Below are positions 1-64,000 of a stretch of DNA of 64,000 nt, piece after piece. Source of the DNA: Spirochaetae bacterium HGW-Spirochaetae-5. Its GTDB lineage: Bacteria > Spirochaetota > UBA4802 > UBA5550. Position 1 is the stretch's first letter, and each line of letters starts with the position of its first letter. The notes beneath the pieces were generated by a model. It saw only the letters and a list, made by a program, of their open reading frames with translations. It was not told the DNA's origin and made no database searches. The stretch covers positions 13,861-77,860 of the forward strand of contig PGXT01000002.1 of the NCBI GenBank assembly GCA_002839285.1, read 5' to 3'. A program made the position numbers and the translations under genes.

Positions 1-551
1 ATTGTTACAGCTACCACGGGCATACCGAATTTGCCCGAAACATTATGTACAACCGCTTCATCATTAAATGTTTTAATAAATTTTGCTGTGTTTTCAGTAT
101 TAATCTGCTGAAGAACATTCAGGTCAATATTGTTATCTTTAAAAAATTTATCGTTATATATAGTTTTATAAAAATCAATTTTATCATTATTCTTTCTACC
201 GATTGCTACATAAAGAAAATCCTTGTCATTTGAGAAGAACAGATCTGTAAAAAGCCGCTTCTGCTGCTCGGTTTTAAACTCCTGAAGCATGGTCGTAGCC
301 ATGATATTAATTTTTTCAACAATTGCAGTAAAATCCGATTCTGTTTTAGAGGCTATTACCTGAGATATGGTAAGATTACTCTCTTTAACTCTTATCTCAT
401 TATCTTTCTTAAAAAAAATAGTCGCAAGAGATATCATCACTGCTAATGAAGTAACAATTATTATTGATATCATGGATATCAGTTTCGATCGGATTTTTAA
501 TCTCGAAAAAAAACTGAACTGCTTTCTGAAATCATTTTCTTCTACTGACAT
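1..551 (-). CDS. Membrane sensor protein N-terminus (partial, runs off left edge); possibly a cyclase/chemoreceptor-type sensor
   Basis: Reverse-strand reading MSVEENDFRKQFSFFSRLKIRSKLISMISIIIVTSLAVMISLATIFFKKDNEIRVKES...; open to the window edge; one N-terminal TM then an extracytoplasmic region. Confidence 0.6.
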   Translation of the reverse strand, partial: MSVEENDFRKQFSFFSRLKIRSKLISMISIIIVTSLAVMISLATIFFKKDNEIRVKESNLTISQVIASKTESDFTAIVEKINIMATTMLQEFKTEQQKRLFTDLFFSNDKDFLYVAIGRKNNDKIDFYKTIYNDKFFKDNNIDLNVLQQINTENTAKFIKTFNDEAVVHNVSGKFGMPVVAVT

Positions 552-968
552 AAGCTAAACCGGTCCAAAAATTTATTTATCAGGCTATTATCAAATACAA
601 TAAATTGCTGATATGTCAAGCATAAACCTCAATAACTGCTTATATTATATATATTCAAATCTGTAGTCCTATGCAAGCATTTCTTACAATGATTCTGATA
701 TTTATTATGGCGGCGGTTTATTTTAGGGGGGCCCAGCGCTTCGCATACGCACCCCCGAAAATAATTTGCTGCCTTTTTTATTGTAAATATTTACTGATTC
801 AGCTCCGGCTGAAAAATAACCGATGGTATTAATGCACCAGGGGAACCCGGGTGATTTTTTCTCTTAAGACCGGCTAACAAAGGAGAATTCTAAATAAAAA
901 TCACTATTTATTAATAAATATTTAATATTTATATTGATAAGTTTTGCATAATTTTAAAACTGTGGGAC

Positions 969-1742
969 ATGGGACTTGAATTGAATCATATCGAAGAAGA
1001 CGGAGTCGACGTTTTTTACAGAATAAACGGTGTCGGGAATAAACCGGCTATCCTTTTCATACATGGACTCGCCGGAGACTCACGTTTTTTCCATAATCAG
1101 CTTAGATACTTCGGGAATTCATACAAAACCATAGCCATTGACCTGCCGGGTCATGGACGGTCTTCATATATTTCCGGACAGACAATAGAAATATACAACA
1201 AAAGCATTGAAACCGTTCTAAAGAAAGAGAATATAGACTCCTATATTCTTGCGGGGCACTCCATGGGCGGAGTGATATGCATTGAAAATTACCTGAGACA
1301 TAAGGATAAAATTAAAGCCATGATCCTTATATCAACTTCATCGACGATACCTGTGAGCAAAACACTTATAGATTCTTCAATAAATGATTTCAATAAATTT
1401 TTCAACAAAATGCTGCCGAGAATATTCCATAAAAAAGCAGGCATATTTATACTGGCTGCTCAGAAAAACATAACCAAAGAGCAGAAAAAAATAGTTACGG
1501 GTGACCTGAAGTTATGCTCAGAAATAAACTACTCAGATCAATTGAGCGAAATTACAATACCTGTACTGCTGGTTGCAAATAAGTTTGATAGAATGATACC
1601 ATCATATATGACAGAAGATATGAAGTGGAAGATCCGTGATTCTAAATTTGTAGTTTTTAATGACGAGGGTCATGTCCCGTTCTTTGAGAACAGCGGTGAA
1701 TTCAACATGGAAATAGAAACTTTCATTAAATCCATTCTGTAA
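969..1742 (+). CDS. Alpha/beta hydrolase
   Basis: HGLAGDSRFF oxyanion region, GHSMGG nucleophile elbow, late D (NKFDRMIP) and H (DEGHVPFFE). Confidence 0.9.
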   Translation: MGLELNHIEEDGVDVFYRINGVGNKPAILFIHGLAGDSRFFHNQLRYFGNSYKTIAIDLPGHGRSSYISGQTIEIYNKSIETVLKKENIDSYILAGHSMGGVICIENYLRHKDKIKAMILISTSSTIPVSKTLIDSSINDFNKFFNKMLPRIFHKKAGIFILAAQKNITKEQKKIVTGDLKLCSEINYSDQLSEITIPVLLVANKFDRMIPSYMTEDMKWKIRDSKFVVFNDEGHVPFFENSGEFNMEIETFIKSIL

Positions 1743-1787
1743 TAACCGCGTACAACTTATCCCGCAACGAAACATGTTTAAAAATAA

Positions 1788-1815
1788 AAAATACGGGCAT
1801 TTTACCCGTATCTAA
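1788..1815. terminator. Hairpin terminator candidate downstream of the hydrolase
   Basis: ATACGGGcattttACCCGTAT inverted repeat. Confidence 0.5.
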
Positions 1816-1908
1816 TTAAAGCTTTAAGTCTATACCACTGAAGCCTTCGGCAGCCGGATATGCAGAATTTTTTATATAGAGAAATTCAGAAATTAATGCT
1901 GATTAAGA

Positions 1909-2715
1909 CTACTTGAATTCGTTATATAAAACATTAAGTACCAGTTCAATCTCCTTATCTGTGGCTTCAATTTTTTCTTTCTCAAAAGTCTCTTTGATTT
2001 TAACTTTGTCAAAAGATGGATCTGCGCTTTTAAGCTCAACTATCCGTTTAACCACAGAAGCTTTAACAGGAGTATTTCCGAATCCCAGGAAACCGCTATT
2101 CTGGAAATAAAGAACAGATTTAATCAGTTTATCCTGACTGTCCTGAAGAACCGCCATACTGCTTTCAAGTTCATTCAGCTTCTGAAGAAAATACTCAGGC
2201 TCTCTTTTTTTAAGATAAGCAATCGGATCATCTAACGCTTCTTTCATTCTTTTGCAGAGTAGTTCTTCTTCAATGAATTTATCATTGAGTCTTAGAAATA
2301 TATCATTTTTTGTTATTCTGAAATTATATCTCAATGCATAATCATAAAAAAATGTCATTCCTCCGGGCATATAAGGAATAAAATCATTATCAGAAAATTT
2401 AAAAACAGATGGTATCACCAGAATTTCAAGAGTTTCGCCATTGATAAAATAATCGATATTATCAGGCTTCATGTATTTCCATTCTGAAAACTTTTTATTT
2501 AACTCAACAATTTTTTCAGCCCAGGTATCCGTCAGTTCACCTTGAAATCTGATTTTTATTGAAGTGGAATTGTCATCTTTCAATACTAAATAATTTTCAT
2601 CACCTTTTAAACCGGAATCTGTCTCTTCAAATCCGGCTCCCGCCCAGTCATATGCCATTGCATTGGAGACCAGCATTAAAAAAAATATAAAAATATAAAA
2701 TCCTTTCATTTTCAT
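1909..2715 (-). CDS. Exported hypothetical protein
   Basis: N-terminal signal peptide MKMKGFYIFIFFLMLVSNAMA; 7 nt downstream of the next gene in an apparent operon. Confidence 0.7.
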   Translation of the reverse strand: MKMKGFYIFIFFLMLVSNAMAYDWAGAGFEETDSGLKGDENYLVLKDDNSTSIKIRFQGELTDTWAEKIVELNKKFSEWKYMKPDNIDYFINGETLEILVIPSVFKFSDNDFIPYMPGGMTFFYDYALRYNFRITKNDIFLRLNDKFIEEELLCKRMKEALDDPIAYLKKREPEYFLQKLNELESSMAVLQDSQDKLIKSVLYFQNSGFLGFGNTPVKASVVKRIVELKSADPSFDKVKIKETFEKEKIEATDKEIELVLNVLYNEFK

Positions 2716-2722
2716 CTTAAAC

Positions 2723-4042
2723 CTACTTAACCTTAATTAGTATTCTATCAAATGGTCTCATCCTATTAGAGCCCGCCAGACTGACAACTTTAGCTTTCAT
2801 ACCATCGGCAGTACGATAAAACTCAATCTGTCCGATATACTTATCATCTGTCCTGAATACAAGCCCTGTACCGCCCTCTTTAACCGTGAGCAGTCTATTA
2901 ATATGTATAGAGATTTTAGATGGATTTTCCGCGGAGATAATATATCCGCTCTCAGGTCTCTCTTTCAAAACAGCATCAAGAGCAGTTTTATAATCTTCGA
3001 TCTGTGAATTTTTTAATCTGACGGTTGAGACAAGACCAAACCAGAGATTTTCATAATCATTTACAATTGAGGAGGACAGATTATCAATACTCCTCAGTGC
3101 AGGGGGGACAGAGTTTTCATAACCGACACCGATGAGTCTCTGCACAAGCATATCATGCTCACCAATTTTCAGACGCAGATCATCAAAACGTTTTCTGCTT
3201 ATGACATTCTCTTTCTGAAACAATTCATCGTAATCTCTTAAATTTTTTACTTCATTCTTCTTACTGTTTTTATCAATATTTGATTTGAAATCAGCAGTTG
3301 AAAAAACAGGATTATACCTTAATATTAAATAGTTAATATATCTGTTGTAGTAATCGGCCATTGCAGCAAGACCGCTTTGAGATGAATCTGAAAGGCTCTT
3401 CATCTTCATCGCATAGACCTTATTCTCATCTCCGATATTTCCGGATTCTTTTTTTGCTTTTTCGAGTTTCAGCTCTTCCGCTCTTTTTTCAGCCTGGATT
3501 CTGCTGATCTGACTACGCTTTTCGCTGATTTTAGCTTCATATTGAGCTCTTACACCATTAATTTCACTCTTTTCAGCATTTTTCAGCTCCTGAATTCTCT
3601 CCCGTGAAGCAGATGGGGACATTCCCTTATCAAGAATTGCATTTTCTCTGACTAAATACCGGTTATTGATCTCGAGAATTTTATTCTTCATCTCCACAAT
3701 AAGAGACTGAAGTTCATTATTCCGGATCTGAATATTGTTTTCAGCAAGCCTGGATGAGTTCAGAATCTCCTTAAGCCTGAGATCGTTAAATTCAGTAATA
3801 CTGATATCTATATTCTTATCCTTTTCACCTGTATAATATGTAAAAACAGATACAAAAGCTATTATCAGTAATATAAATACCAATACAATAATAAAAACCA
3901 GCCAGTTTTTATTCTTTCTGGTCTTTACAAATTCATCCTCAAGGGAGTAAACCTCTGAGCCGCCGTCAATATTAGCTATCTCTGCCGGCAGGAATTTAGA
4001 ATTGAGTGTTAAGTCTTTTTTTACTTCGTTGTCATTTGCCAT
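2723..4042 (-). CDS. Single-TM coiled-coil protein of unknown function
   Basis: One TM (WLVFIIVLVFILLIIAFVSVF) followed by long charged heptad-like region; overlaps cyclase gene by 22 nt. Confidence 0.7.
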   Translation of the reverse strand: MANDNEVKKDLTLNSKFLPAEIANIDGGSEVYSLEDEFVKTRKNKNWLVFIIVLVFILLIIAFVSVFTYYTGEKDKNIDISITEFNDLRLKEILNSSRLAENNIQIRNNELQSLIVEMKNKILEINNRYLVRENAILDKGMSPSASRERIQELKNAEKSEINGVRAQYEAKISEKRSQISRIQAEKRAEELKLEKAKKESGNIGDENKVYAMKMKSLSDSSQSGLAAMADYYNRYINYLILRYNPVFSTADFKSNIDKNSKKNEVKNLRDYDELFQKENVISRKRFDDLRLKIGEHDMLVQRLIGVGYENSVPPALRSIDNLSSSIVNDYENLWFGLVSTVRLKNSQIEDYKTALDAVLKERPESGYIISAENPSKISIHINRLLTVKEGGTGLVFRTDDKYIGQIEFYRTADGMKAKVVSLAGSNRMRPFDRILIKVK

Positions 4043-5712
4043 ACACCATTCCAGTTACTCGGACATTTTTCCTGAGTCCTTTCTTTGAATATATCTGCAA
4101 GCTTGAGGCTGCATTTACTCAATTGTTTACGGGCATCAGCCCATTTACCATTATAATAGAGTTCAAGAGCCAGTTCAAAAGCTGCTATATTCTTTTTAAA
4201 TTTTTCATCCATCTCTGACTCAAGAATCGGCCAGTAGACTTTCTGAGTTTTAGTCTTCCCCTTAACCATGACCCGGTCAAGTTCAAGGAAGTATATCCCG
4301 TGATTTTTAACATTCTGTTCAATATCATCTTTAACGTATTCAGAGCAGATAACAGGGACTTTATATATCCTTGTTAAGCCTTCCATTCTTGAAGCAGCAT
4401 TAACATTGTCCCCTATTACAGTATTTGTCATACGCACATAGGAACCGAGAGTTCCGTAAAAAACACTCCCTCCGTCAATTCCGACACCGATTTCAAGAAG
4501 CACCGCTTTATAAATCTGCAGCTCCTCTTTGGAAAGTTTACCCTTCTCCTCTTCAAGCTCGGTCTTTATTTTATCCATTCTCAGCCTGAGAAGTTCTGTT
4601 ACCTCATGAAGCTTATAGCCGGATAATACCGCCTGATATGATTTATTTTCATTAGTATCATCAAGTGCACCATACACAGCAAGAAGAGCATCTCCGATTA
4701 TTGAACCGATAACACCGTCATACCGGATTATCTCCCTGATGGCTCTATCATAATGCATGTTTAAAAGTTTAATTATATCATTACCAAGAGTTTCAGTAAT
4801 GAATGTAAAACTCTTTATATCCGTGAATAGAATCGTAAGCTCGCGTTTTGTACCCTCCAGCTTAACCTCTCTGTCTTTATAAGCCTTAGATACAACGTCC
4901 TGATTCGCAAATTTTTCAAAAATATTAACAAGATTACCAACAGTATTAGAGAGAGAGTTAAATGCTGTTCCCATATATGTTATATCATCATTTGTCGCGC
5001 CTTTAAGATCAATGAGTGTAAGCTCCTTGGTCTCGATCATCCTCATAATAGAATTGGTTATAACATCTATGAAACGGAGTATTCTTCTTAAAACAAAAAT
5101 ACCGATAAATGCCGAAATCAGTGTTATAAAGACGATTATTATACTGACCTGAAAAAATATAACCTTTGATTCTTTGAAAAATTCATTCTTCTCTTCACCG
5201 CGGAGAATAAACAGATCCCATTTCTGATTATATTTAAACATTCCGAAATAGGCTTCATTATTGAAAACAAAATTCAGGTGCCCTTCACTCCCCTCGCCGT
5301 CTTCACTTTTAATATTTGAAACCATGTAATCTATAGCAGACTGATCCTCGAACTTCTCATACCGCTGAACTTTTGAAGCCTGAAACTGAAGAGAGCCATC
5401 TTTTTTAATACCGAGAACAACGGCTTTAGTATTTTTAACTTCATTGAGCCCTTTGTTCTCAATACTTTTCATCGATTCATCAAATTTCTGGTCAAATATG
5501 TATATTTCGTACTGATTGTTACAGTAGGAATACATGGTCTTCAGGTCTTTAATCAACAACTGATTCATCAGTTTAAGGAGCTCGGAGCGGTTGAACAGCA
5601 GATTAACGTAATTTGAAGCCAGATTTGATAAAAGAATAAAAAGGGTGAAAGTAAGGACAATCTTTGTTGTTACTCTAACTACCCTTGTATTATTTACTTT
5701 CCTTCCTAACAT
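4021..5712 (-). CDS. Membrane-anchored class III adenylate/guanylate cyclase
   Basis: LFTDIKSFT and GSIIGDALLAVYG metal-binding Asp motifs, GDNVNAASRMEGLTR; two TMs flanking an extracytoplasmic sensor region. Confidence 0.9.
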   Translation of the reverse strand: MLGRKVNNTRVVRVTTKIVLTFTLFILLSNLASNYVNLLFNRSELLKLMNQLLIKDLKTMYSYCNNQYEIYIFDQKFDESMKSIENKGLNEVKNTKAVVLGIKKDGSLQFQASKVQRYEKFEDQSAIDYMVSNIKSEDGEGSEGHLNFVFNNEAYFGMFKYNQKWDLFILRGEEKNEFFKESKVIFFQVSIIIVFITLISAFIGIFVLRRILRFIDVITNSIMRMIETKELTLIDLKGATNDDITYMGTAFNSLSNTVGNLVNIFEKFANQDVVSKAYKDREVKLEGTKRELTILFTDIKSFTFITETLGNDIIKLLNMHYDRAIREIIRYDGVIGSIIGDALLAVYGALDDTNENKSYQAVLSGYKLHEVTELLRLRMDKIKTELEEEKGKLSKEELQIYKAVLLEIGVGIDGGSVFYGTLGSYVRMTNTVIGDNVNAASRMEGLTRIYKVPVICSEYVKDDIEQNVKNHGIYFLELDRVMVKGKTKTQKVYWPILESEMDEKFKKNIAAFELALELYYNGKWADARKQLSKCSLKLADIFKERTQEKCPSNWNGVWQMTTK

Positions 5713-5984
5713 ATCCCTTTTACCCCGTTGTTTATTTATACTTAATGGCTAAATATGCGAAATTCTTTAACAATAATGTTTTCTATAATAGATAATTATG
5801 TATAGTAAAAAGCCCTTCTGCGCGAATGTCAAGCCATTTACATAAAGAGTGTCCCATTGATTCATATTAGTGTAAAAAAAGATAAAAAACAAAAAATATT
5901 TTTGTCTTCATAAAAAAAATCAATTACCGATAATTCTAACAGATACCCGTAAATTGATTTTTACTCATTAAGAGGTTACATAAT

Positions 5985-6848
5985 ATGAACACAAATGCGA
6001 TGCCGGCAGAAGCGATTTCGATCTACAACAGAGCTCTGGAAAAAACAAACAGAGGAGATCTGCCAACAGCTATTTCTGAATACCAGAAAGCGATCAAGAT
6101 GTACCCCTATTTTATTGAAGCTTATAATAATATGGGTGAAATTTATTCCATTATGGGCAAAAGCGAACTTGCAATTACCACTTATAATAAGGCGCTTGAT
6201 ATAGAGAAGAATTTCAGAGTACTTTTAAATCTCGGGGTTGAATATTATAACTCAGGTAATTACAACGCAGCTCTTACTTATTTTCTTGATTCAATTAAGC
6301 AGAAGCCCGATTTCCTCGAAGGGAATTACTACACCGGTCTCTCATTCTACAATCTTAAGATGTTTGATAAAGCGGAAAACTATCTACGGATTGTAATTTC
6401 TGCTGATAGAAAACATATTAAAGCTAACTATATGTTATCCCATATTTATTATGAGCGAAAGGAGTATTCACGTGTAATAGAGTGTCTCGATGCTATATGG
6501 GATATTGCCGACGATAAAAGCTTTATCAACCGATACTACGGTTTCTGCTGCTTCCATGTGGGGAGATACAATGATGCTGTAAAATACCTGAAAGAAGCTG
6601 TTTCGATGCATCCCGAATATGATAAATTCAAACTTTACCTTGAAGGTCTCACTTATGAGAACAAGATTAAGGAGATTGGAGATGTTGATGCTGCAATCAG
6701 AGTTCTGGAGGATCTTATGATGAAAAACTCTCTCCACCTGAAAGACGTTACAAGGCTCAGCATGCTTTATGTTTTCAAAGGGGAGAGCCGCAAAGCGGAG
6801 GAAATAGTAACAGAATACAAAAAGCATATGCTTTCTCAGAAAAAATAG
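5985..6848 (+). CDS. TPR-repeat protein
   Basis: Repeated TPR signatures (AYNNMGEIYSIMGKSELAITTYNKAL). Confidence 0.9.
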   Translation: MNTNAMPAEAISIYNRALEKTNRGDLPTAISEYQKAIKMYPYFIEAYNNMGEIYSIMGKSELAITTYNKALDIEKNFRVLLNLGVEYYNSGNYNAALTYFLDSIKQKPDFLEGNYYTGLSFYNLKMFDKAENYLRIVISADRKHIKANYMLSHIYYERKEYSRVIECLDAIWDIADDKSFINRYYGFCCFHVGRYNDAVKYLKEAVSMHPEYDKFKLYLEGLTYENKIKEIGDVDAAIRVLEDLMMKNSLHLKDVTRLSMLYVFKGESRKAEEIVTEYKKHMLSQKK

Positions 6849-6922
6849 TGTAATTTAAAATTGACTTATACCCCGGATTGCCGCATTATTGCGGCAATTC
6901 CTGTTTTAAAGGTGAATTAATC

Positions 6923-7234
6923 ATGATTGAGGGATCCGATTATCAGAGAACAATCGCTATTATGTGCAGAGATTTTCTGGATCAGGTAGATGATATACCC
7001 GGACTTGCAAATGAGAACGATCTGCTGGACAGAATCACATCAGTAATTATTGAAGACGGAGATGATAATCTTTTCCATATAAGAAATCTGCAGAATCACC
7101 TTTACAAATATGAACTGAAGCTTCTTTCACTATACTCAAAAAATCCCGATAACACCAGACTCGATGCATTATACAGAAAATCAGCAAGCCTGAAGGAGAT
7201 GTGCGCAAATCTCACAGAGAAAACCGGCGATTAA
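6923..7234 (+). CDS. Hypothetical protein
   Basis: ORF with AAAGGTGA ribosome-binding-like sequence before ATG at 6923; MIEGSDYQRTIAIMCRDF. Confidence 0.55.
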   Translation: MIEGSDYQRTIAIMCRDFLDQVDDIPGLANENDLLDRITSVIIEDGDDNLFHIRNLQNHLYKYELKLLSLYSKNPDNTRLDALYRKSASLKEMCANLTEKTGD

Positions 7235-7260
7235 TATCACCGGGATCAATCGGCCGGAAT

Positions 7261-7623
7261 TTACTCAGAACAGATACGGAAACTCCCCTTTCTGATAAAT
7301 TCTATGAGTTCAGTACTTACACCTGTTCCATCCAGAGACATGGCAAGATAAATAGTGTCTTCGTATTGTACAACCTGATTCCGTTTTTCTATATAATTCC
7401 CATCCCACTCTTCTGATTCATTTTTTAAAGAAATAAAGACAAACATCCAGTGCCCGGTTTCATCTGAATCAAAGCATTGATCATTTGTCTCATAGATTAT
7501 ATCGAAAAAAGTACCGTCAGGACCCCAGTCATTTTCTTCGGCTATCCGGACCGCTTCGATCCATTCCCTGTCATCACAATAATAATATTCAGATGTTTCA
7601 ATATTTAACAGATGATAAGCCAT
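7261..7623 (-). CDS. Hypothetical protein
   Basis: Intact 120-aa ORF, 5 nt downstream of the ABC operon end. Confidence 0.5.
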   Translation of the reverse strand: MAYHLLNIETSEYYYCDDREWIEAVRIAEENDWGPDGTFFDIIYETNDQCFDSDETGHWMFVFISLKNESEEWDGNYIEKRNQVVQYEDTIYLAMSLDGTGVSTELIEFIRKGSFRICSE

Positions 7624-7628
7624 TTATT

Positions 7629-8555
7629 CTAAACCCCCAGCCTTCTTGCGTGTGAGACAAATACATCCTCAAGAGTAGCGGAAATTTTTTCAATTCTAAA
7701 ATCTGTAATCCCCGATACCTTTAAAAATCTGCTCAAAACGCTTTTCAGTTTATACTGTTTAGCGCATAAAATATGTATATCGCTGCCGAATATTGCAGCT
7801 TCCTCAATAAAATCAAGCTTTGAAATTATGTCAAAGACTTTAATAAAGTCAACAGTCTGGAGAGAGTAGACACTGTACGGCAGATCGTTCTTAAGTTTAT
7901 CCGGTGTGTCAAGTGCAATGATTTTACCGGCAATTACAAGAGCCATACGGTTACAGTGTTCAGCTTCATCCATATAGTGTGTTGTTACAAATATTGTCTT
8001 CCCTTCACGCGAAAATTCGTAAATCAGCTCCCAGAAATTCCGCCTCATCAATGGATCGACTCCGGAGGTCGGTTCATCTAAAAAGAGAATCGGAGGATCA
8101 TGAAGTATTGCACCTCCAAGCGCAAGACGCTGTTTAATCCCGCCGGGAAGAATATCAACAGGTGCATCCATCCGGTCTCCGATACCGGCCATCTCCCTTA
8201 CATAACCGATCCGTTCCTTTAGTTTCTTCCCGGAAAGGCCGTATATGCTGCCGAAAAATTCAAGATTTTCACGGACAGTAAGATCGTGATAAAGGGAGAA
8301 CTTCTGAGACATGTAGCCGATTGTGTTTTTAATACTGTTCTGTTCTTTTACAATGTCATATCCGGAAACTGTCCCTCTCCCTTCGGTGGGAGATAGAATC
8401 CCGCAGAGCATCTTAATCGTCGTGCTTTTGCCGGCTCCGTTAGGACCAAGGAATCCGAAGATCTCCCCTTTCCGGACAGAAAAATTTACATTATCGACTG
8501 CTGTAAAATCATCGAACCGTTTTGTAAGATTCTGCACCTCAACAGAAAATTCCAT
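7629..8555 (-). CDS. ABC transporter ATP-binding protein (ABC-2 export, YbhF-like half)
   Basis: GPNGAGKST Walker A, LPGGIKQRL signature (degenerate), LFLDEPTSGVDP Walker B, TTHYMDEAE H-loop. Confidence 0.93.
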   Translation of the reverse strand: MEFSVEVQNLTKRFDDFTAVDNVNFSVRKGEIFGFLGPNGAGKSTTIKMLCGILSPTEGRGTVSGYDIVKEQNSIKNTIGYMSQKFSLYHDLTVRENLEFFGSIYGLSGKKLKERIGYVREMAGIGDRMDAPVDILPGGIKQRLALGGAILHDPPILFLDEPTSGVDPLMRRNFWELIYEFSREGKTIFVTTHYMDEAEHCNRMALVIAGKIIALDTPDKLKNDLPYSVYSLQTVDFIKVFDIISKLDFIEEAAIFGSDIHILCAKQYKLKSVLSRFLKVSGITDFRIEKISATLEDVFVSHARRLGV

Positions 8556-9730
8556 TATTCAAACCTCCTGTTAAATCGCCTGACACTGAAATAGATCAGC
8601 ACAGAACCAAGCATTGTCAGAGATAACAACTCGGGCCACAAAACCTGAACCCCCACGCCTTTAAGAAATATTCCGCGGATAATTGTCATAAAATAACGCA
8701 TGGGATTTAAATATGTTATATACTGAAAAATTTCAGGCATTGCATAAATCGGAAAAACAAATCCCGAAAGCAGAATCGCCGGAATGAAAAATAGAAATGT
8801 TGAAAGCATTGCCTGCTGTTGAGTCTGCGAAACAGTTGAAATAAAAAGCCCGACGGACAAAGTGCAGATTATATAAAAAATACTCGAAATAATAAGAAAA
8901 ACAAAGCTTCCGTTAAACGGAACCCTGAACCAGAGAATCGCAATTACTGTAATTAAACATATCTCAACAATACCGATGACTGCAAAAGGGAGGGTCTTCC
9001 CGGCAACAAACTCAACTGGTCTTAAGGGGGAAACTATTATCTGTTCAATTGTACCGCTCTCCCTCTCCTTAACAACCGACATAGACGTAAGCATTATTGT
9101 TATAAGAGCAACAAGCAGCCCGAGTACACCGGGAAGATAAAAATTCCGGCTTGTAAGATCGGGGTTAAACATGACCCTCTCTTTTATCAGCAGAGACTCT
9201 TTTAATCCCCCTGCTGCATTACCGCGGCTGAGAAGTGTCAGTCCGATTTTCTGTGAAAGATAATCCAGAGAAAAATCTGATGATATCTGATTTACATAAG
9301 CCGTAATTACAGATGCCCTGCTCGAATCGGTCCCATCAAGTATTATCTGAAGCTCTGCTGTTTTTCCGGATAGGAGATTTTTTTTAAAGCCACGGGGAAT
9401 ATGCATAAACATATCGGCCTCTCCGGTATCGAGAAGATAATCCGCCCCATCGGGTGAATCCAGTGATGCATAATATTTAAAATATCCGCTTGCTGTAAAT
9501 CTGTTTATCAGTTCACGGCTTTCACTGGTTCTGTCGCTGTCAAGAATCACCATCTTTACTTCGGAAATATCCGTATTGACTGCATATCCGAATATAAGAA
9601 GCATAAGCACCGGTGAACCGAAGAGCATCATCTTCATACGCTTGTCACGGAGTATCTGTTTAAATTCTTTCACCATGAGACTTTTAAGTATTGATGGTCT
9701 TAACATTAAGTTTTTCATATTACTCATCAA
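8555..9730 (-). CDS. ABC-2 type permease (YbhR/YbhS-like)
   Basis: KEFKQILRDKRMKMMLFGSPVLMLLIFGYAVNTD; ERESGTIEQIIVSPLRPVEFVAGK. Confidence 0.93.
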   Translation of the reverse strand: MMSNMKNLMLRPSILKSLMVKEFKQILRDKRMKMMLFGSPVLMLLIFGYAVNTDISEVKMVILDSDRTSESRELINRFTASGYFKYYASLDSPDGADYLLDTGEADMFMHIPRGFKKNLLSGKTAELQIILDGTDSSRASVITAYVNQISSDFSLDYLSQKIGLTLLSRGNAAGGLKESLLIKERVMFNPDLTSRNFYLPGVLGLLVALITIMLTSMSVVKERESGTIEQIIVSPLRPVEFVAGKTLPFAVIGIVEICLITVIAILWFRVPFNGSFVFLIISSIFYIICTLSVGLFISTVSQTQQQAMLSTFLFFIPAILLSGFVFPIYAMPEIFQYITYLNPMRYFMTIIRGIFLKGVGVQVLWPELLSLTMLGSVLIYFSVRRFNRRFE

Positions 9731-10878
9731 TTATCTCCAAGCTGAAGTTTGAGCTTATTTGCACAGATAACCAGCACAAGAATTGTAAACACCAGAAGAA
9801 ATACAATCTGCGTCCAGAGCATTGCAGCACCGACCCCTTTAAGGGCAATCCCCTTTACTATAACAATGAGATATCTTGCAGGGATCAGATAAGTTATACC
9901 CTGAAGCAGCAGCGGCATATTCTGAATTGGGAATATAAATCCTGAAAGAATAAATGACGGAAGATATGTAACTACCATTGCAACCTGTACGGAGAGTACC
10001 TGAACTTTTGTCGCTGTAGATATAAGTATTCCAAGTCCAGTAGTACCTGTAAGGAACAGCAGCGCAAGAAGATAGAACTCTGCGAAGCTCCCTTTTATCG
10101 GCACATCAAAAAGAAAATATCCCACGGAAGCAGTCATCAGTACATCGAAAAGCCCGATAAACAGATAAGGTATCATCTTACCGGCAATGAGTTCCCATGA
10201 ACGGACCGGTGTTGTCATCAGCGTCTCCATGGTACCACGCTCCCACTCACGGGATATTGTAAGAGATGCAATAAGTGCTGATATTATCGCAAGAATAAGG
10301 ACAATAAGACCGGGGATGATAAAATTTTTACTCTGCAGTTCCGGATTATACCATATTCTGTTCCGGATATCAAGGGGCAGATCGAAAGATGATATCCCCG
10401 CGTTATTAAGTTCCCTGATCTTTGCTTCTATGTTAAAATTTGCAATTATTGTCTTTACATATCCAATAGACACGGTGGCCGATGTGGAATCGGAACCATC
10501 TACAATCAATTGAATATCTGTTTTATCCCCGGTGTTAATATTCTTCCCGAAATTTCGCGGAATTACAAGAGCGAGAGTGGAACCGCCTTCATCTATTGCC
10601 TTATCAATATTCTTATAATTATCGGTATACTCGACAATATCAATATATTCAGTATGGGTAAACTCCTGAATCAGATTCCTGGATTCCGTACTCCGGTCCT
10701 GATCAAAAACAGTAAGTTTAACGTGCTTGACATCAACAGTCAACGCGTATCCGAAGAGAATTATAAGGAGCGCCGGTGCAAGGAGAGAGAGAATAAGACT
10801 GCGGAAATCTCTTCTGATCTGAAGCCACTCCTTGTCCGCTACTGCAGCTATCCGTACCAATGATTTCATATCAGCCAT
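9727..10878 (-). CDS. ABC-2 type permease (YbhR/YbhS-like)
   Basis: DKEWLQIRRDFRSLILSLLAPALLIILFGYALTVD; EWERGTMETLMTTPVRSWELIAGK. Confidence 0.93.
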   Translation of the reverse strand: MADMKSLVRIAAVADKEWLQIRRDFRSLILSLLAPALLIILFGYALTVDVKHVKLTVFDQDRSTESRNLIQEFTHTEYIDIVEYTDNYKNIDKAIDEGGSTLALVIPRNFGKNINTGDKTDIQLIVDGSDSTSATVSIGYVKTIIANFNIEAKIRELNNAGISSFDLPLDIRNRIWYNPELQSKNFIIPGLIVLILAIISALIASLTISREWERGTMETLMTTPVRSWELIAGKMIPYLFIGLFDVLMTASVGYFLFDVPIKGSFAEFYLLALLFLTGTTGLGILISTATKVQVLSVQVAMVVTYLPSFILSGFIFPIQNMPLLLQGITYLIPARYLIVIVKGIALKGVGAAMLWTQIVFLLVFTILVLVICANKLKLQLGDN

Positions 10879-11785
10879 TATCTGCCACTATCTCCATGAA
10901 ACAGTTTTCAAGAGTGGGGACTTTAATCGTTACTGATGAGACATGAATTTTTTCCTTTTCAAGGATTCTTTTAATCGCTTCTTTTTCCTTTACTCCCGAT
11001 GAGACAAATATTTTCAAAGAGTTGCCTTCTCTTATTATATTATTATTCTTAAGGTGTTTCATCATAACCTCTTCTGCTCTCCATACGTTATCCGTGACAA
11101 TTTCAAGCATCACCCCGCCAATAGTTTTCTTAATATCAGATGGTTTACCGTTACGAAGAAATTTACCCTTATCCATCATGGCGACACGGTTACACCTTTC
11201 TGCTTCATCGAGATATGCAGTACTTACAACAATTGTTACACCATCACCAAGGAGAGTATAAAGAATTTTCCAGAACTCTCTGCGTGAAACAGGGTCAACA
11301 CCATTAGTCGGCTCATCAAGCAGGATCAGATCGGGGCTATGAATAAGAGAACATGCCAGACCTAGTTTCTGTTTCATCCCGCCGGAGAGTTTCCCGGCCA
11401 GTCTGTCTTTAAATGGCCCCAGTCTGCTGAAGTCATAAAGCGCCGGGATTCTTTCCTTTATCTCTTTTTTCGATACACCGAAAAGTCTTCCGAAAAAAAA
11501 TATATTCTCTTCAACTGTAAGATCTTCATACAATCCGAAACGCTGAGGCATGTATGCAAGGTTCTCTTTTATCCGATAGAGATTGCTCTGAATATTTTCG
11601 CCGTTGATTTCAACAACACCGCTTCCCGGTAAAAGTATACCGGACATCATCCGGAGCAGTGTGCTCTTCCCCGCGCCGTCAGGTCCCACTATGCCGAATA
11701 TCTCGCCCTTCTGTACCTCAAAGCTCAAGTCATCAACAGCGGTTATATCACCGAATCTCTTAGTGATATTTTTTACAGCAATCAC
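10871..11785 (-). CDS. ABC transporter ATP-binding protein
   Basis: GPDGAGKST, LSGGMKQKL, LILLDEPTNGVDP; H-loop reads STAYLDEAE. Confidence 0.93.
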   Translation of the reverse strand: MIAVKNITKRFGDITAVDDLSFEVQKGEIFGIVGPDGAGKSTLLRMMSGILLPGSGVVEINGENIQSNLYRIKENLAYMPQRFGLYEDLTVEENIFFFGRLFGVSKKEIKERIPALYDFSRLGPFKDRLAGKLSGGMKQKLGLACSLIHSPDLILLDEPTNGVDPVSRREFWKILYTLLGDGVTIVVSTAYLDEAERCNRVAMMDKGKFLRNGKPSDIKKTIGGVMLEIVTDNVWRAEEVMMKHLKNNNIIREGNSLKIFVSSGVKEKEAIKRILEKEKIHVSSVTIKVPTLENCFMEIVADNG

Positions 11786-12585
11786 TTTGTCTCTCCGGAT
11801 GTTATTATTTCGGCATCTGCCGGCATTCCCGGTTTTAGAATCAATTCCGGATTCTCTATCATAACCTTCACAGCAAAAACCAGTTTAACTCTTTCATCTT
11901 TAGTCTGAATAGTCTTTGGGGTAAATTCTGCTTTATTGGATATAGAGACTATCTTTCCGGAAAATGCTCTATCCGGAAATGAATCGATGTAAACTTTTAC
12001 AGACTGTCCGATCTTTACAAATCCAAGTCTCTTTTCATTAACATAGATGTACATCCATGGCCTGGTAAGATCGGCAATTGTAAGTATTGGTGTTCCGGGG
12101 AAAGCCATCTCTCCGACTTCAACGTTTGTGTCGAGAACTGTTCCCCCGATTGGTGAATAGATTACAGCGTTTTCAATTGTTGCGCTCACCTGATCATACC
12201 CCGCCCGGGCCATACGAAAGGCAGCCTCGGCATTATCAAGATCCTTACGCGAAATCGATCCGCTTTTATAGAGATCCTTCACCCTGGCGTAATTTTTTTC
12301 AGCATTATCAAAATTAGCTTTTGCCGACAGACGCTGAGCAGAAAGCTCTTCATAGGCAAGCCTTGCCACAAGATCACCGGGATTTACATCTGAACCCTCC
12401 GGCTTAGGGAGCCCGGCAACCCGTCCGGCAATTTTGGAACTGATTTTTATCTCAGTAACTTCAATAGTACCCGATCCTGATATTACATCTGAATCGCTGG
12501 TCAATTTACGGAAAATCTCAAAGTATAGAGTGGAAACAATCAGTATTATTCCGAATACAATCAGTGGAATTTTTTTCTTTTTCAT
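11782..12585 (-). CDS. HlyD-family periplasmic adaptor (YbhG-like)
   Basis: GTIEVTEIKISSKIAGRV, SPIGGTVLDTNVEVGE lipoyl/barrel-sandwich motifs. Confidence 0.9.
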   Translation of the reverse strand: MKKKKIPLIVFGIILIVSTLYFEIFRKLTSDSDVISGSGTIEVTEIKISSKIAGRVAGLPKPEGSDVNPGDLVARLAYEELSAQRLSAKANFDNAEKNYARVKDLYKSGSISRKDLDNAEAAFRMARAGYDQVSATIENAVIYSPIGGTVLDTNVEVGEMAFPGTPILTIADLTRPWMYIYVNEKRLGFVKIGQSVKVYIDSFPDRAFSGKIVSISNKAEFTPKTIQTKDERVKLVFAVKVMIENPELILKPGMPADAEIITSGETK

Positions 12586-13979
12586 CAGTTTACCTTCTCA
12601 AAAATTATTGAATAATCAGTAAGCCCTGTCTCTTTCTTCAGTTCAGCCAGAGCCGTGTAATATGAATTTATTGCATTAATATATCCGGTCTTTGCAGATG
12701 TCAGAGCAAATTCAGAAGTAAGCAGTTCGGAATTTTTTATGACACCGGCACGAAAACTCTCCCTTGCAATTCTTACACCCTCCTCGGCCGTTTCAACATT
12801 CTCTTTCTGCGACGCAATAGTTAGACCTGATGTAATCAGTTTTGAATAACCTGAACTTATATTTATTGAAATAAGCCGTTTAAGCTTCAAGAGCTCTTCC
12901 TGATTCTGCTTAACTGAAAGATCAGCCTCCTTTGAGAACGACCTGTTTGAGTCCGCACCGAACAGCGAGCCCCATCTGTATGTTGCAGCAACTCTAACCT
13001 GCCAGTTATTCTGCCACTGATCGTCTCCGGACAGCTGTGAAAAATCAGGTGCAAATGGTCCGCTGATCCCGGTATCAATGCTGTTAGGGTCACTCTTTGT
13101 CATCCCGTAATATCCGCCGGCTGAAAATGTCGGCCACAGATAATATGAATCGTAAATGTTCCCCTTATGCTGTGATGCCTGTATATTTTTCTCAATCTGA
13201 ATAAGTTCCGGCCGGTTCTTGAGCGCAGCGGATGTGAGAATTTCAATTTTTTTATTAATATCCTCATCGGAAACTTTTTGGATATTTTTCTCCAGTATCG
13301 ATAGATCCGCTTTAAATGTTTCAGTGCTGCCGAGGATATAGTTGAACAAATCAAGAGCTGTTCTGTAATTATTCTCAGACTCAAGGAGTAACGGCTGCTG
13401 ACTATTCAGCTGGACCTTCGCCTGAAGAAGATCAAACTTCGGGATGCTCCCCGTTGAATACATATTCTGAACATCTTTTACATTCGACTTAAGCAGGTCT
13501 ATCGATTCCTTTCGAAGTGCAATCATCTCCTCGGCAAGTATAAGAGAGAAGTAACTTTTTATAACTGCAAATTCGGTCTCCGCCCGGATTCTCCTTACCT
13601 CCTCTTTTGATGCAACGTATGACTTTCTGGAAAGCTGAAGCGAATTATAAAAGATACCGGGATTAATCCCGAATTTCAGCTGAACAAGTTTAATGTCAAC
13701 CTGCCCGTCAGAGAGACTCATGAAACCCTTCTCTGCGCTCTGTCTTGTAAGGGCCGCTTCAGATTCAAGTACCGGAAAGAGCTCGCCCCATACTGCTTTT
13801 ACCTTTTCATCCGCCTGTTTCAGTTTTAACTCCGCGATTTTATAATCATGGTTATTTGCAAGTGCTGTATTTACCGCATCCTGCACTGATAATATTTTCA
13901 TCTCACTCGAAACAGCATAAGCACTTAAACAAAAGTAAAACACCGCTGTATTCAGAAAAAAAAGAATTTTTATTTTCAT
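12585..13979 (-). CDS. TolC-family outer membrane efflux protein
   Basis: Signal peptide, duplicated helical TolC pattern (ILSVQDAVNTALANNHDYKIAELKLKQADEKVKA...). Confidence 0.9.
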   Translation of the reverse strand: MKIKILFFLNTAVFYFCLSAYAVSSEMKILSVQDAVNTALANNHDYKIAELKLKQADEKVKAVWGELFPVLESEAALTRQSAEKGFMSLSDGQVDIKLVQLKFGINPGIFYNSLQLSRKSYVASKEEVRRIRAETEFAVIKSYFSLILAEEMIALRKESIDLLKSNVKDVQNMYSTGSIPKFDLLQAKVQLNSQQPLLLESENNYRTALDLFNYILGSTETFKADLSILEKNIQKVSDEDINKKIEILTSAALKNRPELIQIEKNIQASQHKGNIYDSYYLWPTFSAGGYYGMTKSDPNSIDTGISGPFAPDFSQLSGDDQWQNNWQVRVAATYRWGSLFGADSNRSFSKEADLSVKQNQEELLKLKRLISINISSGYSKLITSGLTIASQKENVETAEEGVRIARESFRAGVIKNSELLTSEFALTSAKTGYINAINSYYTALAELKKETGLTDYSIIFEKVN

Positions 13980-14608
13980 AAATTTTCACCCTTAAGTTCC
14001 AGACCGTTTTTTAGAATTTTAAAAAAGTTTTCTTTATAGGCATCAAGATAGCCATCCTTAAAAATAAGTTTAGCAAGATCGGTTCCGTCCAGTGGAATAC
14101 GTATTATATTAAAAAATACAACGCCGCCGATAATCTGAAGAAAAGTATAAAATGGATTTAACTCTCTCATACGCCCCTCCTCTATTGCTGAATTTATAAG
14201 GGGAGCTACAATTGAAAAGACAGGGAGAACAAGATTGGGAAGAGCAATCTTTTTAAAATACTCCCCACCGCTGGCGATCTCTCTCATCATAATCTGAAAA
14301 AAACTTTTGTCAAAACCGTCCAGCATATCCATGTATCTGCTTATTATTGAATTCAGAACATCCATGGGATCCCCCTCTGCCACAGCGGCATCCCTTATCT
14401 GAGTAAAAATATTTGATGTAATATCCTTAAGAATCCGTTCGTAAAGCTGTTCCTTGCTTTTGAAATGATAGTAGATCATGGCCTTGTTCACTTTAGCTTT
14501 TTCGGCAATTGTATCGACCCTGGCACCTGCATAACCAAGCGCCGCAAACTCCTCAACAGCTGCTGAAATTACTTTCTCTTCACTGCTCATATTATCTTTT
14601 GTTTTCAT
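13976..14608 (-). CDS. TetR-family transcriptional regulator
   Basis: HTH AAVEEFAALGYAGARVDTIAEKAKVNKAMIYYHFKSKEQLYE. Confidence 0.9.
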   Translation of the reverse strand: MKTKDNMSSEEKVISAAVEEFAALGYAGARVDTIAEKAKVNKAMIYYHFKSKEQLYERILKDITSNIFTQIRDAAVAEGDPMDVLNSIISRYMDMLDGFDKSFFQIMMREIASGGEYFKKIALPNLVLPVFSIVAPLINSAIEEGRMRELNPFYTFLQIIGGVVFFNIIRIPLDGTDLAKLIFKDGYLDAYKENFFKILKNGLELKGENL

Positions 14609-14926
14609 TAATTATCTCTCATTTCTGTTCAGTTTTAATTATAAGCTCTCTTTTCCAGTATTTCCATCATGCTCTGACCCCAAACAGAGCATGATGGAAA
14701 TATCTGCTATGACCCTTTTTATTATATTGTATTTATTAACTAACTATTTAGTTAATAAAAGTCAAGTATTTATAGATCTTTTTATAAAAAAATTAACGTT
14801 AATCCTTAATTTTTTAAATAAAACGGCTTAGAAACCGGCAATATCTGCCCTGAGCCGAATTTCAGGCTTAAGGGGAATAAATTTCACCGCCGGATTATTA
14901 TAGCATTTTACGATTGAATTAGTACA

Positions 14927-15036
14927 TGGTCACTGCGAAGCATGAAATGCTGAGGCAGTCTGTTTTGTAAATTACCTGTTTTATATAATGAAAAAATGTT
15001 CCAAAAACAGATTGCTTCACTTCTTTCGCAATGACA
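14927..15036. repeat. MITE-like inverted pair of GTCATTGCGA/GCAATCTG-type repeats
   Basis: GGTCACTGCGAAGCATGAAATGCTGAGGCAGTCTGTTTTG ... AAAACAGATTGCTTCACTTCTTTCGCAATGACAC. Confidence 0.6.
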
Positions 15037-15240
15037 CTGTTCTAATCATTTCGTTAACCGCTATAGTTCATACAAAAAAAATTTCCTATGAATTGAAAGT
15101 AATTGTATTTTTTTTAATGAATATCTTATAGGCTATTTAAGGGAAATACTGAAAACTCAGCTTATACAGGGTTCCCTTCGGTTCAGAAACAGAGTTTCCC
15201 GAAAAACCCAAAATATAATTATTTTGCATGAAGAGAATTT

Positions 15241-15828
15241 ATGAAAAAAATATGCGTCTTCTGCGGATCAAGCTCCGGCAAAGATCCTGTTTATTCAAAT
15301 GCAGCTTTAGAAATAGGTGATTATTTCGTTAATAACTCCATATCTCTTGTTTATGGCGGAGGAAATATCGGGCTTATGGGGACCATTTCATCATCTGTAA
15401 TGGATAAGGGCGGGCACGTTATCGGTATCATACCGGAGATGATCCATGAAAATGTTTCGCATAAGGGAATTTCCGAACTTATTGTTGTAAAGACAATGCA
15501 TGAACGTAAAGCTTTGATGTACAATATGTCTGATGCTTTCCTCTGTCTTCCCGGAGGAATCGGTTCTCTGGAGGAACTGCTTGAGGTTTTTACCTGGCTT
15601 CAACTCGGTTATCATTCAAAACCTGTAATGGTGATGAATATCAACGGTTTTTACAACAACCTCTTAAAACAGCTTGAGTTTATGGTTGAAGAGGGATTCT
15701 TAAAAGAGGAACATCTCTCCAATCTGATAGTAAGAGATAATCCTGACAATCTGCTTGATCATATGTTTACAGCAGATATTCATTACAACAGCAAATGGGA
15801 TGAAAATGACAATCGAAACAAAAAATGA
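15241..15828 (+). CDS. LOG-family (Rossman fold, cytokinin riboside phosphohydrolase-like) protein
   Basis: FCGSSSGKDPVY, GGGNIGLMG, PGGIGSLEELLEVFTWLQLG. Confidence 0.93.
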   Translation: MKKICVFCGSSSGKDPVYSNAALEIGDYFVNNSISLVYGGGNIGLMGTISSSVMDKGGHVIGIIPEMIHENVSHKGISELIVVKTMHERKALMYNMSDAFLCLPGGIGSLEELLEVFTWLQLGYHSKPVMVMNINGFYNNLLKQLEFMVEEGFLKEEHLSNLIVRDNPDNLLDHMFTADIHYNSKWDENDNRNKK

Positions 15829-16684
15829 TATAATTGAACTTCTTGATAATAATATTATCGAAGTACTGAACGATAACAACAGACTTTCATCGGGTAAAGT
15901 AATCAGAAGAGTAAGCAGTACAAAAAATCAGCAGGGTCAGTTTGCCGGTTTTGATAATGACGGCGGATTGATTCTTATTAATGTGATAGATATGTCTTCA
16001 TCAGATTTTACCGCTGAAGCCGGCATAATAAGACCCGCGAAGGATGACACATTATACTGCTGCACTACTTCATTTTCAAAGAATAAAAAATCAGCCGAAG
16101 CGATGGAGGTATTAGCAGCCTGGCCGCTTTACAAAAAGAATCCGGAACTGCATCTGCCCATGGAGACTTTTTTCAGATCGTCCTTCTCACCGGAATATAT
16201 TCTATACCTGAAAAAAAACGATATGCTCGATACAGTTTTTATCCCCCTGCAGCAGAAACTTAAAATCGGGAGATATGTTGAAGTTATAAACTGGGATAAT
16301 ATCAGAAAAGAGAAATTTCACGAGCACCTTAAAGCTTTAAAGCCCGGGGAACATATTACCTATATTGCACTTATCCCTCAGACCACAAGTTATGCTCCGA
16401 AATTCTATTCAATAGGGACAAAGCCTCATGAAGTTACTCATTACTCTTTGCGGAGCGAAGGTTTTAATTTTAAACCGACTCACGGAGGACACATAAAAGC
16501 CGATAAAAATGAAAAAGGTATTGTATATTATGTAGATGCAGGTTCAAATTTTATCGGCAAAGGGATCAAGACAAAACTGGAAACAGCGGAAAGCATAAGC
16601 AAAGCCCTTAAGCGGGAATACAAGGATTACATTTTCATCCCTCTTGAAGGGAGAGGCGCATTCGGAACAGAACAGAGTTATTAA
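15806..16684 (+). CDS. Conserved-looking hypothetical protein
   Basis: Open ORF (track start 15755, likelier start near 15800-15806), overlaps the LOG gene end. Confidence 0.6.
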   Translation: MTIETKNDIIELLDNNIIEVLNDNNRLSSGKVIRRVSSTKNQQGQFAGFDNDGGLILINVIDMSSSDFTAEAGIIRPAKDDTLYCCTTSFSKNKKSAEAMEVLAAWPLYKKNPELHLPMETFFRSSFSPEYILYLKKNDMLDTVFIPLQQKLKIGRYVEVINWDNIRKEKFHEHLKALKPGEHITYIALIPQTTSYAPKFYSIGTKPHEVTHYSLRSEGFNFKPTHGGHIKADKNEKGIVYYVDAGSNFIGKGIKTKLETAESISKALKREYKDYIFIPLEGRGAFGTEQSY

Positions 16685-16696
16685 AAGGAAAAATAA

Positions 16697-17563
16697 ATGG
16701 ATAGCATATCAAGACTATATTGCGAATCACTAAAACTCAGAGCATACACAGTAACATCACTTGACATCACCAGAGAGATCACATCTCTGCATAACACCAC
16801 GCCAAACTCAACAGTAGCCCTTGGCAGGACTATCAATGCTGCTGCACTATTGAGTGCAACATTAAAACCTCAAACTAACCAGAGTATACTTATGAAGTTT
16901 TCCGGAAGCGGGCCTATCGGCGAGGTGCACGTTCAGGTTGACGCATTCGGAAACCTCCGCGGCTACATAGCTAATCCAATGGTTGACATTACAGATGAGT
17001 TCGAAAAAATAAGTTTTTCAAAAGCAATCGGCGCGGGGCTTCTTACCGTCATTAAAGATACGGGAGGCAAAGAACCATACACCAGCGTTACTCCGCTTAT
17101 GAACGGAGAAGTGGCTGCAGATCTGGCATATTATCTTGTCTCTTCAGAGCAAATCCCCTCCGCTGTTATGATTGGACTGAACATAAACAAAGATGGAGAG
17201 ATAATCTCTTCCGGAGGAATACTGATTCAGACATTTCCCGATACAGATATATCTGTAATCGAAAAAGTTGAAGAGAATATAAAAAAAATGGACCGCCACC
17301 TTGGAGACAGACTACATCACGGGGAGAATATCTATTCAATAGTGGAGGAACTATTCGATCATCATAAAACAGAACTCCTAAGCACAACACCTCTTGTGCA
17401 CAAATGCAGATGTTCACACGAAACTCTTTTCAATTTAATGCGGACCTTCCCGAAAGAAGAGATTGAAGACATGATCGAAAAGGATGATGGTGCTCTCATT
17501 ACATGCACTTTCTGTGCTAAAGAATACTCTTTCAGCAGAGATGAACTGACGACCCTTATTTAA
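16697..17563 (+). CDS. hslO: Redox-regulated chaperone Hsp33
   Basis: Hsp33 core (MKFSGSGPIGEVHVQVDAFGNLRGYIANP) and C-terminal CRC...CTFC zinc motif. Confidence 0.95.
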   Translation: MDSISRLYCESLKLRAYTVTSLDITREITSLHNTTPNSTVALGRTINAAALLSATLKPQTNQSILMKFSGSGPIGEVHVQVDAFGNLRGYIANPMVDITDEFEKISFSKAIGAGLLTVIKDTGGKEPYTSVTPLMNGEVAADLAYYLVSSEQIPSAVMIGLNINKDGEIISSGGILIQTFPDTDISVIEKVEENIKKMDRHLGDRLHHGENIYSIVEELFDHHKTELLSTTPLVHKCRCSHETLFNLMRTFPKEEIEDMIEKDDGALITCTFCAKEYSFSRDELTTLI

Positions 17564-17573
17564 AATTCAGTAA

Positions 17574-17606
17574 TAAATCCTGAACTGGTTTTCAGATCAG
17601 GATTTA
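17574..17606. terminator. Hairpin downstream of hslO
   Basis: AAATCCTGAactggttTTCAGATCAGGATTT inverted repeat. Confidence 0.4.
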
Positions 17607-17714
17607 CCCAACCTTCATATAAATAAACACTTATGCGGTTTTTATATGAAGGAAAAAATCCGGACATGAATAAATCTTGACATCAAATAATAATCTGATT
17701 TTATTAGAAATCCG

Positions 17715-19916
17715 GTGAGGTATGATTGCTTGAGAACTCTGATAATGCTTTTAATACTGTTTACTGTATCTTCTGCATCTGCTTCTGAGATACAGCTCCT
17801 TGATAAGGATATGTATCTCAGAAGCGGATTTGATGCTGAATGGACAACCCTGCAGCAGTTTGATGCATCGTGGACAAAACTTGCGGCTGACCCATCAAGA
17901 AAAAAAATGAGAATTGCCGACCAGCCTCTCCCGGATCTCCCGAAAAGATCTTTTCTTTCTCTTAAAACAATCAAACCTCAAAACTTTACACTTATTATTC
18001 CATTCGTTAACCAGAACAGCTATACATCACCCGGATTATATATTCACCGCATGGGGAATAACTGGGAGGTTTACTTAAACGGCAAACTGATTAAAAGCGA
18101 GGTCAACCTTGACAATGAAGGGAATATTACAAAAAAACGGAATCTAAGACATATCCATATACTCTTCAACAGTCAGTATCTCAAACAGGGTAAAAATGTT
18201 CTTGCTGTAAGGATTATCGGAGATCCCACAAATATTGAAAATGGAATCAGTCTTTTTCCGGTATATATAGACGAAAATGAATCAATAATAGCAAAAGCGT
18301 CGGAGATAACGACTCTCATGCTGATTTTTACTTATCTTGTATTCGGTATTTATCACATTTTTCTATATATAAACAACCGGAAAGAGCTGTACAATCTGTT
18401 CTTTGGCCTTGTGAGCATTGAGTTTTTTCTATATATATTTTTCCGGACACATATTGTTTATTCAATAATTCCTTACAGCGATGTTGTAATAAAGGGCGAG
18501 CTGACAATTCTTTATACCATAATCCCCACTTTCGGTGCATTTGCCGGGCTTATTGTAAAAAAGAAAATTGAAACAATAACTAAAATCTATGCGGCTTTCT
18601 ACCTGCTTCTGATACTGATTACCATACCGGCACCGGAGGCTTTTCAGGAGGATATTCTGCGGATCTGGCAGATATCCGCCATCATACCGACACTCTACTA
18701 TCTTTTCTATACAATTGGTTTCAGTTATGTTAAACAGGTTAAACGGTTTAAAGATAAAGGTCTGAGTCTAATAAGATCCATACTCCGCGGGTTGGGTGTA
18801 TCTGTCCCGGGGAACCTGCTCTTGGGAGTGCTTGTAGTCGTTGCATGCATGTTCTTTGATATACTTGACGCAGTCTATCTTAACCTGGGATTATCCGTTT
18901 CAAAGTACGGTTTCTTTTTTCTTATTGTCGGCATTGCCATGGTGCTGTCCAACCGCTTCGTCTATATTTACAAAACTGTTGAAAAACTGAATCAATACCT
19001 GGAAGAAAAGATTAGTGATTTGAATGAGGCAAACCATAAAATAGGCCTCTCTGAAGAGAAGTATAAGCTTTTAGTTGAGGGATCTAATGAAGTAATATTT
19101 ACCCTGGATGAGAACCACCGTTTTAAAACTGTTAACCGCGCGATACGTGAAAAACTCGGTTTACTTGCTGATCAGATCATCGGCGATACATTCATGGAAT
19201 TTGTAGAAAAAAGTTCAGACGGACGATCAATGGAGTTTAAATATATTACAGAAAAATTTGAAGAACTGAAAGAACATGGTAAGCCGGTTTTTTTCAAGAT
19301 TGATTATGTAATGCCTACAACAATGGATGTCATTGATTTCAACGTCCGTCTTGAATATATCAACATTGAAGGGAGCAACGAAATTCTTGGGAAGATCTCA
19401 AGGGTATCCGAGGATGTGTTATTAAAATTTTTCAAAAAAGAGAAAGCAATTTTTACTATCGGAAACCAGCTGACTACTGCAGAAGAGATCAGTCATAGAA
19501 TTACAAGAAATCTTAATCGTTATATGGATCATAGAGAAGTAAATAATATCAGAATAGCTATCAGAGAGATGATTATAAACGCCATTGAACACGGCAATTT
19601 TGAAATATCCTTTGAAGAGAAAACAGAGGCACTGGACAATGATAATTATTTCAAAACACTTGCCATGAGACAGAAGGACAGCAATTTCAATACACGGACA
19701 GTTGAAATTGAATACCGCATAACTCCGGCCATTGCTGAATTCAGCATAACTGACCAGGGGAAGGGTTTTGATCACCAGAAAGTGCTTAATAAAGTACACG
19801 AAGCAAACGAAGTGATGTTAAGCCACGGAAGGGGAATTATCATGGCTTCCAATGTTTTTGATGAGATAAAGTTTAATAAAAAAGGTAATCAGGTGGTGCT
19901 GGTTAAGAAATATTGA
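17715..19916 (+). CDS. 7TMR-DISM-like membrane receptor with PAS and RsbW-like HATPase domain
   Basis: Signal peptide + extracytoplasmic domain + multiple TMs + PAS (YKLLVEGSNEVIFTLDENHRFKTVNRAI) + HATPase N/G1/G2 boxes (EMIINAIEHGN, DQGKGFD, HGRGI); TTG at 17730 is a plausible alternative start. Confidence 0.85.
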   Translation: MRYDCLRTLIMLLILFTVSSASASEIQLLDKDMYLRSGFDAEWTTLQQFDASWTKLAADPSRKKMRIADQPLPDLPKRSFLSLKTIKPQNFTLIIPFVNQNSYTSPGLYIHRMGNNWEVYLNGKLIKSEVNLDNEGNITKKRNLRHIHILFNSQYLKQGKNVLAVRIIGDPTNIENGISLFPVYIDENESIIAKASEITTLMLIFTYLVFGIYHIFLYINNRKELYNLFFGLVSIEFFLYIFFRTHIVYSIIPYSDVVIKGELTILYTIIPTFGAFAGLIVKKKIETITKIYAAFYLLLILITIPAPEAFQEDILRIWQISAIIPTLYYLFYTIGFSYVKQVKRFKDKGLSLIRSILRGLGVSVPGNLLLGVLVVVACMFFDILDAVYLNLGLSVSKYGFFFLIVGIAMVLSNRFVYIYKTVEKLNQYLEEKISDLNEANHKIGLSEEKYKLLVEGSNEVIFTLDENHRFKTVNRAIREKLGLLADQIIGDTFMEFVEKSSDGRSMEFKYITEKFEELKEHGKPVFFKIDYVMPTTMDVIDFNVRLEYINIEGSNEILGKISRVSEDVLLKFFKKEKAIFTIGNQLTTAEEISHRITRNLNRYMDHREVNNIRIAIREMIINAIEHGNFEISFEEKTEALDNDNYFKTLAMRQKDSNFNTRTVEIEYRITPAIAEFSITDQGKGFDHQKVLNKVHEANEVMLSHGRGIIMASNVFDEIKFNKKGNQVVLVKKY

Positions 19917-19948
19917 AAGAGTTCAGTAATAATTTCTGAACTCTTTTG
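19914..19948 (+). terminator. Rho-independent terminator
   Basis: AAAGAGTTCAGtaataatttCTGAACTCTTTT. Confidence 0.7.
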
Positions 19949-19998
19949 TGATAAAAAACTCTGTTGTCCCCGCCGCGCCAGAAAGCGGCTGAGAAATT

Positions 19999-20775
19999 CT
20001 ACTCCATAATCCTCTTAATAGAAACAGTCTTTCCGGTATTTGTAACTGTGAAAATTGCACCATTAATTCCGGGGTTATCCTCTGCAGGTTCAAACTTCAC
20101 CTTAGCCTGAGAGAGAAAAAAACGTATTGAATTCTCTTTCTTCACCCCGATGACAGAATCAAAAGATCCGGTCATGCCGATGTCAGTTATATATCCTGTG
20201 CCGTTATGCAGTATTCTCTCATCGGCCGTCTGAACATGAGTATGTGTTCCGAATACAGCGGTAGCTCTTCCGTCGACATACCATGCAAAAGCCTGTTTTT
20301 CAGAGGTAGCCTCAGCGTGAAAATCCACCATTATAATATCAGACTCTGTTTTAACCTTCTCATAAATCTCATCGAATTTACGAAAAGGACAATCCAGAGC
20401 AGCCATAAGAACTCGTCCCATTAGATTGATTACACAGATTTTCATACCTTTGTAATTGATGATACAATATCCTTTACCGGGAACATCCGGAGGATAATTT
20501 GCAGGACGCAGCAGATTTAAATCCGCATCAATAATCTGCAGAATGTCACTATTATTCCATATATGATTACCTGATGTGATTACATTAATAGGGCGGGAAA
20601 AAAGCTCACGGGTAACCTCGGGAGTCATGGCCATTCCACCCGCAGAATTCTCTCCATTAGCAATAACTACATCTATTCTTTCACGATCGATCAAGCCCGG
20701 AAGCTTATTTGCGAGAACATTTCTTCCGGCCCGGCCGACTATATCTCCAATTGCAAAAATGCGAATCTCTTTCAT
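19999..20775 (-). CDS. YmdB-family metallophosphoesterase
   Basis: IGDIVGRAGRNVL, NGENSAGGMAMTP, SGNHIWNNSDI, VDFHAEATSEKQAF, GTHTHVQTADERIL. Confidence 0.95.
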   Translation of the reverse strand: MKEIRIFAIGDIVGRAGRNVLANKLPGLIDRERIDVVIANGENSAGGMAMTPEVTRELFSRPINVITSGNHIWNNSDILQIIDADLNLLRPANYPPDVPGKGYCIINYKGMKICVINLMGRVLMAALDCPFRKFDEIYEKVKTESDIIMVDFHAEATSEKQAFAWYVDGRATAVFGTHTHVQTADERILHNGTGYITDIGMTGSFDSVIGVKKENSIRFFLSQAKVKFEPAEDNPGINGAIFTVTNTGKTVSIKRIME

Positions 20776-20860
20776 ACTACATCCAGTTTAAATATCTTGA
20801 AAACAGATTTATCTCTCAGCCTGCAGCTGTCTAATACTTTTTAAAAAACCTGAAACATAA

Positions 20861-20891
20861 AAAAAGGGGATTCCATCCGGAATCCCCTTTT
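20861..20891 (-). terminator. Rho-independent terminator downstream of rny
   Basis: AAAAGGGGATTCCatccGGAATCCCCTTTT. Confidence 0.8.
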
Positions 20892-20913
20892 CATAACAAA
20901 TTATATTAAACTG

Positions 20914-22443
20914 TTATCTTGCGTAATCTATTACCCGTGTTTCGCGGATTACTGTAACTCTGACAATTCCCGGATACTTAAGTTCAGATTCAATCTTCTG
21001 AGCAATATCCCGAGCCATAAGTTCAGCCCTCTCGTCAGAAACAAGAGTGTTGTCCACCATAACACGAAGCTCGCGGCCGGCCTGAATTGCGAAAGTTTTT
21101 TCAACCCCTTTGAACTCTGAGGCGATTCTTTCAAGATTCTCCAGACGCTTGATATAAGTGTCAAGGGACTCTCTTCTTGCACCAGGTCTTGAAGCTGATA
21201 TGGCATCCGCAACCTGAACCAGTACCGCTTCAAAAGATTCAGGTTCACGGTCATTGTGGTGAGATGCAATGATATTGATACACTTGTCAGATTCACCGAA
21301 CTTCTTAGCCATTTCAGCACCGACTATAGCATGTGCACCCTCACCCTCAACAATGCTCCCCTTACCGACATCATGAAGCAGGCCCGCTCTCTTTGCAAGC
21401 TGAACATCAAGTCCAAGCTCTCCCGCCATGATACCTGCAAGATTTGCAACTTCAATACTATGAGCAAGTACATCCTGTCCGTAACTTGTTCTGAATTTCA
21501 ATTTTCCAACATTATAAAGAGCATCCTTATGAAGACCGGGGATACCGAGTGAGTATGCAGCCTTCTCTCCCTCTTCCAGCATAGTCTCTTCAATCTCTTT
21601 TGTAATCTTTTCAACAACCTCTTCAATTCTCGCAGGATGTATACGCCCGTTCTGTATCAGACGTTCAAGCGACAATCTTGCAATCTCCCTTCTTACAGGG
21701 TCAAAGCCCGAGATAACAACCACCTCGGGAGTATCATCAATAATCATATCCACACCGGTGAGATTTTCGAGAGTACGGATATTACGCCCCTCTCTACCGA
21801 TAATTCTCCCCTTCATTTCATCTGATGGCAAAGATACCGTTGTAACTGTATTCTCCGATGTGTATTCTGAAGCATTCCTCTGAAGGGCAGATACAATAAT
21901 GTCCTTTGCTTTTTTATCAGCAGTTCTCTTTGCATCCTCTTCAATTTTGTTGATCAGCCTTGCAACATCAAATCTTGCTTCATTCTCAACATTTTTCAGA
22001 AGAAGATTTTTTGCTTCATCAGAACTCATCCCGGCAATCCGTTCAAGTTCCTGTCTGTGTTTTTCGAACTCTTTCCTGAGCTCTTCCTGTTTCTCTTTTG
22101 TCTCCTGGTCTCTTAATTCCAGGCTTTTTTCCTGTTTCTGAATCTCTTCCAGCTTTGCATCTATCGCCTCTTCCTTCTGAAAATATCTCTTTTCAGTTAC
22201 CTGAAGCTCCTGACGCCTCTCTCTCATTTCCTTATCAAGAATATTCTTTTCCTTGAGCAGCTGATCCTTTGCTTCGATCAGAAGCTCCTTTCTTTTATTC
22301 TCGGCCTCTTTAAGTGCATCCTGTATAATTCTGTGAGATCTGGCCTCTGCTGAATTCAACTTTATCTTTCCGAAGTATGATCTTAGAGCATACCCCAGAA
22401 TCCCAGCAACAGGGAGAGCCGCAGCTAAAATAATCGTAGTCAT
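20914..22443 (-). CDS. rny: Ribonuclease Y
   Basis: N-terminal TM + coiled coil, KH domain (GRIIGREGRNIRTLENLTGVD), HD domain (LLHDVGKG, ASHHND). Confidence 0.97.
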   Translation of the reverse strand: MTTIILAAALPVAGILGYALRSYFGKIKLNSAEARSHRIIQDALKEAENKRKELLIEAKDQLLKEKNILDKEMRERRQELQVTEKRYFQKEEAIDAKLEEIQKQEKSLELRDQETKEKQEELRKEFEKHRQELERIAGMSSDEAKNLLLKNVENEARFDVARLINKIEEDAKRTADKKAKDIIVSALQRNASEYTSENTVTTVSLPSDEMKGRIIGREGRNIRTLENLTGVDMIIDDTPEVVVISGFDPVRREIARLSLERLIQNGRIHPARIEEVVEKITKEIEETMLEEGEKAAYSLGIPGLHKDALYNVGKLKFRTSYGQDVLAHSIEVANLAGIMAGELGLDVQLAKRAGLLHDVGKGSIVEGEGAHAIVGAEMAKKFGESDKCINIIASHHNDREPESFEAVLVQVADAISASRPGARRESLDTYIKRLENLERIASEFKGVEKTFAIQAGRELRVMVDNTLVSDERAELMARDIAQKIESELKYPGIVRVTVIRETRVIDYAR

Positions 22444-22566
22444 CTCTACCTCCCTTACCGCATGTTTAATTTTCGGACTGATTAATCAGACCGTTTAATC
22501 TGCAATTTTAAAATTGATATAAACTTTTTTCAGATGTAACAATATACAAAAAGTATATAAATTAAG

Positions 22567-23052
22567 TTACACAGAGGAGATTTTCTGACGGATTTTTCCG
22601 GACACATATGGGGGAACAAGTGTTGAGATGTCGCCGTTGTAAATTGCCACTTCCTTTACGAGACTTGATGAAACAAAAAGGTTTTCATCTTTCCCCATGA
22701 GGAATAATGTTTCAACATCAGGGGCGAGTCTTCTATTTAAAGAAGCTATAGTAATCTCATATTCAAAATCACTAACAGCCCTCAGTCCCCTGATTATGCA
22801 GGATATATTATTATCTCTGCAGAAATCAACAAGCAAGCCACCAAACGACACAATCTCTATATTCGAGTTAATTTCACCACAACAGTGCTTTAATATCTCA
22901 AGTCTCTCTTCAAATGTGAATAAAGACTTTTTTGCACTATTAACAAGTACACCAACTATCAACTTGTCACATATTCTTGTTGCCCTCTCGATAATATCGA
23001 GATGTCCATATGTCAAAGGATCAAAAGATCCGGGATAAATTCCAATCCGCAT
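22567..23052 (-). CDS. coaD: Phosphopantetheine adenylyltransferase
   Basis: IGIYPGSFDPLTYGHLDIIERA, IIRGLRAVSDFEYE, SSSLVKEVA. Confidence 0.97.
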   Translation of the reverse strand: MRIGIYPGSFDPLTYGHLDIIERATRICDKLIVGVLVNSAKKSLFTFEERLEILKHCCGEINSNIEIVSFGGLLVDFCRDNNISCIIRGLRAVSDFEYEITIASLNRRLAPDVETLFLMGKDENLFVSSSLVKEVAIYNGDISTLVPPYVSGKIRQKISSV

Positions 23053-23228
23053 AATTCTCCAAAAATTTATACTGGATAATATTTATATTTAAATACTAAT
23101 CTGTCAAGAAATAATAAGATTTTGTTAGTGGAGTTTGACTAAAAGTAGATAAAAAAGAGAGAATTTGTATTAAAATCTGCCAAAAGCGGTAGAAACTGCG
23201 GAATTAGAGCCTGTAAACATTAAATTAT

Positions 23229-23729
23229 TTAGAAATATGTTACTGTTCCGGCGTATCGTTTTCTCCAATACTCTTTCCTCATATCATCGAAGGAGACGTT
23301 TTTCCCTCTTCTCGGCGCATGAATGAACTTGTAATCTCCCATATAAATTGCAACATGTGATATCTTCCAGCCGGAAGTCCTGAAAAAAACCAGATCACCC
23401 GGTTTTGCTTTCCTGATACCGATTCTCTTTCCGTTTGCAAATTGCTGCTGAGCGGAATGAGGGAGAAGCAGACCATGTTTTTTATACACATAACTGGAAT
23501 AGCCGGAACAGTCAAAACCAGTGGGATCACTCCCTCCGAAGCGGTATTTCACACCAAGATATTTTTCTGCTGTTTTTACAATGGAATATCTTTTGGTCCC
23601 GGGGAAAATATACGGCCAGGATGTTTTTTTAGATGGCGTACAGGAATAAAACGACTGAGATAAAATCAGAATCAGGAGCAGATATGGGGTATTTTTTAAT
23701 GTTATTTTAATTAAATTCAATAAACTCAA
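23229..23729 (-). CDS. NlpC/P60-family putative lipoprotein peptidase
   Basis: FDCSGYSSYVYKKHG, SHVAIYMG, FIHAPRRG; N-terminal signal with Cys. Confidence 0.9.
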   Translation of the reverse strand: MSLLNLIKITLKNTPYLLLILILSQSFYSCTPSKKTSWPYIFPGTKRYSIVKTAEKYLGVKYRFGGSDPTGFDCSGYSSYVYKKHGLLLPHSAQQQFANGKRIGIRKAKPGDLVFFRTSGWKISHVAIYMGDYKFIHAPRRGKNVSFDDMRKEYWRKRYAGTVTYF

Positions 23730-23743
23730 CCTGAACCGGAATT

Positions 23744-24100
23744 TTACTGTAAAAAACGTTCTTCAAATTCTTCTTTGGAAATAACAGACATGACTCTGTT
23801 TATTTTTGTGGTATCAAAAATCTTCTGCAGCTCGGAACGTAAACCAAAGACATACATCCCCACATTATTCTTGACCGAACTGTTGAAAAACTTAACAAGA
23901 GTCCCTATGGCGGATGAATCTATAAACTCCAGCTTATCGCAATCAAAACCGATTACCGATGCTTCGTTGTTTATTATCTTATCCCATGCCCCCTCAATTT
24001 CAGCGATATTGCCGATATAAAAATATTTTGGCAGTGAAATAATTACAACATCACCTTTCCGTTTGATTTCCACTGCTGATATATACCTGTATTTATCCAT
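23744..24100 (-). CDS. STAS-domain anti-sigma factor antagonist
   Basis: FDCDKLEFIDSSAIGTLVKFFN conserved DSS motif. Confidence 0.85.
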   Translation of the reverse strand: MDKYRYISAVEIKRKGDVVIISLPKYFYIGNIAEIEGAWDKIINNEASVIGFDCDKLEFIDSSAIGTLVKFFNSSVKNNVGMYVFGLRSELQKIFDTTKINRVMSVISKEEFEERFLQ

Positions 24101-24517
24101 ATATTTATTATCGTTAATTTCTATATTATTTAAACTGTTTTCTTTTTTTCAATATATTTTTTTTAAAAAACAGTTTTTATTGATAAATTCTACCAAAGAT
24201 CATCATTTACCGGCCGGAAGTACCGGTAAAAGAGTAATATGCCGATTCTAAATAGCATTCCCGGTTTAAATATTAAAGAACCGTAATCCACAACGCCCCA
24301 TCGGTGGATATAGTAGAGTTTTTATTTAACAAAAGTTATCTTATCAAGATAGTCAATTATTTTAGATGAGCGTATCCGCGCAGCACTGTCCCCGCTAAAA
24401 TAAATTGCTGTAAAAAATAAATACTGATATAAATTAAATTATTTCTTGCTTCAATTGTGATGTATTTCTTTAGATATATAGAGACACAGAGCGGTTACTC
24501 ATATTCAGGAGATTGCA

Positions 24518-25705
24518 ATGAAGATATTAAACGGCGGACTTGAAAATGTAAAGGGATTTTCATTTTCAACAATCAAATGCGGAATACGATACGAAAACAG
24601 ACTCGATTATGCACTGATATTATCAGAATCACCATGTAATGCAGCGGGAGTATTCACAGTAAATAAAATTACCGCCGCACCGGTAAAGATATGCAGAGAG
24701 AGAATAAATGCCCCTATACGCGCCATACTGATCAACTCAACCAACGCCAACGCATGCACCGGTGCACAGGGGCACGAAAACACAGTAACGCTCACCGGCG
24801 ATATAGCCTCTAAAGCGGGGATACCTGAAAACTCTGTCCTGGCAGCCTCAACCGGAATCATCGGGCGCCAGCTCCCGATTGAAAAAATGCTCCTATCACA
24901 TAAAGAACTGATTGATAAATTAAAACCGGAAAACGGCCATTCCGTTGCAGAAGCTATAATGACTACTGATACAATACCAAAAGAAGCAGCAGCCGGTTTT
25001 GACTGCAATGGCGCATCATACTCTGTTGCAGGTATTGCAAAAGGTTCAGGGATGATCTCCCCGAATATGGCCACTCTGCTCTCGTTTATATTAACCGATG
25101 CGCCCGTTGCCAGGACAGATCTTGATTCAATCTTTAAAAAAATTGTTAAAAAAACATTTAACGCAATAACGATTGATGGAGACATGTCAACCAATGATAC
25201 AGCCATAATACTCTCACCTGCATCCGGGGATTACCTGAGCGGAGAATCATTAAAAGAATTTGAATCGGCTCTGGAATATGTAATGAATACTCTGGCGGAA
25301 CTTCTTATCTTTGATGGAGAGGGTGCGACTAAAGGTGTAAAAATAAGTGTAGTCAACGCGCTGAACGAAAAAGAAGCTGCAATGATAGCGGGATCTGTTT
25401 CTAAATCACTGCTGGTTAAGACTGCATTTTTCGGAAACGATCCCAACTGGGGGAGAATAGCCTGTGCGGCAGGCTATTCGGGAGCAGCAGTAGAGGAGGA
25501 GAAATTATCTATCTACATTAACAAAAAAGGACTATTTGTAAACGGCAAGCCCTCGGAAATAGACTATAAAGAGATTGAAGATATTTTAAAAGAGAGAAAC
25601 TATACTATCACAATTGATCTCGGTCTGGGGGATGGCGATGCTTCCATGCTGACAACTGATATTTCCTATGATTATGTTAAGATAAACGCATCCTATTCAA
25701 CATGA
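24518..25705 (+). CDS. argJ: Bifunctional ornithine acetyltransferase/N-acetylglutamate synthase
   Basis: NSTNANACTGAQG, TTDTIPK, NMATLLSFILTDA, FDGEGATK, FFGNDPNWGRI. Confidence 0.97.
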   Translation: MKILNGGLENVKGFSFSTIKCGIRYENRLDYALILSESPCNAAGVFTVNKITAAPVKICRERINAPIRAILINSTNANACTGAQGHENTVTLTGDIASKAGIPENSVLAASTGIIGRQLPIEKMLLSHKELIDKLKPENGHSVAEAIMTTDTIPKEAAAGFDCNGASYSVAGIAKGSGMISPNMATLLSFILTDAPVARTDLDSIFKKIVKKTFNAITIDGDMSTNDTAIILSPASGDYLSGESLKEFESALEYVMNTLAELLIFDGEGATKGVKISVVNALNEKEAAMIAGSVSKSLLVKTAFFGNDPNWGRIACAAGYSGAAVEEEKLSIYINKKGLFVNGKPSEIDYKEIEDILKERNYTITIDLGLGDGDASMLTTDISYDYVKINASYST

Positions 25706-25722
25706 CAGTTCACGATAAATAT

Positions 25723-25830
25723 GCGTATGCTCCGCATACGCTGGAAGTGGGGGATTACGGGGGCGCTGCCCCCGGAATCCCCCACTTCAGGTGCAACGCG
25801 AAGCGCTGTGCCCCCCCAAGAATAAAACGC
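25723..25830 (+). repeat. Dispersed palindromic element, family A
   Basis: GCGTATGctcCGCATACGC + CTGGAAGTGGGGGATTACGGGGGCgctGCCCCCGGAATCCCCCACTTCAG + GCGCTGTGCCCCCC. Confidence 0.75.
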
Positions 25831-25917
25831 GACCTGAATCGTCATCCTGCTTTTTAAAAATAAATTGACAGTAATTTATCTTTAGTTTTATACTAATAAA
25901 AAGGATTTTGATAAATA

Positions 25918-26991
25918 ATGATGAAACTTTTAAAAATAATATACTCCCTTTCTGCGGTGCTTATTCTTTCGGTAAACTTATACCCTCAGGAAATGAAGAG
26001 CCCGAAGAAAACCGGACTCCTCATATATAACTTCATCACAACTGATAATTATGATAATGTTAAAAAAGAAAATAATTATAAATACTACTCGATAGTAATA
26101 CCTCAGACTATTCTTAAAAGCCTTAACAATTCCGGAAATTTCGAAGTCAAAGGCGAAACAGGTCCATTTACCATAGAAACAGATATTCAGGATAAAAGCG
26201 AGAAAAAGAAATACATAAAAAAATTGACAGATCTGGGACGTCAGAATAACTCCGATTACATAATCACCGGGAATTATAATGTAGCCGGGAAAAAGATCAC
26301 TCTGCGTCTGGTAATTTTCGATGTGAGAGGGGAACAGATCGAAATAATCGATCATGAGAGTGATGAACTCGGTGTAAAACTGAGAATCACAACGGATCAG
26401 CTTTCACAGATAATCAGTGAAAAAATTGCTAATCTTGACAGGCTTTTCCGTGAATCAGAGGCCGCTTCACGATTTAATCCGCTTCAAACACCCCTTAGCA
26501 TCGTCACACTCGGAGTGGATAGCGGTTATCTTTACATACTGGGGGAATGGCGTTCACTATATAAAGATACCTTTTATATAGCACCATTCATCGATTTTGA
26601 CCTGACGGATTATCTGGCACTCTCATTAAAATTTACTTCTATTGAAAGTAATTCAAAAGATGATGAAGCAAGTATCCGCTCACGAATTAAAATTTTAAGC
26701 AGCAGTTTATCTCTTTCATACCTGTACAGAATTAACAGCAGTTTTGCCTGGGGGTTGTCAGCCGGCGGCGGAGCATCAAAAACCACAATCACAATAGATC
26801 CAGGTCCCCCTTTCACAGGTTCATTGTCTGAGAAAGACTCATATGATCCGAATATTGATATTTCTTCTTATTTTACATACAATATATCAACATTCTCATT
26901 TAAAGCAGGATTTCAATACAGGAGGATTTTTTATACCGATGAACCTATGGATAACGGCATTATTTTCGCCGGAATCGGGATTCACTTTTAA
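25918..26991 (+). CDS. Exported protein with probable C-terminal outer-membrane beta-barrel
   Basis: Signal peptide; alternating hydrophobic strands; ends ...GIIFAGIGIHF (terminal aromatic). Confidence 0.6.
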   Translation: MMKLLKIIYSLSAVLILSVNLYPQEMKSPKKTGLLIYNFITTDNYDNVKKENNYKYYSIVIPQTILKSLNNSGNFEVKGETGPFTIETDIQDKSEKKKYIKKLTDLGRQNNSDYIITGNYNVAGKKITLRLVIFDVRGEQIEIIDHESDELGVKLRITTDQLSQIISEKIANLDRLFRESEAASRFNPLQTPLSIVTLGVDSGYLYILGEWRSLYKDTFYIAPFIDFDLTDYLALSLKFTSIESNSKDDEASIRSRIKILSSSLSLSYLYRINSSFAWGLSAGGGASKTTITIDPGPPFTGSLSEKDSYDPNIDISSYFTYNISTFSFKAGFQYRRIFYTDEPMDNGIIFAGIGIHF

Positions 26992-27080
26992 TTCCAAAAG
27001 AACAGCAATTATCATTTAATTGATTAAAGATTTGACAAAATTTGCCGATACATATATTAGAAAAGATAAGGGTTATTACA

Positions 27081-27371
27081 ATGGTAATAGAAAAAATTGG
27101 AAATATTAATAATATCACGGAAACCAAGAAAAGTAAGCATGTTTCCGGGAAAAAAGAAGAAATTAAAAGCGATTCCATTGAGATTTCATCAGCCGGTAAA
27201 CAGGCTGCTGAGATAGCTAAAAGCGCTCAGATAGTTAAAGATACCCCGGATATACGAGCTGAGAGAGTAAAAGATATCAAAATGAGAATCGATAACGGTA
27301 CTTATGATTTTAATGATAATAAAATGCTGGAAATGGTAGCAGATAAAATTGCGAATTTCCTTGTAAGATAA
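27081..27371 (+). CDS. flgM: FlgM-family anti-sigma-28 factor
   Basis: DSIEISSAGKQAAE..., IRAERVKDIKMRIDNGTYDFNDNKMLEMVADKIANFLVR. Confidence 0.8.
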   Translation: MVIEKIGNINNITETKKSKHVSGKKEEIKSDSIEISSAGKQAAEIAKSAQIVKDTPDIRAERVKDIKMRIDNGTYDFNDNKMLEMVADKIANFLVR

Positions 27372-27393
27372 TAAATCGATACAGTCGTGACAA

Positions 27394-27433
27394 AAATAAA
27401 AGCGGGGATATCATATATGTCCGCTTTTTTTAT
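27394..27433 (+). terminator. Rho-independent terminator downstream of flgM-like gene
   Basis: AAAAGCGGGgatatcatatatgtCCGCTTTTTTT. Confidence 0.65.
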
Positions 27434-27468
27434 TGATCTGATAAAAGCTCTACCAGGGAAGGAAAACA

Positions 27469-28632
27469 TTGAGCGATATTATATCACCTGAATTTCATCT
27501 TCCGACAGAAATATATATTAAGCAGGGTATAAGCAGGAACGCTGCAGAAATTGCATCAAAATTCGGTTCAAGAATTGTTATAGTAACCGTATCCACAGAT
27601 TTTGAAGTATACCAGGAAACTCTGTCAGAAATATACAGGTATTTTAAAAATATAAATCTTGGTTGCATAATCTACGATGAACTACCGGGGAATCCGACAA
27701 CAGAAGATATTGATGTTGCGGTTTCATTCATAAAAAAAACAAAATGTGACCTTATTATCGGTTTTGGAGGAATTGAATCACTTAATTCTGCCAAAGCTAT
27801 TGCACTTCTTATTAAAAACTTCATATTCTGTTATGACGCGTTATACACGAAGGAGAAGTTAAACCCTCCAGCAAAATATATAACCATGCCGGCCTACCCC
27901 TCTTTCGGGTTTGAGATTTCGCCTATGTTTTATATTAAAGAGATCCATAAACTGACAAACCAGGTTTATTACAATCTGAATCTATACCCATTAGCATCCA
28001 TTGTTGATCCGGAATTATCCCTGCTGATGCCTGAAGATAAAATTTTAAAAACATCCGCAAGCTCACTTGCAGTAGCAACCGAATCCGTTATTTCCACGAT
28101 GAATAATGATGTAATCAATACCTACGCGTTGAAGGCGATAGATTTAACATTCAGGAACCTCCCTGTTGCTTTCAAAGAATCTAAAAACGTTGTGCCGAGA
28201 ATCAATCTGTCAACAGCCTCTGTCATGTCAGGTATTGCCTTTTCTGTTGCTTTTCTGTCTGTATCTCTCGCCCTGGCTCTTGCGATATCATCAAAGACAG
28301 ATATAGATGTTGAAACCGCCATGTCGGTAATAATTCCTCATATTATGGAATTCAACCTCACGACTTCACCTGGTAAATATGTCCAGATGTCAAAAGTTAT
28401 GGGGGAGGATGTAAAGGATATAACAGTTATCGAGGCGGCAATTAAAGCGGTAGAAGCAGTAAGAAAGCTTGAGATAGATATTGAAATTCCTCAGAGATTA
28501 TCAAGTTTTAAAATAAATCAAAGCCAGTTTAAAAGTATTGCCGATCTGGCTTTCACCTATCCGTTCATCAATAACACTCCAAGAAAAATATCTAAAAGCG
28601 AAATCGAAACGATACTAATTGCGGCATTCTAA
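27469..28632 (+). CDS. Iron-containing alcohol dehydrogenase-fold protein, metal ligands lost (putative pseudoenzyme)
   Basis: Family framework retained (NPTTEDIDVAVSFIKKTKCDLIIGFGG, SIVDPELSL, SGIAFSVAFL, IIPHIMEFN) but ligand positions substituted; TTG start. Confidence 0.85.
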   Translation: MSDIISPEFHLPTEIYIKQGISRNAAEIASKFGSRIVIVTVSTDFEVYQETLSEIYRYFKNINLGCIIYDELPGNPTTEDIDVAVSFIKKTKCDLIIGFGGIESLNSAKAIALLIKNFIFCYDALYTKEKLNPPAKYITMPAYPSFGFEISPMFYIKEIHKLTNQVYYNLNLYPLASIVDPELSLLMPEDKILKTSASSLAVATESVISTMNNDVINTYALKAIDLTFRNLPVAFKESKNVVPRINLSTASVMSGIAFSVAFLSVSLALALAISSKTDIDVETAMSVIIPHIMEFNLTTSPGKYVQMSKVMGEDVKDITVIEAAIKAVEAVRKLEIDIEIPQRLSSFKINQSQFKSIADLAFTYPFINNTPRKISKSEIETILIAAF

Positions 28633-29094
28633 TCAGACAACTGCAAGATCCTCTGCTGAAAATATCTGATTTATATCAAGAATTACAACAAACCCGGTTT
28701 TCAGCTTTGCGATTCCAACTATATACTTCCCGGAAATACCCTTTACTACAGGGGGGGGAGGTTCAATTTCATTAAGATCAACCTTAATTACATGGCTTAC
28801 TGAATCTATTGCAAGACCGACCCTTTTACCGTCTATATCGACAACAATTGTTCTGCTTGAATTACTTAAATCTGCTATTATACCGAATTTTTTACCAAGA
28901 TCGATGATTGGAATAACTTTCCCTCTTAAATCAATTACACCCATAATATGTGTACGGGATTTTGGAAGCTTTGTTATTTTTGGAACTTTTAATATCTCCT
29001 GAACTTGAAGTATGTCTATTCCATACTCTTCACTGCCGATTTTAAAACAAACTATCTGAAGTGATGTGGTAACTTCCATTTTTTTCTGCTGCAT
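28633..29094 (-). CDS. cheW: CheW chemotaxis adaptor
   Basis: FKIGSEEYGIDILQVQEILKVPKITKLPKSRTHIMGVIDLRGKVIPIIDLGKKFG. Confidence 0.95.
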   Translation of the reverse strand: MQQKKMEVTTSLQIVCFKIGSEEYGIDILQVQEILKVPKITKLPKSRTHIMGVIDLRGKVIPIIDLGKKFGIIADLSNSSRTIVVDIDGKRVGLAIDSVSHVIKVDLNEIEPPPPVVKGISGKYIVGIAKLKTGFVVILDINQIFSAEDLAVV

Positions 29095-29298
29095 TTTATA
29101 GTTCCTTTTTTTTATTAAAATACAAAAAAGTGAATTGATTACTTAAGGGCTCCCTGCCGGGCTTGTAAACGGACCACCGTCCCTCAGACCCTGTAATAAA
29201 GAATAATTTATTCCGACAACCCTTTGTATATAATAGCAATTTTCATTCAAACTTTTCAAGAAAAAAAAATAATTATCAATAATTTATATCGTATTTAC

Positions 29299-29405
29299 TC
29301 ATAAACTGGCAGTGAAACTACTCTCCGCCGCGCCGGTGGCGCGGCGGAGATAAATACCACCGGTGTTTGAGCAGTCATAAACCCCGCCGCATTTGGGGTC
29401 GGAAA
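29299..29405 (-). repeat. Dispersed palindromic element, family B (copy 1)
   Basis: Perfect 12-bp hairpin CTCCGCCGCGCCggtGGCGCGGCGGAG (29323-29349) flanked by TACCACCGGTGTTTGAGCA. Confidence 0.75.
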
Positions 29406-29487
29406 ACAATTGATAAGTTAGTGCTGAATTTATTTAAATTAACCGACTTAATTATGAGTTGCTTTATATCGTATCTTCCAGTAAAAA

Positions 29488-30192
29488 TCAGAAGTAAAGA
29501 TAGCCATAAAAATATATTACGCTTCCGGCAATGAGAAAGAAAAATATTTTTGTGAATACCGGTTCCCTCTCTCTCAACAATATATCAAAAACTCCGAGAA
29601 GCATACCCCATATAACCGATGCAGCTCCTGCTGCCATTAAATCGTACTGCCCGATGAAGAAAAATAACCCGGCAATAACAAAACCGGTCAGTATATCAAA
29701 AAGGTCTATGATACCGGCTTTACCCGAAACCTGCCCTGCAGAATTATCAGATTCAGTATATGGATTTTCATCAGGTTTAAAATACTTTCTCTTTACTTCC
29801 TGTCTTTCAACTTGTAATCGTTCTTTTTTAGAATTCCCGCGGGAAGGGGCTGATTTTGAAATACCGTAATTACCGCTTATAAGCTTAAGAACATCTTTAT
29901 TAGGGAGTGTTGAAAACTCTTTTGCCCTTTCACTCAATCTTTCTGAAACCCGTGTTGATCTTCCATTGCTGTTTTTTTCTATTGTAACGCGCCCTTTATT
30001 GATGACGGCATAATAAGAAGCCCCCTTGTCCTCATTGACTTCGGCATATATTCTTACAATTTTTTCGTCAATGTTATAATCAACCCTTATATAATCTCCA
30101 TTATCAGTAGTTGCATACATAGCACGCTCGTACCCCCGGATTTCCGAGGGCCGCCTTTTCCAGGTGAATTCAGTATTTTCATTAACTTCCAT
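29488..30192 (-). CDS. Hypothetical protein with two C-terminal TM segments
   Basis: Intact ORF; C-terminal hydrophobic segments (GFVIAGLFFFIGQYDLMAAGAASVIWGMLLGVFDILL, IFFFLIAGSVIYFYGYLYF). Confidence 0.6.
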   Translation of the reverse strand: MEVNENTEFTWKRRPSEIRGYERAMYATTDNGDYIRVDYNIDEKIVRIYAEVNEDKGASYYAVINKGRVTIEKNSNGRSTRVSERLSERAKEFSTLPNKDVLKLISGNYGISKSAPSRGNSKKERLQVERQEVKRKYFKPDENPYTESDNSAGQVSGKAGIIDLFDILTGFVIAGLFFFIGQYDLMAAGAASVIWGMLLGVFDILLREREPVFTKIFFFLIAGSVIYFYGYLYF

Positions 30193-30212
30193 AATATCAT
30201 CACCTCTAAATA

Positions 30213-30249
30213 CTAAAAGAGATTGGCCTTAATTGCCAATCTCTTTTTA
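30213..30249 (-). terminator. Rho-independent terminator
   Basis: AAAAAGAGATTGGCaattaagGCCAATCTCTTTT. Confidence 0.75.
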
Positions 30250-30264
30250 AAAGACCAAATTAAA

Positions 30265-30354
30265 TCATTTTTTCTTGTGACGATTCTGTCTTCTACGTTT
30301 CTTCCTTTTATGGTTCGCTATCTTTTTTCTTTTCTTTTTTTTACCGCAGGGCAT
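30265..30354 (-). CDS. 29-aa AURKAIP1/COX24 (mS38-like) domain small basic protein
   Basis: Translates to MPCGKKKKRKKIANHKRKKRRRQNRHKKK followed by TGA; below ORF-track size cutoff; followed by a strong terminator. Confidence 0.8.
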   Translation of the reverse strand: MPCGKKKKRKKIANHKRKKRRRQNRHKKK

Positions 30355-30395
30355 AAAAAAACTCCTTATTATAAATTACTTCATTTTAATCTTTT

Positions 30396-31289
30396 TCACC
30401 GTAGATTATCAACATCTCCCTTTACACCGGGTTTTGTACCGTCAGAACTCTCATTGAACATGGCGGGTAAACCTGTTTTATCCGATGATATTATAACTTT
30501 TATATCATCGCCCATTTTGTCAATATAAATAAATTTTAAAATTTCAGGATTATCCTTCATAATTGAAGAAACCCGTAGTAATTTCTCATAATATAATTCA
30601 TTTTCATGTTTGTCTTTAATCAGCTTTTTAGCAAGCAGTATCTCCTGCTTTTTATTAGAAAAATCAAGCTCGCGCATCTCTCTATTCTGTGCCAGACCTT
30701 CACTGAAATACTTATTATCAGGGAAATATCCAGGGGAGATAAATTCCACACTGTCAGGAATTACACCAATAACAGGTATTTTCTTCATAAACTCTGATGT
30801 CATCAAATCAATTATCTTTTTTTCATCTTTAAGAATTCTATTGCGGTCATAAACAGGTTCAATGTAATTCATCAAAACAGTCTGACATACTAGTGACGCT
30901 TTTTCAATTATATAGTTTTCTATCCCGTTTTTACTGTTTAAATAAGAAATATCAGGCATATTTGATTTATCTATGCGATAACTTATATTAGCAGGTAATT
31001 TAATAGTGTACGAATCATCACTTAAGGATGAAAGAGATGGTATTTTCACAGGAATATTAACCAATGAAGAATTTTTTACCGGCATTTTAACAACAGAATA
31101 TTTCCAGGGCATAACACCCTGCCATATAAAGTTGTAAGAACCAGTGTAAACCTGCATAACTCCGTTACTCCTTGTATCCTTTAACACTACAAAATCCTCA
31201 CTAACTGATTTATATAATGAAAAATACAATCCGTAAATTACAGCTGAAAAAATAACCAGTTTTATCAATAGTTTTATGAGAGTTTTCAT
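30396..31289 (-). CDS. Membrane-anchored SPFH/band 7-like hypothetical protein
   Basis: N-terminal TM, then V..GSYNFIWQGVMPWKYSVVKMPV and a long helical region; weak family match by eye. Confidence 0.5.
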   Translation of the reverse strand: MKTLIKLLIKLVIFSAVIYGLYFSLYKSVSEDFVVLKDTRSNGVMQVYTGSYNFIWQGVMPWKYSVVKMPVKNSSLVNIPVKIPSLSSLSDDSYTIKLPANISYRIDKSNMPDISYLNSKNGIENYIIEKASLVCQTVLMNYIEPVYDRNRILKDEKKIIDLMTSEFMKKIPVIGVIPDSVEFISPGYFPDNKYFSEGLAQNREMRELDFSNKKQEILLAKKLIKDKHENELYYEKLLRVSSIMKDNPEILKFIYIDKMGDDIKVIISSDKTGLPAMFNESSDGTKPGVKGDVDNLR

Positions 31290-31302
31290 AATCCCTCTTT
31301 AA

Positions 31303-31542
31303 TTACAGATTTTCTTCGTCATCCCTGAATGGGACTAACTTAGCCGGTACCATTGTTGATATGGCATGTTTATAGATAAGATTCTGTTTTTTATCAACTT
31401 CTATCAGTATTGTAAAATTGTCAAAACTCAAAACCCTTCCTTTAATTGGCACACCGTTAACCAGAAAAATAGTGATCTCTGTTTTATTTTTTCTGGTATA
31501 ATTCAAAAAAATGTCCTGTAAATTACTCAACTGCTTGCTCAT
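31303..31542 (-). CDS. hfq: RNA chaperone Hfq
   Basis: [41 protein letters not shown]...[11 protein letters not shown]. Confidence 0.95.
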
Positions 31543-31555
31543 AATTAGAAACCCC

Positions 31556-32464
31556 TCAATGTTTATTTAACCAACTTTTTATAATATCCGGAATTTTTTT
31601 TATTTCATCCGGACTGAACCAGATTATACTTTTATTTTTCTTAAACCATGTCATCTGCTTTTTTGCATATTTTTTTGTATTATGCTTAATCTCTCCAACG
31701 GCATCTTCCAGAGTTATCAAACCATCAATATACCTGTTTACCTCTGAATAACCAATAGACTGCATCGAGTTGAGAGAAGTCTGATAACCCATTCTTCTTA
31801 ACTTCTCCACTTCCTCAACTAATCCATTCTTAATCATAAAATCGACACGCAGATCTATTCTTTTCTGTAAACTTTCCTTTTCAATATACAAACCGATAAA
31901 TAAAGTTTCAAAATTAATCTCTCTTTTTTTCAACCCGAAAAAGCCGGATAAGGGTTTGCCGGTATCACGGAATACTGAAATCCCCCTAATGACTCTCTGC
32001 CTGTCATTAATGTGAACTTTTGATGCAAATTCAGGATCATTTTTCTGAAGTTCTTCATAAAGTGACTCCTGACTGCCGTTGTCATACTCAAAAGCAGCAG
32101 CACTTCTTATAGATTCATCAATATCCGGGACTTCATCTATACCATTACAAAAAGAATCTATGTAAAAACCTGTACCGCCGACAATGAGCGGTATTTTATC
32201 CCTTCCGGTAATATCACGGAAAGCTTCAAATGCTTTTATGCAGTAATCACCGGCTGTAAAGTGATAATCGGGATCAATAATATCAATAAGATGATGACTG
32301 ACCCCTCTCCTCTCGGACAGTGAGGGTTTGCTGCTGCCGATATCCATATAACGGTAAACCTGAACTGAATCAGCTGATATTACTTCAAAAACATCATCCG
32401 CAACATTAATGGATAATTCTGTTTTACCGGAAGCAGTAGGGCCTACAATGGCAACAGCTTTTAT
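31556..32464 (-). CDS. miaA: tRNA dimethylallyltransferase (non-canonical start, ATA or ATT)
   Basis: [46 protein letters not shown]...; the ORF-track start at 32347 omits the P-loop. Confidence 0.9.
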
Positions 32465-32478
32465 AATTCAACCATCGT

Positions 32479-32685
32479 CTATATAATTTCACCCTCATGA
32501 TTAAACACAAGAGTTACCTCTCCATCAAGAGCCAGCTTTAATACGTTCGGTACGACTTTCCAGTTTAGATCTGCTTCGGGATAATTTTTTATATTTCCGA
32601 CCAGGTCCACAGCTTTCATTACGCCTTTTGTGAAAATATACTTATTTGTATTTAAAGTTAAGAGTTTATCCAGTGGTATAATCAT
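32479..32685 (-). CDS. rpoZ: DNA-directed RNA polymerase omega subunit (likely)
   Basis: Position between gmk and miaA; MIIPLDKLLTLNTNKYIFTKGVMKAVDLVGN. Confidence 0.7.
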   Translation of the reverse strand: MIIPLDKLLTLNTNKYIFTKGVMKAVDLVGNIKNYPEADLNWKVVPNVLKLALDGEVTLVFNHEGEII

Positions 32686-33280
32686 TAAAGTCCTCCAATA
32701 TGACATCAATTTCATTTTTTATATTTTTTAATCTGCATTTTTCCGCTGTAACAATTGCCATAAGTCTGCTGAAAGCGCTTTCGAGATCACAATTTATTAT
32801 TACGTAGTCAAAATTTACATACTCAGCAATCTCTTTATATGCATTTCTTAACCGCAAATCAAGTTGTTCATTATTTTCAGTTTCCCGTCCGACAAGCCTT
32901 TTTTCCAGAACATTCCGGGATGGGGGTATGATAAATACAAAAACACCATCTTCGAGCTGATTTTTCAGACTCCTGCTGCCCTGAATATCTACATCGAAGA
33001 GTGGAATTTTACCGCTTTTGCGGATCCTGTCAACCTCTTTTTTAGTAGTCCCGTAATAATTACCGTAGACTTCAGCCCATTCAACGAACTCATCATTACT
33101 GATCATTCTGCTGAAATCCTCTTTCGAAATAAAATGATAATTTACCCCGTCAACCTCATCCCATCGCCTGGGCCTTGTAGTTGTCGAAATTGAAAACACA
33201 AAATCATCCTCTGTTTTCAGCAGCTTATTAATTAAAGTAGTTTTCCCGGCACCGGAAGGTGCTGATATTACAAAAATCAT
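32666..33280 (-). CDS. gmk: Guanylate kinase
   Basis: IFVISAPSGAGKTTLINKLL, SISTTTRPRRWDEVDGVNYHFIS. Confidence 0.97.
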   Translation of the reverse strand: MIFVISAPSGAGKTTLINKLLKTEDDFVFSISTTTRPRRWDEVDGVNYHFISKEDFSRMISNDEFVEWAEVYGNYYGTTKKEVDRIRKSGKIPLFDVDIQGSRSLKNQLEDGVFVFIIPPSRNVLEKRLVGRETENNEQLDLRLRNAYKEIAEYVNFDYVIINCDLESAFSRLMAIVTAEKCRLKNIKNEIDVILEDFNDYTTG

Positions 33281-33282
33281 TT

Positions 33283-33534
33283 TCAGTTATCCGAACTGCT
33301 TGAAAGCCTGTTCGAAAGAGTTTCAGGCTGCATAGCGGAGAGTATTATATGATTACTATCCATTATAATTATTGATCGGGTTTTTCTGCCATGAGTGGCA
33401 TCAACGAGCAGATTATTCTCACGTGCCTCCTCCCGCAGTCTCTTTCCTGAGGCAGATGAAGGGGTTATAACGGCTATTACCCTCTCTTCAACGACAGCAT
33501 TTCCAAATCCGATATTTAATAGTGTAGTTTTCAT
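33283..33534 (-). CDS. DUF370/RemA-family regulator
   Basis: LNIGFGNAVVEERVIAVITPSSASGKRLREEARENNLLVDATHGRKTRSIIIMDSNHIILSA. Confidence 0.93.
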   Translation of the reverse strand: MKTTLLNIGFGNAVVEERVIAVITPSSASGKRLREEARENNLLVDATHGRKTRSIIIMDSNHIILSAMQPETLSNRLSSSSDN

Positions 33535-33619
33535 ATTATAAGGTCACTTTATATCTTTTTTTTTATAGTTTTTATGTCAAGACGATTTTTAAATATTAAA
33601 TTTGAATAAATCTGGTAGC

Positions 33620-33672
33620 GATTTATTATTGGGGACACAGCGGTTCGCGCTGCGCCTGAAAATAATTTGCCA
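33620..33672 (-). repeat. Truncated family A repeat (one end only)
   Basis: Reverse complement GGCAAATTATTTTCAGGCGCAGCGCGAACCGCTGTGTCCCCAATAA matches one half of the 53.05 kb element. Confidence 0.6.
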
Positions 33673-33685
33673 CCGTAAATTTTCA

Positions 33686-34552
33686 TTAAACTATGTTGCG
33701 GCAATGCTCTCTGATCTTGTCAATATGATTCTTTATATCAACGGCAATCTGAGAGATGTCTGAATTATTTGATTTTGATGCGATTGTATTTATCTCTCTG
33801 AAAAGCTCCTGAGACAGAAAATCAAACTTTCTACCCTGCTGATCCTTCTCCTTGAGCATAATTTTAAATTTCTCCAGATGATCATTAAGCCTTACAAGCT
33901 CTTCATTTATATCAAGCTTATCGGCAAGAAGGGCTATCTCGCCGTATAACCGGTTATTATCAATATTATTATCTGTAATTCCTTTAAGCCGGTTTTTTAA
34001 ATTCTCCTTTTTATCTTCCAGAACTTTTTTTGAGAGAGTTTTAATTTTTCCAGCGTCTTTTCCTATTTGAGCCAGTGATGCTACAATATCCTTCCGGATA
34101 GAAATACCCTCTTTTTTCCTCATATCAATGGCTTTCGAAATAACTACATCAATCGCACTAAGCATCTCTTTTTTTGATTTATCGGATAAATTTGTCCTCT
34201 CTCTTTGAGTTATACCCTCAAGCATTAGTATAGACTCAAACTTCAAGGGTTCTTTGATTTTTAATGACTTATGCACTGCTTCAAGTTCACGGTAATATTT
34301 TTTAATCAGATCAGTATTGAGTGAAACAGGCTTTGTACTGTTCCAGTCGAAAATATCTATTGAAAGTTCAATCTTCCCTCTGCTGAAACGTTTTTTGATT
34401 ATCTGTATATACTCATTCTCTTCATTTCTCAGAATTTTTGGGAGGTTGACATACACCTCGAGATATTTTGCATTTAATGATTTGATTTCAATCGAATAAG
34501 AAAACTGATCTGTACTTTTCTCAAGAAAAGCGTAGCCCGTCATGCTCTCCAT
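33686..34552 (-). CDS. YicC-family endoribonuclease-like protein
   Basis: MESMTGYAFLEKS..., IEIKSLNAKYLEVYVNLP, KFDFLSQELFREINTIASKSND-like C-terminus. Confidence 0.95.
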   Translation of the reverse strand: MESMTGYAFLEKSTDQFSYSIEIKSLNAKYLEVYVNLPKILRNEENEYIQIIKKRFSRGKIELSIDIFDWNSTKPVSLNTDLIKKYYRELEAVHKSLKIKEPLKFESILMLEGITQRERTNLSDKSKKEMLSAIDVVISKAIDMRKKEGISIRKDIVASLAQIGKDAGKIKTLSKKVLEDKKENLKNRLKGITDNNIDNNRLYGEIALLADKLDINEELVRLNDHLEKFKIMLKEKDQQGRKFDFLSQELFREINTIASKSNNSDISQIAVDIKNHIDKIREHCRNIV

Positions 34553-34562
34553 ATATTACTTC

Positions 34563-35048
34563 CTATATTATTTTAGGTTCTTTACCAATGGTTTTTATTT
34601 TTAATTCGCCGGTTTCGAGATAGAAATCGATTGTTCTTCCGTAATCACCACCCACTTCCTCGGAGAGAACGGGAATTTTTAACTGACCAAGAATCTCTCT
34701 TACACTGAGAATGTTATTCTTCCCGATGTCCCCCATTAGCGAATTTTCTGAATGTTTAAACATAGTCGCCCCTCCGGCCAGTTTAGCAACAATCTGGTCC
34801 CGGGCAGCTCCTATTTTAATCATTTCTTCAATCATTAATGGAATTGCTGTATCGGCATATTTTTTCAGATTGTTCGATGGTTTCTTACTTGAAGGGAGCA
34901 TAATATGAGACAGACCGCCTATCTTCATCTTCGGATCATAAAGGCATATACCGACACATGATCCGAGTATTGTTCTCAAGGTATTTGGCGATGCGGCTAC
35001 TCCCAGATCCGCGATACCGACATTAATAAGATCAAAAGACATTCTCAA
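34563..35048 (-). CDS. cheD: Chemoreceptor glutamine deamidase CheD
   Basis: LRTILGSCVGICLYDPKMKIGGLSHIMLPSS, AKLAGGATMF, IGKNNI. Confidence 0.95.
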   Translation of the reverse strand: MRMSFDLINVGIADLGVAASPNTLRTILGSCVGICLYDPKMKIGGLSHIMLPSSKKPSNNLKKYADTAIPLMIEEMIKIGAARDQIVAKLAGGATMFKHSENSLMGDIGKNNILSVREILGQLKIPVLSEEVGGDYGRTIDFYLETGELKIKTIGKEPKII

Positions 35049-35899
35049 CTCCTCGGTTTTGGAATATAAATCGGTGATTCTAAAATTTTCTTATAAACAA
35101 AATCTTCAGATATTGAGTGAAGAGTTTCCGAATGTCCGATAAAAAGGTAACCTGTATCATTTATTGACTGATAAAAGTCCGCAACAAGATTCTTCTGGTG
35201 AATCTTGTCAAAATAAATCATTACGTTTCTGCAGAATATAATATCAAGATTTTTGGGAAATGGAGTTTTACCGAAAAAGTTAAGATAATTAAAATTAACC
35301 AGTTTTTTCAGTTCATCATTTACTTTATATACACCTTTTTCTTTATCTTCAATTGTAAAATATTTTTTCAGATGTTCCGGTGCAACTTTTTCTATCCTTC
35401 TTCCTGAGTAATAACCGTCTCTGGCAAATTCAAGAACAGATGGAGCAATGTCTGTTGCGATGATTTCAATCTCCCATCCGGGGAAATATTTCATGCACTC
35501 AAGAACACATATTGCTATAGTATAAGGTTCTTCCCCTGTTGAACAGGCCGCACTCCATATCCTGAGCTTTTTATCCTTTTTAACTTTTGATAATTCAGGT
35601 AGACAGACATCCATTAACGCCTCAAAATGTCTCTCATTTCTGAAAAAATATGTTTCATTAGTTGATACAACGTCAAGGAGTTCTTCATACTCCTTTCTTT
35701 TAATTTCGCCTGTGAGTTTTTGAAGATAATCATAATAATCACTGAATTCACTAAGTGAAAGCGCACTTAATCTTTTTCTAAGTCTGTTCGAAAGAAGAGT
35801 AATCTTTGTATCCTTCATAAATATGCCGCTTTCATCATATATAAGCTTTGCAAATTTCGCAAATTCATCTTCAGTTAATCTTTTGATTGTAAGATCCAT
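35045..35899 (-). CDS. cheR: Chemotaxis methyltransferase CheR
   Basis: TNETYFFRNERHFEALM, IWSAACSTGEEPYTIAI, FCRNVMIYFDK, GYLFIGHSETL. Confidence 0.96.
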   Translation of the reverse strand: MDLTIKRLTEDEFAKFAKLIYDESGIFMKDTKITLLSNRLRKRLSALSLSEFSDYYDYLQKLTGEIKRKEYEELLDVVSTNETYFFRNERHFEALMDVCLPELSKVKKDKKLRIWSAACSTGEEPYTIAICVLECMKYFPGWEIEIIATDIAPSVLEFARDGYYSGRRIEKVAPEHLKKYFTIEDKEKGVYKVNDELKKLVNFNYLNFFGKTPFPKNLDIIFCRNVMIYFDKIHQKNLVADFYQSINDTGYLFIGHSETLHSISEDFVYKKILESPIYIPKPRS

Positions 35900-35986
35900 A
35901 TTAAATTCTACCCTTCATATTATATTGTTGTGAATTATTATTTCTGAATGTTATTCTTAACGGATTATGATTGTGATTATAATATG

Positions 35987-36751
35987 CTAAGAATTAAGAC
36001 TAATGACAAGTTTTATTTCTCCCGCTGGAAGACCGGAGTGTTTTGCAATTTCATCAATTGAATGGCCGTCATTAAACAATCTGGCTATAAGAAGATATTT
36101 ATCCTCTGTATTATTGAATAATTCTTCAATATCTACAGTTTTCTCTTCTTCATATTTCAGAGTAATCTCTTCATCTGCTGAAAAATCGATCCTGCTTCTC
36201 TTTGGGGAAGTTTCAGTATCTTCAACCGGAAAAAAATCATCAGCTTTAAGTATCTCCCTTTTCTTTTCAGGATTTAATGTTTTCGTTATTTTTTTATCCG
36301 GAGTTCTGCTTTCAATTATACTGTTTTCATCATTTTTTGTAAAAGACTGAATTTTATCGATAAAAGTTCCTGTTATTTTGTGTTCATCCATTGAAGAAGG
36401 GACTTTATTTTCAACAGAATTCCTTTTCCCTTCTTTTTCATTATTAGCTTTAATCGATGATTTAATATCTTTACCGGTATTATTCATCATCTTGTCATCA
36501 AGTACTGTAAAGTCAACTCCATGAAATGATCCATTTTCATTGAGCAGCTTTCGAAGTACAGAAATACGGTTTTCCAGAAGTGTTATGTTTCTTTCCGCTG
36601 TTGAATTAAATTCAGTAATGATCTCCCCCATCTCTCTTCTAAGCTTTTTCTCCTGAAAAGTAGATGAGGTCTTTTCTATCTTAAGACTTAATATAAGGAA
36701 AATAACAGCCCCTGTAAAAATATTGAAAATAAATAAAAGAAAAATATCCAT
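35987..36751 (-). CDS. Hypothetical membrane-anchored protein with C-terminal HTH-like segment
   Basis: N-terminal TM, disordered linker, C-terminal LIARLFNDGHSIDEIAKHSGLPAGEIKLVISL. Confidence 0.6.
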   Translation of the reverse strand: MDIFLLFIFNIFTGAVIFLILSLKIEKTSSTFQEKKLRREMGEIITEFNSTAERNITLLENRISVLRKLLNENGSFHGVDFTVLDDKMMNNTGKDIKSSIKANNEKEGKRNSVENKVPSSMDEHKITGTFIDKIQSFTKNDENSIIESRTPDKKITKTLNPEKKREILKADDFFPVEDTETSPKRSRIDFSADEEITLKYEEEKTVDIEELFNNTEDKYLLIARLFNDGHSIDEIAKHSGLPAGEIKLVISLNS

Positions 36752-36790
36752 TATGACTCCGTTATGTCACATTAAAGTATAAAAAACAGT

Positions 36791-37102
36791 CTATTTAAAA
36801 ATATCGATTATATTACCCATTCTATCATCTTTCATTTTCTCACTCTTTTTATCGTCCTGTTTTTTCTGCCCTTGTTCACCTGAATGATGATTTCCATGCT
36901 GTTTATGCTCATCCTTTATAGAGGTCTGCTCCCCCTTTTCAGCTTCATCCAGTTTTGTATTCTTTAAGTTTGACTTCTCACTTGCTTCCTTATCAAGAAT
37001 CTGCTGCTGAGCAGCAAGAGCTCCCTGACGGGCATGCTCGTGTTTACTCACCTCTGTCATCTGCCCGATATTAGTCTGAAGATCTATCGGTTTTATTGTC
37101 AT
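36791..37102 (-). CDS. Hypothetical charged protein
   Basis: MTIKPIDLQTNIGQMTEVSKHEHARQGALAAQQQ...; between fapA and the previous gene. Confidence 0.55.
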   Translation of the reverse strand: MTIKPIDLQTNIGQMTEVSKHEHARQGALAAQQQILDKEASEKSNLKNTKLDEAEKGEQTSIKDEHKQHGNHHSGEQGQKKQDDKKSEKMKDDRMGNIIDIFK

Positions 37103-37112
37103 AGATTTTATC

Positions 37113-39029
37113 TCACCTTCTTCTGACTACAGTTGTTATCCGCTGACTTCCTTCGACAAAAACAGGGGGGTCATAATCTGAAATGTTTATTTCATCCCCT
37201 TTAAGTGAAAACTTAACATGATTATAATTATCCCGTATCTTGAAATCTTTGTCCTTAATATATATTTCGACTCCGGGATAGGCAACTTTTTCCGCGCAGA
37301 CCTTACCCTTATGTTCAAGAAGATTCATGTATTCATTAAGCTCTTCAAGCTCTCCTGAAATCTCAGCATGTCTGCCGGCCTGTTTCTCTTCACGTGACGT
37401 GAGATCAACAAGCATCTTCTCTTTATCATCGGACAGTTTTCCTCCGGCATTACGCTTCTGAGTATTAAGAGTCTTAAGATCCAGACGTAAAGTTGTGAGC
37501 TCATCTTCAAGTAATTTATTAGCATCCATCAGATCATCAATCTGCTGAAGCATCTTCGGATTTACACCGACCCTTATTACAGTTTTAGTAGAACCTTCCG
37601 CTCCGAGATAACCGGCATTGACTTCATCTCCTGCACGGATAAGACCTCCGGCTATTTTTGCCCGTCTTCCGATTGAGTATATTTTTTCACCTGCATCTAC
37701 TCTGCAGTGAAGTATCCCCTCGGGTATAACCACACTTCTCTCGGCGATGATGTTTGAATTCTGGGCAAACTTGGCAAAGACTGAACCGCCGGTAGACTCG
37801 ACCTTGGCTTCATCCTTTCCGGAGATACCCTGATGAACAATAATATCCCCTTCCGCTTCTATAAATGCCTTCTGTACGGTCCCCTTCACTTCAACATTAC
37901 CTGCTGCTTTTACTTCAAAATTATCGAGTACGCTTCCCTGAACTATAACAGATCCGAGAAATACAATATTTCCTGTTTCGAGAGATACATCACCGGATAC
38001 AACAAACACCGGCTCAACAGAGAGTCTCCCAAGTTTAAACACAACCTGACCATTGATCTCCGCTGTAAGCTCGGTTTCATCCTCTGACAGAATGGTTCCT
38101 TTCCCGAATTTTATTGCGGTGTCTTTACCCGATTTTGCCGGCAGAACACGATTGGTTATTGTTCTTCCCGGAATACCCTCTTCCATAGGTACTTTGACGG
38201 CGAGAAGCTGACCGACAACAACGTTTTCAAGAAGTTCAAGATTTTTAAAGTCTACTTTTCCGCTGTCATCCTCTTCAAATTTAATTGTGGTTTTATCTAT
38301 TTTTACTTTATAATCAACATATGCATTGTTTCCATCCCGCGGCAACTGTCCTTCGGCTGCCAGAAGCGGTTTTTTGTAATCCATCTCTTCAAGATATTCT
38401 TTAATAGCCTCATCTTTGATACCGGTCACAACTCCGGAGTTTCTCAGTCCATCAATAACATCTTCGTAATCCATATGTCTGCCGGAGAATTTAGGAGGGT
38501 TAAAATAAACGTATGCTTTCAGTTCGTCTTCTGTAACTTCAACACGCATTGTTGAATCATAAGCAGGATTAGGGAGCCATTCACCGATCTTAACTTTTTC
38601 GCCATTGGCATTTTTAACAGCTTTGGCAACTAATGCCTTGTCAAAATTATTCAGCCTCAGACCGTAACATTTGTTTTCAACAGCTTCAACTGCAACAGGA
38701 AGTCCCTTACCTCTTGGCTTTGTCACCTTAACCCATATTCCGCTCTTTGAAACACGAACCGAAAATGTGCCATCTGCATCTTTTTTATCGTCAATATTTA
38801 AACCGGGGACATAGCCACCCGTGAGCTTCATCTCTATTTCGTCAAGATCATCATGTTCTTCATTCATTTTCAAAGGAGTAATAATAACACGATAAGGGAG
38901 TCGGCCGAAACCGAATAATCCCTTAGTACCCTTCTCTACAACCTCGTAATCGAGTTGTGAGATATCCAATCCCAACTCGCCGGCGGCAATTTCCAGAGCC
39001 TGGTTAACCGAGTCGGCATATACTTCTAT
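37113..39029 (-). CDS. FapA/DUF342-family protein with N-terminal Jag_N-like domain (putative ATA start)
   Basis: [48 protein letters not shown] + DUF342 beta-helix and coiled coil; track start (TTG at 38975) cuts the Jag_N-like region. Confidence 0.88.
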
Positions 39030-39862
39030 GGAACTATCGTCAAATTCACCTGAATCTGAATCTCCGTATTAGATTTAATTCTGCCGAGACGTCCTCTCAG
39101 CCTCATTATTGCCTTGGTATGCAGCTGTGAAACACGGCTTTCCGTAACTTCAAGTACTTCACCAATCTCTTTAAGTGTAAGATCCTCATAATAATATAGA
39201 ACGATAACTTTCTTTTCTTTATCAGGGAGTTTCCGTATTGCATCTATTATATAATCTTTTATCTCTTCTTTTTCTACAAGAACATCGGGGTTCATATTCT
39301 CGGGAGCTTCAAGAGTTTCAAGAATTGATAATTCATCATTATCATCCCCAAGATACCATATATCGTTCAGAGAGAGCATTGAAGTACCACTTAATTTATT
39401 AAGAAGAGACTGGAACTCCTCACTGCTGACGCCCATCTCTTTGGCTATCTCCTCATCCTCTACAGTTCTTCCAAGTTTATTCTCAAGTTCCGAAATTATC
39501 AGCTCTATCTGTTTGGCTTTTTGTCTAATTGAACGCGGAATCCAGTCGATTGAGCGGAGTTCATCAAAGATCGCCCCTCTGATTCTGGTCATAGCATAAG
39601 TTTTAAACTTAATGCCTCTATTGGGATCAAATTTTGTTATAGCATCGAGCAGTCCGAAAATACCATAAGAGACCAGATCATCAAATTCAATATTCTGCGG
39701 CATCCCCATGGATACTTTTCCGGCAACGTATTTGACCAAAGGCGCATATTTCAGCACGAAGAAGTCCCTGATCATCTGGTCATTGGTCTTTGCAAACTTT
39801 TCCCAGAGTTTGTCTTCATCCTGTGCTTCATACTCTTTATACTTTTTATTATCCATATACAC
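39026..39862 (-). CDS. fliA: Flagellar sigma-28 factor (FliA/WhiG)
   Basis: [67 protein letters not shown]. Confidence 0.95.
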
Positions 39863-39874
39863 ATTCCCGGAAAA

Positions 39875-40381
39875 TTAATCTTTATCTTTACTCATCATAG
39901 TTTTTATCGCCATTGCCATAAGCTTCGGCTCATAACTGTTAAACTGATTCTCAACGATTATATGTTTACCAAGTTTCCCGTTAGAATGACTTAGCGCACT
40001 GTCAAGACCGGAATCATTCACAGTCTGTAATCTATCATAATCTTTTGCAGTAAACTCTGAAAAACCTGTATCTGATTTTTCAGATATATCTTCACTGCTG
40101 TCCATAGATAGATCACCTGTTATATCTACTTTTTCAGCCGGATCCTCAGATGTTGCCGGATTTGAAATTATCTCATAAACTTCCGGAACAAATTTTTTAA
40201 TAATCAGAATAATCCCGAAACCCACGACAAAAAAAACCGGAGTTAGTATAAGAGATCTGAATAAAACCATTCCGCCGGGTACGCCGCCCGCTAATCCGGC
40301 AATTACTGATAAAACAAGAGCTAAAGCGGAGAATATCATCCCGCTTTTCAGTTCGATACCTAATTCACCAAATTTTATCAT
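39875..40381 (-). CDS. Hypothetical protein, two TM segments
   Basis: Hydrophobic N-terminus, in flagellar operon. Confidence 0.6.
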   Translation of the reverse strand: MIKFGELGIELKSGMIFSALALVLSVIAGLAGGVPGGMVLFRSLILTPVFFVVGFGIILIIKKFVPEVYEIISNPATSEDPAEKVDITGDLSMDSSEDISEKSDTGFSEFTAKDYDRLQTVNDSGLDSALSHSNGKLGKHIIVENQFNSYEPKLMAMAIKTMMSKDKD

Positions 40382-40447
40382 TGATTAAACCTGAACTCAA
40401 TATACACTATATAAAACCTCATACCGATAAACAAATCAAGCCTTTTT

Positions 40448-41323
40448 CTACTCTTCAGCATCTAAATTGGAATGTCCGAGCAGATTTTTAATAAAAGATG
40501 TAATTCCGGTACCTTTGTTAAGCTCAATCTCTTTGTTGTTTATCCTGTCAGCAATAACTTTTACACATCCCGATGCTTTTGAGTTCGGATAGCTTACTAT
40601 AAAAGGTTTCTGATTTCTTACAGACTTGGGTACATAAAGATCCTCGTAGACAAAGCCGAGTTCCTCAACTTTAATATTTAAAAACTGGCCTGCAATATTT
40701 ATAACTCTCTGCGCAACCCTTTTCCCCTCTGCAACAGACTGGGCCCTGTTTACTATAAGCTTTATATGCTTTTCATTAGACTGAGATGCTATTGCTTTAA
40801 TTATACCGTAAGCATCAGTTATTGCAGTCGGCTCAGGTGTTGTAACGACTATAACTTCATCGGCAGCCATTACAAAACTTAAGACATTCTGCGAAATACC
40901 CGCTCCGGTATCAACAATAAGAAAATCATCATTGGCAAGTTCCGCTATAGAATGAATAAATTCATCCCGCTGTTTTACATCAAGATTTGCAAGCTGCTGA
41001 AATCCTGAAGCTCCTGCTATAATCTTAATCCCTTCAGGCACTTCAATGATAATATCCTTAAGCTTCTTTTTACCTTTTATTACATGGTAAAGGTTATATT
41101 TTGGTATAATCCCCAGTATAACATTAATATTTGCCAGTCCAAGATCCGCATCGAGAAGAGTCACAGACTTTCCATCCTGCGCAATAGCAATTGCAAGACT
41201 GACAGAGAGACTGGTCTTGCCAACTCCCCCTTTTCCGCTTGTAATTACAATTGTACGGGTGGCCGATGTTCCATCGGGTTTTTTCTCGAGAACCAGTCTT
41301 CTCAGATTTGCTGCCTGATCCAA
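40448..41323 (-). CDS. flhG: MinD/ParA-like ATPase FlhG
   Basis: TIVITSGKGGVGKTSLSVSLAIAIAQDGKSVTLLDADLGLANINVILG; adjacent to flhF. Confidence 0.95.
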   Translation of the reverse strand: MDQAANLRRLVLEKKPDGTSATRTIVITSGKGGVGKTSLSVSLAIAIAQDGKSVTLLDADLGLANINVILGIIPKYNLYHVIKGKKKLKDIIIEVPEGIKIIAGASGFQQLANLDVKQRDEFIHSIAELANDDFLIVDTGAGISQNVLSFVMAADEVIVVTTPEPTAITDAYGIIKAIASQSNEKHIKLIVNRAQSVAEGKRVAQRVINIAGQFLNIKVEELGFVYEDLYVPKSVRNQKPFIVSYPNSKASGCVKVIADRINNKEIELNKGTGITSFIKNLLGHSNLDAEE

Positions 41324-41340
41324 GGGGAACCTCCTAAGAA

Positions 41341-42723
41341 TTATTCGATTGAAGTCCTTATTATCATATCAGCTATCTCTTCAGAATTGGCAATATGAAT
41401 ATCATTGGGAACTTCCTGGCCATCTGTAAAATACGAGATCGGCTTATTATACTTATCGGCAATATCCACAACATTCCCGATAAAAGAAGTTTCATCAACT
41501 TTAGTAATTATTACACTATCAAACTTCATTACATCAAATGCTTTAAAAATCTCTTTCAAATCACCTTTTTTTGTATTTGCACTTACGCATAGTATTTTTT
41601 CAAAATCATATTCCACATTATCAGCAAAACTTTTTATTTCTGAAATTTTTAACTCGTTATTATGACTGCGCCCCGATGTGTCTACCATAATTATATCTGA
41701 TTTCTCTTTAGATATAACATCCCTGAAATGTTTCTGGTCGCTGATAACATGAATCGGAATTCTCATAATTTCGGCATATTTTTTCAGCTGCTCAGTTGCA
41801 GCTATCCTGTAGTTGTCAATTGTTATAAACGATACTTTTTTACCTTCCCGCAGCGAGTTGATAGCACCAAGTTTTGCCATTGTTGTAGTTTTACCTACAC
41901 CGGTAGGTCCTATAAACATAACAATCTTCTTCTTGTTCCCCTTCTTTATAGGTCCCGACGTTACTATACGGCTTTTAATAAGATCTTTAAGGCTTTTTTC
42001 AATTTTATATTTATCCTTCTGATCTTCCCTGCTGATGCTGTTTTTCACATCTTTTATCATAATTTCGCACTCTTCAGGATCAAAATCATTGGCTCTCAGC
42101 ATCTCTTTGAAAGGGGTGAAACAATGATCTTCATCACAGGTACCAGGGGTCTGTTTCTGCCCTTCGAGAAGTTTGTTTAAAGCAGTTTTAATATCATTAA
42201 CTTCACGCTCAATATTGGTGACAATACCGGCTTCGGTATGATTACGGGGCTTCACAGACTCATGAATTTCTGCAATTCTTACCTCTGTTTTTTCTTTTCC
42301 GGCTGAAAAATCATGAAAATCTGAATGAATCTGCGGCTGTTTAAAGCTGTTAAGCCTGTCATTTGCAGTATCAATGGATTTGTTTATAGAATCCACATTA
42401 AAATCATCTTTTACAGCTGATGCTCTTTCAAGAATCTCCTGAACTTTGCCAAGACGTGTGGGCTCTTTCTTATCATCCACAATGAAATCTATAGTGCTTT
42501 TCTTCGGCGGCTGATTCTGGTTCTGACCATGTCCCTGAAAAGGTTTCCTCTCCTTCACCGCTGCAGTGAGCTCAACAACCTCCTTTGCAAATACCTTTGA
42601 ATTAAAAAAACCGCCCTGCTTAACGTATTTATGACTGATGGGAATAGCCTCATCTCCATGCTCCATGCGGAGTTTCTTCATCGCTTCGTTATAATTTTCT
42701 GCTGTTATCTTTAAATATTTCAT
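41341..42723 (-). CDS. flhF: Flagellar SRP-like GTPase FlhF
   Basis: MFIGPTGVGKTTTMAKLGAINSLREGKKVSFITIDNYRIAATEQLKKYAEIM, VDTSGRS. Confidence 0.95.
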   Translation of the reverse strand: MKYLKITAENYNEAMKKLRMEHGDEAIPISHKYVKQGGFFNSKVFAKEVVELTAAVKERKPFQGHGQNQNQPPKKSTIDFIVDDKKEPTRLGKVQEILERASAVKDDFNVDSINKSIDTANDRLNSFKQPQIHSDFHDFSAGKEKTEVRIAEIHESVKPRNHTEAGIVTNIEREVNDIKTALNKLLEGQKQTPGTCDEDHCFTPFKEMLRANDFDPEECEIMIKDVKNSISREDQKDKYKIEKSLKDLIKSRIVTSGPIKKGNKKKIVMFIGPTGVGKTTTMAKLGAINSLREGKKVSFITIDNYRIAATEQLKKYAEIMRIPIHVISDQKHFRDVISKEKSDIIMVDTSGRSHNNELKISEIKSFADNVEYDFEKILCVSANTKKGDLKEIFKAFDVMKFDSVIITKVDETSFIGNVVDIADKYNKPISYFTDGQEVPNDIHIANSEEIADMIIRTSIE

Positions 42724-42802
42724 ACTACTCTCCTGAAATCTTTTTTTCTATCTATACGATTTTTTACTTACTGCTTTTTTCAAAAATATGCTCAACAAAA
42801 CT

Positions 42803-42870
42803 CCCCGGCCCCCGCACCCCGGTCAGGGCAAGAATTCAGCTTTGCCCCGACCGGGGTACGGAGGCTTTAT
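42803..42870. repeat. GC-rich palindromic element, family C (copy 1), between flhA and flhF
   Basis: CCCCGGCCCCCGCACCCCGGTCAGGGCAAGAATTCAGCTTTGCCCCGACCGGGGTACGGAGG. Confidence 0.7.
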
Positions 42871-42871
42871 T

Positions 42872-44977
42872 TTAAACCTGCAATCCCGATGGCAGAAGTG
42901 CCGATACTACAACATTAACTTTAATATTTTTTGTTATTTCATTATAAGCAAACACAACCGGCGCCGGAACTTCACGTTCAAGCAGGGCAAACATTACACT
43001 TCTGATCTGCGGAGATACAAGATAGATGGGGGTGTATCCCATTTTACTGGTTCTCTGATACGCATCGAGAAGTGTATTTACTATGGCATAGTGAGTATCC
43101 GGATCCATTCCGAGTACCTTCCCCTCGATCCGGTCTTCATGAATAGAACTTCTGATAATATTCTCAATTTCCGGATCAACAGTAATTACCGAAAGAACAC
43201 TGTCTTCTGCGGTATATGCACCGGTAATCTGTCTTGCAAGAGCTGTTCTGACATATTCAGTGAGAAGCCCGGCATCACGTGTATGATCTATGTATGTTGC
43301 AATAGTTTCAAGGATTGTAACCATATTCCTTATTGAAACTCTCTCACGAAGCAGATTCTGAAGAATCTTCTGCATTTCACCAAATGATACATTCTTCTCT
43401 TCAATCTCCTTAACAACTGCGGGATAATCTCCGCGGATATTATCGATAAGTTTTTTAACCTCTTCACGTCCCAGAATCTCATCAGCATGACGTTTTATAA
43501 TCTCTGTAAGATGAGTCGCCACAATAGTCGGACAATCAACCACAGTATATCCCCTGCTCTCGGCAAGATCCCGGCTGTCGGAATCTATCCAGATCGCATT
43601 CAGATTAAAAACAGGCTCAATAAATTCAACGCCTTCGATTTTCTCACTTATATCTCCCGAATCCATGGCCATGAGTTTGCCCACCTGAAGCACACCCCGA
43701 CCGACTTCAATCCCCTTAATAAGTATGGAGTACATCTCGGGCTCGAGTTCCATGTTATCCCTTATTCTGATTGGAGGGACAATAAGCCCCATATCAAGGG
43801 CGCTTCTTCTCCGTATATTGGTAATTCTGTCAAGAAGTGTACCCCCCTGTTCCGGATCAACAAGCGGAATTAAATTATATCCGATTTCAACTTCGAGCGG
43901 ATCTATCTGTATAAGAGGTAAAACCGATTCAGGTTTGGTATCTTTCACAGACTGCTGTTTGGCTTCACTTTCCCGATGTTCCCTCTCCTCTTCACGGGAT
44001 TGAGTAAGCATATATCCAAGTGATGCAATTCCCACAGAGAGTAATATCAAAGGAATTTTAGGGAATCCCGGAATAAGTACCGCTGCACCAAGCGCTCCGG
44101 CTGTCATATAAAGCGCTCTGGGTTGTGAGGTGAGCTGATCGGCAATCTGATCACCGAAATTTTCATTTGAAACAGCACGGGTTACGATAATACCTGTAGC
44201 TGTAGTTGTGAGTAATGAAGGGATCTGGCTTACAAGACCATCTCCGATACTCAAAAGGCTGTACGTTTGCAAAGCTACATCAAATGATTCACCGCGTTGA
44301 ACCATCCCTATAATAAATCCGCCGATGAGATTAATAAATGTAATTATAATACCGACTTTCACGTCTCCCGATACAAATTTCGAGGCTCCATCCATGGCTC
44401 CGTAGAAATCCGCCTCTTTCCGGATCTCCTCTCTCCGGATCTTCGCATTTTCTTCTGTGATCAAACCGTTTGACAGGTCTGAGTCGATACTCATCTGTTT
44501 TCCAGGCATTGCATCCAGTGTAAATCGGGCAGCAACTTCAGCTGTTCTGGTGGCACCTTTTGTTATGACAATAAACTGAACTGCGACTAGAATTATAAAG
44601 ATGATAAATCCTACAACGTAATTCCCCCCGACAACAAACATACCGAAGGTTTTAATAATTTTCCCGTCAAATGCAGCACCTTCAAGAAGAATAAGCCTTG
44701 TTGAAGAGACATTCAGCGCCAGCCTGAATACAGTTGTAATAAGAATCAATGACGGGAATATGGAAAAATCGAATGACCGGTGAACGAACATGGTAATCAT
44801 CAGAATAAGCAGACCAAGCATTAAGCTTACTGCAATAAGAAAATCGAGTAAAAAAGTCGGCAGAGGAATAACAAGCATTACCACTACGGAAATGACGCCA
44901 AGTCCTACGAGGATGTCACTCTTCTGCATCCATGATCTGTTGCCGGGTGACAATGATAGTGTTCTTGAGTCAGCCAT
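42872..44977 (-). CDS. flhA: Flagellar biosynthesis protein FlhA
   Basis: [65 protein letters not shown]. Confidence 0.97.
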
Positions 44978-44992
44978 TTTTTAAACTCCTCA

Positions 44993-46150
44993 TCATATTG
45001 CCTTTTTATATCTCTTTTCACGTTTGTAAAGCTCGGCATATACAAATGATACCGCGCGGAATAGATCATCAGGTATTATGTCTCCTACATCTAGACGGTT
45101 ATAGAGCTCCCTGGCAAGGGGTCTGTTCTCTATAAGTTCAACATTATGCTCTTTCGCAACTTCCCTGATTTTAAGAGCCATTGTATCGACACCCTTGGCT
45201 ATAACAGCCGGCGCATCCATGGTATCTCGATCATACTGAAGCGCCACAGCATAGTGAGTCGGGTTTGTTACTACAACGTCCGCCTTCGGAACTTCCCTTA
45301 TCATGTTCTTCATAAGTATTTCCCGCTGCATCTCTCTCATCCTGGCCCGGACATGAGGATCCCCCATGGTCTCCTTCATCTCCTCTTTCATCTCCTGCTT
45401 GCTCATTTTTAATGATTCAATAAATTCACTTTTCTGAAAAAAGTAATCCGGAATAGCAAGTATAAGGAGAAGTACGGTACTCCATATAATTATTTTAAAC
45501 CCTGTCCAGAGGATATTCGACATAGCAAGAGTTATAGAAATATCCGGTGTTTTTAATATTTCATCAAAATCATTTTTGATGATAAGGTATGACACTATAG
45601 CTATTAACGTGATTTTAACTATGGATTTTATTAAATTTGCCGCTATCTGACGCGAAAAAAATATTTTCTTCATGATAGAGGCCGGATCAAGTTTCATTTT
45701 GCTCCAATCGAGCTGTAAAGGATGTGTCGATATCTGAAAACCGACCTGCGAGATTTCAGCAAGAATAGCCCCCATATTTGTTGCAAGAAATATAGGGAAG
45801 AGCAGCTTGGCACTTTCAAAAATAATTTTAAGCATTTCAAGTTCAAGCCATCTTGTTGTTATAGTCTGCCCCGCAAAGGAAGTAAGATAATACTTTACAA
45901 TTGCCGCCATTGAATCATACATCCAGGAACTGAATACAAGAAGCACAAGACATCCCGCTATAACAACTACAGCCTGGGGAAGCTCCTGAGTTTTAACAAC
46001 CTGCCCCTTCTCCCGGGCTTCACGTATCTTCTTTTCTGTCGGTTCTTCGGTACGCCCTTCATCCTCGGCGGCAAAGAGCTGTAGATCTAATCTGAAATCT
46101 TCATTCAGATCTATACAATCAGGATAATATTTTTTCAGAAATTCATTCAT
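44993..46150 (-). CDS. flhB: Flagellar biosynthesis protein FlhB
   Basis: GRTEEPTEKKIREAREKGQVVKTQEL, VVTNPTHYAVALQYD autocleavage motif. Confidence 0.97.
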   Translation of the reverse strand: MNEFLKKYYPDCIDLNEDFRLDLQLFAAEDEGRTEEPTEKKIREAREKGQVVKTQELPQAVVVIAGCLVLLVFSSWMYDSMAAIVKYYLTSFAGQTITTRWLELEMLKIIFESAKLLFPIFLATNMGAILAEISQVGFQISTHPLQLDWSKMKLDPASIMKKIFFSRQIAANLIKSIVKITLIAIVSYLIIKNDFDEILKTPDISITLAMSNILWTGFKIIIWSTVLLLILAIPDYFFQKSEFIESLKMSKQEMKEEMKETMGDPHVRARMREMQREILMKNMIREVPKADVVVTNPTHYAVALQYDRDTMDAPAVIAKGVDTMALKIREVAKEHNVELIENRPLARELYNRLDVGDIIPDDLFRAVSFVYAELYKREKRYKKAI

Positions 46151-46158
46151 AAATATCT

Positions 46159-46935
46159 CTAAACCGGCCAATGGTGCATAACACCGGTAAGTAATTTAAA
46201 ACTCCTTTCAATCGCGACCTGCATTATACGGATTATCAGCGGCGAAGTAAGCGCCAGAAGGCCGAAGCCTACAATTATCTGAATAGGAAAGCCGAACATC
46301 ATAATATTCATCTGAGGAGCTGCCTTTGCAAGTATACCCATGCTGACGGTTATCAGGAACGCAGTGGCTACAATCGGGAGTGATATCTTCAAAGCGACAA
46401 TAAACATCCCGCTGAATGAATAAATCAGATATTTCAAAAAGCCACCCGCTGCTGATTTCCCCATTCCAAATCCCGGCGCAAGCTCAAAAGATCTGTAAAT
46501 TGCTTCAATCAGAAAATGATGCCCGTCAATTGCAAGAAAAACAACAAGTCCTACAAAGTTTTTCAGCTGACCGATAAGCGGAACAGAAACCTGCCCTACC
46601 GGGTCAAGAACCTCATTTATACCGAAACCTATCTGCGCTGCATAATACTGGGCGGATAACTGAAAAGATGTAAAAATAATTGAAACAAGAAATCCTATAT
46701 AGATACCGACCATTGCTTCCTGCAGAACAAGCAGCGAATATAATCCCATATTACCCGGAACTTTTATTGTGGAAATAACAACGGGAAAAATAACCAGGGT
46801 AATAAAGAATGAAAGCATAGCTTTAATTCTAAATGGAATAACCCCACTTGAAAAAAATGGGGCTATCATTATCATGGCGTTTATTCTTACCAGTATAAGA
46901 AAGAAAGCCTGGAAATTATTAACAAAATACTCCAT
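46159..46935 (-). CDS. fliR: Flagellar biosynthetic protein FliR
   Basis: Multi-TM FliR pattern, GFGINEVLDPVGQVSVPLIGQ. Confidence 0.95.
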   Translation of the reverse strand: MEYFVNNFQAFFLILVRINAMIMIAPFFSSGVIPFRIKAMLSFFITLVIFPVVISTIKVPGNMGLYSLLVLQEAMVGIYIGFLVSIIFTSFQLSAQYYAAQIGFGINEVLDPVGQVSVPLIGQLKNFVGLVVFLAIDGHHFLIEAIYRSFELAPGFGMGKSAAGGFLKYLIYSFSGMFIVALKISLPIVATAFLITVSMGILAKAAPQMNIMMFGFPIQIIVGFGLLALTSPLIIRIMQVAIERSFKLLTGVMHHWPV

Positions 46936-46947
46936 TAATTTTTTATC

Positions 46948-47220
46948 TCACCCTGCTCCGATTTTCCCGATCAATGCAAAAATGTTTATGGTATAATTTA
47001 AGAGTACGCGTATCATCCATGAACCGAAAAGTATAATAGTGATGAATATTGCAATCATCTTAGGAACGAATGTCAATGTCTGTTCCTGAATTGATGTTGT
47101 GGTCTGTATAATGGATACTATAAGACCGACAAACATCCCCACTCCGAGTACCGGTGCTGAAACTATCAGAACCGTCATAAGAGATTCCCGCATAATTTTA
47201 ATTACAAGTATATCTGTCAT
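46948..47220 (-). CDS. fliQ: Flagellar biosynthetic protein FliQ
   Basis: MRESLMTVLIVSAPVLGVGMFVGLIVSIIQTTTSIQEQTLTFVPKM. Confidence 0.97.
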   Translation of the reverse strand: MTDILVIKIMRESLMTVLIVSAPVLGVGMFVGLIVSIIQTTTSIQEQTLTFVPKMIAIFITIILFGSWMIRVLLNYTINIFALIGKIGAG

Positions 47221-47236
47221 CTTATCCCCTCACGCT

Positions 47237-48001
47237 CTACCTGAACGACCTGACAAGTTCATATATAAGCAGATTCCAGCCATCGACAAGTATAAATAAA
47301 ATCAGTTTAAAAGGGAGAGAGATCATTACAGGCGGAAGCATAATCATCCCCATTGCCATGAGCACACTGGCTATTATCATATCAATAACAATGAAAGGCA
47401 TAAAAAGGAAAACACCGATCTCGAAGGCTATTTTAAGTTCACTTATCATAAATGCCGGGATAAGGCAATATGTGGGTATATCGTCTTTATTTTTAGGTTT
47501 TTCAATTTTTGAAAGCTTAACAAAAAGGGCAATATCCTTCTCCCTGGTCTGCTTAAACATAAACTCGCGGAGAGGAGCCATACCCCTGTCATAAAACTGC
47601 TGATTGGAGATCTGTCCGTTAAGATAGGGCTGCAGAGCCTTGTCATTCATTTCGGTAAATGTGGGGGCCATAATAAAAAATGTAAGAAAAAGTGAAAGTC
47701 CTACAATCACCTGATTTGGAGGCATCTGCTGCAGAGACAGTGCTCTCTTCACAAAATCAAGAACAATAACAACGCGTGTAAACGCTGTTGTCATAATAAT
47801 TATCGATGGAGCAAGAGTTAGTATGGAGAGCAGAAAAAGTATCTGTAGACTCAACGCTACATCTTTCGGTGAAGTCGCCTGGGTAATATCAAAGGCAATC
47901 TTCGGTATAGGCATTGTCACACCGCCGGCACTCTGCGCAAAAAGATATGCCGGTGAGCATAACAGTGCAAATAAAGACAAATAAAAATATTTTTTATTCA
48001 T
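47237..48001 (-). CDS. fliP: Flagellar biosynthetic protein FliP
   Basis: MTTAFTRVVIVLDFVKRALSLQQMPPNQVIVGLSLFLTFFIMAP. Confidence 0.97.
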   Translation of the reverse strand: MNKKYFYLSLFALLCSPAYLFAQSAGGVTMPIPKIAFDITQATSPKDVALSLQILFLLSILTLAPSIIIMTTAFTRVVIVLDFVKRALSLQQMPPNQVIVGLSLFLTFFIMAPTFTEMNDKALQPYLNGQISNQQFYDRGMAPLREFMFKQTREKDIALFVKLSKIEKPKNKDDIPTYCLIPAFMISELKIAFEIGVFLFMPFIVIDMIIASVLMAMGMIMLPPVMISLPFKLILFILVDGWNLLIYELVRSFR

Positions 48002-48716
48002 CGTCGCTACCATTTATATTTTTCAGACGGCTTTTCTGTTTATTCAGGTAACTCATATCAAACTCTTTCTGCGATATCTCCTGCATCATTGTTTTCTTAC
48101 CCCCCTGAGTTCTCTTTTCATTAATCTTGTCGATTACCCAGCCCACCTGACCCGCAATAAACTCAGGAAAAGTAGCACCCTGAACAGGTGTTGACCTTGA
48201 GCTGAGAAGTCTTATCCGGTCGATCTCCTCGCGGTCTTTAATCTCTGTTAAAAGATTTATACTGCTGTCTGAAACGCCCAGCAGGAAGACCTTTCCGGCA
48301 ACATCGATTATCTGAACAAATTTATTTGTTCCCAGTGAAACAGTTGAAAGAATCTGAATTGCATCACCTCCGGACATATGAAGCCCGGTCTTCTGGGAAA
48401 CAAACTTAAAAAACATATAAAAACCGCCGATAAACAGAGCAAGGACGAGAATAGTTTTAATAATCATCCATGCGGCTGACTCCTCTTCTAGCTGCGGCCT
48501 GAAATCCTCTTCTACAAAACCCTCACCCGGAACAGCGGTACCGGAATCAGCAGTAGTTTTCACAGCGGGGGTTTCCGCTGCGGGAGTTTGAGCTGAAGCA
48601 GGAACAGCAGCAGATATCAAAACAGTAAAAAAAACGGAAATAATAAGAATCCGCATAAAAAGTGCTGAACTTATTATTTTCTCCGCCCGATAGGATATTG
48701 AGGTATTATGTCTCAT
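47994..48716 (-). CDS. fliO: Flagellar biosynthetic protein FliO/FliZ (start may be near 48656)
   Basis: Position upstream of fliP; TM + TVSLGTNKFVQIIDVAGKVFLLGVSDSSINLLTEI. Confidence 0.85.
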   Translation of the reverse strand: MRHNTSISYRAEKIISSALFMRILIISVFFTVLISAAVPASAQTPAAETPAVKTTADSGTAVPGEGFVEEDFRPQLEEESAAWMIIKTILVLALFIGGFYMFFKFVSQKTGLHMSGGDAIQILSTVSLGTNKFVQIIDVAGKVFLLGVSDSSINLLTEIKDREEIDRIRLLSSRSTPVQGATFPEFIAGQVGWVIDKINEKRTQGGKKTMMQEISQKEFDMSYLNKQKSRLKNINGSDDE

Positions 48717-48774
48717 ATTTTTCCAGTTTAAAAAAAATTTTTAAAGCTATGATTATTTTAAAAAATACATTTTT

Positions 48775-49836
48775 CTATTTATTAACGGATTTAAAACGTT
48801 CGTCCTGGCTTACGATATCGGTTACCCGGACTCCGAAGTTTTCATCAATAACAACAACCTCACCGCGGGCAATAAGCTTACCGTTAACCAGCAGGTCAAC
48901 AGGTTCACCTGCAAGTTTATCGAGTTCAATAATTGAACCTTCACCAAGACCGAGTATGTCCTTAACAAGCTTTGTTGTCCGTCCAAGCTCAACTGTCATG
49001 GTCATCTCAACATCGAGAAGAAGGGCTATATCGCCGTAACCACCCGAGGTAATACTCTCACCCATTTGAGGGAATCGTACCGAACTGATTTGAGTCTGAG
49101 GTCCCTGGTGCTGGTACTGCTGCTGAGACTGCTGCTGAGACTGCATCCCGCCGCCGCTACCCATACCGAGAGATGAAGCTATGTTGGCATCCATTATATG
49201 ATAAAGCTTGGAGTTCATCACTCCATCGATAATTATATCATAGGTAATTTTAACAAGGTCCCCTGGAGGGAGCTGAAGATCCGAGGGATTCTGTGCAATA
49301 GAGACTGTTGCAGGTGTGGTGTTTACACCTCCCCCTATTTTATTGCTGAACTGAGTAGCCATTGAGGAGATAAACTGATTTGTAAACTCCTGAATTGTGC
49401 TCTGATGCGCGTCTGTTATGTCAGCAGGTACTGAACCTGTTTCATCACCCATCATAAGTGATGAAATTATACCCGCATCTCTGAAATTGAAAATTACCAG
49501 ATTCACTCCGTTAAGAGCACCTGAGTAACTCATTGAAATCTGAACATATTTGCCGCTGAAATCACTTCGGACAGCATTCTGAGACTTGGATTCGACCACC
49601 GGATTGGAGAGAACAAGATTTTTCCCTCCCAGATAACCGCTTAGAGACGGAGCGACCAGAGAGATAGCCGAATTAAGCATATTTCTCAGATTTGACTGCT
49701 CACCGGATGAGAATGATGAACCGCCCCTGGAACCTGGAGAATCGAACATCCCCGTCGGCTCAGGACCTGAAGTTATATCATCTGCTCCCTGTAACAGGGC
49801 ATCAATTTCGTCTTGTGATAAAGAGCCGTCGCCCAT
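48775..49836 (-). CDS. fliN: Flagellar motor switch protein FliN/FliY
   Basis: N-terminal LSQDEIDALL motif; CheC-like middle; C-terminal SpoA (LLDVEMTMTVELGRTTKLVKDILGLGEGSIIELDKLAGEPVDLLVNGKLIARGEVVVI). Confidence 0.95.
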   Translation of the reverse strand: MGDGSLSQDEIDALLQGADDITSGPEPTGMFDSPGSRGGSSFSSGEQSNLRNMLNSAISLVAPSLSGYLGGKNLVLSNPVVESKSQNAVRSDFSGKYVQISMSYSGALNGVNLVIFNFRDAGIISSLMMGDETGSVPADITDAHQSTIQEFTNQFISSMATQFSNKIGGGVNTTPATVSIAQNPSDLQLPPGDLVKITYDIIIDGVMNSKLYHIMDANIASSLGMGSGGGMQSQQQSQQQYQHQGPQTQISSVRFPQMGESITSGGYGDIALLLDVEMTMTVELGRTTKLVKDILGLGEGSIIELDKLAGEPVDLLVNGKLIARGEVVVIDENFGVRVTDIVSQDERFKSVNK

Positions 49837-49878
49837 ATTTCCCCCTCTGGAGTGAACAATTCAAATTTTACTTAAAAC

Positions 49879-50400
49879 CTAGTTAACAACAAACTCTACA
49901 AAGTAAATTTCCTTAATCTTACCCGCAATAAGCCTTATATTAATGTGAGCCTTAATCTCTTCAGCAAGAGTAATGGCACCGCTGACCGAATTAAGCTCTT
50001 CATATGTCTTTCCCTGAAGCAGAATATTTACAATATGCTGTATCTCATCTTTTCTGTTTACAAGCTCCGAGTTAAGCATCGGATCCATAACATAACCGAG
50101 AGATATGGTCATCTTGATAAAATGCGGTTCCGCATCGGCTGTTGTCTTGGAAAATGCCGGTAGGGCATAAACCGCAAGAGGCTCTGGCGGAGGTGCGGCA
50201 ATAATATCCTGACTTTTCTGATATTTGTTTTCCTGCACAGTCTTTGATACCAAATAAGATATACCGATCATAAGAACGAAAATTATAATTCCGCCCGCTA
50301 CATACAGAAGTATCTTAACTATCTTCGAAGTACCGGTACTCCCCTCGGTTTCCGGGCCCTTCCCCTCGTCCTCGACTATATCTCTTTCGTCATCACCCAT
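49879..50400 (-). CDS. fliL: Flagellar basal body-associated protein FliL
   Basis: Single TM, FIKMTISLGYVMDPMLNSELVNRKDEIQHIVNILLQGKTYEELNS. Confidence 0.85.
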   Translation of the reverse strand: MGDDERDIVEDEGKGPETEGSTGTSKIVKILLYVAGGIIIFVLMIGISYLVSKTVQENKYQKSQDIIAAPPPEPLAVYALPAFSKTTADAEPHFIKMTISLGYVMDPMLNSELVNRKDEIQHIVNILLQGKTYEELNSVSGAITLAEEIKAHINIRLIAGKIKEIYFVEFVVN

Positions 50401-50741
50401 AAGCCTTCCACCATTATTCTATTTATATAACAGCTTTACAATATAAAGCACTAAAGCCCGACCGATAGACATGGGTATAAATTATGTGACATAATATCAA
50501 ACATCAATACAACATGTCAATTAATTTATTCATTTTATTTAAAACATCCCTTTTGTACAGAGTGAATAATAAACCGTAAAAACATCATAATCCGTCTCTA
50601 TTCAGTACAATCGTCCATTTATATTTTCGGCATTATGTGAATTAACAAGAACTTAAATTTTAAATAAATTGAATAAAATTCAGTAACGCCTGATTAAGCT
50701 TCGTAATTCTATTAATTTTAGAACTTACATGTTAGTTATTT

Positions 50742-50849
50742 CCCCGCCGCCTGCGACGGCGGGGTCTGTAATTGCTGAAAAAGCGATGGTATTCTGTCTA
50801 CGCCGCGCCGTAGGCGCGGCGTAGAGTAATTTTACCACCGGTTTTTCAG
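50742..50849 (+). repeat. Dispersed palindromic element, family B (copy 2)
   Basis: CCCCGCCGcctgcgaCGGCGGGG hairpin, then outer stem CTGAAAAAGCGATGGTA/TACCACCGGTTTTTCAG around CTACGCCGCGCCgtaGGCGCGGCGTAG. Confidence 0.8.
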
Positions 50850-50861
50850 AAGATGCAAAAT

Positions 50862-51053
50862 TCAGCGAAAGCTCTGATATATGTCTCTCTTATACTCCAC
50901 GGTGAGCCTTACAACCTCTTCCGCGCTCTCGGACACTACAAATTTCTTACTATTGGTCAGCGTTATAACAGTATTAGGAGTTGTATCGATTACCTCGATA
51001 TGACTTGCATTAAGTACAAAAGCCTCTCCATTGAGTTTATGAAGCTGAATCAT
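50862..51053 (-). CDS. flbD: Flagellar protein FlbD
   Basis: MIQLHKLNGEAFVLNASHIEVIDTTPNTVITLTNSKKFVVSESAEEVVRLTVEYKRDI. Confidence 0.93.
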   Translation of the reverse strand: MIQLHKLNGEAFVLNASHIEVIDTTPNTVITLTNSKKFVVSESAEEVVRLTVEYKRDIYQSFR

Positions 51054-51066
51054 TACACTCCCCCCT

Positions 51067-51957
51067 TTAATTCTTTTTATTGAAAATAGCGAGATACTCC
51101 TCAAGACCCACCTTATGAACACTTCCAGGGGAGCATCCCGGCATGCTGGAGTCGGCTACCGGATATGGCGCGCCTGCAAAAAGCCTTTCGAGCCATAATT
51201 TAGCCGCAAGAAACTGATTATTGGTATAAAAAAGCTCACCACCCCTCTTAACCTGATAATCTCTTGCCGCCCTCCCTTTATTCATATCAATTGACGCCGG
51301 AGTATTCAACCTGCAGGAGCTGAAAAATTTTCTCCCGGCCGGATGGGCTCCGGATGCATAAAATCTGTCAAAAAAAGCCATATCATTCCCCGCAAGAAGG
51401 AGCGATGCCACTCCGCAGCCGAGCACAATCGATACAGCCTGAGTTGTAACAATACTCCCCGTGGCAACAAATCCCAATCCTTCACCCGCCTCCTTCCAGA
51501 GATTGTCGTAGAATTCGCCGTCTATCATCCAGTTATAAAAACTGATACTCCCCTTCCATTTGCTGATATTTGAATAAGACGCGCAGCTGAAAGAGAGCAG
51601 ATGAATATCCCGGGTGTCAATCCCTGAAAAAAATTCTGCCGGAGTTGTTTCGCATGTTATAACATACTGAGGGGAGATCCCATGCTCCATTAGAGGCCGC
51701 AGCGCCATATCCGATGCAAGAAATATTATTTCATTATGACTCTTAAGTTTTTTCAAGACTTCATAATTGTTGTCGAGAGAAGGACCCGAACCAATTACGA
51801 TTAAATGTTTACCGGAGAAACTCTCCGCAACGGGCTTTAATCCTCCCCACCGGGCGATGAGGGGTATATTTTTACTTAAATTTTTCCTGAAAGCGCGACT
51901 CCGTTCAAGGAGCATCCCTTCGTTAAGTTTTGAAAATATTTCATCCTGATTTATCAT
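51067..51957 (-). CDS. DUF115 (6-hydroxymethylpterin pyrophosphokinase MptE-like) family protein
   Basis: HLIVIGSGPSLDNNYEVLKKLKSHNEIIFLASDMALRPLMEHGISPQYVITCE. Confidence 0.85.
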   Translation of the reverse strand: MINQDEIFSKLNEGMLLERSRAFRKNLSKNIPLIARWGGLKPVAESFSGKHLIVIGSGPSLDNNYEVLKKLKSHNEIIFLASDMALRPLMEHGISPQYVITCETTPAEFFSGIDTRDIHLLSFSCASYSNISKWKGSISFYNWMIDGEFYDNLWKEAGEGLGFVATGSIVTTQAVSIVLGCGVASLLLAGNDMAFFDRFYASGAHPAGRKFFSSCRLNTPASIDMNKGRAARDYQVKRGGELFYTNNQFLAAKLWLERLFAGAPYPVADSSMPGCSPGSVHKVGLEEYLAIFNKKN

Positions 51958-52145
51958 TCGGTACCGGAAACTCAGTTTATCCTGCAATTTCTGCAGTTTT
52001 AAAGAAGATAACCATCCGGCAGAGGGTATATGCAAGCATTTTATTTTCAGACGCGGAAAGGGTCTTCGTGAAAATAATGGATAAAAAAATCTGCAGCGGG
52101 CAGAGAAATACACCGTATATTTGATAATACCGGAATTATCTGTAC

Positions 52146-52760
52146 TTAATGACTATCCGGAACCGGATTTTTTGCCCGCAATAAATTAGATACATATTTT
52201 ACTATCTTTATATAATCAAGATCAATTGGATCAAACTCTTCAATGAGACCGATAAAGAATACGACCGCCTGAATTATTCTTGCAGCAGTCTTTTCATCAA
52301 GCCCGTCGGGATTGATCTCATCTTTAGTATTCTCTTTTATAATATTTTCGTAAAACATTCGATGATTTTCAAAAAACTTATTCATCATCTGACGGAGTGT
52401 ATCATTTTCGAAAGAATAAAGAATTATATTTATCAGAATAATAATATTAGCTCTATCAAGAACAAAACTCTCCACACCGAGAAGTGAGGATATGGGAGCC
52501 ATCTCTTCAGATTTAAGGTCTATTTTAAGTATTCGCCTGTGATTATTATCGAGCTCGGCATACATATCATTAATAAGCTCGATATAAATATCATCTTTTG
52601 TCGGGAAATAATGCAGAACGCCCCCTTTCGAGTATCCTGCCTCATCTGCAATCTCCTGAATTGATATCTGAGAGTAAACATTCTTCTGAAGAAGCACCTT
52701 AAGAGCCGATGTAATACGTCTTTTCCTTCCCTTTACTTTATCTTCTTTTAAATTATCCAA
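52146..52760 (-). CDS. TetR-family transcriptional regulator
   Basis: VYSQISIQEIADEAGYSKGGVLHYFPTKDDIYIELI. Confidence 0.92.
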   Translation of the reverse strand: MDNLKEDKVKGRKRRITSALKVLLQKNVYSQISIQEIADEAGYSKGGVLHYFPTKDDIYIELINDMYAELDNNHRRILKIDLKSEEMAPISSLLGVESFVLDRANIIILINIILYSFENDTLRQMMNKFFENHRMFYENIIKENTKDEINPDGLDEKTAARIIQAVVFFIGLIEEFDPIDLDYIKIVKYVSNLLRAKNPVPDSH

Positions 52761-53047
52761 ACCGCTACCTGCATCTTTTTTTTCACAATAAAGAATCAGA
52801 CACTCTTTGATGCAATAAAAAAATGTATCTTGTCACTAAAAAATACATATACAGCTGAAAAAAATGAGTATAAAAGTGATATTAACAGAATAATGATGAA
52901 AAACCGGCATTTTACCTTTAAAAAACCGGTTTTCAGGAATCAGAACAGGCTATCTTCAGTGATGAAGTAACAGCAGCAAATTATTTTCACGGTGTGTTTG
53001 CTTCATACTGAGCCCTCAAAAATATATTGCTGCCAGCTGCAATGGCA

Positions 53048-53171
53048 GCAATACACTTTCGGGGTGCGTATGCTACGCATACGCCTGAAATGGGGGATCA
53101 CGGGGGCGCTGCCCCCGTGATCCCCCATTTCAGGCGCAGCGCGAAGCGCTGTGCCCCCGAAAATAAATTGC
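53048..53171 (+). repeat. Dispersed palindromic element, family A (most complete copy)
   Basis: Perfect 24-bp arms CCTGAAATGGGGGATCACGGGGGC (53084-53107) and complement (53111-53134), 3-nt loop, plus flanking small hairpins and GCAAT...TTTCGGGG terminal inverted repeats. Confidence 0.9.
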
Positions 53172-53275
53172 AGTCAGTTGCAATAATATCTCTTATTCGA
53201 TGAATTCCTTGACAAAAATGCTCCATAGAAGACAGAGATATTAAACTATTGAAAGAATGCAGATTATTTTAAATT

Positions 53276-53701
53276 ATGAAAGAAACTATTACAAGCAATT
53301 CACCTGAAGAAACTTTCTCCTTTGCGGAAGAATTAGGACGGAAGATCAGCGGCTTCTCTGTTATCGCACTTTACGGCGATCTTGGTGCAGGTAAAACTAT
53401 TTTCACAAAAGGTTTAGCCCGGGGACTCGGCATAGATGAAGATATAACCAGCCCTACATTCAGCCTGATGGAATCCTATGAAGGTGACAAACCGCTCCAC
53501 CACTTTGATCTTTACAGGATTGAAAACCTGAATGAGTTTGAAAATCTGAGATTTGAAGAGTACTGGGAGAGCGAAGGTGTTTCCGTTATAGAATGGCCCG
53601 AAAAAGCGGGAGATCTGCTTCCTGAAAATAGAATTAATGTTTTCATCGAATATATCAATGAAAACATGAGAGAGATAACCATTGAATATACTGGTAATTG
53701 A
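53276..53701 (+). CDS. tsaE: tRNA threonylcarbamoyladenosine biosynthesis protein TsaE
   Basis: ALYGDLGAGKTIFTKGLARGLGIDEDITSPTFSLMESYEG. Confidence 0.96.
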   Translation: MKETITSNSPEETFSFAEELGRKISGFSVIALYGDLGAGKTIFTKGLARGLGIDEDITSPTFSLMESYEGDKPLHHFDLYRIENLNEFENLRFEEYWESEGVSVIEWPEKAGDLLPENRINVFIEYINENMREITIEYTGN

Positions 53702-54383
53702 TACATCCACCGAATTCGAATTCATAGCGCTGTCAGTTAATGGCAGAATTTTTGAATTTTCCGAAAATGCAGGTATATCCCACTCGGTAACCATGTTTCA
53801 GAATCTTTCATCCCTGCTGTCTCAGGCATCGATAAAAATAAACGATATTGACCTGTTAGGTGTCGGCATAGGTCCGGGATCGTTTACAGGAATCAGAATT
53901 GCAGTAAGCACAGCAAGAATGTTTGCGCAGATTCTGGATATTCCTCTGGTTGGTCTGAAAAGTCAGGAGATTTATGCAGCTTCAACAGGGGCATCGGAGG
54001 ATAAAACTATTATCGCGGCGTTTGATGCTAAAAAATCCAAAGTCTTCGCCGGCGTGTACCGCATTTCAGACTCCATAGCGCAGGAGATAATTGAACCGGG
54101 CGATTATAAAATGGAGGAAGTACTTGATTCAATTAAAAATCCCGGTGAACTTCTCTGTATTGGTGACGGATGCGGGAAATATATCGAAGCAATAGAAGAA
54201 TATGCCTCGGAAAAAGGAATAAGCTATAAATATATGGAGAATTTTGTCCCGGCCGGTAAAGCCGCAGTTGATCTTGCATTAAGAAAATATAAGGAATCAC
54301 CGGAAAAATTCACAGACTTGAACAACACAGTCCCTTTTTACACACGAAAATCAGACGCAGAGATTGCCAGGGATAATAGATGA
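53682..54383 (+). CDS. tsaB: TsaB (YeaZ)
   Basis: ILVIDTSTEFEFIALSVNG, IGPGSFTGIRIAVSTARMFAQ; overlaps tsaE. Confidence 0.95.
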   Translation: MNILVIDTSTEFEFIALSVNGRIFEFSENAGISHSVTMFQNLSSLLSQASIKINDIDLLGVGIGPGSFTGIRIAVSTARMFAQILDIPLVGLKSQEIYAASTGASEDKTIIAAFDAKKSKVFAGVYRISDSIAQEIIEPGDYKMEEVLDSIKNPGELLCIGDGCGKYIEAIEEYASEKGISYKYMENFVPAGKAAVDLALRKYKESPEKFTDLNNTVPFYTRKSDAEIARDNR

Positions 54384-55556
54384 TTATTTTCTACTTTTAA
54401 TACTTTTGATAAGCTTTGATTTGTATTCGGCTTCCATAGGCTTCAGTACGTCATAAAAACGCTTCATCTCATCCTTTCTCGAAGAGTTCCCCTCGAAATC
54501 CACACCAAGGTAAAGGTCACCGTCTGAATCAGTAGATGTGGTCTTTATATGTCCATAAATAGTCATTGGAGCCTGAAGTTTAAAAACTATATCAAAAATA
54601 AATCCTCTCGACTTCTGAATATACTTTTTCAGGTCGGGATCGGTTATTCTAAGTTTTGCACCGCCGCGGCTTATATCAACAATCGACTGATGCACCGAAA
54701 CAAGAAGAGTATTTGCATCCCTTATACGGTCAACAAGTTTAAAAGACATATCTTTAAGATCTATTACCTTGTCTATCCCCAGAACTTCACTCTTTGAAAT
54801 GGCCTGTATATATGCGAACGGGATCGATTTTTCATCTTCAGTAAGGTAAATTACAGGAACAATTATTATAGATTTGAATCCTTTCTCGACATTTCTCTTG
54901 ATGAGCGTATCAAGCTCGTGGCCGTAAATTTTTGCAATATCAACAAAGTCATCAGTCATGGCTTTATATGATTCGGGGTCATTAACATCGGAGATGAAAA
55001 GGGTTTTACCTGTATTTTTAATATTTTTTAAAACCGCATCTTTTGAATCATTAGTTAAAACATCGACTTTAAACTGATCCGTAAATCTGATGTTAACCGA
55101 CTGAAACTGGTCTAGAACAACTTTAATACTTGTAGGTATGCTGAACCGGCTTACATCGATTGTATGTTTAGACACTCTGAAGTTTGTAGCAACCGCTTCA
55201 CCCTTGTTGACCTTAAAACGGAGATCACGGCGCCCCTCGGTAGCCCTTCTTGCACTGACAATTTTACATTTAAAGTATCCGGGACCTAATTCGTCTGTTA
55301 CGACAAGGTCAACTTCAATATATTTATCGGACAGGCCGTAAATCGTCAGATTTTTATCTGTCTTATAATTCGGATCCGTGACAATCATTAAAGTTTTATC
55401 CGGATTATATTCATTTATCATCGCTTCGTGTTTCTCGATGTCATACTTTATGTATAGTTTACGCGTGGTAAACTGCTCTCTTAGTATATTTATAACATCA
55501 TCGATGGTTTGAAACGTGTTAAAATCCCTGTTTTTTCTCTGTTCTACTTTAAGCAA
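54384..55556 (-). CDS. DUF1577/PilZ-like protein
   Basis: RRATEGRRDLRFKV, VDISRGGAKLRITDPDLKKYI, GDLYLGVDFEG. Confidence 0.75.
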   Translation of the reverse strand: MLKVEQRKNRDFNTFQTIDDVINILREQFTTRKLYIKYDIEKHEAMINEYNPDKTLMIVTDPNYKTDKNLTIYGLSDKYIEVDLVVTDELGPGYFKCKIVSARRATEGRRDLRFKVNKGEAVATNFRVSKHTIDVSRFSIPTSIKVVLDQFQSVNIRFTDQFKVDVLTNDSKDAVLKNIKNTGKTLFISDVNDPESYKAMTDDFVDIAKIYGHELDTLIKRNVEKGFKSIIIVPVIYLTEDEKSIPFAYIQAISKSEVLGIDKVIDLKDMSFKLVDRIRDANTLLVSVHQSIVDISRGGAKLRITDPDLKKYIQKSRGFIFDIVFKLQAPMTIYGHIKTTSTDSDGDLYLGVDFEGNSSRKDEMKRFYDVLKPMEAEYKSKLIKSIKSRK

Positions 55557-55642
55557 CTGATTACCCCGATCTACAGATATAGTTACTAATCATTTTAAAT
55601 ATCGGATTATATTTTATTTTTCAATAATAAATTCGATGCAGT

Positions 55643-55673
55643 AAAAAAAAAAGAGGGAGAATTCCCTCTTTTT
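55643..55673 (-). terminator. Rho-independent terminator
   Basis: AAAAAGAGGGAGAATTCCCTCTTTTT. Confidence 0.75.
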
Positions 55674-55697
55674 AACAAAATTAAAAAAGAATTAAAA

Positions 55698-55925
55698 TTA
55701 CTTTTTAGCTTTTGGCTTAGCTTTTGCTTTCGGCTTAGCTTTTGCTTTTGGCTTAGCTGATGCTTTTGCTTTTGCTTTTGCTTCTGCTTCTTTTTTCTTC
55801 TCGATAACTAATTCGCCCTTAAGCTTTGCGATAGCTGCAGTTTCAACTTTAACATCTTTCTGAAGTTTAGCTACTTTTTCGCTCTTTCTCTTAATGGTAT
55901 TTTCCAGCTGCTTTGCACTTGCCAT
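55698..55925 (-). CDS. Small Lys/Ala/Pro-rich histone H1-like protein
   Basis: MASAKQLENTIKRKSEKVAKLQKDVK...EAEAKAKAKASAKPKAKAKPKAKAKPKAKK; terminator immediately downstream. Confidence 0.8.
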   Translation of the reverse strand: MASAKQLENTIKRKSEKVAKLQKDVKVETAAIAKLKGELVIEKKKEAEAKAKAKASAKPKAKAKPKAKAKPKAKK

Positions 55926-56868
55926 AAAATTACACCTCAAATTTTTTTTTAATAATTCAAAATTTACTTAACCATACATAGAACTATTATTAATGCAAGT
56001 AAAAAATAAAAAAAACATATAACAGCACCAATAATCTTACATTAAATGTCGGGACAACAAACTTCGGGCTTTAATACTTTTTATTTGCAGCATTCTTGAG
56101 GTTATATTATGGTCAAACCATCGCGTAACGAACCATCCGGAACTAAAAAACAAACAGACTGTATGTGATTACCTCCGTTTATCGGCCTCCGAACTACGGA
56201 AGCCGGTTATAACAGGTGCTTAAACAGGTCAACACCGCAATCCGGAGGTGAATTTTTAGAATTATCTCTATCAATTGAAGCCCGACAGGCGGTAAAGACC
56301 CTGTTACTGACTTAAAACTTCCAATAACCGCCCGCTGGAGTCGATGTTTTCAGTTATTTACACTGTTAAACAGGCCCGGCTGCCGATGTAAGGCCGGAAA
56401 ACGGATCCGGAACATGAATCAATCATTCATTGAAGTGACTTCATAATACGGTTACCATTACTTAACGATACAATTAACTCTCCGATTGCTGGAATAGATC
56501 ATCAATCGGAAAAAATAATGTCTTATCCGATGGTTGGAGCAGCTTTCTTGTAATATAAATACAGTTTTAACCGGTCCGCTTACTGATGCTGCCCCGGCAT
56601 ATGGCCTTTGTGCACACATTGATGTTCTACACCTCTGACTGTTCTGATTGCAACAGTACTTTTTAAATGGAATTTTAATTATAACTTATATTTTTTAAGT
56701 AATTCACCGGCTTTTTAAGCATCACCCGACCAAATATCATTGATTTTATGCTGTTTTTCAAAAAAAATATAAACTATTAATGTCTTGACTTAAAGTGGTG
56801 CTTTTTTTTCCTTAAAGCTATGTAAAAGATCGGTCAAATCAGGCCGAAGAAGACCCGGAGGAGCACCA

Positions 56869-58206
56869 ATGTCAGCTAAACTACCTGTTGTATCAATTGT
56901 CGGAAGACAGAATGTGGGAAAATCAACCCTGTTCAACACTCTGATTAAAGATAAAAAATCTATTGTAGATTCATTTCCCGGACTTACACGGGATGTAATA
57001 TCACGTAACCTGGTGCACGACGGAGTAAGTTTTATACTCTCCGACACGCCGGGACTCGATCTTTCATCGGCATCGGAACTGTCCGATAACATTTTAGACG
57101 GCGCGAATAAGCATCTTGAGAAATCGGATGTCATACTCTTCCTTATGGAGTACCCGGCGCCGGAAGGATTTGACTATGATCTTGCCGATATTATCAGAAA
57201 AATGTCAAAACCGACTATTATAGCCGTAAACAAGATGGATAGCGGCGATCAGCTGGAGGTTATGACTAACTTTTACGAAATGGGGATGACTGAAGTTATA
57301 CCTGTTTCCGCGGCAAGAAGGTTCAACATTGACCTGCTGCTGGACAATATAGTAAGACTTCTTCCTTCACAGAAGACGTCGGTACCGGAGCCGGACCTTA
57401 AAATTGCAATCGTGGGCCGTCCGAACGCCGGAAAATCAACACTTCTTAATGCCTTTATGGGCTTTGAACGGTCCGTTGTCTCGGAAATTCCCGGCACAAC
57501 AAGAGATTCAGTTGATGATATGTTTTCGTATTACAGTAAAAACATTCAGATCATAGACACCGCCGGTATAAGAAAGAAGAGCAAGATCACAGAAAACATC
57601 GAATACTACTCCTTTACACGAACCGTTGAGTCAATTCATAGAGCTGATGTTGTTATTCACCTCATCGATGCCACCATGGGACTGACGGATAACGACAAAA
57701 AGATATCGGACGAGATATTGAAAGCAAAAAAACCGATTATAATAGCGGTCAACAAGTGGGATGCCGTCGAGAAAGATCACAAAACTTTTGACCAGTTTAA
57801 AGATAAGCTTATTTTCAAATTTTATAAAGCTACGGACTTCCCTATAATCTCAATCTCCGCGAAGGAGAAACAGAGGATCACCAAAGTTTTAGAGACAGCT
57901 ATACTTCTCAAAGAGAAAGCGAACAAACGTATCGACACACCTACTCTTAACAAAGTTATGGCAAATATTAAAAGTTTCGGTAAAATCCCGCAGCTTGGAG
58001 AGAAAATCAAAGTATATTACGCCGTACAGATCGATACAATTCCTCCGCAGTTTAAATTTTTCGTTAATAATGAAGATTTTTTCAAGAAGGATGTTATACG
58101 ATACTTCGAAAAAGAACTGCAGAAAGCTTTTGATCTTGAAGGGCTGCCGATTATTATTCATGTTGAGGGGAAAAAGAAGCGGGAAAGACCCGGCGGGAAG
58201 AGATAA
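56869..58206 (+). CDS. der: GTPase Der (EngA)
   Basis: Two GTPase domains: GRQNVGKSTLFN...DTPGLD and GRPNAGKSTLLN...DTAGIRKKSK; KH-like C-terminus. Confidence 0.97.
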   Translation: MSAKLPVVSIVGRQNVGKSTLFNTLIKDKKSIVDSFPGLTRDVISRNLVHDGVSFILSDTPGLDLSSASELSDNILDGANKHLEKSDVILFLMEYPAPEGFDYDLADIIRKMSKPTIIAVNKMDSGDQLEVMTNFYEMGMTEVIPVSAARRFNIDLLLDNIVRLLPSQKTSVPEPDLKIAIVGRPNAGKSTLLNAFMGFERSVVSEIPGTTRDSVDDMFSYYSKNIQIIDTAGIRKKSKITENIEYYSFTRTVESIHRADVVIHLIDATMGLTDNDKKISDEILKAKKPIIIAVNKWDAVEKDHKTFDQFKDKLIFKFYKATDFPIISISAKEKQRITKVLETAILLKEKANKRIDTPTLNKVMANIKSFGKIPQLGEKIKVYYAVQIDTIPPQFKFFVNNEDFFKKDVIRYFEKELQKAFDLEGLPIIIHVEGKKKRERPGGKR

Positions 58207-58219
58207 TCAGGGAGAGAAA

Positions 58220-58819
58220 TCAGATTCTGACTCTCCCCTCTATCGATTTGGCAATTGTAGCGCAGTCTACATACTCCAGATCACAGCCCACGGGGAGACC
58301 ATGAGCAATTCTTGTTACTTTAATGCCGAAGGGGGAGATAAGAGACGCTACGTAAAGCGTTGTTGCATCCCCCTCAATGGTCGGGCTTAAGGCCATAATT
58401 ATCTCTTCAAATCCGCCGGCAGCACACTTTTTCACAAGAGTACTGATATTAAGATCCTCCGGGCCGATGCCGTCAAGCGGTGAAATAAGCCCGGAGAGAA
58501 CATGATAACGCCCTTTAAACTCCCCCGATGCCTCGATATTGAGCACATCTCTTGCACCCTCAACAACGCAAAGAACATCCCGCTCGCGCCCGGTATCGGA
58601 GCAGAGTGAACATATCTCTGAATCGGAGATTCCGCCGCATTCAGCGCAAGCCCTGATATTGTTTTTCAGGTCTATCAAAGAGGCGGCAATATTCTCAACA
58701 TCGGGCTTACCCATCTTAAGGAGATGAAAAGCTATCCTTGATGCGCTTTTATGCCCGATGCCTGGAAGTTTAGAGAGTTCCTTTGTTACTCTGTCAAGAT
58801 ATACAGATGGTGTGGTCAA
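58220..58819 (-). CDS. recR: Recombination protein RecR
   Basis: LSKLPGIGHKSASRIAFHLL, CAECGGISDSEICSLC zinc finger, Toprim VVEGARDVLNIE. Confidence 0.97.
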   Translation of the reverse strand: MTTPSVYLDRVTKELSKLPGIGHKSASRIAFHLLKMGKPDVENIAASLIDLKNNIRACAECGGISDSEICSLCSDTGRERDVLCVVEGARDVLNIEASGEFKGRYHVLSGLISPLDGIGPEDLNISTLVKKCAAGGFEEIIMALSPTIEGDATTLYVASLISPFGIKVTRIAHGLPVGCDLEYVDCATIAKSIEGRVRI

Positions 58820-58852
58820 ATTATCTCACCTTTTATTTCTGAACTTTATTTT

Positions 58853-59167
58853 CTATTTAAACATGCTGCCGAGATCCATGCCGCCTGCCATTTTTTTCAT
58901 CTCTTCAGCTGAAAAATCGCGGGCTTTATTTACGGCATCGTTAATTGCAGAGTATACCATCTTCTCAACTTTTTTTACATCTCCTGCTTTGACAAGAGCT
59001 TCGTCTATAGATATATCGAGAAGGCTGAATTCACCATTTACCACAGCCTTAACGCTTCCGTCAGAGCTCTCTCCGCTGATTTTGGTCTTCTGAATTGTTT
59101 TCTGAATGTTTTTCATCTCTTTCTGCATCTTCATCAGCTGGCCGATGTCGCCGAGTCCTTTTAACAT
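58853..59167 (-). CDS. YbaB/EbfC nucleoid-associated protein
   Basis: LMKMQKEMKNIQKTIQKTKISGESSDGSVKAVVNGEFSLLDISIDEALV; recR-ybaB-dnaX context. Confidence 0.95.
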   Translation of the reverse strand: MLKGLGDIGQLMKMQKEMKNIQKTIQKTKISGESSDGSVKAVVNGEFSLLDISIDEALVKAGDVKKVEKMVYSAINDAVNKARDFSAEEMKKMAGGMDLGSMFK

Positions 59168-60755
59168 ATATTTTCTCCTTTTTTTATTACCTGTCCATGA
59201 AAGGCGCTTTTGAGTTTTGTAACCGCGTGACTCTCTATATTATAATCCTCTTTTTCAGGATTTAAAATCATTTCTGCTTCGGGGAGAGGTCTGGACTGCT
59301 CCTCCTGCCGGATCGCTTCTGCTTCGGTTCTCTGCTGTTCTGCTCTCTTCTCCGCAGATTTTAAATCTATGGGGGGGAAGGATTTTCCGCTTTTTACAGC
59401 TATGGGTGATCCGAGAATCTGTGAGAACCTCTCTTCAATGCTTTTTAATGTCTCTGAATCGAGAATCTCTTTATAATTTGAGCTCCCTAATCCATCGGGA
59501 TACTGAAGTGTAAGCACACCTGAATTAAAAACAGCTTCGGCTGGTCTTAGAATGAAAAACAGTTTATCTTTTTTCGCTTCCAGATCTTTAAGAAAACTGT
59601 TCCAGGACTCGTTTAAACTTAAAGTTCCGCTCTTTATGGGCTGATCTATTTTTTCATTTTTTTTTTCAGCATCCCTGTCAGGCTGCTGTTCCATGCTACT
59701 TATTCCGCTCTCAAGATGCTTTATTATATCCGCAATTGATGGAGTTTTCCTGACCGACACCATATCAAGAAGTGTCATTTCGAGATAGACCCTGTCGTTT
59801 CCTGAAAATCTGAGATTTTTTACAAGATCCGCGCCATTGACAAAGAATCTGCTGAGCTCTTCATCGGTAAACTTAACCGCAGCGTTACGGAGCGACTTCA
59901 TCTCTTCAGCAGAAAGCCCCAGAATCCCCTGTAGGTCTACACCGCTGTTTATAAGCCGGAGAGAGCGTATCACCTCAATAAGACCCGATGAGTATCTTGA
60001 TATATCGATCCCCATTGATACTATCTTGTCCACTTCTGCCATCAATCCCTTTCCGTCTGTATCGGAAATAAGATTCATCAGCCGGATGTAGCTCTCGGTT
60101 GGTACAACTCCCATTATGGATAAAGCATCCTCTTCGGATATTTCAGTGTCTCCGCCTGTGGCAACGCCGGAGAAGGATATGACCTGTTCAAGAAGAGACT
60201 GGGCGTCCCTCATAGAACCATCAGCAATACGCGCCACGGGGAACAGGGCAGTGAAAGAATTGTTTCAGGTATTTTATGCATCTCCGTTGTTGCAAATATA
60301 AATACAACGTGCGGAGGGGGTTCCTCAAGGGTTTTCAGCAGCGCGTTAAATGCCTGCGTGGTAACCATGTGGACTTCATCTATTATGTATATCTTATATT
60401 TTGACTTGGCTGGAGCAAAATTAACGTTTTCGCGGAGTTCACGGATATTATCGACGCCATTGTTGGAAGCACCATCGATTTCTATTACATCAAAGGAGTT
60501 ACCCTGTTTTATTTCAACGCAGTTTTCACATACTCCGCAGGGGGTTGGAGTGGGCCCCTCTACACAATTAAGCGCTTTGGCCAGAATTCTGGCCATAGTT
60601 GTCTTCCCTACACCGCGAGGTCCGGAAAAGAGATAGGCGTGGGTAATACGCCCCTGGGTTATACTGTTCTGTATTGTTTTGGAAACATGATCCTGGAAGA
60701 CGACGTCACCGAAAGTCTGAGGTCTCCACTTTCTGGCAATTACCTGGTATGACAT
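59161..60755 (-). pseudogene. dnaX: DNA polymerase III gamma/tau subunit, split by internal deletion plus frameshift (or assembly error)
   Basis: 60755-60252: [55 protein letters not shown]; continues in another frame from about 60237: [17 protein letters not shown]; about 40 residues expected between are absent. Confidence 0.85.
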
Positions 60756-60780
60756 AGTTAACCCGGGGGATTATTTTATA

Positions 60781-60865
60781 CGGAAAGGGAGGGATTCGAA
60801 CCCTCGGTCACTTGCGCAACACACGGCTTCCAACCGTGCTCCTTTGGCCACTCGGACACCTTTCC
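60781..60865 (-). tRNA. tRNA-Ser (GGA)
   Basis: Reverse complement GGAAAGGTGTCCGAGTGGCCAAAGGAGCACGGTTGGAAGCCGTG...GGTTCGAATCCCTCCCTTTCCG; long variable arm; anticodon GGA. Confidence 0.96.
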
Positions 60866-60945
60866 TTGAGCATTAGATACCTGATAATTTATACTGTAAT
60901 CTTTGTCAATAAACAAATTTTTGGATTTATTCCAATTCCGGGGTA

Positions 60946-61042
60946 GTGGTTTATTTTCGGAGCACAGCGCTTCGCGATGCGCCTGAAAAGGGGGACAGCA
61001 CCCCGTAATCCCCCTTTTCAGCGTATGCGAGGCATACACACC
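60946..61042 (-). repeat. Dispersed palindromic element, family A
   Basis: Reverse complement GTATGCCTCGCATACGCTGAAAAGGGGGATTACGGGGTGCTGTCCCCCTTTTCAGGCGCATCGCGAAGCGCTGTGCTCCGAAAATAAA. Confidence 0.75.
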
Positions 61043-61142
61043 ACAAATTATAAAATGCTGCCAATTTTATCAGCAGCATTTTATTTATGTTTGACCTTTT
61101 TAAATTTTTTGTATATAATATTAAAAAAGCACCGGAGTTTTC

Positions 61143-61873
61143 ATGAAAAATATAGCTTTTTCTTCATTAAAGATTCTGCTAATATCGCTTTTTGCAGCAA
61201 CATCCGCTTTCAATACTCTTTCCGCGGAAGAAAACACAATCCGCTTAGGATATTCCGATGCTGAAGCCTTCCCTTTTCAAATACGTGACGACAAAAATCC
61301 TCCGGGGATCGCTTTTGAAATAATTTCTGAAGCCGCAAAGCTCACGGGAGTTAAAATAAAATACGTCAGACTCCCCAACAGGCGGGTACAGCTTTCGCTT
61401 CGCGAAGGGGATCTGATTGACGGGGCTTTTATGTTCTCCTACAGCGAAGAACGCAATGTCAATGGATTCTACCCCTCAATGCAGGGTAAACCGGACGGAA
61501 ACAGAAGAATAGCAACTCTAAGCTACTATATTTACAGAAAAAAAGGATCATCAATAAACTGGGATGGTAAAAAATTTTCAGGGTTTGACACTTCTGATCC
61601 AAAAATAAAGATCGGAGCAAATTCCGGATACTCAGTTGTGGGAGATCTGATTAAAATGCTCACCAGGATCTTGTGGCTGATAATTATCTTTCATCCGGAG
61701 GCATTACTGATATTGAAAAACTTCCCAAACCGTTTATTCAGAAGGATTACTTTCTGATGTTCAGTCATCAATATTATGAAAAGAACCACCAGACTGCGGA
61801 GAAGTTATGGAATAAGATCGGAGAGATCCGTGACAAAAAAACTGCGGCAATAGCATCGAAATATAAAGAATAA
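61143..61873 (+). pseudogene. Periplasmic substrate-binding protein (SBP_bac_3-like), split by deletion/frameshift
   Basis: Signal peptide + IRLGYSDAEAFPFQI...PPGIAFEIISEAAKLTGVKIKYVRLPNRR...KIGANSGYSVVGDLIKM; C-terminus in another frame ADNYLSSGGITDIEKLPKPFIQKDYFLMFSHQYYEKN. Confidence 0.8.
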
Positions 61874-61928
61874 TGGATTCACCAGCCTCCGATGTCGGAG
61901 CCCGGTGAATCACAGAATTAACCTGTTT

Positions 61929-62342
61929 CTAAAAAATTTCTTCCGGTTTAAAAAAGTAACCGATCTCAAATTCAGCTGTATCGGGTGCATCGGAACCATG
62001 CACTACATTAAACTGTATGCTCTCTGCAAAATCAGCTCTGATTGTTCCGGGGTCTGCTTCTTTAAAATTAGTAGCACCCATGAGCTTTCTGTTAAGGGCT
62101 ATTGCGTTTTCACCTTCGAGAACCATTACAACTACGGGCCCTTCCGACATAAAAGATGTAAGTTCGTCATAGAAGAATTTACCCTTATGAACAGCATAGA
62201 ATCCCTCTGCTGTCTCCTTTGACATATGAATTTTTTTCATCGCGGCTATTTTCAGTCCTGCAGATTCGAATCTTCTGATTATCTCTCCGGTAATATTCTT
62301 TCTTACACCGTCCGGTTTGATTATTGAAAGTGTTCTTTCCAT
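61929..62342 (-). CDS. ndk: Nucleoside diphosphate kinase
   Basis: [46 protein letters not shown]. Confidence 0.97.
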
Positions 62343-62492
62343 TAAATTTCTCCATAGCAGTAGATATTTTTATAAGAAAACAGTATACATAGACTATTAA
62401 ACAGTATCCCATGTATAATAAAAAGTTCCCGATTTAATTGCGTAAATCCTTCGAATCCCCGTAATAATGTTCAGACAATGCGGTAAGGTATA

Positions 62493-62867
62493 TCAGTATC
62501 CCGAGGCTTTCTCTATACGCATCATTTCATCTTCATACATTCTGCATGTGTATGAGAAAAATGTTTCATACACATCGGTATCATTGCATAAAATCATTTT
62601 TCCCTTCAACGCTTCAAAGGAGAGAAAAACCGGCGCTGAATTCAGAACGGTGAGATCAATTTTTTCGAATCCCAGCTGATCCTGAAGTTTTCCGATTATT
62701 CCGCAGCGTACATCGAGATCCGGCATTGTTTTAAAATATACCGCGATATCAATATCGCTGTTATCCCCGATAATCCCTGAAGCAGATGATCCGAAAAGAA
62801 AAGCAAAGCTGACCACCTGCAGAGGATTAAGAATCCGGGCAATATCATCAGTGCTGATTGTTTTCAT
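62493..62867 (-). CDS. mntA: MntA-type antitoxin nucleotidyltransferase
   Basis: FLFGSSASGIIGDNSDIDIAVYF minimal nucleotidyltransferase motif; paired with HepT. Confidence 0.88.
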   Translation of the reverse strand: MKTISTDDIARILNPLQVVSFAFLFGSSASGIIGDNSDIDIAVYFKTMPDLDVRCGIIGKLQDQLGFEKIDLTVLNSAPVFLSFEALKGKMILCNDTDVYETFFSYTCRMYEDEMMRIEKASGY

Positions 62868-63273
62868 AATTCCTCACTGCTTCTGTAAACTTTCTGAAAT
62901 CATCAAGCCGTTTTGAAACAATATCGTACATAATTGAGGTGTCAAGTGAATCATAATTGTGGACAATTAGATTTCTAAAACGCACCATTGAAACGAATGG
63001 TTCTTCGCCGGAGATTACGCCAAGATCTTTAAGTCTGCGGATCGCATCGGCCGACGTTGTCTGAGGTCCGATTCCGTTTCTTGAACAGATCCTTTCCGCA
63101 CAATCGATCATTGCTTCCACCATTACCTGAAGTGAGCGTTCGATAATTTTCTGAAGACCCCAATCTCCGGAGATTTGATCTTCGGTAAAAGGTCCATACC
63201 CGTTAAGCTTCAAAATATACTCTTCAATGAGAGCACATTTTGACAATATAATGCCGTTTTTTCCTTTTTCCAT
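62848..63273 (-). CDS. hepT: HepT-like (DUF86) toxin
   Basis: RFRNLIVHNYDSLD matches RX4HXY; overlaps mntA by 20 nt. Confidence 0.88.
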   Translation of the reverse strand: MEKGKNGIILSKCALIEEYILKLNGYGPFTEDQISGDWGLQKIIERSLQVMVEAMIDCAERICSRNGIGPQTTSADAIRRLKDLGVISGEEPFVSMVRFRNLIVHNYDSLDTSIMYDIVSKRLDDFRKFTEAVRNYENNQH

Positions 63274-63402
63274 AATCGAATATTATTTCAAAATTTAAAC
63301 ATTGTCAACAAAATTAACTAATGGTTCATGCGCTTAATTGGAGTAGCGGTTTATTTTTGGGATCATAGATTTCAGGAATGTTTTATAATCAGGAAGGTAT
63401 AA

Positions 63403-63441
63403 AAAAAGGCTGCCTGATTTTAATCAGCAGCCTTTTTTTAT
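63403..63441. terminator. Rho-independent terminator
   Basis: AAAAAAAGGCTGcctgattttaatCAGCAGCCTTTTTTT. Confidence 0.7.
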
Positions 63442-63442
63442 G

Positions 63443-63525
63443 TGCCCAGAGCGGGACTTGAACCCACACGAGAAAATCCCACATGGCCCTCAACCATGCG
63501 TGTCTACCAATTCCACCACCTGGGC
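63443..63525 (-). tRNA. tRNA-Leu (GAG)
   Basis: Reverse complement GCCCAGGTGGTGGAATTGGTAGACACGCATGGTTGAGGGCCATGTGGGATTTTCTCGTGTGGGTTCAAGTCCCGCTCTGGGCA; anticodon GAG. Confidence 0.96.
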
Positions 63526-63613
63526 TTTGGCACATCAACTTCTATGAGACTAAATATTTCAGGGGTAATAATGTCAACGAAAAAAATTAAAAATTTTTTA
63601 AGGTCAACGAATT

Positions 63614-63758
63614 TGCTCAAAAACTGGTGGTGAATAGTAATCTCCATCGAGCAAGCCCCCGCACCCCGGTCGCTGGCAAAGCAAATTCATCACTGCCCCC
63701 TCCGGGGGTGCGGGGGCTTAGGTGGAGTGAATATTATTATTACCACCAAAAAATGAGT
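63614..63758 (+). repeat. Palindromic element, family C (copy 2), with outer stem related to family B ends
   Basis: TGCTCAAAAACTGGTGGTGA ... GCCCCCGCACCCCGG..CCGGGGGTGCGGGGGC ... TTACCACCAAAAAATGAG. Confidence 0.7.
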
Positions 63759-63774
63759 AGTTACGAATCAACCT

Positions 63775-63798
63775 CCCCCTCTCCATATGGAGAGGGGG
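63775..63798. repeat. Perfect 24-bp palindrome CCCCCTCTCCATATGGAGAGGGGG
   Basis: Self-complementary by inspection; just downstream of the lon stop codon. Confidence 0.7.
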
Positions 63799-63811
63799 CC
63801 GGGGGGAGAGG

Positions 63812-64000
63812 TCAGTAAACAATCTCCAGCACTTCATCAAAATAATTAACAAAGTGGGCATCGAGTCCTTTCTTTATATATTCGGGGAGTTCATCAAAAT
63901 CTTTTTTATTTTCGTAAGGATAGATTATTGTTTTAACTTCGCAAGAGAATACAAAGATGTTGCCATAGTTATTCCTGCAGATGGTCCGTCCTTCGGAGTT
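63812..64000 (-). pseudogene. lon: Lon protease C-terminus, split by deletion/frameshift (partial at right edge)
   Basis: [20 protein letters not shown] in one frame, then [42 protein letters not shown]-stop in another; intervening GEITLRG...GLKEK region absent. Confidence 0.8.

Follow-up and report, generated by a model that had tools for sequence, protein, structure and literature searches.

What does a protein do that keeps the fold of an iron-containing alcohol dehydrogenase (Fe-ADH) after its metal and cofactor sites have gone, and why should its gene lie beside flgM? The question is raised by a gene on the plus strand of the window, the 64,000-nucleotide stretch of Spirochaetae bacterium HGW-Spirochaetae-5 DNA that was analyzed here. 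The original prediction placed an open reading frame of the Fe-ADH family at bp 27469-28632, and both the coordinates and the family hold: the frame begins with a TTG codon and encodes 387 amino acids, and in profile searches its product (called psADH here, as is its family) matches both Pfam domains far above cut-off (Fe-ADH, 1.7e-25, and ADH_Fe_C, 2.3e-29; PF00465 at 90 bits against a cut-off of 31.3, and PF25137 at 102.9 bits against 27). Solved Fe-ADHs align with psADH over most of its length; in the best of them, 1,3-propanediol oxidoreductase 3bfj, GMDALTHAVEA stands opposite SASSLAVATES and HAMAHQLGGLYDMPHGV opposite LALALAISSKTDIDVET.

The Asp/His/His/His metal site of active Fe-ADHs is absent from psADH. 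Profile alignment puts the four ligand columns, which are Asp, His, His and His in 47 intact Fe-ADHs, at Ser198, Val202, Leu267 and Val281, so the predicted loss of all four ligands is real. The former Asp/His ligand helix is TSASSLAVATES (bp 28051-28086, plus strand, residues 195-206) and the former His/His region is LALALAISSKTDIDVETA (bp 28267-28320, plus strand, residues 267-284). The original prediction also had a ligand His changed to Leu in the HxMAH stretch and the PHG His changed to Val; the latter is V281, and the former can be given more precisely, since the ligand is the first His of HxMAH (14 residues back from the PHG His; L267 in psADH) and the second His, whose role is in catalysis and not in metal binding (PMC5125639), is Leu as well (L271). 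The degenerate NAD-binding motif, GFGGIESLNSAK (bp 27763-27798, plus strand, residues 98-109; coordinates plus or minus one codon), reads GGIESLNSAK as originally noticed, against GGGSxxD in intact enzymes (consensus xxGGGSxxDxAK), and a second motif has gone too, with AYPSFGFE where TTAGTGSE is usual. psADH therefore lacks both the GGGSxxD and the TTAGTGSE elements of NAD binding in active Fe-ADHs. Neither a sequencing error nor ligands shifted to neighboring positions can account for this, because orthologs at 76 to 23% identity have non-ligand residues at the same columns; the profile alignment shows no shifted ligands, and a search for an ortholog with intact ligands found none.

The fold itself appears to be kept. 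AlphaFold, run on the family alignment, predicts psADH with a pLDDT of 94.3 and a pTM of 0.91, and the solved structures that Foldseek finds closest to the model are Fe-ADHs (3bfj with TM 0.93, rmsd 1.9 and 24% identity). When 86 non-redundant pseudoenzymes were compared with 33 intact Fe-ADHs, Asp at column 198 (100% of intact enzymes) was no longer the commonest residue in the pseudoenzymes, His at column 281 (also 100% of intact enzymes) had given way to other residues, Lys being the most frequent (30%), and residues G102, S103, D106, T143, G145 and T146 of the NAD site were lost; the glycine loop is partly kept (G100 100%, G101 84%), and the common residues at column 271 do not include His. 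Mean conservation around the lost active site is 0.40-0.41 in the pseudoenzymes against 0.55-0.57 in the intact enzymes, whereas in a C-terminal helical block (bp 28309-28503, plus strand, residues 281-345; signature residues E313, E322, E329, R332 and R343) it is 0.57 against 0.50. Conservation has thus shifted from the active site to the C-terminal helices.

A psADH ortholog with an open frame is present in 44 of 45 relatives of the same order (49-76% identity); the exception, G001, is a 73% complete genome in which FlgM was not seen either. More distant families of the Spirochaetota carry psADH at about 16-40% identity. All four columns are filled in 181 distinct sequences, of which 123 lack every one of the three His residues, six have one, five have two and 47 have three. 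Two entries of a separate paralog are included in the 129 with none or one, which leaves about 127 distinct psADH family members with at most one His; the intact Fe-ADHs, which have two or three, number 52. Some Spirochaetales members have kept the Asp and lost the His residues. In a quick maximum likelihood tree, a single branch (SH-aLRT 100) has every intact Fe-ADH to one side of it, and one change separates the two states; this supports, and does not prove, a single origin of the pseudoenzymes, since the root was not inferred and some rows are long. Judged by these sequences, psADH is an old family kept across most of the Spirochaetota and not one odd gene. It is also under strong purifying selection, with dN/dS values of 0.01-0.08 among the twelve closest pairs (dS < 1), which rules out decay to a pseudogene. 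The original view of a maintained protein without a dehydrogenase metal site is supported, then, by the ortholog alignment, the selection data, the high-confidence Fe-ADH fold and the loss of the NAD motif.

The separate paralog (L003) is a degenerate Fe-ADH elsewhere in the same genome (L271:3214-6234, contig C74), with Leu and Gln at the first two ligand columns. An intact Fe-ADH gene is found two genes away; between the two is encoded a 180-amino-acid protein that belongs to no Pfam family, and an aldehyde ferredoxin oxidoreductase gene adjoins them. On the tree L003 groups with the intact clade, which makes it a second, separate loss of Fe-ADH ligands. Several genomes of the order have two adjacent Fe-ADH matches.

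The gene directly upstream of psADH is flgM, which encodes an anti-sigma-28 factor (bp 27081-27371, plus strand, with an ATG start at 27081; an earlier TTG at 27042 appears in the open reading frame listing). Its product matches Pfam FlgM at 4.4e-12 and TIGR03824 at 43.3 bits against a cut-off of 40.75. flgM occupies this position in 100 distinct loci and is by far the commonest neighbor of psADH. Downstream lies a convergent cheW (bp 28633-29094, minus strand), and about 6-18 kb beyond it are cheR, fapA, fliA (sigma-28, FliA/WhiG family; within the flagellar cluster, bp 39026-39862, minus strand) and genes for a MinD-like ATPase, flhF, flhA, flhB and fliR (bp 40448-46935, minus strand). Two consecutive minus-strand frames of 234 and 297 amino acids at bp 29488-31289 adjoin cheW in many genomes of the order; their Pfam matches are sub-threshold only (DUF2207 C-terminal and Band 7). 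In a treponeme with flgM elsewhere, psADH adjoins, and is divergent from, fliQ-fliR-flhB-flhA. Seven families (f15, f20, f30, f32, f34, f36 and f44) have psADH away from flgM, and the loci read there, not all of which are annotated, showed no evident flagellar or conserved neighbors. The flgM-psADH pair is also found on an 8032-base contig (L088) labeled Candidatus Hydrogenedentota; the label may be wrong, since a genome placed in the Spirochaetota (G182) has a contig that is also 8032 bases long.

A sigma-28-like promoter, TAAA-N15-GCCGATAC (bp 27025-27051, plus strand), stands before flgM; it matches 11 of 12 consensus bases, and a TTGACA overlaps it. Of 88 relatives, 82 have a similar site before the gene when the threshold is set loosely; 36% of shuffled sequences clear that threshold too. 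A perfect match to the sigma-28 consensus, TAAA-N15-GCCGATAA, lies near flagellar genes at bp 48407-48433. Between flgM and psADH, folding and comparison reveal a terminator-like hairpin, AAAAGCGGggat..atgtCCGCUUUUUUU (bp 27398-27431, plus strand), with AAAAGCGG and CCGCUUUUUUU flanking the loop; the minimum free energy of the stretch is -20.1 kcal/mol (z -1.98). Such hairpins separate the two genes in 73 of 100 loci. Nearly all genomes of the order share the same GCGG/CCGC stem and a run of U, with a variable loop, and outside the order the stem varies as well. A generic terminator sequence is not the cause of this conservation, as five genomes of the order rarely contain the AAAGCGG..CCGCTTTTT pattern, and two of these have it nowhere but at the flgM-psADH site. 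The hairpin speaks against the two genes being simply co-expressed at equal levels and may set psADH below FlgM, in that only part of the transcripts would continue past it into psADH. The same element might also be a protein-binding attenuator.

Across 393 Spirochaetota genomes, FlgM and psADH (scored as present at E < 1e-79, a threshold taken from the bimodal scores) are both found in 268 and both missing from 82, while 39 have only FlgM and four only psADH (Fisher p = 8e-49, a value that ignores shared ancestry, families f39 and f49 supplying most of the double absences). All four psADH-only genomes are assemblies of at least 470 contigs, and several of the FlgM-only genomes (G051, G129, G314 and G349) hold a very diverged psADH beside flgM that falls below the threshold. 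Borrelia-like genomes (f39; this name and that of the treponemes are inferred) have FlhA, with FliA below cut-off and FlgM and psADH absent; the f49 genomes tested lack FlhA, FliA, FlgM and psADH alike; and G362 and G371 keep FliA and lack the other three. From these patterns, psADH presence tracks FlgM better than it tracks flagella or FliA as such. Three genomes, G277, G245 and the 1.1-Mb treponeme G096, have FlgM, FliA and FlhA without psADH. The original prediction dealt with a single odd protein; more important is that it belongs to a phylum-wide family with ties to flgM.

Given that the metal and cofactor sites are lost and that the gene usually lies beside flgM, psADH is probably not an enzyme but a regulator of motility that has yet to be studied. 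Once catalysis is lost, what is left to the protein is binding, and it may well act, without catalysis, as a regulator or scaffold at the step where sigma-28 and FlgM control flagellar assembly in spirochaetes. Its partner would probably be FlgM or the FlgM-FliA complex, contacted by the conserved helical block at the C terminus, and psADH could thereby adjust the stability, release or export of FlgM, or the availability of FliA. A more tentative suggestion is that psADH is an ancient, spirochaete-specific pseudoenzyme, derived from an Fe-ADH, that is dedicated to this checkpoint through binding FlgM or FlgM-FliA. Weighing against a role at the FlgM step are the FlgM lineages that lack psADH and the several families in which psADH lies away from flgM. 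psADH might instead be a scaffold or chaperone of flagellar assembly whose partner is some other flagellar component (export gate, flagellin, hook or rod protein), with the place beside flgM due to both being needed at the same stage. The gene adjoins the fliQ-fliR-flhB-flhA operon in a treponeme and is absent where FlhA is absent (the f49 genomes tested, and G362 and G371 in spite of their FliA), both of which suit such a role, but the Borrelia-like genomes keep flagella yet lack psADH, FlgM and FliA, and flgM is by far the commonest neighbor, so this seems somewhat doubtful.

A regulator that senses a metabolite or nucleotide, its degenerate pocket binding a small ligand and coupling metabolic state to motility in the manner one might expect of ErcA-like regulatory Fe-ADHs, is unlikely: the predicted two-domain cleft and part of the glycine loop are kept, and the ErcA model is the best NCBIfam match (though far below its cut-off), yet the positions that held NAD and metal vary freely, and conservation peaks in the C-terminal helices instead of the cleft. 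That psADH is an enzyme of the maleylacetate reductase type, transferring hydride without metal, is improbable even though metal-free catalysis exists in the Fe-ADH family (PMC5125639), since the six NAD residues listed above and the catalytic His are lost and no metabolic operon partner is conserved with the gene. A functionless relic carried beside flgM would explain the absent enzymatic site; it is hardly credible, as the selection data already contradict it, the frame is open and undamaged in 44 of 45 relatives, and psADH is retained where it is separated from flgM.

Spirochaetes have the flagellum within the cell envelope, and little is understood of how sigma-28 control works in them. 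Over most of the phylum, a whole enzyme fold stripped of its metal and cofactor sites has been kept as a gene usually linked to flgM, and annotation is likely to call such genes alcohol dehydrogenases and thereby place them in metabolism. If psADH were indeed a dedicated component of the FlgM checkpoint, it could explain why spirochaete FlgM reportedly differs from that of enterobacteria. No NCBIfam model claims psADH, and neither the family nor any Fe-ADH pseudoenzyme beside flgM was found described in the open-access literature; as subscription literature lay outside the search, the family is likely, not certainly, new.

The nearest enzymes are the group III Fe-ADHs (1,3-propanediol dehydrogenase 3bfj, FucO, and AdhB of Zymomonas), which share full-length homology and the two-domain fold with psADH (TM about 0.9) but differ in having the four metal ligands, the catalytic His and the NAD motif, and one strongly supported branch lies between the two groups. 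Maleylacetate reductases (cd08177), also of the Fe-ADH family, need no metal (PMC5125639) but are still enzymes that use NAD(P)H; in psADH the cofactor motif and the catalytic His are gone too. ErcA (NF041833), an alcohol dehydrogenase-like regulatory protein, is an Fe-ADH-fold protein named as a regulator and the best NCBIfam match, but at 157.7 bits against a cut-off of 550 psADH is not a member of that equivalog. The FlgM/FliA pair of Treponema denticola (TDE0201/TDE2683) comes from the same phylum as the window, and according to the portions of PMC12655853 and PMC9481697 considered here its FlgM is unusual: loss of FlgM lowers flagellin expression, FlgM stabilizes FliA, and FlgM meets CsrA. 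Those portions make no mention of an Fe-ADH-like partner. A third component such as psADH would fit this behavior, and psADH is a concrete candidate for what underlies it.
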